27,102 bases of DNA from positions 1 to 27,102 of the IMG/VR virus record IMGVR_UViG_3300030098_002150; one strand, written 5' to 3'. Source of the DNA: a virus. This document shows, in pieces, positions 1-27,102 of this stretch. Numbering within the stretch: position 1 is the first letter of the stretch; the number at the start of each line of letters is the position of its first letter. Position numbers and translations under genes: made by a program. Below the pieces are notes generated by a model. The model searched no databases and was not told where the DNA came from. It saw only the letters and a program-made list of their open reading frames with translations.

Positions 1-33
1 CCACAAACCCCACTTGAACTTGCATTATTATGA
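1..33 (+). CDS. 3' end of an upstream gene, possibly clamp loader gp44
   Basis: Frame 1 is open from the window edge to TGA at 31-33 and encodes the tail [10 protein letters not shown]. The stop overlaps the ATG at 30 of the next gene (ATGA), the usual spacing of co-transcribed genes here. T4-like phages place gp44 just before gp62, so the tail could belong to gp44, but ten residues cannot prove this. Confidence 0.4.
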
Positions 34-545
34 ATTTAACTAATTACATTAAAGACATTCCAGACTTTCCTAAAAAAGGAATCCTCTTCAGAGACATATC
101 ACCTCTTTTAAAAAGTCCTGAAGGTTGGAGTAGAGTCATAACACAATTAGGTTTTTTCTGTGAAGAGATTACTCCTGATATTATTGTGGGAATTGAGTCT
201 AGAGGATTTATTGTTGGGAGTGCTTTAGCAACGCAACAAAAGACTGGATTTGTTCCTATCAGAAAAAAGGGAAAATTGCCTGGTGATGTGATAGGTGTAG
301 ATTATACTTTAGAGTATGGTAAAGATAGGTTAGAGATTCAATCAGATGCTCTTCAAGGAAATCCTAGAGTTTTATTGATTGATGATTTACTTGCTACTGG
401 TGGAACAGTAAATGCGTCAGTAAAGTTAATAGAAAAAGCAGGTGGTTTGGTGGTAGGTTGTGGGTTTATAATAGAGTTAAATGAATTAAATGGTAGAGAT
501 AATATTCCTAATGTTCCAGTTAGATCCTTGATTCGATATGACTGA
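30..545 (+). CDS. apt: Adenine phosphoribosyltransferase
   Basis: Predicted to convert adenine and PRPP to AMP and pyrophosphate in the cytoplasm (purine salvage). The 171-aa length is normal for the family. The N-terminal segment (residues 9-24, [13 protein letters not shown]-type) is typical of Apt. The PRPP-binding loop [13 protein letters not shown] lies at residues 114-126, with the paired acidic residues at 118-119 and the TGGT turn. The GIESRGF segment at 54-60 is also an Apt hallmark. The ATG overlaps the preceding stop, and the gene's own end overlaps the next ORF by 8 nt, so it sits inside an early operon. With PurN at the other end of the window it points to boosted purine supply. 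Confidence is high for the family. Confidence 0.9.
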
Positions 546-729
546 AGAAGAACTAGAAAGAGAGAGATGGATTGATGATGATTATATGATGATCAATCAA
601 TACTATTACTTTAGATCTCTTTATCCAAATATGCCTTTCTATCTACAAGATGAAAAGGGAGATACATATGAATTTAAGATGGATTTAATCTATCAATACA
701 TTGGGAAACTACAAGATTATGAGTATTGA
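538..729 (+). CDS. Small acidic protein of unknown function
   Basis: A 63-aa protein rich in Tyr, Asp and Glu, including clustered YY and YYY residues near positions 16-26 and a Y-rich C-terminus. No signal peptide or membrane segment is visible and I do not recognise a family. It overlaps apt by 8 nt and gp62 by 11 nt, so translational coupling between Apt and the clamp loader probably passes through it. That position and its length argue that it is a real gene. Function is unknown. Confidence 0.7.
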
Positions 730-1102
730 ATTAAAAGACTGGTTAAACTCAATCAATTTCACTAAAGAAAATCTGATGGAAGATCCTGATGCAAAGAAGG
801 ATTATCCTCCATATATTATCAATCGTTGTTTGTCAGGACATCTTGATTGTATTATGTTTGCTAACGAAATGAATAAGTATTCTTTCTTAGATAAAGATAT
901 GCAATATTCTTTTTATCTAAATACACTTAGGAAAAAGAAGAGATTCAGTCCCTGGCTCCGTAAGGATAAAGTCACAGACCTTGAAATCATTAAACAATAC
1001 TATGGTTATAGTAACGAAAAAGCATCACAAGCTTTGAAAATATTAACACCTGAACAAATTAGTTACATTAAACAACGACTTGACACTGGAGGATTGAAAT
1101 GA
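719..1102 (+). CDS. 62: Clamp loader small subunit gp62
   Basis: 127-aa homologue of T4 gp62, the small subunit that with the gp44 ATPase loads the gp45 sliding clamp for the replisome. The N-terminal segment (LKDWLNSINFTKENLM, then PYIINRCLSGHLDCIMFANEMN around residues 30-52) matches cyanophage and T4 gp62 in style. I chose ATG at 719 instead of the upstream TTG at 701, because the resulting [13 protein letters not shown] start is the one expected for the family and it overlaps the previous gene by only 11 nt. The gene ends in an ATGA overlap with RegA, as in T4, where 44-62-regA-43 are linked. Confidence 0.88.
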   Translation: MSIELKDWLNSINFTKENLMEDPDAKKDYPPYIINRCLSGHLDCIMFANEMNKYSFLDKDMQYSFYLNTLRKKKRFSPWLRKDKVTDLEIIKQYYGYSNEKASQALKILTPEQISYIKQRLDTGGLK

Positions 1103-1542
1103 CGACGACTACGGAACCTACTGTACAATGGTCGCAAGACCAAATGGTAGAAGTACTTTTAAATGAACCAGATGATTTCTTAAAAGTACGAGAAACTCTT
1201 ACAAGAATTGGAGTAGCATCCAGAAAAGAAAAGAAACTATATCAGAGTTGTCATATACTGCATAAGCAAGGAAGATATTTTATTGTGCATTTTAAAGAAT
1301 TATTTGCACTTGATGGGAAACACGCTAACCTTACTGTTAATGATGTTCAGCGTCGGAATCGTATTACTCGTTTGCTTGCTGATTGGGGACTTATATCTGT
1401 AGTAAAACCAGAATCAGTTGCAGATATTGCTCCACTTAATCAAATCAAAGTGTTAGCATATAAGGACAAGGGTGACTGGATCTTAGAACAAAAGTATAAT
1501 ATAGGTAAGAAAGGGAAGACCCAAGAAACTGATCAACAATAA
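1099..1542 (+). CDS. regA: Translational repressor RegA
   Basis: RegA binds AU-rich ribosome-binding regions of early T4 mRNAs and blocks translation initiation. The family core is clear: LLNEPDDFLKVRETLTRIGVA (about residues 20-40), then LYQSCHILHKQGRYFIVHFKELF (47-69) and LLADWGLI (91-98), each closely parallel to T4 RegA. The protein is 147 aa against 122 in T4; the extra length is an N-terminal Thr-rich extension of about 18 residues and a Lys/Gln-rich tail. It overlaps gp62 by 4 nt. The arrangement clamp loader - RegA is the T4 order. Autoregulation is likely by analogy but no specific operator is claimed. Confidence 0.93.
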   Translation: MTTTTEPTVQWSQDQMVEVLLNEPDDFLKVRETLTRIGVASRKEKKLYQSCHILHKQGRYFIVHFKELFALDGKHANLTVNDVQRRNRITRLLADWGLISVVKPESVADIAPLNQIKVLAYKDKGDWILEQKYNIGKKGKTQETDQQ

Positions 1543-1566
1543 CGTTTTCATTTGCAGATATATTGC

Positions 1567-1594
1567 TGTAAATAAAATTTAAAAATTGTAAATA
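1567..1594 (+). promoter_or_regulatory. Tandem TGTAAATA boxes (possible late promoters)
   Basis: TGTAAATA occurs at 1567-1574 and again at 1587-1594, 20 nt apart, in the 71-nt gap after regA. Both resemble the T4-type late box TATAAATA with one mismatch. They lie 20-40 nt upstream of the ATG at 1614, which suits a promoter for the next two small genes. AT-richness makes chance matches easy. Confidence 0.35.
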
Positions 1595-1613
1595 CTTACA
1601 TAAGGATCGTACA

Positions 1614-1820
1614 ATGGGATTTGATCATATACGATCTTGGTATGAACTAGAAGAAATCAACGAACAACAAGAACGAATGATTACTGTCTACGAAAACGAG
1701 ATCAAAAAACTAGAACAAGAAAATACAGAGCTTAAACAAGAGCTGATTATTCTTAAACAAAAATTGGAGGATACCTTTAATAAGGAGGATGATGATGTTG
1801 TTTCCACGGAATTACGCTAG
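1614..1820 (+). CDS. Small coiled-coil protein
   Basis: A 68-aa protein that is nearly all charged helix. From about residue 12 to 55 it shows heptad-like spacing of Ile/Leu with Glu/Lys/Gln (IKKLEQENTELKQELIILK region), which predicts a coiled coil and oligomerisation. There is no membrane segment. The start has a modest AAGGAT upstream and follows two TAAATA boxes. Its 3' end overlaps the next gene by 26-32 nt. Family and function are not recognised. Confidence 0.65.
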   Translation: MGFDHIRSWYELEEINEQQERMITVYENEIKKLEQENTELKQELIILKQKLEDTFNKEDDDVVSTELR

Positions 1821-2019
1821 TTGCCCTTGGCCAGATAATCGATACAGGACTTATATGAACGGAAGACTTAAAAAAGTAGATATGAAATCAAGACTCCTCC
1901 ATATAAAGAAGGGGATTGATGATAAGTCTTGGTATCCTAATTGGGATAGTAAAGAGAGATGGGCAGCTCAACAGGCATTAAATAATGCTTTAGATATATT
2001 AGATGAGTTTGATTATTGA
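1795..2019 (+). CDS. Small hypothetical protein
   Basis: About 74 aa. Three consecutive ATG codons lie at 1789, 1792 and 1795. The ribosome-binding site AGGAGG at 1783-1788 is best spaced (6 nt) for the third, so 1795 is chosen. The protein is Trp-rich (Trp in CPWPDN, SWYPNW and ERWAAQQ contexts) with a C-terminal helix LNNALDILDEFDY. It overlaps the coiled-coil gene in another frame and is followed 18 nt later by a strong terminator, so it is the last gene of this operon. Function unknown. Confidence 0.65.
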   Translation: MLFPRNYASCPWPDNRYRTYMNGRLKKVDMKSRLLHIKKGIDDKSWYPNWDSKERWAAQQALNNALDILDEFDY

Positions 2020-2037
2020 TAACCGAATAATTCTATA

Positions 2038-2061
2038 GGGGATTCAACATCCCCTTTTTTT
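2038..2061 (+). terminator. Rho-independent terminator T1
   Basis: Perfect stem GGGGAT/ATCCCC (2038-2043 with 2049-2054), loop TCAAC, followed by seven T. It closes the gp62-regA operon. The loop region TTCAAC doubles as a weak -35-like element for a possible promoter downstream. Confidence 0.85.
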
Positions 2062-2071
2062 ATGTTATATG
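2043..2071 (+). promoter_or_regulatory. Weak sigma70-like promoter overlapping terminator T1
   Basis: TTCAAC at 2043-2048 and TATATG at 2066-2071 are 17 nt apart, and the second is preceded by TG one base upstream (extended -10 style). The match is weak on its own; it is listed because terminators at 2586 and 24721 carry much better promoters in the same relative place. It would serve hsp20. Confidence 0.35.
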
Positions 2072-2082
2072 GTTAAATAGTA

Positions 2083-2099
2083 ATGTCGCCTTCGGGGAC
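2083..2099 (+). promoter_or_regulatory. Hairpin in the hsp20 leader
   Basis: TGTCGCCTTCGGGGACA folds as a short stem (TGTC/GACA plus CC/GG with one G-G mismatch). It is GC-rich in an AT-rich leader and ends 21 nt before the AGGAG of hsp20. It does not itself mask the ribosome-binding site. An effect on leader stability is possible, but nothing more can be seen. Confidence 0.35.
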
Positions 2100-2129
2100 A
2101 CAATTCACGCTCGCTTTTAAAGGAGAACT

Positions 2130-2561
2130 ATGATGACTAATTTAGCAAGATACCATTCTGCTAATCTTCCAGAACTTTTGGATAAGATTTCCAAGAATAG
2201 TATAGGTATGGATGAATACCTAAATCGTTTCTTTAACGAAACAACCCAACAAAATTATCCCCCTTACAATATAATTCATGTAAACAACGTTGAGTCCAGA
2301 CTTGAAATTGCTCTTGCAGGATTCAAAAAGAAAGAAGTTAAGGTTTACACTGAATATGGTAAATTGGTTGTAGAGGGAGAAAAGGAGAAGAAAGAAGATA
2401 CTAACTATGCACATCAAGGACTCGCACAAAGATCTTTCAGTAGGTCATGGGCAATCTCTGATGATACTGAAGTTAGAGATGTTAAATTTGAGGATGGATT
2501 ACTTACTGTTACAGTAGGTAAGATAGTACCAGAGCATCATGCTCGTAAGGACTGGCTCTAA
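2130..2561 (+). CDS. hsp20: Hsp20-family small heat-shock protein
   Basis: 143-aa small heat-shock protein, a holdase chaperone that binds unfolding proteins; cyanomyoviruses commonly carry one. The alpha-crystallin domain spans roughly residues 42-130. Visible hallmarks are the strands ESRLEIALAGFKKKEVKVYTEYGKLVVEGEK (about 54-84), the FSRSWAISDD segment (about 103-112) and the closing FEDGLLTVTV (120-129), equivalent to the A-x-x-x-n-G-v-L-x-v signature. An AGGAG sits 4-5 nt before the ATG pair at 2130/2133. The gene lies alone between two terminators, so it is an independently transcribed unit. Confidence 0.92.
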   Translation: MMTNLARYHSANLPELLDKISKNSIGMDEYLNRFFNETTQQNYPPYNIIHVNNVESRLEIALAGFKKKEVKVYTEYGKLVVEGEKEKKEDTNYAHQGLAQRSFSRSWAISDDTEVRDVKFEDGLLTVTVGKIVPEHHARKDWL

Positions 2562-2585
2562 ATACTAATGAGTTCGAGATGGATC

Positions 2586-2610
2586 AGCACCCTTTACAGG
2601 GTGCTTTTTT
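2586..2610 (+). terminator. Rho-independent terminator T2
   Basis: Perfect 8-bp stem AGCACCCT/AGGGTGCT (2586-2593 with 2598-2605), 4-nt loop TTAC, then a run of T to 2610. It ends the hsp20 transcript. Its loop lies inside the -35 hexamer of the next promoter. Confidence 0.9.
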
Positions 2611-2621
2611 CTTGCTATAAT
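2593..2621 (+). promoter_or_regulatory. Strong sigma70-type promoter embedded in terminator T2
   Basis: TTTACA at 2593-2598 (5 of 6 to TTGACA) and a perfect TATAAT at 2616-2621 are separated by 17 nt, with an extended -10 (TGC before TATAAT). It would start transcription near 2628, just before the 2643 gene, and drive the gp43-uvsX-gp41 early operon using host RNA polymerase. The -35 hexamer occupies the terminator loop and its closing base pair. Confidence 0.75.
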
Positions 2622-2642
2622 AAATGGAGGTAAGAATGTGTT

Positions 2643-3005
2643 ATGGCTATTAAACTATTACTACTGAAATCTGGAGAAGATGTTATTGCTGATGTCACCG
2701 AAATGGTAGTGGGTGAGGAAGAAGAAAGGAGAGTGATTGGTTACTATCTTGATAAGGCATGTGTTATCAAGATGAGAAATCCTCAACTTCAAAAAGAAGA
2801 AGGACCTAAGAAACAATCTGGTTTCCAAGTTTCTTTATTCCCTTGGATGCCATTATCTAAAGATCAAAAGATCCCTATTACTGCTGATTGGGTGATCACT
2901 ATTGTTGAACCAGTAACAAAATTGACAGAGATGTATACTAAAGATATTATTAATCTTGCCAAAGACAACCCTGAAGAAGGTAGATTAGTTGGGTACGCAA
3001 AATGA
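2643..3005 (+). CDS. Conserved small protein, paralogue A
   Basis: 120-aa protein paired with the next gene. It begins AIKLLLLKSGEDVIADVTEM (residues 2-21) and has a second conserved block FPWMPLSKDQKIPITADWVITIVEP (about 66-90). The N-terminal hydrophobic strand, then Gly-Glu/Asp, then a second strand recalls Sm-like (LSm/Hfq) beta-barrel proteins, but this is only a resemblance. GGAGG at 2626-2630 is 12 nt from this ATG, rather far; the nearer ATG at 2636 is in another frame and closes after five codons. The ATGA-style overlap with paralogue B and the promoter just upstream make it the first gene of the polymerase operon. Confidence 0.75.
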   Translation: MAIKLLLLKSGEDVIADVTEMVVGEEEERRVIGYYLDKACVIKMRNPQLQKEEGPKKQSGFQVSLFPWMPLSKDQKIPITADWVITIVEPVTKLTEMYTKDIINLAKDNPEEGRLVGYAK

Positions 3006-3274
3006 CTTCAATGACAACAAACATAGTAAAATTATTAATTTTATCAAATGGTGATAAATTAATTTCACAACTTATAGAAGTTGCTCCCATTGATATAGGA
3101 GATCCTAATTGCAAATTAGTTGAACCATTTCTTGTCAATGCTGATGGTACATTAACTCCTTGGTTAGTTGATCATACAAATGATAATGAGTTTATGATGT
3201 CATCTGATAAGATATTGACACTTGTTGAACCAAAGCCTACACTACTTGAAAAATATCAAAACCTCCTTAAATAA
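3002..3274 (+). CDS. Conserved small protein, paralogue B
   Basis: 90-aa protein that aligns by eye with the previous gene: VKLLILSNGDKLISQLIEV against IKLLLLKSGEDVIADVTEM, TPWLV against FPWMP, and DKILTLVEPKPTLLEKY against DWVITIVEPVTKLTEMY. This looks like a tandem duplication with divergence. It overlaps paralogue A by 4 nt, and its TAA shares one base with the gp43 ATG, so all three are translationally coupled. An Sm-like fold is my inference. Association with the polymerase is suggested only by position. Two ATGs (3002 and 3011) are possible; I keep the first, which overlaps the preceding stop as ATGA. Confidence 0.75.
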   Translation: MTSMTTNIVKLLILSNGDKLISQLIEVAPIDIGDPNCKLVEPFLVNADGTLTPWLVDHTNDNEFMMSSDKILTLVEPKPTLLEKYQNLLK

Positions 3275-5763
3275 TGCGTTTTTATACTAATGTTCAATTG
3301 ATAGGGAATCAGTTTCTGGTTCGTGGGGTTGAGAATGGAAAAAGATATGAGCATAGAGATGAATTTTTTCCTACTCTTTTTGTCAAGTCTAAAAAGAGTA
3401 CTAAATATAAAACGTTGAATGGGCAAGCAGTTGAAGAAATTAAACCAGGCACCGTTAGAGAATGTCGTGACTTCTATAAGAAGTATGAAGATGTGGAGGG
3501 ATTTGAGATATATGGGAATGACAGGTATATTTACCAATACATATCAGAGAAATACCCAGAGGATGAAATCAAGTTTGACATCAGCAAGGTTAAGCTTGTT
3601 ACTCTGGATATTGAGGTTGCGTCTGAGCAAGGGTTCCCTGACGTTGAATCTTGCGTGGAAGAGATCTTGGCAATCTCAATACAGGATTACACGACTAAGC
3701 AGATCGTTACTTGGGGTGTCAAACCCTTTGAGAATAATAGGAAAGATGTAACATATTTCCATTGCCCTACAGAGTATGATCTATTAAATCATTTTATTAA
3801 TTATTGGATGCAAGATGTTCCAGATGTTATTACTGGATGGAACATACAGTTATATGATATTCCATATATCTGCAAACGTCTTAGGAGGGTACTTGGTGAG
3901 AAGTTGATGAAGCGTATGTCTCCGTGGGGACTATGTAGTGAAGGTGAAGTTCATATTATGGGACGTACTCATACTACCTTTGATGTTGGTGGTGTTTGTC
4001 AGTTAGATTATCTTGACCTTTATAAGAAGTTTACTTACAAGGCACAAGAATCATATCGGTTGGATTACATTGCTAGTGTAGAACTTGGTCAGAAGAAGTT
4101 GGACCATAGTGAGTTTGATACCTTTAAGGATTTCTACACAAAGGGTTGGCAAAAGTTCATTGAGTATAATATAATTGACGTTGAACTTGTTGATCGTCTT
4201 GAAGGTAAGATGAAGCTTATTGAGCTTGCTCTTACTATGGCATATGAAGCCAAGGTTAATTACAATGATGTGTTCTATCAGGTGCGGATGTGGGATAATA
4301 TCATTTATAACTATTTAAAGAAGAGGAATATTGTTATTCCTCCTAAGAATAAATCAGCAAAGAACGAAAAGTATGCGGGGGCGTATGTCAAAGAACCGAT
4401 TCCAGGAAAGTATGATTGGGTGGTTAGTTTTGACCTCAATAGCTTGTATCCTCATCTTATTATGCAGTACAATATCTCGCCAGAGACCATCAGGGAGGCT
4501 AGACATCCCCGTGCGAGCGTTGAGAGGATCTTAAAAAAGGAGTGTGAGTTTGATGGAGATTATGCAGTTTGTGCGAATGGAGCTCAATACAGGAAAGATG
4601 TGCGAGGCTTCCTTCCTGAACTTATGGACAAGATGTACGGGGACCGTGTTGTTTTCAAGAAGAAGATGCTACAAGCAAAGCAGGAGTATGAAAAAACACC
4701 AACGAAAACCCTTGAAAAGGAGATTGCCAGATGTAATAATATCCAGATGGCCAAAAAGATATCTCTTAACAGTGCTTATGGTGCTATTGGGAATCAGTAC
4801 TTTCGATATTATAAACTGGCTAACGCTGAAGCCATTACCCTAAGTGGTCAGGTCTCTATTCGTTGGATAGAGAACAAGATGAATCAGAAGATGAATAAGA
4901 TTTTAAAAACGGAGGATGTTGATTATGTTATTGCTTCAGATACTGATTCCATCTACTTGCATCTGGGTCCTCTGGTTGACGCTGTATACAAGGGGAGAGA
5001 GAAAACTAATAAGGGCATTGTGTCGTTCCTTAATAAGATCTGTGAGATGGAATTTGAGCCGTATATTGAAAGTTCTTACCAAGAACTGGCCGACTACGTA
5101 AGTGCCTATGACCAGAAGATGCAGATGAAGCGAGAGAACATCGCAGAGAGGGGTATATGGACTGCTAAGAAGCGATACATCCTTAATGTATGGGATAGTG
5201 AGGGTGTTAGGTATGATGAACCTAAACTCAAGATGATGGGTATAGAGGCAGTTAAATCCTCTACACCAGCACCTTGTAGAGCAATGATTAAGGATGCTCT
5301 TAAACTTATGATGAATGGAACTGAAGAGGAGGTTCAGTCTTTTATTGAAAAGTCCCGTAAGAAATTTAGATCACTTCCACCAGAGGAAATTTCATTTCCA
5401 CGGTCTGCAACTAATGTGCAAAAGTATAAGGGACATTCTACAATATATGCTAAAGGAACTCCTATACATATACGTGGTGCCTTATTGTATAACCATTATG
5501 TTAAACAGCATAAGTTGGACAATAAGTATTCCCTCATTCAGAATGGTGAGAAGATTAAGTTCTGTTATTTGAAAAAACCTAATATTATTCATGAGAATAT
5601 TATTTCGTTTATTCAGGATTTTCCTACTGAACTTGGTCTTGACAAGTATGTCGATTATGACTTACAATTTAATAAATCCTTCGTAGAACCACTTAGAATC
5701 ATACTTGATGCAATTGGTTGGAATGTAGAAAAAACTGTAACCTTAGAGGCGTTTTTTACCTAA
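3274..5763 (+). CDS. 43: Family B DNA polymerase gp43
   Basis: 829-aa replicative DNA polymerase with 3'-5' proofreading, the T4 gp43 homologue (T4: 898 aa). Exonuclease motif I is LDIEV (D112, E114), motif II is in VITGWNIQLYDIPY, motif III is YNIIDVELVDRL. Polymerase motif A is DLNSLYPHL starting at D387, motif B is KKISLNSAYGAIGNQYF, and motif C is DTDS (D556, D558). All catalytic acids are present, so both activities should be intact. The start overlaps the previous stop. Codon use turns richer in G/C-ending codons in parts of the gene (roughly 3560-3720 and 4380-5240) than in neighbouring genes. Confidence 0.97.
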   Translation: MRFYTNVQLIGNQFLVRGVENGKRYEHRDEFFPTLFVKSKKSTKYKTLNGQAVEEIKPGTVRECRDFYKKYEDVEGFEIYGNDRYIYQYISEKYPEDEIKFDISKVKLVTLDIEVASEQGFPDVESCVEEILAISIQDYTTKQIVTWGVKPFENNRKDVTYFHCPTEYDLLNHFINYWMQDVPDVITGWNIQLYDIPYICKRLRRVLGEKLMKRMSPWGLCSEGEVHIMGRTHTTFDVGGVCQLDYLDLYKKFTYKAQESYRLDYIASVELGQKKLDHSEFDTFKDFYTKGWQKFIEYNIIDVELVDRLEGKMKLIELALTMAYEAKVNYNDVFYQVRMWDNIIYNYLKKRNIVIPPKNKSAKNEKYAGAYVKEPIPGKYDWVVSFDLNSLYPHLIMQYNISPETIREARHPRASVERILKKECEFDGDYAVCANGAQYRKDVRGFLPELMDKMYGDRVVFKKKMLQAKQEYEKTPTKTLEKEIARCNNIQMAKKISLNSAYGAIGNQYFRYYKLANAEAITLSGQVSIRWIENKMNQKMNKILKTEDVDYVIASDTDSIYLHLGPLVDAVYKGREKTNKGIVSFLNKICEMEFEPYIESSYQELADYVSAYDQKMQMKRENIAERGIWTAKKRYILNVWDSEGVRYDEPKLKMMGIEAVKSSTPAPCRAMIKDALKLMMNGTEEEVQSFIEKSRKKFRSLPPEEISFPRSATNVQKYKGHSTIYAKGTPIHIRGALLYNHYVKQHKLDNKYSLIQNGEKIKFCYLKKPNIIHENIISFIQDFPTELGLDKYVDYDLQFNKSFVEPLRIILDAIGWNVEKTVTLEAFFT

Positions 5764-5910
5764 ATGGAATTACCTATTACGGATAAAGATCTATCAACAA
5801 TCATTAGTGCTCTTTCGCTTGGTGGTGATGCTAGACTTTATCATCTTTTAAAAGAAGTAAAGCAGGTTAGAGAACTTAATGGGCAAGGTAAAGAAGGTGT
5901 TGTAGTATGA
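5764..5910 (+). CDS. 48-aa protein between gp43 and uvsX
   Basis: A short ORF whose ATG directly abuts the gp43 stop (5761-5763). It starts MELPITDKDLSTIISAL and continues with a Leu-rich amphipathic helix (LYHLLKEVKQVREL). No membrane segment. It overlaps the following 32-aa ORF by 4 nt (ATGA). The exact end-to-end packing with both neighbours is the main evidence that it is translated. I do not recognise the family; a small helical accessory protein is all that can be said. Confidence 0.7.
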   Translation: MELPITDKDLSTIISALSLGGDARLYHLLKEVKQVRELNGQGKEGVVV

Positions 5911-6005
5911 CACCTTTGGAGGAAAAAATTAAATCTGCTGAAGAGCGAATTAAGGAACTTGAACTTTTAATTAGTTATTGGAAAAAACAAAATGGACTTT
6001 CTTAA
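5907..6005 (+). CDS. 32-aa helical peptide overlapping uvsX
   Basis: MTPLEEKIKSAEERIKELE and so on: one charged helix with Ile/Leu at heptad-like spacing, so a likely coiled coil. Its ATG overlaps the stop of the 48-aa gene (ATGA) and its last 14 nt overlap the uvsX start in another frame. The nested overlaps suggest translational coupling that carries ribosomes into uvsX. Function unknown; it could also act simply as a coupling leader. Confidence 0.6.
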   Translation: MTPLEEKIKSAEERIKELELLISYWKKQNGLS

Positions 6006-6996
6006 AGAAATTGTAAAAGAAATTGGTGATGACTACACCCAACTCGCAAAAGACATCGACGACGAAGAACAATACATCGACACAGGTTCGTACATCTTTA
6101 ACGGACTGGTTAGCGGTTCCATTTTTGGTGGTGTATCTAGTAATAAGATTACTGCCATCGCTGGTGAAAGCAGTACTGGGAAAACTTACTTCTCCCTCGC
6201 AGTTGTCAAGAACTTTTTGGATTCTAATCCTGACGGTTACTGTCTTTATTTCGATACTGAGGCTGCTGTTAATAAAGGATTACTTGAATCCCGTGGTCTT
6301 GATTTAAGTAGAGTCGTTGTAGTTAATGTTGTAACAATTGAGGAATTCCGTACCAAGGCTTTAAAAGCAATTGATATATATTTAAAGACCGACACAGAAG
6401 ATCGCAAACCATGCATGTTCGTGTTAGACTCTTTAGGAATGCTTTCTACCGAGAAAGAGATTAGAGACGCACTTGACGATAAGCAAGTTCGTGATATGAC
6501 TAAATCTCAATTGGTTAAGGGTGCATTCAGAATGTTAACTCTCAAACTCGGCCAAGCGAATGTCCCACTCATTGTCACAAACCATACGTATGATGTCATC
6601 GGAGCTTATGTCCCAACAAAAGAAATGGGCGGGGGTTCTGGACTCAAATATGCAGCGAGTACAATCATTTATCTTGGAAAGAAGAAAGAAAAAGATGGTA
6701 AAGAAGTCATTGGAAACATTATCAAAGCAAAGACTCACAAATCACGTTTAAGTAAGGAGAATAAACAAGTTGAGATACGTCTTTACTTTGATGATCGTGG
6801 TCTTGACAGATATTATGGTCTTCTAGAATTAGGAGAGATAGGAGGACTGTGGAAGAATGTAGCAGGTCGCTATGAGATGAATGGTAAGAAGATATATGCT
6901 AAACAGATACTTGCTAATCCAGAAGAGTATTTTACTGATGATGTGATGCAAGCACTTGACGAAATTGCACGGAAGGAATTTAGTTATGGGTCATGA
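5992..6996 (+). CDS. uvsX: UvsX RecA-like recombinase
   Basis: 334-aa strand-exchange ATPase, the T4 UvsX homologue that forms filaments on ssDNA for recombination-dependent replication and repair. Walker A GESSTGKT is at residues 58-65, YFDTEAAV at 86-93, and Walker B CMFVLDSLGML begins at 141. A RecA-like region VPLIVTNHTYDVIGAY and a Gly-rich loop (EMGGGSGLKYAAS) follow near residues 190-223. T4 UvsX is a little longer. The gene is tightly coupled to the 32-aa gene upstream and overlaps the dioxygenase downstream by 4 nt. The first 250 nt and 6540-6740 use many C-ending codons, unlike the 3' part. Confidence 0.95.
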   Translation: MDFLKEIVKEIGDDYTQLAKDIDDEEQYIDTGSYIFNGLVSGSIFGGVSSNKITAIAGESSTGKTYFSLAVVKNFLDSNPDGYCLYFDTEAAVNKGLLESRGLDLSRVVVVNVVTIEEFRTKALKAIDIYLKTDTEDRKPCMFVLDSLGMLSTEKEIRDALDDKQVRDMTKSQLVKGAFRMLTLKLGQANVPLIVTNHTYDVIGAYVPTKEMGGGSGLKYAASTIIYLGKKKEKDGKEVIGNIIKAKTHKSRLSKENKQVEIRLYFDDRGLDRYYGLLELGEIGGLWKNVAGRYEMNGKKIYAKQILANPEEYFTDDVMQALDEIARKEFSYGS

Positions 6997-7529
6997 ACAA
7001 TATAAAGGTATTAAAAACTGGAATAGATGTAACTAAAATCAAAGAACAATTAGATCAGTATCCTGATGATTGGTATATCCAACGTAAGGGTGCTAATACT
7101 TTATTGGAACGTGGTTATGCTGATATTGAAGTAGGTAATCTTCAATTGATAATGGGAGCAGTAGTAAAGAAGGAAGATTTTGTAGGAGACTCTGAATTAA
7201 GTAAACCAACCCCTGCATATGAAAGGCATACAGAAGTTATAAAACTAATCAAGAAAGAGATACCTGATAGACAAATTCATAGATGTGGATTCCTGTCACT
7301 TCCTATTGATGGGTATGTTGGTGCTCATATTGATGAGGGAACTTACTATAAAACAAGAGATAGATACCATCTTTCTATTGCAGGACAGTACCAATATTTT
7401 GTAGGAGGAGAAAGGTATGTGGTTGACGCAGGAACACTTTTCTGGTTTAATAATAAGATGCCACACGGTGCTGTGAATCTTGGTGAAGAGACCAGGATAA
7501 CTTTTGTTTTTGATATGCCACATGGATAA
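6993..7529 (+). CDS. 2OG-Fe(II) oxygenase, Asp/Asn beta-hydroxylase type
   Basis: 178-aa predicted iron and 2-oxoglutarate dependent dioxygenase resembling the aspartyl/asparaginyl beta-hydroxylase fold. The metal-binding triad is visible: H112 and D114 in GAHIDEG and H158 in MPHGAVN, with R168 (ETRITFVFD) placed to bind 2-oxoglutarate. Flanking beta strands (YHLSIAGQYQYFVGGE, AGTLFWFNN) fit a double-stranded beta helix. Such enzymes are common in cyanophages, but their substrates are not established. The gene lies between the recombinase and the helicase, overlapping both, so a protein or nucleic-acid substrate in the replication complex is conceivable but unproven. Confidence 0.85.
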   Translation: MNNIKVLKTGIDVTKIKEQLDQYPDDWYIQRKGANTLLERGYADIEVGNLQLIMGAVVKKEDFVGDSELSKPTPAYERHTEVIKLIKKEIPDRQIHRCGFLSLPIDGYVGAHIDEGTYYKTRDRYHLSIAGQYQYFVGGERYVVDAGTLFWFNNKMPHGAVNLGEETRITFVFDMPHG

Positions 7530-8895
7530 AGTTGAAATCCTTATACTAAGAAATCTTCTTTATAATGAGGAGTATCTTCGCAAAGTAATTCCTTTTATAA
7601 AGAAAGATTATTTTGAAGATCTTAATCAGAAAATTATATTTGAAGAAATATCAAATTTTGTAGAGCAGTATAATGAACCTGCAACAAAAGAAATATTATG
7701 TATTGAAGTAGAAAAGAGGAATGATATTAATGATACATCCTTTACTGAAGTAACAAAGATAATAAGTTACTTAGAAGATGAAACATCAGAACTTGATTGG
7801 TTAGTTGATACTACTGAGAAGTGGTGTAGAGATCGTGCTATATATTTGGCATTGATGGAGTCTATACAGTTAGCAGATGGAAAGGATGAAACCAAAGGAA
7901 GGGATGCTATTCCTACTATTCTCTCTGATGCTCTGGCTGTTTCTTTCGATAATCATATAGGACATGACTACTTACAAGACTATGAAGAAAGGTATGAATC
8001 GTACCACCGCAAGGAAGACAAGATCCCGTTCGACCTTGAGTACTTTGACAAAATTACGAAAGGAGGTCTACCGAATAAGACTCTCAACATTGCTCTCGCT
8101 GGCACAGGTGTTGGAAAGAGTTTATTTATGTGTCATGTGGCAAGCTCAGCTTTACTCCAGAACAAGAACGTCCTCTACATCACTCTCGAAATGGCAGAGG
8201 AGAAGATTGCGGAGAGGATCGATGCTAATTTACTTAATGTCGCAATACAAGATATAACAGATCTTCCTAAAACAATGTTTGAAAGTAAGGTAACGGATCT
8301 TTCTAAAAAAACACAGGGAACATTAATTATCAAAGAGTATCCTACTGCGTCTGCACATAGTGGTCACTTTAAAGCATTGATTCAAGAGTTAGCATTGAAA
8401 AAGTCATTCAGACCTGATATAATATTCATAGACTATTTGAATATATGTGCATCAAATAGATATCGTGGAAATGCAACAGTCAACTCATACTCATATATCA
8501 AAGCAATCGCAGAAGAATTACGGGGTCTCGCAGTTGAGGCGAACGTTCCGATTGTATCTGCCACTCAAACTACTCGTAGCGGTTATGGTAATAGTGATGT
8601 TGACCTCACTGACACCTCTGAATCTTTTGGACTCCCTGCTACTGCTGACCTTATGTTTGCCCTTATTTCTACAGAAGAGTTGGAAGGCTTGGGACAGATA
8701 ATGGTTAAGCAGTTAAAGAATAGATATAATGATCCTACGATGAATAAGAGATTTGTTGTTGGTATTGATAGAGCAAAGATGAGGTTATATGACTGTGAGC
8801 AAAAGGCACAAGAAGATTTAGTTGACAGTGGACAGGAAGAAGAGTATACTCATGAAGAGAAACCTAAAAAATCTTTCGACGGATTTAAATTTTAA
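7522..8895 (+). CDS. 41: Replicative DNA helicase gp41
   Basis: 457-aa DnaB-family hexameric helicase, T4 gp41 homologue (T4: 475 aa), which unwinds the fork and recruits primase gp61. Walker A AGTGVGKS is at residues 193-200; Walker B is in IIFIDYLNI; the motif 3-like segment IVSATQTTRSGYG and the C-terminal arginine region FVVGIDRAKMR follow. I use ATG at 7522 (MDKVEILIL) instead of the TTG at 7504; it overlaps the dioxygenase by 8 nt. The acidic, Lys-ending tail (KKSFDGFKF) is typical of gp41. GC content rises within the gene (15/60 at 7561-7620 against 24/60 at 8041-8100). Confidence 0.95.
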   Translation: MDKVEILILRNLLYNEEYLRKVIPFIKKDYFEDLNQKIIFEEISNFVEQYNEPATKEILCIEVEKRNDINDTSFTEVTKIISYLEDETSELDWLVDTTEKWCRDRAIYLALMESIQLADGKDETKGRDAIPTILSDALAVSFDNHIGHDYLQDYEERYESYHRKEDKIPFDLEYFDKITKGGLPNKTLNIALAGTGVGKSLFMCHVASSALLQNKNVLYITLEMAEEKIAERIDANLLNVAIQDITDLPKTMFESKVTDLSKKTQGTLIIKEYPTASAHSGHFKALIQELALKKSFRPDIIFIDYLNICASNRYRGNATVNSYSYIKAIAEELRGLAVEANVPIVSATQTTRSGYGNSDVDLTDTSESFGLPATADLMFALISTEELEGLGQIMVKQLKNRYNDPTMNKRFVVGIDRAKMRLYDCEQKAQEDLVDSGQEEEYTHEEKPKKSFDGFKF

Positions 8896-9302
8896 TGACA
8901 GTTGACACTGAAAAGTATTTGGATTTTGTTGCTGGAGTTACCAGTCAACCAAGTTCAGACCTTGCTACACTCCTTTCACGCATAACAGAATTGGATGTAT
9001 CTGATGATGCTGATGTACCACGTTTATTAACTGCTGCACTTGGACTTACTGCTGAAGCAGGTGAGTTTACAGAAGTAGTAAAGAAGATTATCCTTCAAGG
9101 TAAACCATACAATGAAGATAATGTTTTTCATATGAAGAGAGAACTAGGTGACATTTGTTGGTATCTTGCACAAGCTTGTATGGCACTTGATACTACCTTT
9201 GATGAAGTCATTGAGATGAATGTAGATAAATTAAAAGCACGTTATCCTGGCGGTGAGTTTGATGTTCACAAATCAGAAAACCGTGTAGAAGGTGACTTAT
9301 GA
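8895..9302 (+). CDS. mazG: MazG-like nucleotide pyrophosphohydrolase
   Basis: 135-aa all-alpha NTP pyrophosphohydrolase. The metal-binding signature is present: EAGE at residues 54-57 and ELGD at 83-86 (ExxE...ExxD). MazG enzymes hydrolyse NTPs or dNTPs to monophosphates. Cyanophage MazG has been discussed in relation to (p)ppGpp and nucleotide-pool control, but the substrate cannot be read from sequence. The start overlaps the helicase stop by one base and the gene ends in an ATGA overlap. Together with Apt, PurN and NrdAB it belongs to the nucleotide-economy set. Confidence 0.9.
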   Translation: MTVDTEKYLDFVAGVTSQPSSDLATLLSRITELDVSDDADVPRLLTAALGLTAEAGEFTEVVKKIILQGKPYNEDNVFHMKRELGDICWYLAQACMALDTTFDEVIEMNVDKLKARYPGGEFDVHKSENRVEGDL

Positions 9303-9781
9303 CTGATGAATTTAAAGATCTTATTGTAGAAGGTGAAAAGGTAGGAGATTACAATGACACCACAGTTTCTTTTGATAAGTATCAAATGGCAACAGTAGAG
9401 TTGTGGACATCTCCTAAAGAATTTGATGCTTATCAATATGGTTGGGATACTTTTAAAGAATTTTATAAACCAGAGAATGATGAGTATAAGTATGTTGATT
9501 GTGAAGATGAGGAATTCACACCAGGATTTAAAGATATTGATACATGTGATATTGAGAAATGGTTATTAGAATTTTGTGAAAAGAATGATTGGATTAAGGA
9601 TGAGTTCTATTTTATTGCACATTGGAGAAGATATGCAATTTATAAGAAAGAAGTTTATGGTGATGATGGTGAATTTGAGTGGTGTTTAGAAGATATGGGT
9701 GCATCATCTCCTGATAGGTATCACTATAAAGATGGTAAGATACAAGGTGAATGGTCCACACCTATGGAGGATGAAGAATGA
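9299..9781 (+). CDS. Acidic protein of unknown function
   Basis: 160-aa, strongly acidic and aromatic protein (many Asp/Glu, Tyr, Trp). It has four Cys and no membrane segment. Segments such as WTSPKEFDAYQYGWDTFKEF (about 38-57) and FYFIAHWRRYAIYKK (about 103-117) look like structured helix/strand elements. The surface charge could make it a DNA mimic or a partner of a basic protein, but this is speculation. It overlaps mazG by 4 nt and the next membrane peptide by 4 nt. Not recognised. Confidence 0.7.
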   Translation: MTDEFKDLIVEGEKVGDYNDTTVSFDKYQMATVELWTSPKEFDAYQYGWDTFKEFYKPENDEYKYVDCEDEEFTPGFKDIDTCDIEKWLLEFCEKNDWIKDEFYFIAHWRRYAIYKKEVYGDDGEFEWCLEDMGASSPDRYHYKDGKIQGEWSTPMEDEE

Positions 9782-9864
9782 TTATATTATCTTATCTTGG
9801 TCTTGGTGTTGTGATTGGTATAGTTGCAACGGTGTTCTTGATGAAATGGTATAACCCACACTAA
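9778..9864 (+). CDS. 28-aa single-span membrane peptide
   Basis: ATG at 9778 overlaps the previous stop (ATGA). The peptide is one hydrophobic helix (residues 2-22, IILSYLGLGVVIGIVATVFL) with a short KWYNPH tail, so it should insert in a membrane. The coupling and full-length transmembrane helix support translation. It could be an early inner-membrane effector or a holin-like peptide; neither can be decided. The stop lies inside the CTAAATA box of the late block. Confidence 0.6.
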   Translation: MIILSYLGLGVVIGIVATVFLMKWYNPH

Positions 9865-9867
9865 ATA
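9861..9867 (+). promoter_or_regulatory. Late promoter box CTAAATA
   Basis: CTAAATA, the box reported for late genes in T4-like cyanophages, lies 22 nt before the ATG at 9889, at the junction between early replication genes and the structural-type block. A second AT-rich TAGTTAAA follows it. Confidence 0.55.
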
Positions 9868-9888
9868 GTTAAAAGTGTGTTTGGGTAA

Positions 9889-11391
9889 ATGCCAGCAGCT
9901 AGAGGGGGATTAATAGAATCCAGAACCGCAGTCGAAAATGCAGCACCAAAAGGAACAAAAGCTCCTGTTACTGCATTGATGAGTACCTTTCCTTTTCCTA
10001 ATGATGTATGGGCTGATGTAAATGTTCCAACATCTCCTAATAGACCTTGGAGAATATTAACTGCCAGTGATAATTTTAGAATATTAATGCAACGTGGTAG
10101 GGGTGGTAAGAAAGTTTCTCCTCCTCCAAGTATGAAACCTCGTACTGCTGCAAGAAGAAGAGAGGCAGTTCAGTTTGAATTTGGTAAGAAGAAACAAAAA
10201 TTTTTATTTGTTGATGTAGGTCCTGCAAGAAACCCTACTAAACCACAAACAGCACAACAGGAAAGGGGAAGTGCTTGGATTTTTAGAAGAGTGTTGAGAG
10301 ATAATGTAAGATATGATAGTTGGGAATCTATTATGAATGATCCCAAGTATTATGAATTGCTTGATGTATTTCCTAATGTAAGTGCAGAATGGTTGCAATC
10401 ATATTATAAACAGAATGTGAGGATGCTTCATGAATTTGATAATTATCGATGGAATGAATTTAGCCGTGATGGTGGATTTATGCATTTTATTAGTGAATTT
10501 GTTAAAACTAGATTTGGTATTGCGAGAAAAGATACTTGGAACACTGCTGATCTTTGGATGATTCGGGGTAAAGAAGAAGATTTTATTAAAGAGATTGAAG
10601 AACAATTACCTGATAATCCATCACAAACTATTCGTGAGTTGAATATGATAATGAGATCTTGGTTTAAGAATAGGAAATTAGTTGGTGTATCATTAAAATT
10701 AATTTCTGGAAAAGAAGCTAAGTGGAGAGAATATAATGTAGAGGATTTAACTCTTAGTGAGAAGGATAATTTTAATTTTGATGATGCAGAAATTGCAATG
10801 AACTTTATGAAGGTGCAAAAGGAAGGTGCAGATACTTTTGGAACTCAAGATACTACTGTTAAATTGGGAAGTGGAAAGCATAAATTTAAGTTCCAGATAA
10901 AAGATTTATCTGGAAAACCACCATTTGGTAATTTAAAATTTGAGGGTAGTGATCCTAATGCACCAGCAGCAAGAGCAGGTAAAGCACCAGAACCTTTTAC
11001 TGAACAAATTTTTAAGGATCTTGGATTGATGTTTAGAAATGATAATAAGCGTTATGCTCCTAATGCAGAAGTATGGGAGACACAAAAATCACAATGGCAA
11101 AGAATATTCAGAATAGTTTCTAATTCAGCAGGAGTAAAAATGAAAGGAACTGAAAATGATTTTGTTGAAATAATGGATGCTATGTATCAGCAAGAAGATG
11201 CAAGAGGTCCTGCTCGTGGTCCTTGGATTGCACAGAGTAAACTGATGCAATTAGATTTTATCTATGCAATTTTTGATCAATTAAATGCTAAAGAGAGAAG
11301 AGAGTTCTGGACTGATATGACTTTCCTTTCATTAAGATTGAGTGGTAATGTTGAAAAAGGGTTCTTTGGACCTTTTGGAAAACTCTACTAA
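9889..11391 (+). CDS. 500-aa late protein with possible PD-(D/E)XK-like core
   Basis: Unknown protein in the late block. The N-terminal 90 residues are basic and probably disordered. The middle shows a helix with QQERGSAWIFRRVL (E125), a strand KDTWNTADLWMI (D221) and a strand KLVGVSLKLI (K270), spaced as in divergent PD-(D/E)XK nucleases where the third motif is x-x-K. The C-terminal half (about 350-500) is a separate helical region. The fold reading is mine and tentative; a plain structural role is the main alternative. The start is the first ATG after the CTAAATA box; no strong ribosome-binding site is visible. Composition is AT-rich and uniform, like the rest of this block. Confidence 0.7.
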   Translation: MPAARGGLIESRTAVENAAPKGTKAPVTALMSTFPFPNDVWADVNVPTSPNRPWRILTASDNFRILMQRGRGGKKVSPPPSMKPRTAARRREAVQFEFGKKKQKFLFVDVGPARNPTKPQTAQQERGSAWIFRRVLRDNVRYDSWESIMNDPKYYELLDVFPNVSAEWLQSYYKQNVRMLHEFDNYRWNEFSRDGGFMHFISEFVKTRFGIARKDTWNTADLWMIRGKEEDFIKEIEEQLPDNPSQTIRELNMIMRSWFKNRKLVGVSLKLISGKEAKWREYNVEDLTLSEKDNFNFDDAEIAMNFMKVQKEGADTFGTQDTTVKLGSGKHKFKFQIKDLSGKPPFGNLKFEGSDPNAPAARAGKAPEPFTEQIFKDLGLMFRNDNKRYAPNAEVWETQKSQWQRIFRIVSNSAGVKMKGTENDFVEIMDAMYQQEDARGPARGPWIAQSKLMQLDFIYAIFDQLNAKERREFWTDMTFLSLRLSGNVEKGFFGPFGKLY

Positions 11392-11400
11392 TTAAAGACG

Positions 11401-11407
11401 CTAAATA
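11401..11407 (+). promoter_or_regulatory. Late promoter box CTAAATA
   Basis: CTAAATA followed by TAG and TATAACC, 21 nt upstream of the ATG at 11428. It has the same box and spacing as the one at 9861. Confidence 0.55.
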
Positions 11408-11427
11408 TAGTATAACCGTATGTCAAT

Positions 11428-12681
11428 ATGAAAAGTTTATTTCAATTTATGACGGAGGCAGAATCGCAAGCAGCAATGCAAGCGAAGAAGCTAAACCTTA
11501 CAAGTGATGGTCATGGGTCTTGGATGGACTCCCGTGGAAACTTTGTGGCGACTACAGAGAAAGGTAAGTTAGTATTTTTAAAAGGTAGAAAGAAGAAGGG
11601 AGAAGAGGAAGGACCAGGAAGAGCAAAGGGAAAAGCAGAAGAACCAAAAGCAAGACCTCAAGCAGCAGCAGTACCACAAGCAGCACCAAAAGCAAAAGAA
11701 GGTGATCCAGAAGGTGGTGGTGGAGAAGGTGATGGTGCATTAACGATTGTATTTGGTAGATTTAATCCACCAACAATCGGACACGAAAAACTATTACAGG
11801 CAGCAGATAAAGCAGCAGTAGGAGGAGAACTTAAAATATATCCATCAAGGACAAGTGATCCTAAGAAGAATCCAATTGATCCTGACATGAAGATTTCTTA
11901 TATGAAGAAGATGTTCCCTGATTATGAGGAACAGATTATTAATGATTCAGAGATGATATCAATATTTGATGTATTAACAACTGCTAATGAAGATGGATAT
12001 ACCAGTGTTAATATAGTTGTTGGTGCAGATCGTCAAGCAGAATTTGAGAACCTTGCGAATAAGTATAATGGAGAGTTATATGACTTTAAACAGATTAGAG
12101 TTATCTCTGCTGGTGTAAGAGATGCTGATGCAGAAGGTGTAGAAGGTATGTCTGCATCTAAGTTAAGAAAGGCAGTACAGGATGATGACTTTGATACATT
12201 CCGTAGAGGTATACCAAAGAAATTAACTAATGCTGATACGCAAGCATTATTTGATGCAGTACGTACAGGAATGAGTAAAGCAAAAGGTAAGAAAAAGAAG
12301 AAGAAGGAAGTTTCTGAAGTATGGCAGATCGCACCAAGAATTGATCAGAGAGGACTTAGGGAGAATTATGTTAAGGGTTTAATTTATAAAATAGGTGATT
12401 TAGTAGAGAGTTTGAATACAGGACTGATTGGTAAGATTATTCGTAGAGGAACTAATCATTTAATCTGTGTAACAGAAGAAGATTATATGTTTAAATCTTG
12501 GATACGTGATGTTATGGAGTATACTGAAAAGAGAATGCCATCAAGAACAAGAGATAAAGGACATCCAAATACTCTTGTTGGAACTGGTGGATATAGGAAA
12601 AATGCTATGGCAGCAACAGGAACTAAGACAATTAGAAACTTTGATTTTAAAGAATTCCTAAATAAGTATAGAAAAAAATAG
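11428..12681 (+). CDS. Nucleotidyltransferase-domain protein with capsid-targeting-like N-terminus
   Basis: 417-aa multidomain protein. Residues 1-11 (MKSLFQFMTEA) resemble the T4 internal-protein capsid-targeting sequence. Residues 50-103 are a Lys/Glu/Ala/Gly-rich linker. Residues 104-270 form a Rossmann nucleotidyltransferase domain of the NMN/phosphopantetheine/cytidylyl type: VFGRFNPPTIGHEKLL (HxGH-like, T116-H119), IVVGADR (196-202) and MSASKLRKAV (241-250, equivalent to ISSTxxR). After a poly-Lys stretch (about 285-291), residues 310-360 carry a small beta domain (KIGDLVESLNTGLIGKIIRRG...FKSWI), and the tail ends in FDFKEFLNKYRKK. The reaction (adenylyl or cytidylyl transfer) cannot be told. 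It sits among virion-type proteins, so packaging into the head is plausible. Confidence 0.8.
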   Translation: MKSLFQFMTEAESQAAMQAKKLNLTSDGHGSWMDSRGNFVATTEKGKLVFLKGRKKKGEEEGPGRAKGKAEEPKARPQAAAVPQAAPKAKEGDPEGGGGEGDGALTIVFGRFNPPTIGHEKLLQAADKAAVGGELKIYPSRTSDPKKNPIDPDMKISYMKKMFPDYEEQIINDSEMISIFDVLTTANEDGYTSVNIVVGADRQAEFENLANKYNGELYDFKQIRVISAGVRDADAEGVEGMSASKLRKAVQDDDFDTFRRGIPKKLTNADTQALFDAVRTGMSKAKGKKKKKKEVSEVWQIAPRIDQRGLRENYVKGLIYKIGDLVESLNTGLIGKIIRRGTNHLICVTEEDYMFKSWIRDVMEYTEKRMPSRTRDKGHPNTLVGTGGYRKNAMAATGTKTIRNFDFKEFLNKYRKK

Positions 12682-12691
12682 ATTTATAACC

Positions 12692-14032
12692 ATGTCTAAT
12701 GGAATTAATGTAAACCCTTTGAATGATATTACAAAGGTTTACTTGGATCAAATTGCTAATGCTAAAGCAAAAGAGACCCAGAAAGACATAGAGCGTTGGA
12801 CCCAGAAGGAAGAGGTCGTTAAAGAAGGTAAGAAGAAGGAGCGTTGGCAAGACGACGATGGTGATGGTAAGTGGTATGAAAAAAGTGATGTGGATGGTAA
12901 GATCAGTAAGAGAGAAAAGAAGGAGAAAAAGCATAACTGTGCATCAAAGGTAAAGCATGAAGAGTTTGGTATTGGTAATCCTGTAAAAGGAATGCACGAT
13001 CTTGATGAGAGTGGAAAAGTAGCACACTATGATGTATTGTTTGGTCATGGTGTAGAAAAGAATGTTCCTGTTTCTTCTTTAGAAATTTTGGAAGGACATA
13101 TGCATGAGCATGTGATACGTGAAGGAAAGGGTAAAAAGAATTGTGGATGCGGTCAAGACCCTTGCATAACTTATGGTAAGAAACAGAAAGCAGTAAAGGA
13201 ACATCATACAAAGGATTGTGATGATAATTGCGAACCAAATTGTGAGCACGATAAAGCATTAGGTGAAGATGCTAAGTATGGATATGATAAGGATGGTAAT
13301 TCTTTAAATCCAAAGGATAAAAAGAAAGCAAAGAAAGTAAAGAAAGAATCATTCTCTGATTGGAGAACAGATCTTCGTGAGATTATGACAGATGATGAAG
13401 AGCAGAAAGAGATTAAGGAAAAGAATGTAAAGAACAAAATTAAAATCAATCCTAAACTTGGTGAAGCAATTGAAGAGATTGGTGGTGAAGTTTTAGAAGC
13501 ATACACTGTAACTAAAGCAGATAAGAAAGGTAACACTCCTGCATGGCAAGGTTACAAGTCAGGTAAGAAAAATGTAAAGACAGGAAAACCTCTTTACAAA
13601 GCTGCTGATCATCTTAAGAATGAAGAAGTGGAAGAATTTGAGGAAAGTGAGAAGGTTGCTCAAGGTGCTCAGAAAAGAGCAGAGGTATTAGCATCAAGGA
13701 GAAGACAGAAAGGTTATAGAGAGAAGGGTTACAATGCCTATAGACCAGGTAAGAATGAAAAAGCAGGATACAATCTTTCAAGAGCAGCAAGAAGTTCTGA
13801 TGCATCAGCAGAAACTCAAAGAACAAAGAAAAAGAAACCTGCAGGTGAAGATACTAGTCAAATAGGTCATTACAAAAAGAGAGATGAGAAACAGACTGTA
13901 GGTAAGAGAGGAAAACCTCTTAAGCAACCTAAGTACAAGTTAAGTTTAGGTCAAAGAGTAGATCATCATTCAAATAAAGCTATGAGTAGAAGAGATCCTA
14001 AACAGAATCCTAAACATACAGCAAACAAATGA
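12692..14032 (+). CDS. Lys-rich virion-type protein with acidic loops and Cys cluster
   Basis: 446-aa, highly charged protein of the type seen among cyanophage virion proteins (N-terminus VNPLNDITKVYLDQIANAK). Modules: an Asp-rich EF-hand-like stretch (D54, D56, D58, then D66, D68, E75); a small beta domain (about 86-133) whose FGIGNPV...VLFGHGVEKNVPVSSLE pattern recalls Tudor/SH3-like barrels; a Cys/His cluster (C151, C153, C158, C176, C180, C184, H186) that could bind zinc; and a module SFSDWRTDLREIM...INPKLGEAIEEIGGEVLEAY (220-271). The C-terminal 170 residues are basic and low-complexity. No capsid-targeting-like N-terminus is seen. It overlaps the next gene by 4 nt. Function is inferred from family style only. 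Confidence 0.75.
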   Translation: MSNGINVNPLNDITKVYLDQIANAKAKETQKDIERWTQKEEVVKEGKKKERWQDDDGDGKWYEKSDVDGKISKREKKEKKHNCASKVKHEEFGIGNPVKGMHDLDESGKVAHYDVLFGHGVEKNVPVSSLEILEGHMHEHVIREGKGKKNCGCGQDPCITYGKKQKAVKEHHTKDCDDNCEPNCEHDKALGEDAKYGYDKDGNSLNPKDKKKAKKVKKESFSDWRTDLREIMTDDEEQKEIKEKNVKNKIKINPKLGEAIEEIGGEVLEAYTVTKADKKGNTPAWQGYKSGKKNVKTGKPLYKAADHLKNEEVEEFEESEKVAQGAQKRAEVLASRRRQKGYREKGYNAYRPGKNEKAGYNLSRAARSSDASAETQRTKKKKPAGEDTSQIGHYKKRDEKQTVGKRGKPLKQPKYKLSLGQRVDHHSNKAMSRRDPKQNPKHTANK

Positions 14033-15300
14033 AGAAATTTAACGAATTTGTTTCCCTTTCTGAAAGACCTTTAACCAAAGGTGAGGAGGATAAGAAAGAG
14101 GATATAGTTAAAGGAATGAAAAAGGACAAGAAGGGATTTGAGGATCGTTATGGTGACGATGCTAAAAGTGTGATGTATGCTACTGCCACAAAATTGGCAA
14201 AGGAAGATGTCACACTTCAAGATGCTAATGGAAATGATTTCTTGGAAGTTGTAGATCTTATTAAACCAGATCCAATTAAAGGTGTAGCAACCGAACAGAA
14301 GGAATTAGAACCTACTGTAGATCAGGAACCTTCAAGAAAAGAACAGGAGGATCAAAAAGCAGACAAAAAGAATTCTAAACAATTGAAGCAAAAAGAAAAG
14401 AAGGTTAATATGATGAAGAGAATGGTTCTTATGAAGAAAGTGCAAGCAGTACGTGCTGGTGCTGGTTCTGATATTGTTGCACATAATGAATTGGAAGGAG
14501 AAATGGTTGAAGGTATGATAAGTATGATTAAAAAAGGTGCTAAACGTCATTCAAAAGCAATAGAGAAAAAGAAAATTAAGAATAGAAAAGCAGTTCCTTA
14601 TGCAGCACTTGGTGCATCATATGAACCAGAAGGTGAAGTAATTGAGGCAGCAGGATGTGAAACTAAAAAGATTGAAAATAAAGGAAAGAAAAAAATTGAT
14701 CCTAATAAGAATCCAGTAGTTGAAGAGAAAGGAAAGAATAAAGAAAACTTTACTCCACATAAAATGATTGATCCTTCAACAAAGAAGGAATATATGGCAG
14801 ATACTTATGAACAGCATAAGAAATACCAAAAGATGGGATATGTTCATGAAGCAAAGGTAGATCAAGGTCGTTCAGATTATGGTAAAGCAACTATCAGAAA
14901 TTGGAGACGTTCTGGACCTTCTACCGTAGAACCAGCAATGTTTGATCCTGAAAATAAAAGAGGTAAGACTATTGAAAAACGTAGAGAAGAGCACAAAGCA
15001 AGAAGAGGTGTTAAAGGAGCAAAGGTTCCTACTTATACAAAGGAAGAAATTATTGATGAAGAAGGTTATGATCGTATGAGAGATGATCGACTTGTTAAGT
15101 ATGGCATAGGTCATGATGGTTCTGATCGTAAAGGATCTACCAGATATCATAGTAGACCTGATACTCCAGAACAGAAGAAAAGAAAGCAAGCAGCATCTGA
15201 TCAAGCATATAAGAGTGTAGTTGACAAACTTAAAAAGAGATATGGTGATGGTGTTATGACCAGTAGCAGAAAAATCAGAAAAGGAAAGGAAGTAAAATGA
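14029..15300 (+). CDS. Lys-rich virion-type protein with capsid-targeting-like N-terminus
   Basis: 423-aa very basic protein. It starts MKKFNEFVSLSE, close to the T4 internal-protein targeting sequence (MKxYxEFxxE) with an LSE that fits the (L/I)xE cleavage rule of the T4 prohead protease gp21. Residues 16-58 form a module KGEEDKKEDIVKGMKK...DRYGDDAKSVMYATATKLAKE that recurs in cyanophage virion proteins. The middle (about 100-150) is Lys/Gln-rich helix; the rest is low-complexity and basic, which suits contact with packaged DNA or a scaffold role. It is coupled to neighbours by 4-nt overlaps on both sides. The exact virion location is not known. Confidence 0.75.
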   Translation: MKKFNEFVSLSERPLTKGEEDKKEDIVKGMKKDKKGFEDRYGDDAKSVMYATATKLAKEDVTLQDANGNDFLEVVDLIKPDPIKGVATEQKELEPTVDQEPSRKEQEDQKADKKNSKQLKQKEKKVNMMKRMVLMKKVQAVRAGAGSDIVAHNELEGEMVEGMISMIKKGAKRHSKAIEKKKIKNRKAVPYAALGASYEPEGEVIEAAGCETKKIENKGKKKIDPNKNPVVEEKGKNKENFTPHKMIDPSTKKEYMADTYEQHKKYQKMGYVHEAKVDQGRSDYGKATIRNWRRSGPSTVEPAMFDPENKRGKTIEKRREEHKARRGVKGAKVPTYTKEEIIDEEGYDRMRDDRLVKYGIGHDGSDRKGSTRYHSRPDTPEQKKRKQAASDQAYKSVVDKLKKRYGDGVMTSSRKIRKGKEVK

Positions 15301-15722
15301 CTCAAAAATGTCCAGAGGGTAAATACTATTGCCACACTATGAAGAAATGTAAACCCATACCTAAAGGATGGCATGTGATGCGTGGTGGTTATTTAATGAA
15401 AGATGAGGATCACAAAAAGAAAAATGGAAAATCTAAATCTAATGGAAATGGTGGTAGCCATTCTAACAACAACGGTAATGGGAACGGCAACGGTAATGGC
15501 TCTGGCAATGGCGGTAATGGGGGAGTAAGTGAAGAAGCTTCTTATAAAGATTTTATAAAAGGTGCAATTGCTGCTAAAGAAAGAATTGAGAAGAAAAGAG
15601 CAGAAACAAGGAAGAGAAATAATGCTACTGTTCTTCAAGATAAAAGAAGTGGAAAGGGAATCAAGTTCTTTGATAAGAAAGGATCTGGTAGGATGAAAGC
15701 TGGCAAAAAAGTTTATGACTAA
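15297..15722 (+). CDS. Cys-motif protein with Gly/Asn repeat
   Basis: 141-aa protein. The N-terminus has a compact Cys motif (CPEGKYYCHTMKKCKPIPKGW, C5, C12 and C18) followed by a Lys stretch, a Gly/Asn-rich repeat of about 28 residues (about 50-77) and a basic C-terminal part beginning EEASYKDFIKGAIAAKERI. The DFI segment resembles the FxEF motif in the preceding proteins. Similar CPxGKYYC proteins occur in cyanophage structural regions. It overlaps the previous gene by 4 nt and ends the late Lys-rich series. Confidence 0.7.
   Translation: MTQKCPEGKYYCHTMKKCKPIPKGWHVMRGGYLMKDEDHKKKNGKSKSNGNGGSHSNNNGNGNGNGNGSGNGGNGGVSEEASYKDFIKGAIAAKERIEKKRAETRKRNNATVLQDKRSGKGIKFFDKKGSGRMKAGKKVYD
15439..15531 (+). 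repeat. Low-complexity (GGNAAY)n repeat coding Gly-Asn
   Basis: Short tandem six-base units coding Gly-Asn or Asn-Gly, about a dozen imperfect copies with synonymous differences (ggtaat, ggaacg, ggcaac). Limits are approximate. It encodes a flexible linker and is a likely site of length variation. Confidence 0.7.
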
Positions 15723-15725
15723 ATA
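15719..15725 (+). promoter_or_regulatory. CTAAATA box before the synthetase-like gene
   Basis: CTAAATA (followed by TATC) covers the stop codon of the preceding gene and lies 20 nt before the ATG at 15746, the same arrangement as at 9861 and 11401. It could give late expression of the synthetase-like gene and the tRNA. Confidence 0.45.
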
Positions 15726-15745
15726 TATCAGTTTAGCTTAAAATA

Positions 15746-16546
15746 ATGACAAGTATTATTGACCCGAAAAAATATACCAAGACCGTTGACCTATTGAGGT
15801 CATTTTTTTTGTCTAAAGGTTTTTTTGAAGTCCATACTCAAAACCGTTTAAGTATCCTTGCTGCATGTGAAGATCCAGAAACAGTAGCAACATATGAATA
15901 CAATGGTGAGATTTGGCCATTGCCACAGACAGGACAAATGTGGTTAGAGTATGAGTTACTTAAGAATCCAGAAGCACCAGGTTTCTTCTGCGTATCTACA
16001 TCCTATAGAGCAGAACCAAATCCAGTAGAAGGAAGGCACGAAGTTATCTTCCCAATGTTTGAGTTTGAGATGCACGGGGGTGTAGATGATCTCAGAGAAA
16101 TGGAAATGGAATTATGCGAACACTTAGGTATTCCTTTAGAAATAGATTCTATACAGACTTATGATAATTGGACTAATCAATTTAATACTAAGGAATTGGA
16201 TCATGATCACGAGAAGCAGATCTCTAGAGGTATGATTACTAAGTTCCCTGAATGGACATCACCTTTCTGGAATATGGCACGTAACGCTGATGATACTAGT
16301 AAGAAGATTGATGTAATTCTTAATGGTATGGAAACTATTGGTAGTGCGGAACGTAGCACCGATAAGGAACAGATGCGTGAAACATTCCATACTATTTCTG
16401 ATGGACAATATGCTGAACTACTTTATAAATTATTTGGTAAGGAAAGAGTTGAGAAAGAACTAGAAGAGTTCCTTGAGTTTGACTTCTTCCCTAGAAGTGG
16501 AGGAGGAATCGGTGTAACACGTATCATGCAAGCAATCCCTGATTAG
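15746..16546 (+). CDS. Class II aminoacyl-tRNA synthetase-like catalytic core (Asp/Asn/Lys type)
   Basis: 266-aa protein with class IIb synthetase motifs. Motif 1 region: LRSFFLSKGFFEVHTQ (17-31). Motif 2: SYRAEPNP...GRHEVIFPMFEFE (R88, E90, R97, H98, E99, F106-E107), which positions ATP. The substrate-side segment DVILNGMETIGSAER (189-203) resembles AspRS/AsnRS. Motif 3: GGGIGVTRI (252-260, R259). It is only the catalytic domain: the N-terminal OB-fold that reads the anticodon in AspRS, AsnRS and LysRS is missing, as in paralogues such as EpmA/PoxA or asparagine-synthetase-like enzymes. It may charge a tRNA, modify a protein, or activate an amino acid. The adjacent tRNA makes the first worth testing. 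Confidence 0.85.
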   Translation: MTSIIDPKKYTKTVDLLRSFFLSKGFFEVHTQNRLSILAACEDPETVATYEYNGEIWPLPQTGQMWLEYELLKNPEAPGFFCVSTSYRAEPNPVEGRHEVIFPMFEFEMHGGVDDLREMEMELCEHLGIPLEIDSIQTYDNWTNQFNTKELDHDHEKQISRGMITKFPEWTSPFWNMARNADDTSKKIDVILNGMETIGSAERSTDKEQMRETFHTISDGQYAELLYKLFGKERVEKELEEFLEFDFFPRSGGGIGVTRIMQAIPD

Positions 16547-16551
16547 GGATT
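16534..16551 (+). other. Hairpin at the end of the synthetase-like gene
   Basis: Perfect 7-bp stem AATCCCT/AGGGATT with loop GATT spans the stop codon and ends 4 nt before the tRNA. There is no long T run (only CCTTT), so it is a weak terminator at best; it could also protect or guide processing of the tRNA precursor. Confidence 0.5.
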
Positions 16552-16555
16552 CCTT

Positions 16556-16641
16556 TGTGAGGTGACGAAATTGGTAAACGTGGTAGTCTGTTTAACTACT
16601 GTTCCTGGCGGGACTTGAAGGTTCGACTCCTTCCCTCACAG
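16556..16641 (+). tRNA. tRNA with GUU (Asn) anticodon and long variable arm
   Basis: Complete cloverleaf. Acceptor stem TGTGAGG/CCTCACA is perfect (16556-16562 with 16634-16640), discriminator G at 16641, CCA not encoded. D arm ACG/CGT with loop AAATTGGTAAA. Anticodon stem GTAGT/ACTAC (16583-16587 with 16595-16599), loop CTGTTTA, anticodon GTT at 16590-16592. A 17-nt variable region contains a stem GTTCC/GGGAC (one G-U pair). T arm GAAGG/CCTTC with loop TTCGACT. The long variable arm and D loop look like tRNA-Leu, but the anticodon, U1-A72 and G73 match tRNA-Asn. Position 37 is T, unusual because A is expected next to a GUU anticodon. Confidence 0.9.
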
Positions 16642-16648
16642 TTTAAAT

Positions 16649-16660
16649 AACTATATAGTT
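16649..16660 (+). promoter_or_regulatory. AACTATATAGTT palindrome in TTTAAATA context
   Basis: A perfect 12-bp palindrome right after the tRNA, joined to TTTAAATA at 16642-16649. It could be a late-promoter variant for the lipase gene or a small operator. AT content makes chance likely. Confidence 0.25.
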
Positions 16661-16676
16661 CAGTTGCATTAAGACA

Positions 16677-17291
16677 ATGTGGACTTTACCGAAGGAGGTA
16701 ATTATCAAGGCACTTGAATGTTGTCGTGATATATACCCACATGAAGATGATGTTTTAATTGATAGAAGTATTGCTGGATATACTATTCTTGCAATTGAAG
16801 GAACCAATGAGACAAGTGATTGGTTGACAAATATCAAGTTTGTGTTAAAATCTGATGACTGCCATAGAGGATTTAAAAATAATTCTTATAGAAGTTTGTC
16901 TAAATTGGTATGTGATTATGAGGCACTTGATAAAAAAAGAAAACTTGTTATCGCAGGACATTCATTAGGTGGGGCAACAGCAACATTAATTGCTGATTTA
17001 ATCTATCCTAATAATCAAAACATTGCACTTATTACTGCTGGTTCTCCAAGACCTGGTGGTAGAAAATTGAAGGAGAGACTAAAGAATGTTGAACATCTCA
17101 GGTTTGTATACGGTGATGATATTGTTCCAAAGACTCCTCCTTGGATCTTTGGATATGTTCATACTCATCAAGCTATTGAACTTGAAGATGCTGACGATAC
17201 AAGATTTGATGGGGTCGCAGACCATAACATGGGGTCATATGTAGAGGCAGCAAAGAAATTCTTTAATCCAAAGAAGAAGGTAGTAATGTGA
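16677..17291 (+). CDS. Class 3 lipase-like alpha/beta hydrolase
   Basis: 204-aa serine hydrolase of the fungal lipase (class 3) type. The nucleophile elbow GHSLGG is at residues 94-99 (S96), the acid is probably D148 in VYGDDIVPKTPP, and the base is H183 in DHNMGSYV; all three are present, so the enzyme should be active. The usual oxyanion-side segment FRGT appears as IEGTNETSDWL (40-50). There is no signal peptide, so it acts inside the cell unless released at lysis. Membrane-lipid attack during lysis is a reasonable inference. An internal AAGGAGGT at 16691-16698 codes residues 5-8 but has no ATG, GTG or TTG start close behind it, so I keep ATG 16677. Confidence 0.85.
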   Translation: MWTLPKEVIIKALECCRDIYPHEDDVLIDRSIAGYTILAIEGTNETSDWLTNIKFVLKSDDCHRGFKNNSYRSLSKLVCDYEALDKKRKLVIAGHSLGGATATLIADLIYPNNQNIALITAGSPRPGGRKLKERLKNVEHLRFVYGDDIVPKTPPWIFGYVHTHQAIELEDADDTRFDGVADHNMGSYVEAAKKFFNPKKKVVM

Positions 17292-17470
17292 CTTTATTAT
17301 TCTTATTGATAAAACCTCTCCTCCTTATGCTTGTGAGGAGAGTATTTAAGAAACAAATGAAGCAATTTGCTATTCAAATGATGGAGGAGTATGCAAAAAC
17401 TACGGACAATGATATAGATGATGCACTTGTACTAAAGGTTAAAAATGCAATGAGATTGGGAGCAGTGTAA
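17288..17470 (+). CDS. Small membrane protein downstream of the lipase
   Basis: 60-aa protein from GTG at 17288, overlapping the lipase stop (GTGA). Residues 3-17 (LLFLLIKPLLLMLVR) are a hydrophobic segment followed by a basic patch RRVFKKQMK and an acidic helix. The hydrophobic part is short for a full span, so it may be a membrane anchor. Coupling to the lipase suggests joint action at the membrane, perhaps during lysis. No family recognised. Confidence 0.65.
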   Translation: MTLLFLLIKPLLLMLVRRVFKKQMKQFAIQMMEEYAKTTDNDIDDALVLKVKNAMRLGAV

Positions 17471-17481
17471 GATATCAAGGT

Positions 17482-17489
17482 TATAAATA
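17482..17489 (+). promoter_or_regulatory. Perfect T4-type late promoter TATAAATA
   Basis: TATAAATA, the exact T4 late consensus, lies 34 nt upstream of the ATG at 17524, with a GGAAG-type ribosome-binding site between. It is the clearest late promoter in the window and would need the phage sigma gp55 and gp33. Confidence 0.75.
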
Positions 17490-17523
17490 TTCATTAGCAC
17501 AAGAATTCTACGGAAGAAAGAAC

Positions 17524-18591
17524 ATGGCACTTTGGGGTAACAATGACAGTGTAGCATACCTATATCAGGGTGCTGTGGGCGGCACTGTATCAGTTAATTA
17601 CAGTACGAAAGTAGTAACAGGCACAGGCACAACCTTTGGTTCCGATGGTTATGCAAAGGAAGGAGATGTAATTCGAATAGGTTTTAGAGGAACTGGTGGT
17701 ACATATTTTGGTGATGCTACTATTACTAGTATTGCAAGTACAACAAGTTTAACTATTGCATCTACTGACGGTTTAAGTGGAGCAGCAATTGCTAATACAA
17801 GTTATTGGGTAAGTGAACTACCACAGTATACCCCACAGAACCCAAGATACAGTGAAGATCCTACATTTAATAGAGAGACACAAGGATTTAAACAAATATT
17901 TACAGGAACTGCATCTACTTTTGCTGGTATTGGTGTAAGCGTTCTTCCAGTTAATCTTACTCAAGCAGAAATTGATGGTAATGTAGCTGCTGGAGATTTC
18001 ATTCTTGTTGATGGCGAAAGTATAGAAATTACTGGTATTGCTACAGCGAATGTACGTGTTTCTGGTACTCAATCCATAGGAACAACTCGTTACTACGTTA
18101 AAGCAGGTGATGATGGTTTACCAGCACTTTCTGCAAATTCTGCTGGATCAATGTATCGGGTCTTTACTGGAACTGGTAATACCATAACACAAGAAGTAAC
18201 AGGTGTTGCTGGAACATACGTTGATGTTTCAACACCTTCTATTGTCGCAGTGGCAAATAATACTTTATTGATGTTTGAATCATCTACTCTTTCAGCAATT
18301 GGTATTGCTCAAACAATTAGTGCTTCAATCTCAACTGATGCATCTCTAGTCATTCAAAGACCTGGCGGTGGTTATCATTCAGAAGTAGTTGCTGTTAATG
18401 GATCAGGTCTTTCTACAGGAACTGCATATGAGGTTGATCATGCTGGTTGGGTTGGTGTTACATCCTACATCGATGCTCATGGTAATCTAAGAGTTAAGAA
18501 AGAAGTTCTTGTTGCAATGTCTGGTATAACAACAGGACCTGCTGGTATTGCTGGAACTGCTGGTGGTGCTTATCCTCCTAACGATGGTTAA
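17524..18591 (+). CDS. Virion structural protein (Gly/Thr/Ser-rich beta protein)
   Basis: 355-aa protein rich in Gly, Thr, Ser, Ala and Val with almost no Lys in long stretches, unlike the Lys-rich block upstream. The start MALWGNNDSVAYL and the following GGTVSVNYSTKVVTGTGTTF are typical of an abundant virion protein class in marine T4-like phages. Repeated short strands (GDVIRIG, SLTIAS, GDFILVDGESIEITGI) indicate a mostly beta fold. It may decorate the capsid or tail. A perfect TATAAATA promoter in front supports strong late expression. The C-terminus has a Gly/Pro-rich tail (TTGPAGIAGTAGG). Confidence 0.75.
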   Translation: MALWGNNDSVAYLYQGAVGGTVSVNYSTKVVTGTGTTFGSDGYAKEGDVIRIGFRGTGGTYFGDATITSIASTTSLTIASTDGLSGAAIANTSYWVSELPQYTPQNPRYSEDPTFNRETQGFKQIFTGTASTFAGIGVSVLPVNLTQAEIDGNVAAGDFILVDGESIEITGIATANVRVSGTQSIGTTRYYVKAGDDGLPALSANSAGSMYRVFTGTGNTITQEVTGVAGTYVDVSTPSIVAVANNTLLMFESSTLSAIGIAQTISASISTDASLVIQRPGGGYHSEVVAVNGSGLSTGTAYEVDHAGWVGVTSYIDAHGNLRVKKEVLVAMSGITTGPAGIAGTAGGAYPPNDG

Positions 18592-18605
18592 TTTGCTAAT
18601 ATGAT

Positions 18606-19010
18606 ATGATCTTTAATGAATTGACTGAGGAGAACTTCCTCCTGTTTGCTATTAAAAATTATGAAAATCCGCAAGCAGTCACGAAAGAGGACTTCGACAA
18701 AGACCTTAATCACTTTAAGTATATCAAAAGATTACTGAAGAGATATAAGAATACTGGAGTCCTCAAGTCGCATCTGTTGCTAAACCATTTTATTATCCTT
18801 TATAATATTTTTGGTGAAGCTGCAACCCCTATGCTATTTTTTAAAATAGAAGATGAGTTATGGTCTTCTATGAAGACCTTTGTTATGTTTTTGGGAAAGT
18901 TGCCTGAATATCCAAAATGTTATATACATGATATAAAGGTTGATTTGTATTGTTTGTCAGAACTTTATAAGATTTATTCTAAAAATGACAAAGAAGAATC
19001 CTCTGGATAA
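18606..19010 (+). CDS. Conserved hypothetical helical protein
   Basis: 134-aa protein, mostly helical, starting MIFNELTEENFLLFAIKNY. Pattern FKYIKRLLKRYKNTGVLKSHLLLNHFIILYNIFGEAATPMLFFKIEDELW (about 37-86) resembles a family that is widespread and conserved in T4-like cyanophages but has no assigned function. Hydrophobic residues are spread as in a soluble helical bundle, not a membrane helix. ATG at 18606 is chosen because the ATG at 18601 reaches a stop after two codons. It overlaps the next small gene by 26 nt. Confidence 0.7.
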   Translation: MIFNELTEENFLLFAIKNYENPQAVTKEDFDKDLNHFKYIKRLLKRYKNTGVLKSHLLLNHFIILYNIFGEAATPMLFFKIEDELWSSMKTFVMFLGKLPEYPKCYIHDIKVDLYCLSELYKIYSKNDKEESSG

Positions 19011-19191
19011 GATATTAGGTATAGTTCGTAACATCAAAGAGGATGCTGCTGCCGTGCCAACAAATTCATTGGCAGGTGGTCAAATTGCTGGTACAAAAGA
19101 AGCAGGAGATGATCCTCCAGTAAATAAGAAAAAGAAAAAGAGAAAACCAACACCTTTAGGTAGATACAGAACTAGGGTTAATTGGAGATGA
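18985..19191 (+). CDS. Small basic protein
   Basis: 68 aa from ATG 18985 (MTKKNPLDKILGIVRNIKED). The upstream TTG would add an out-of-character hydrophobic stretch, so ATG is preferred. The middle (AAAVPTNSLAGGQIAGTKEAGDDPP) is flexible and is followed by a basic KKKKKRKPTPLGRYR tail, which suggests binding to nucleic acid or an acidic partner. It overlaps the previous and following genes. Unknown family. Confidence 0.65.
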   Translation: MTKKNPLDKILGIVRNIKEDAAAVPTNSLAGGQIAGTKEAGDDPPVNKKKKKRKPTPLGRYRTRVNWR

Positions 19192-19562
19192 GAGTAAGTG
19201 AACAAGTTCTGGATAGACTGGAGAGAGTCATTGAAACCCTTCAGGACAATTCAGTAAAGATGGGACAGATGCTTGCTGTCCACGATGAAAAATTAGACAA
19301 ACAGGATAGGATCGATGCGGTATTATTCGAGAAAATTGAATCGGTTCATAGAGAGGTTAACCGTCAAAGTACGGAGATTAAAGCAGGATGTGAGAGAGAT
19401 ATTCGCAAGGTAGATGATAGACTCCGAACTATTGAAAAAAAGATGTGGACAATTGCTGGTGCGATTGCCATCATTAGTTTCGTTGTGTCTCCAATAGGTC
19501 AGAGAGTTGTTGGATCTATGTTGACACCAAGAGCACAAACAGGTATAATACAGAACCAGTAA
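19188..19562 (+). CDS. Coiled-coil protein with C-terminal membrane segment (XhlA-like)
   Basis: 124-aa protein from ATG 19188, overlapping the previous stop (ATGA). Residues 1-85 form a long charged coiled coil (VLDRLERVIETLQDNS..., DRLRTIEKK). Residues about 86-108 (MWTIAGAIAIISFVVSPIGQRVV) form one membrane helix, and a short tail follows. This layout resembles haemolysin XhlA-type and holin-associated phage proteins, but the similarity is architectural only. A role in lysis or anchoring at the membrane is possible. Confidence 0.65.
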   Translation: MRVSEQVLDRLERVIETLQDNSVKMGQMLAVHDEKLDKQDRIDAVLFEKIESVHREVNRQSTEIKAGCERDIRKVDDRLRTIEKKMWTIAGAIAIISFVVSPIGQRVVGSMLTPRAQTGIIQNQ

Positions 19563-19572
19563 TATCCTCATA

Positions 19573-20541
19573 ATGGATCTTGTTGACTCCAAGTTTATTG
19601 GAATTATATCCCCAAGACTTCAAAAATTTAAAAGGGTTAAAGCGGATCTTTATAATTTCCGTTGCCCTATTTGTGGTGACTCAAAAAAGAATAAGAGTAA
19701 GACAAGAGGATATCTATATTCAATAAAAGCAGATATAAATTTTAGATGCCATAACTGTGGTTCATCAATGACCTTTAGTAATTTCCTAAAGGAGATGGAT
19801 CCTGTTATCCATAAGCAATATGTCTTTGAAAGATTTAAGGATAGTAAGAGTGGTAGGGGAACGGTAGTAGAAGAACCTAAGTTTGATTTTGTTGCTCCTG
19901 AATTTAAATCTAAAATAGATTTACCAAAAGCATCAGAGAATCCTGATGCAAAAGAATATCTGGTCAATAGAAATCTTGATCCAGATAAATTCTATTATGC
20001 GGAAAAGTTTAAGGAGTTTACTAATTCACTTAAACAAACTTTTGATGATATGAAATATGAGGAGAGTAGAATTATTATTCCTCTCTTTTATAAAAAGAAA
20101 CTGATAGGTTTTCAGGGCAGAGCACTGGGTTCCAGCCCTGTTAAATATATCACTACTATGCTTTCTGATAGTGCTCCTAAACTTTATGGACTTGATGAGA
20201 TTAATGATGAGAAACCCATTTACATTGTTGAAGGACCTTTCGATTCCTGCTTCTTGGAAAACTCGGTTGCTATGTGCGGCTCCGATGTTGATATTGGGTC
20301 GTTTGGTTGGAGCAATTATATTTGGGTTTATGATAACGAACCTCGCAACCGAGAAATCATCAACCGAATATCAAAAACCATTGATAGAGGAGACAAGGTA
20401 GTAATCTGGCCATCAGATATTACACACAAAGACATTAATGATATGTCTCTTGGTGGACATAACGTACAGAAACTGGTACAATCTAATGTATACAGTGGAT
20501 TAAAAGCAAAACTTCAATTTAACACTTGGAAACGAATATGA
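19573..20541 (+). CDS. 61: DNA primase gp61
   Basis: 322-aa primase, T4 gp61 homologue (342 aa), making RNA primers for lagging-strand synthesis with helicase gp41. A zinc-binding domain has C31-P-I-C34 and C59-H-N-C62. The TOPRIM core shows PIYIVEGPFDSCFLENSVAMCG (about 215-236) and the acidic VYDNEP segment. It is placed apart from gp41, after a late-type block, as in other T4-like cyanophages. It shares 4 nt with nrdA. GC-richer codons appear from about 20200 to 20420. Confidence 0.92.
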   Translation: MDLVDSKFIGIISPRLQKFKRVKADLYNFRCPICGDSKKNKSKTRGYLYSIKADINFRCHNCGSSMTFSNFLKEMDPVIHKQYVFERFKDSKSGRGTVVEEPKFDFVAPEFKSKIDLPKASENPDAKEYLVNRNLDPDKFYYAEKFKEFTNSLKQTFDDMKYEESRIIIPLFYKKKLIGFQGRALGSSPVKYITTMLSDSAPKLYGLDEINDEKPIYIVEGPFDSCFLENSVAMCGSDVDIGSFGWSNYIWVYDNEPRNREIINRISKTIDRGDKVVIWPSDITHKDINDMSLGGHNVQKLVQSNVYSGLKAKLQFNTWKRI

Positions 20542-22838
20542 CCAACGGCATCAAAGTTAAAAAAAGAAATGGTAGAGGCGTAGAACCTCTTGATTTGGAT
20601 AAGATGCATAAAATGGTTGAAGAAGCAACCAAAGGTATTGCTGGTGTATCTGCATCTCAAGTTGAGATACAATCAGGAATTCAGTTTTATGATGGTATTA
20701 CAACTAAAGAGATACAGGAAATTCTTATCAAGAGTGCTAGTGATCTTATTGATTTAGATTATCCAAATTATCAGTACGTTGCTGCACGACTTTTACTTTT
20801 TTCATTAAGAAAAAATCTTTATGGAAGAACAAGAGAACTTCCTCATCTTGAACAACACATTTATAGTTGTACAAATATTGATGTATATGATAAGGAAATT
20901 TTTGATAAGTATTCTAAGGAAGAAATTGATAAGATAAATGGATTTATAGATCACGAACGTGACTTTTTGTTTACATATGCTGGATTACGGCAAGTTGTAG
21001 ATAAATATCTTGTACAAGATAGAAGTGGTGGTGGAGTTTATGAAACACCACAATTTATGTACATTATGATCGCATTAACGATCTTTGCAGAATACCCTAA
21101 AGAAACGAGGCTTAATTATGTCAGACGATACTACGACGCAATCAGCAGACACAAACTCAACATCCCCACCCCAATCATGGCGGGAGTCAGGACCCCTATA
21201 CGTCAATTTGCATCTTGTGTTCTGGTTGATATTGATGACACCCTCGATAGTATCTTTAGCAGTGATATGGCTATTGGCAAATACGTCGCACAACGTGCTG
21301 GTATCGGTATTAATGCGGGAAGAATCAGAGGAATCAACAGCAAAATCAGAGGAGGTGAAGTCCAGCATACAGGTGTTGTCCCATTTCTCAAAAAGTTTGA
21401 GTCAACTGTCAGATGTTGCACTCAAAACGGCATCAGAGGGGGTTCAGCAACTGTCCACTTCCCTATTTGGCACCAAGAAATCAGAGACATCCTCGTCCTC
21501 AAAAACAACAAAGGAACAGAAGACAACAGAGTCAGAAAACTCGACTACAGCATCCAGTTAAGTAAATTATTTTATGAACGTTTCATCAGCAACGAAGAGA
21601 TATCTCTTTTTAGTCCACACGACGTGCCTGGTCTCTACGATAGTTTTGGGACTGATCGCTTCGATGATCTCTACACACAATATGAAGGAGATTCGTCAAT
21701 CCCAAGAACAACAATTGGAGCTCAAGAACTCATACTTGATCTCTTAAAGGAGAGAGCAGAGACTGGTCGTATTTACATTATGAATATTGACCATTGTAAT
21801 AGTCATTCATCATTTAAAGATAAGGTAGAGATGAGTAACCTCTGTCAGGAGATTACTTTACCTACCTATCCTATTCAACATATTGATGATCATTTAGGAG
21901 AGATTGCATTATGTATTCTTTCTGCAGTTAATGTTGGTAAGATTAACTCAGATAAAGAATTAGAAGAGTTGTGTGATCTTTCTGTTAGAGGATTAGAAGA
22001 GTTAATAGACTATCAAGATTATCCTGTAAAGGCAGCAGAACTTGCTACAAAGGCACGTAGATCTCTTGGAGTAGGATTCATTGGTCTTGCACATTATTTG
22101 GCAAAACTTGGATTTAAGTATGACTCACAAGAGGCATGGGATGCTGTTCATGGACTTTCTGAATCATTCCAGTATTATCTTTTAAAGGCATCTAATCAAG
22201 TTGCAAAGGAGAAAGGTCATTGTGAGAATTTTGGACGTACCAAATATGCTGATGGAATTCTACCTATAGATACATACAAGAAAGATGTAGATGAGATTAC
22301 ATCTCAGGGGTTGGAACATGATTGGGAGTCTCTTAGAACTGATATCAACACCTACGGTTTACGGCACTCAACATTGTCTGCACAAATGCCATCGGAGAGC
22401 AGTTCCGTTGTGTCAAATGCAACCAATGGAATCGAACCACCTCGTGGATACTTGTCCATTAAAAAATCAAAGAAAGGACCTCTTAAGCAGGTTGTTCCAT
22501 CTTATGGATCTTTAAAGAATTCTTATACGTTACTTTGGGATATGCCTGGGAATGCAGGATATATTAATATCGTAGCAGTGATGCAGAAGTTCTTTGATCA
22601 GGCGATTAGTGGAAACTGGTCTTATAACCCAGAGCATTATAAAGATGCTGAAGTTCCTGTATCTGTAATGGCACAGGATCTTTTAACCACCTATAAGTAT
22701 GGTTGGAAGACTTCTTATTATCAAAATACTAATGATATGAAAACTGATGAAATAGAAGAAGATAAACCTGATTTACAAAATTTAATTAATGAATTAAGCA
22801 ACGCTAATGAATCGGAGTGTGAGTCCTGTGCCATCTAA
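20538..22838 (+). CDS. nrdA: Class Ia ribonucleotide reductase large subunit NrdA
   Basis: 766-aa subunit that reduces ribonucleoside diphosphates to dNDPs together with NrdB. The N-terminal 90 residues (VKKRNGRGVEPLDLDKMHKMVEEA...) are an ATP-cone regulatory domain. Active-site cysteines are in FASCVLVDIDD, SNLCQEI and IALCILSAVNVG, and the redox pair is in the C-terminal ECESCAI. ATG 20538 overlaps the primase stop; the upstream TTG is not needed. GC content changes abruptly inside the gene: 13 of 60 at 20881-20940 but 30 of 60 at 21121-21180, with C-ending codons up to about 21740. This patch also contains an overprinted ORF. Confidence 0.96.
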   Translation: MTNGIKVKKRNGRGVEPLDLDKMHKMVEEATKGIAGVSASQVEIQSGIQFYDGITTKEIQEILIKSASDLIDLDYPNYQYVAARLLLFSLRKNLYGRTRELPHLEQHIYSCTNIDVYDKEIFDKYSKEEIDKINGFIDHERDFLFTYAGLRQVVDKYLVQDRSGGGVYETPQFMYIMIALTIFAEYPKETRLNYVRRYYDAISRHKLNIPTPIMAGVRTPIRQFASCVLVDIDDTLDSIFSSDMAIGKYVAQRAGIGINAGRIRGINSKIRGGEVQHTGVVPFLKKFESTVRCCTQNGIRGGSATVHFPIWHQEIRDILVLKNNKGTEDNRVRKLDYSIQLSKLFYERFISNEEISLFSPHDVPGLYDSFGTDRFDDLYTQYEGDSSIPRTTIGAQELILDLLKERAETGRIYIMNIDHCNSHSSFKDKVEMSNLCQEITLPTYPIQHIDDHLGEIALCILSAVNVGKINSDKELEELCDLSVRGLEELIDYQDYPVKAAELATKARRSLGVGFIGLAHYLAKLGFKYDSQEAWDAVHGLSESFQYYLLKASNQVAKEKGHCENFGRTKYADGILPIDTYKKDVDEITSQGLEHDWESLRTDINTYGLRHSTLSAQMPSESSSVVSNATNGIEPPRGYLSIKKSKKGPLKQVVPSYGSLKNSYTLLWDMPGNAGYINIVAVMQKFFDQAISGNWSYNPEHYKDAEVPVSVMAQDLLTTYKYGWKTSYYQNTNDMKTDEIEEDKPDLQNLINELSNANESECESCAI
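21118..21561 (+). CDS. Candidate overprinted ORF inside nrdA
   Basis: 147 codons in another frame of nrdA, starting at ATG 21118 with GAGG at 21107-21110 (7-nt spacing). Predicted protein: a polar N-terminus MSDDTTTQSADTNSTSPPQS, a hydrophobic stretch at about residues 27-62 (one or two membrane helices), then a Ser/Thr/Glu/Lys-rich tail. It coincides with the GC-rich codon patch of nrdA. The patch can also explain the open frame: ATC followed by A gives TCA codons and few stops, and the protein is correspondingly Ser-rich. It is therefore reported as a candidate, not as a gene. Confidence 0.25.
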   Translation: MSDDTTTQSADTNSTSPPQSWRESGPLYVNLHLVFWLILMTPSIVSLAVIWLLANTSHNVLVSVLMREESEESTAKSEEVKSSIQVLSHFSKSLSQLSDVALKTASEGVQQLSTSLFGTKKSETSSSSKTTKEQKTTESENSTTASS

Positions 22839-22848
22839 TGTAAAAGGA

Positions 22849-23979
22849 ATGACTGTCTTCAATACAGAAGAAGTCAACACTAAGAAGCAACCAATGTTTT
22901 TTGGTAAACCGTTAGGTGTTCAAAGATATGATAACTTTAAGTATCCTGTGTTTGACAAATTAACTACTCAACAGTTAGGATATTTTTGGAGACCAGAAGA
23001 AGTATCATTACAGAAAGACCGTGCAGACTATCAAACATTACGTCCAGAACAAAAGCATATCTATACAAGCAATCTTAAATACCAGATTATGCTTGATAGT
23101 GTACAAGGCCGTGCTCCTGGTATGGCTTTTATACCTTACTGCTCTTTACCTGAGTTAGAAGCATGTATGGAAGTATGGGGATTTATGGAGATGATTCATA
23201 GTAGATCCTATACTTATGTTATTAAGAATGTTTATGCTGATCCTTCTGAAGTTTTTGATACTATTATTAAAGATCAACGTATTTTAGAACGTGCTGCGAG
23301 TGTAACAGAATCATATGATAATTTCATTAATTATGCACAAGAGTATGGGCAGAGTACTGCTTGGACACCTGAGATGAGGAATCATCCTAATTCAGAATGG
23401 ACGATTAAAGATTTAAAAAGACATCTCTATAGGGCGGTAGCAAATGTTAACATATTGGAAGGTATTAGGTTTTACGTTAGCTTCGCTTGTTCTTTTGCTT
23501 TCGGGGAACTTAAAGTTATGGAAGGATCCGCAAAGATCATTTCCCTTATTGCAAGAGACGAGAATCAGCACCTTGTCCTCACCCAAACAATCTTAAAGAA
23601 TTGGAGAGAAGGTGATGATCCAGAGATGCAAGAGATTATGAAAGAGGAAGAAGAATGGACATATAAGATGTTTGATAAGTGTGTGAATGAAGAGAAGAAA
23701 TGGGCAGAGTATCTATTTAAAGATGGAAGTATGATTGGTTTGAATGATAAATTATTATATCAGTATGTTGAATGGATTGCGAATAAGAGGATTAAGGCAA
23801 TAGGTCTTAAACCTCAATATGATATCCCTATGAGAAACAATCCATTACCTTGGACACAGCACTGGATATCTTCAAAGGGTCTTCAAGTGGCACCACAAGA
23901 AACAGAGGTAGAGAGTTATGTCGTCGGAGGAATCAAACAAGATGTCAAAAAAGACACCTTCTCAGGATTCAAACTCTGA
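22849..23979 (+). CDS. nrdB: Class Ia ribonucleotide reductase small subunit NrdB
   Basis: 376-aa diferric-tyrosyl radical subunit. The helix FMEMIHSRSYTYVIKNV carries the iron ligands and the radical tyrosine (IHSRSY, as in E. coli E115-H118-Y122), and LIARDENQHL carries the second ligand set. I choose ATG 22849 (MTVFNTEEVNTKKQPMFFG) instead of 22807, because T4 NrdB begins with the same TVFNT...PMFFG pattern and this leaves a 10-nt gap after nrdA. The C-terminus KDTFSGFKL is the usual NrdA-binding tail. A GC-richer patch is seen at about 23450-23600. Confidence 0.95.
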   Translation: MTVFNTEEVNTKKQPMFFGKPLGVQRYDNFKYPVFDKLTTQQLGYFWRPEEVSLQKDRADYQTLRPEQKHIYTSNLKYQIMLDSVQGRAPGMAFIPYCSLPELEACMEVWGFMEMIHSRSYTYVIKNVYADPSEVFDTIIKDQRILERAASVTESYDNFINYAQEYGQSTAWTPEMRNHPNSEWTIKDLKRHLYRAVANVNILEGIRFYVSFACSFAFGELKVMEGSAKIISLIARDENQHLVLTQTILKNWREGDDPEMQEIMKEEEEWTYKMFDKCVNEEKKWAEYLFKDGSMIGLNDKLLYQYVEWIANKRIKAIGLKPQYDIPMRNNPLPWTQHWISSKGLQVAPQETEVESYVVGGIKQDVKKDTFSGFKL

Positions 23980-24064
23980 AGAAGTAAAGTGGGAACTTGA
24001 TGATATGATAGAAGCATACAAGGAATCTTGTTGTGAAAACTGGGATGATTTTGCTGGTGGATAA
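23942..24064 (+). CDS. 40-aa acidic peptide overlapping the nrdB end
   Basis: ATG at 23942 lies inside the last 38 nt of nrdB in another frame; GGAGG at 23927-23931 is upstream with wide (10-nt) spacing. The peptide is acidic (EEVKWELDDMIEAYKES) with a CC pair and a WDDFAGG end. It fills the space between nrdB and the next gene. The overlap style fits phage coupling, and the acidic helix could bind a partner; nothing more specific is visible. Confidence 0.5.
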   Translation: MSKKTPSQDSNSEEVKWELDDMIEAYKESCCENWDDFAGG

Positions 24065-24089
24065 ATAAAATGAATAGAAAGTTTATGCA

Positions 24090-24533
24090 ATGGTTGAAGT
24101 TGGAATTTATGAAAACCCCTGGTTATATGAGGGTAAACATTTCACTTCTGACGATATTGATGATTTCTTCGGTTTCGTCTACCGTATTACAAATAACCAG
24201 AATGGGAGAGAATACATCGGTAGAAAATATTTCTGGAAGTTTAGAACACCTAAAGGAAAGAAACGCAAAGTAAAATCTGAATCTGATTGGAAAAAGTATT
24301 ATGGGTCTTGTCCAGAACTTAAAGAAGAAATTCAACAATTGGGTAGACAGAACTTTAGCAGAGCTATCCTCAGCTTACATAAAACAGCTGGCAAGACAAA
24401 CTTCGAAGAGACGAGACAACTGTTCGTCAATGGAGTCCTTACCGAGTCACTTGACGACGGCACACCCAAGTACTATAATAGCAACATCCTCTCAAGATAT
24501 TTTAGAAAAGATTACTATGAAGGACTCATATGA
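24090..24533 (+). CDS. GIY-YIG-like endonuclease domain protein
   Basis: 147-aa protein. FGFVYRITNNQNGREYIGRKYFW (about 27-49) matches the GIY-YIG core: the first motif as FVY and the second as YIG with the following Arg (R44). The later segment ESDWKKYYGSC...LGRQNFSRAIL and NFEETRQLF supply the catalytic-type helix and Glu (about E107). The family includes T4 Seg homing endonucleases and repair nucleases. It has no extra DNA-binding domain, so its target is unknown. The gene follows nrdAB, a frequent location for phage mobile nucleases, but the nrd genes look intact with no intron. A GC-rich codon patch lies at about 24360-24480. Confidence 0.75.
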   Translation: MVEVGIYENPWLYEGKHFTSDDIDDFFGFVYRITNNQNGREYIGRKYFWKFRTPKGKKRKVKSESDWKKYYGSCPELKEEIQQLGRQNFSRAILSLHKTAGKTNFEETRQLFVNGVLTESLDDGTPKYYNSNILSRYFRKDYYEGLI

Positions 24534-24729
24534 TGTAGGACCAGCAAGTGCATTTGAAACAGAAGACATTGTTGGATCGATTAGGCAATGGTCTATTGAT
24601 CGAATTGATACAGGTAACTTGGATTGGTCAGAGCAGCAAGCATTAGCAGCAGAGTTTAAGGAATGGATAGAACCAGAAGAAGGTCTTGAAATCATGTCAT
24701 TAGAACCATTAGAAGAAGAAGGGGGTTGA
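24517..24729 (+). CDS. Small acidic protein
   Basis: 70 aa from ATG 24517, overlapping the previous gene by 17 nt. It is acidic throughout, with a helix QWSIDRIDTGNLDWSEQQALAAEFKEWIEPEEG (about 24-56) and a tail of Glu residues. No membrane segment. Its stop codon TGA lies inside the loop of the following terminator, so it ends the nrd transcription unit. Not recognised. Confidence 0.65.
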   Translation: MKDSYDVGPASAFETEDIVGSIRQWSIDRIDTGNLDWSEQQALAAEFKEWIEPEEGLEIMSLEPLEEEGG

Positions 24730-24743
24730 CACCCTCTTTTTTT
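24721..24743 (+). terminator. Rho-independent terminator T3
   Basis: Stem GGGGGT/ACCCTC (one G-T pair; 24721-24726 with 24731-24736), loop TGAC, then seven T. It overlaps the last codons of the upstream gene and the -35 box of the next promoter. Confidence 0.8.
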
Positions 24744-24753
24744 ATGCTATAGT
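24726..24753 (+). promoter_or_regulatory. Strong sigma70-type promoter embedded in terminator T3
   Basis: Perfect TTGACA at 24726-24731, 16-nt spacer, TATAGT at 24748-24753 with extended TGC before it. Expected start near 24760. It drives the talC leader RNA and downstream genes with host polymerase. The -35 box is the terminator loop plus its closing pair. Confidence 0.8.
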
Positions 24754-24759
24754 ATATTT

Positions 24760-24985
24760 GTTGGATCGACGGATTCAACGGGGAGTGACTGAATAATCTT
24801 TCTGGCATATAGCTGGATAAGGTGATGAGACACAGGTGGTGCTGCACCGAAAGGTGAATCGACTTACCAGTCGGGTCTCAGGCAAGGATGTAAAATTTAC
24901 TACTGTAGTAATGCCCGTCCTTTGTTGGTAATACAGAATCCCAACCTCCCACCCCACATATATAAAAGAACTTAATATAACAACA
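24760..24985 (+). ncRNA. Structured leader RNA upstream of talC
   Basis: About 226 nt without a gene, behind a strong promoter. A 6-bp helix TGAGAC/GTCTCA (24826-24831 with 24875-24880) closes a three-way junction with hairpins CACC-GAAA-GGTG (24845-24856, GNRA loop) and CGACT-TACC-AGTCG (24860-24873). GGTG at 24835-24838 could pair with the same CACC, giving an alternative fold. Near the end GTTGG (24924-24928) can pair with CCAAC (24941-24945), and CTCCC at 24946-24950 can pair with GGGAG at 24781-24785. No clear ribosome-binding site precedes talC. It is likely a cis-regulatory RNA; Rfam families such as manA or wcaG from cyanophages are candidates to test. Confidence 0.55.
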
Positions 24986-25648
24986 ATGAGAATCTTTCTT
25001 GACACTGCGGATACTGAAATTATTCATAAGCATTTCGGTACAGGGTTAATTGATGGTATAACAACAAATCCTACTCTCATAATGAGAAGTGGAAGGAATC
25101 CAGAAGATGTGTATCAAGAACTTAAAGATATTGGTGTAAGAGATATTAGTATGGAAGTAGTTGGTGATGCTACTCAAATGATTGTAGAAGGTCGTAGGCT
25201 TGCTAAAAAGTTTGGTGAGTGTGCAACTATTAAAGTTCCTTGTAGTCCTGATGGACTTGCAGCATGTCATCAACTTAGAAGGGAACTTATTAATGTAAAT
25301 GTAACTCTTATCTTTGATGTTGCACAAGCAATACTTGCTGCTAAAGCAGGTGCAAGATATGTTTCACCATTTGTTGGTAGATTGGATGATAACTCTATAG
25401 AAGGATTGGATCTTATTAAAGATATTTCGGATGTTTATGATAAGCAACGTGTTTATGGTACAGAGATTCTTTCTGCTTCTATTCGTTATGTAAATAGTGT
25501 ATCGCAATCATTTGCTAATGGTGCTGACATTGTTACAATGCCACCAGCAGTATTTGAGAAGATGTATAATCACGTTCTTACGGATAAAGGTTTAGAACAA
25601 TTTGATAAAGATTGGGCAGAGGTTGAGAAAATTGGATTGACTGCATAA
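24986..25648 (+). CDS. talC: Transaldolase-like enzyme TalC
   Basis: 220-aa short transaldolase/fructose-6-phosphate-aldolase family enzyme. Schiff-base lysine K83 is in the strand ATIKVP; D6 (FLDTAD), the GITTNPTL motif at 24-31 and the SPFVGRLDD segment (136-144) complete the active site. Cyanophage TalC is known to act as a host-like transaldolase that pushes carbon into the pentose phosphate pathway to supply NADPH and ribose for nucleotides. Its single-gene promoter and long structured leader suggest separate regulation. The end overlaps the next gene by one base. Confidence 0.95.
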   Translation: MRIFLDTADTEIIHKHFGTGLIDGITTNPTLIMRSGRNPEDVYQELKDIGVRDISMEVVGDATQMIVEGRRLAKKFGECATIKVPCSPDGLAACHQLRRELINVNVTLIFDVAQAILAAKAGARYVSPFVGRLDDNSIEGLDLIKDISDVYDKQRVYGTEILSASIRYVNSVSQSFANGADIVTMPPAVFEKMYNHVLTDKGLEQFDKDWAEVEKIGLTA

Positions 25649-25950
25649 TGTCCAAGATTGATACACAGGGGATGAGTGGTCCTGTTGATCCTAATTACAA
25701 AGGACCAGCCAGGATACAACCACATAAACCTATGATGATTTATCCTCATAGGTTACATACCCCTGAGATGGTTAAGGAGTTGAAAATACTTATTAATGAA
25801 GTATTAGATGAACGTGAACATAAGAAGAAATTGAAAGGTCCATATGATAATGTAAAACCATTACCGCCATCATACTTTGATACAGAAGCATTTAAGCATC
25901 GTATTAATGAACCTGAACCACCTTATAAATCTTATGGCGAGGATGAATGA
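25648..25950 (+). CDS. Hypothetical Pro-rich protein
   Basis: 100-aa protein whose ATG shares a base with the talC stop. The N-terminal 40 residues are Pro/Gly/His-rich (GPVDPNYKGPARIQPHKP...YPHRLHTPEM), then a helix MVKELKILINEVLDEREHKKKL (about 39-60), then another Pro-rich part. No membrane segment or known motif. It overlaps the next gene by 8 nt. Conserved position beside talC would support it, but I cannot check this. Confidence 0.65.
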   Translation: MSKIDTQGMSGPVDPNYKGPARIQPHKPMMIYPHRLHTPEMVKELKILINEVLDEREHKKKLKGPYDNVKPLPPSYFDTEAFKHRINEPEPPYKSYGEDE

Positions 25951-26167
25951 TCATACTAAAGTAATATTTGCGTTAGAACATATTGCTCATCTTGAAGATC
26001 TGATTAAAGATAATATAGATGAAGCAGTCTTACAAGCATATGTTAATGATATTAAGCATATGTTTGAACGGCAATTAACACACCATCAATCTATTAGAAG
26101 CAATGAGAATAGGAGTAATGTGTTCAGGAAACGGAACAAACTTCGAGAACATCCTTCGAACTTGTAG
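25943..26167 (+). CDS. Small helical protein overlapping purN
   Basis: 74 aa from ATG 25943 (MNDHTKVIFALEHIAHLEDLIKDN), overlapping the previous gene by 8 nt. It is a His-rich helical protein with two helices (about 6-22 and 28-47). The last 65 nt overlap purN in another frame and encode a basic tail (RSNVFRKRNKLREH). GAGG is directly before the ATG, which is tight. The unusually long overlap makes the C-terminus interesting, but the N-terminal part looks like a normal protein. Function unknown. Confidence 0.6.
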   Translation: MNDHTKVIFALEHIAHLEDLIKDNIDEAVLQAYVNDIKHMFERQLTHHQSIRSNENRSNVFRKRNKLREHPSNL

Positions 26168-26666
26168 CAAGGATGAAGTTGTCATAATGATAACTAATAA
26201 AAAGAAGTGTGGTGCTATTAAAAGAGCAGCAAAGTTTGGTGTTCCTCATTGCTATGTTAATGCAAAAGAGGAAGATCAAATGGTAAAACTATTTGAATCA
26301 TGGAGAGTTGATCTTATAGTTTTGGCAGGATATATGAGAGTAATTAAAGATCCTGATGCATTCCCTGCTCCTATCATTAATGTACATCCGTCATTACTTC
26401 CTAAGTACAAAGGATTACATGCAGTTGAACAAGCAATGGATGCGGGGGAGAAGATTACTGGATGCACTGTCCATTATGTTAATGAAGAACTGGATGGTGG
26501 TGAGATAATAGTACAATCACAAGTTGATATTCTACCTGAAGATACTGTAGAATCATTAACAAAAGCTATTCAAAGAAAAGAATATGCCATTTTACCAGTG
26601 GCAATAGAAATGTTTAAAAAGGAGTATGAGAAAAATGTTAACAGTAAGATGTATTCAATGTGGTAA
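26103..26666 (+). CDS. purN: Phosphoribosylglycinamide formyltransferase PurN
   Basis: 187-aa GAR transformylase, third step of de novo purine synthesis, using 10-formyl-THF. The N-terminal nucleotide loop CSGNGTNFENIL (7-18), the catalytic NVHPSLLPKYKGLHA (N93, H95) and D131 in VNEELDGGEI match PurN; the equivalents in E. coli are N106, H108 and D144. All three are present. It begins inside the previous gene and carries the AAGGAG ribosome-binding site of the next gene near its 3' end. Together with Apt it enlarges purine supply in infected cells. Slightly shorter than the E. coli enzyme (212 aa). Confidence 0.94.
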   Translation: MRIGVMCSGNGTNFENILRTCSKDEVVIMITNKKKCGAIKRAAKFGVPHCYVNAKEEDQMVKLFESWRVDLIVLAGYMRVIKDPDAFPAPIINVHPSLLPKYKGLHAVEQAMDAGEKITGCTVHYVNEELDGGEIIVQSQVDILPEDTVESLTKAIQRKEYAILPVAIEMFKKEYEKNVNSKMYSMW

Positions 26667-26883
26667 GGAAATTATTAGTCAGGTAGGTAAAACACAATCG
26701 TGTGGATGCCCTAACATGATGGTAGTATATGAAGATACTGTATCAGCAGTTGACCTAACTAAAACAGTTATGGTAAGATCTAATCAGGTAAAAGAAAAAA
26801 CTGCACTGTCTTCTCAAGATCTTGCTTACCAAGAACAAAGACGTAAACGTAAAGTGCGGAAATTAAATTTCGAGATCCGCTAA
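26635..26883 (+). CDS. Small zinc-ribbon-like protein
   Basis: 82 aa from ATG 26635, with AAGGAG (26619-26624) 10 nt upstream; ATG 26626 is also in frame but leaves only one base of spacing. Cysteines form a CIQCGKEI...QSCGC pattern (CxxC then CxC, about residues 6-25), consistent with a small zinc site. A long Lys/Arg tail (EQRRKRKVRKLNFEIR) could bind nucleic acid. It overlaps purN by 32 nt. Family not recognised. Confidence 0.65.
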   Translation: MLTVRCIQCGKEIISQVGKTQSCGCPNMMVVYEDTVSAVDLTKTVMVRSNQVKEKTALSSQDLAYQEQRRKRKVRKLNFEIR

Positions 26884-27102
26884 TGGACAAACACGACATC
26901 CCATTCTTAGGAGATTTCTATACAAAAAAAGAAGTTGATGAGATGGTAGCTGCTGCACTTGCAGAAGCAAAAGCAATAGATGAAGCATCAATGCGTAAGC
27001 ATAATCGTGATGCTACTATCATTAGTATGATTCTTGGGTTCACTTGTTTAGCATTATTTGTAGATGGATTACTTCGTATACTTGGTATCATTCCACCATT
27101 CG
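26883..27102 (+). CDS. Small membrane protein, truncated by the window end
   Basis: ATG at 26883 shares a base with the previous stop. 73 codons are visible and no stop is reached. The N-terminal 45 residues are a soluble, Ala/Glu-rich helix (EVDEMVAAALAEAKAIDEA) and residues about 46-70 (ATIISMILGFTCLALFVDGLLRILGII) are a membrane segment. Unknown function; the layout (cytoplasmic helix plus membrane anchor) resembles the protein at 19188. Confidence 0.65.
   Translation, partial: MDKHDIPFLGDFYTKKEVDEMVAAALAEAKAIDEASMRKHNRDATIISMILGFTCLALFVDGLLRILGIIPPF

Follow-up and report, generated by a model that had tools for sequence, protein, structure and literature searches.

The window, that is, the whole stretch of DNA analysed, is a 27,102-base IMG/VR virus record carrying T4-like cyanophage genes, among them those for ribonucleotide reductase, a SegE-type GIY-YIG protein, the transaldolase TalC and phosphoribosylglycinamide formyltransferase (PHROG and Pfam assignments). 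The protein encoded at 24,090 to 24,533 is named 'NAD synthetase' in PHROG 447 versus SegE_GIY-YIG, a homing endonuclease type, in Pfam (E 6e-56), and the former name, which several cyanophage records also use, is probably a wrong annotation. An initial sequence-only reading had described a gene-free segment behind a strong promoter upstream of talC, and both parts of that description were confirmed, the segment lying between an open reading frame that ends at 24,729 and the talC start at 24,986. The features of the locus are the following:

24,720 to 24,743, plus strand: terminator-like hairpin, AGGGGGU-UGAC-ACCCUCU followed by a U run (read from the sequence)
24,726 to 24,753, plus strand: sigma-70 type promoter, TTGACA-16-TATAGT, 11 of 12 matches (sequence match)
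24,762 to 24,955, plus strand: manA RNA (RF01745), full length (cmscan, 176.8 bits, E 7e-48)
24,986 to 25,648, plus strand: talC, transaldolase / fructose-6-phosphate aldolase family (PHROG 440, E 2e-90; Pfam PF00923)

The terminator-like hairpin could end the upstream transcript, and its loop region contains the -35 box of the promoter; this box also overlaps the upstream reading frame at its stop codon. A similar hairpin covers the -35 box in 38 of 108 relatives among the matches listed. Judging from the promoter position, transcription is expected to start at about 24,760, two bases ahead of the 5' end of the manA RNA. In the window, the approximately 30 nt between the RNA and talC contain no terminator or tRNA, which counts against a free RNA. 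The next gene, talC, is apparently carried on the same transcript.

The structured RNA that had been proposed to head the talC transcript was identified decisively, the cmscan match spanning model positions 1-192 at a score far above the RF01745 gathering score of 55.2 bits. The other Rfam families gave chance-level matches only at this locus, and none of the wcaG, PhotoRC-II and glnA families, which had also been named as candidates, matched the segment. A PhotoRC-II RNA was observed to share a contig with manA elsewhere (L098:13522-13621). The elements of the RNA in the window are arranged as follows:

24,762 to 24,777, plus strand: 5' hairpin P1, with two-sided changes in six of six pairs
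24,781 to 24,785, plus strand: 5' strand GGGAG of the long-range pseudoknot (cmscan; covariation)
24,801 to 24,817, plus strand: hairpin in a conserved internal loop, 24,801-24,806 with 24,812-24,817 (cmscan; covariation)
24,826 to 24,880, plus strand: junction with a 6-bp closing helix, 24,826-24,831 with 24,875-24,880 (cmscan; covariation)
24,833 to 24,844, 24,845 to 24,856 and 24,859 to 24,874, plus strand: the three junction hairpins, the second with a GAAA loop (24,845-24,848 with 24,853-24,856)
24,837 to 24,840, plus strand: UGGU in the loop of junction hairpin 1, predicted loop-loop contact (complementary in 94 of 94)
24,866 to 24,869, plus strand: ACCA in the loop of junction hairpin 3, partner of UGGU (complementary in 94 of 94)
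24,884 to 24,922, plus strand: long hairpin, 24,884-24,890 with 24,916-24,922 (strongest covariation)
24,924 to 24,945, plus strand: 3' hairpin GUUGG/CCAAC, its 3' strand adjoining the pseudoknot strand (cmscan; covariation)
24,946 to 24,950, plus strand: 3' strand CUCCC of the pseudoknot (compensatory pairs among relatives)

The 6-bp closing helix and the GNRA (GAAA) hairpin of the junction had been recognised correctly in the sequence-only reading; the junction itself is four-way and not three-way, because three hairpins are enclosed.

Since the folding energy of the segment alone is unremarkable (z = -1.56), support for the structure comes from the family match and from covariation. Two-sided changes were found in 31 of the 48 pairs among 33 diverse relatives, and the stems of homologous leaders covaried likewise in 94 relatives chosen so that no two exceeded 93% likeness, where 34 of the 48 pairs had two-sided changes, 93.1% of the cells were paired (78.9% after shuffling) and the covariation score was 0.405 versus 0.144 in shuffled alignments. 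In a tree-based covariation scan the pairs of the structure ranked first, and five of the six significant pairs fell within it. In the same scan, positions 24,797 and 24,817 covaried outside the consensus structure, apparently as A/U versus U/A, and may perhaps form a tertiary contact.

The manA pseudoknot carried a question mark in 2010 (Weinberg et al., 2010, PMC2864571). Both strands were fully paired in 45 of the 46 divergent elements that have them, in the versions GGGAG/CUCCC, GGGUG/CACCC, GGGUG/CGCCC, GGAUG/CAUCC and GGCUG/CGGCC, with GGGUA opposite UGCCC or UACCC in a second set; the predicted pairing, covarying across at least six sequence versions, is now firmly supported. The predicted contact between junction loops 1 and 3 is likewise supported, since UGGU and ACCA are complementary in all 94 relatives and their variants UGAU and AUCA change together. 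Elements with UGAU carried AUCA in nine of nine variants, and 18 elements with UGGU carried ACCA in the opposite loop, a few of them differing at one base (ACCU, ACCG, GCCA), two elements with insertions (L421 and L437) being excluded from this reading; the joint UGAU/AUCA change possibly reflects one single evolutionary event. Covariation thus shows an RNA predicted to fold into a compact unit, closed by the long-range pseudoknot and the loop-loop contact.

To place the element in a wider context, an exact pattern of its conserved core was searched, which returned at least 120 viral stretches; divergent members are under-represented in this unselected set, since it was defined by the exact core pattern among the matches listed. 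The relatives belong to Kyanoviridae, which, like the cyanophage genes of the window, is in keeping with the T4-like cyanophages and marine metagenomes in which manA RNA occurs. Among the matches listed, a promoter with at least 10 of 12 matches precedes 110 of the 116 elements that have upstream sequence, versus 4.5% of random places, and its end lies 20-32 nt ahead of the pseudoknot strand in nearly all of them. Three matches came from bacterial assemblies, labelled 'Prochlorococcus' (L322) or assigned to Flavobacteriales and Gammaproteobacteria assemblies (L321, L323), and the contigs are probably phage DNA; the family appears phage-borne because all three adjoin phage-type genes, and a host-borne manA was rejected on this ground. 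In P-HM1, P-HM2 and P-SSM4 (L208, L210, L212), short hypothetical proteins are annotated over the RNA (e.g., PHM1_121, PHM2_011, PSSM4_169.1), and these are probably not genes.

The genes following the RNA have no common function. With clusters derived from a simple open reading frame rule, the first downstream proteins of 102 loci among the matches listed fell into 33 clusters, comprising hypothetical proteins, Hsp20, 2OG-Fe(II) oxygenase, purL-like, high-light-inducible and structural proteins, and others; a recurrent link to following genes of related function, by which a riboswitch or cis-regulatory leader would be recognised, was not found. The distribution is nevertheless non-random, with gp32-type single-strand DNA-binding protein at 23 and transaldolase at 12 of these 102 loci, which speaks against a free RNA. 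So does the orientation of the next gene, which shares the strand of the RNA in almost every isolate studied and often starts within 15-60 nt. In isolate phages the site itself varies: the RNA lies before talC, gp32 or purL, and after gp23, pstS or a ferredoxin gene. Among 26 isolate phage records, 18 contain one RF01745 copy, eight none and none two (one copy in 13 of 13, then in 2 of 10 with the other eight lacking it, then in 3 of 3, by batch), so that the RNA is not essential to all phages; exactly one copy was also present in 24 of 27 long viral contigs. A second manA RNA was seen in L076 alone (119-318 and 3639-3839), where the two lie about 3.5 kb apart ahead of different genes, a case that counts against the free-RNA reading. 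Conversely, a manA match accompanied 27 of 80 talC loci, and talC therefore does not need manA.

A 3' end marked by a terminator or processing site, as a free-standing RNA gene would have, is seen in many relatives but not in the window. Among the 113 distinct elements in the matches listed, a U run directly past the RNA occurs in 52 (4.7% in controls), a classical terminator in 22 (5.3% in controls) and a conserved hairpin, roughly 41 nt long, in 22; these groups overlap, at least one of the three being present in 67 elements, with differing sequences, and none in the remaining 46, the window included. The hairpin takes the form (A)GACCUAAGAUGCAACUC-loop-GAGU.GGGCAGAUGGUC(U), with an internal loop UAAGA/GAU and compensatory pairs, and has no Rfam match; examples are L016:3490-3530, L049:1971-2012 and L073:2080-2121, among others, and it is absent from the window. 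No instance was found other than behind manA, at 8-19 nt past its end: the manA core precedes it in 110 of the 111 cases with enough upstream sequence, and the other one (L231) follows a divergent manA. A dedicated model detected it in 25 of 100 loci, scores between 17 and 58 bits being empty and the E-values, coming from our own model, rough, and in none of 13 isolate genomes. The hairpin is a new element, located behind about a fifth of environmental manA copies. Motifs resembling the late promoter ATAAATA occur within 70 nt past the RNA in 25 of the 113 elements (e.g., L089, L053, L095) versus 2.8% at random, which points to separate late promoters for some of the genes that follow.

In several phages manA is one member of a tRNA array. 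The order in Synechococcus phage RN05-S is promoter, tRNA-Arg, manA, tRNA-Thr and tRNA-Ala with near-zero spacers; S-B43 and S-H68 have a similar arrangement, and ACG-2014f carries tRNA-Arg, manA and tRNA-Asn. Further cases were collected through two pattern scans built to find them and confirmed with the covariance model and ARAGORN; one pattern returned 102 stretches, with a manA match in 71 of 99 newly fetched loci (weak in L383 and L424). In these targeted scans, 75 elements have a tRNA on the 5' side, with a gap of 0-5 nt in nearly all, and 76 have one on the 3' side, in most cases 3-11 nt past the pseudoknot strand, while 37 elements, 24 of them distinct in sequence, are flanked on both sides by 14 different tRNA pairs. 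In the unselected set a tRNA abuts manA in only 9 of 121 elements among the matches listed, which counts against the free-RNA reading. The element either starts at a promoter of its own or belongs to a tRNA array, as befits a free-standing RNA gene, and for tRNA-flanked copies a free RNA produced by tRNA processing fits better than the Rfam 'Cis-reg' label. The tRNA contexts may have been noticed earlier.

Taken together, the manA unit is probably a free-standing phage RNA and not a gene-specific switch, one that would be released and act in trans. The proposed mechanism builds on the observed family, structure, promoter position, copy number and tRNA adjacency. A dedicated sigma-70 promoter would make the RNA, its start, to judge from the promoter position, coinciding with the RNA 5' end. 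In relatives, where manA is one gene of a tRNA array or has a terminator behind it, release could proceed through tRNA processing, with RNase P cutting at the following tRNA and the tRNA ahead being processed at its 3' end, or alternatively through termination, and the released RNA may then act in trans on a partner. It also seems fairly likely that manA is not a riboswitch at all and is instead a single-copy RNA gene of T4-like cyanophages, set free from tRNA-manA-tRNA precursors or terminated early transcripts and acting in trans, with a conserved 3' hairpin lacking an Rfam model added in some lineages. The accessible portions of published infection transcriptomes (P-HM2, Prochlorococcus) contain no report on the manA region.

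A riboswitch, in which manA would bind a metabolite or ion and control the next gene in cis, is unlikely, even though cis-control was proposed when the motif was discovered, its discoverers rating cis-regulation as certain and a riboswitch as probable (Weinberg et al., 2010, PMC2864571). The complex and highly conserved fold is typical of aptamers, the co-directional next gene is often metabolic (talC, purL, ManA-like), and at many loci an expression platform could be provided by the U runs or terminators ahead of the gene. These terminators, however, vary by locus and are missing from a large part of the elements, alternative pairing is not conserved inside the element, and talC often occurs without it. 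There is also no conserved Shine-Dalgarno sequence to mask, a match being present in 23 of 68 manA-led genes and 8 of 26 window genes, with no difference between them. A metabolite switch for talC, as originally envisaged for this carbon-metabolism gene, is hard to reconcile with unrelated next genes, including gp32 and structural genes, with a copy number that never reaches two in any examined isolate genome, and with tRNAs as neighbours, in many relatives on both sides; the proposal is left unsupported.

It is improbable that manA acts in cis on the transcribing polymerase as a nascent-RNA element, through antitermination or attenuation of whichever genes follow. Its location at the extreme 5' end of sigma-70 transcripts, whatever genes these contain, and often just ahead of terminator-like sequences, would suit such a role, but about 40% of the loci among the matches listed have no terminator to pass, and copies inside tRNA arrays, behind the first tRNA, indicate that the 5' position is not needed. 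Still less probable is a passive role, in which the 5' fold would stabilise early messages or precursor tRNAs and have no function of its own; it would account for the placement at transcript starts and in tRNA arrays, but the unpaired segments GUGACUGAAUAA, CUGUAG and GUGGUG, invariant in most relatives, far exceed the conservation that a stabilising hairpin requires. Hardly credible, finally, is the proposal that CACC at 24,845 toggles between two GGUG partners while CCTCCC masks the talC ribosome-binding site: both pairings are possible in the window sequence, but just 6 of 94 relatives have CACC, and for either alternative the second pair forms in only 10 of 94, which ruled out the switch, and the alternative helices had no support in the tree-based covariation scan, while CCTCCC, correctly located near the segment's end (24,945-24,950), is no anti-Shine-Dalgarno and contains the pseudoknot 3' strand, as decided by its compensatory pairing with GGGAG and by the lack of a Shine-Dalgarno match at talC, a lack rightly noted before yet nothing special, being shared by 18 of the 26 window genes.

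Several known systems invite comparison with manA. The put RNA of phage HK022 is structured, starts early transcripts and is indifferent to the genes behind it, acting in antitermination. It differs from manA in size and structure, and manA is also found behind tRNA genes. In phage T4, RNAC and RNAD are encoded with the tRNA genes. Like manA, they are phage-encoded structured small RNAs, but they are classed as late RNAs whereas the manA promoter is of the early type (PMC9697503). The wcaG, PhotoRC-II and glnA RNAs are cyanophage-carried structured families linked to metabolic genes, as manA is, yet constitute separate families (PMC2864571, PMC9964418). RF01745 itself shares with the window element its helices, pseudoknot, T4-like cyanophage source and location 5' of the sugar-metabolism gene talC; it is filed as a cis-regulatory riboswitch candidate in 5' UTRs, whereas the contexts described here point to a free RNA, and the firm pseudoknot, the predicted loop-loop contact and, in some relatives other than the window, the 3' hairpin go beyond its description (PMC2864571; Rfam 14 update, PMC7779021).

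Known since 2010 as a riboswitch candidate, the manA RNA is an unsolved case in phages that are among the ocean's most abundant. If it is indeed a free RNA, ligand screens guided by the neighbouring gene would be the wrong test. Because copies in tRNA arrays are flanked by natural processing sites, Northern blots and RNase P cleavage can test the free-RNA alternative directly, and the conserved 3' hairpin and the predicted loop-loop contact offer concrete targets for mutation.
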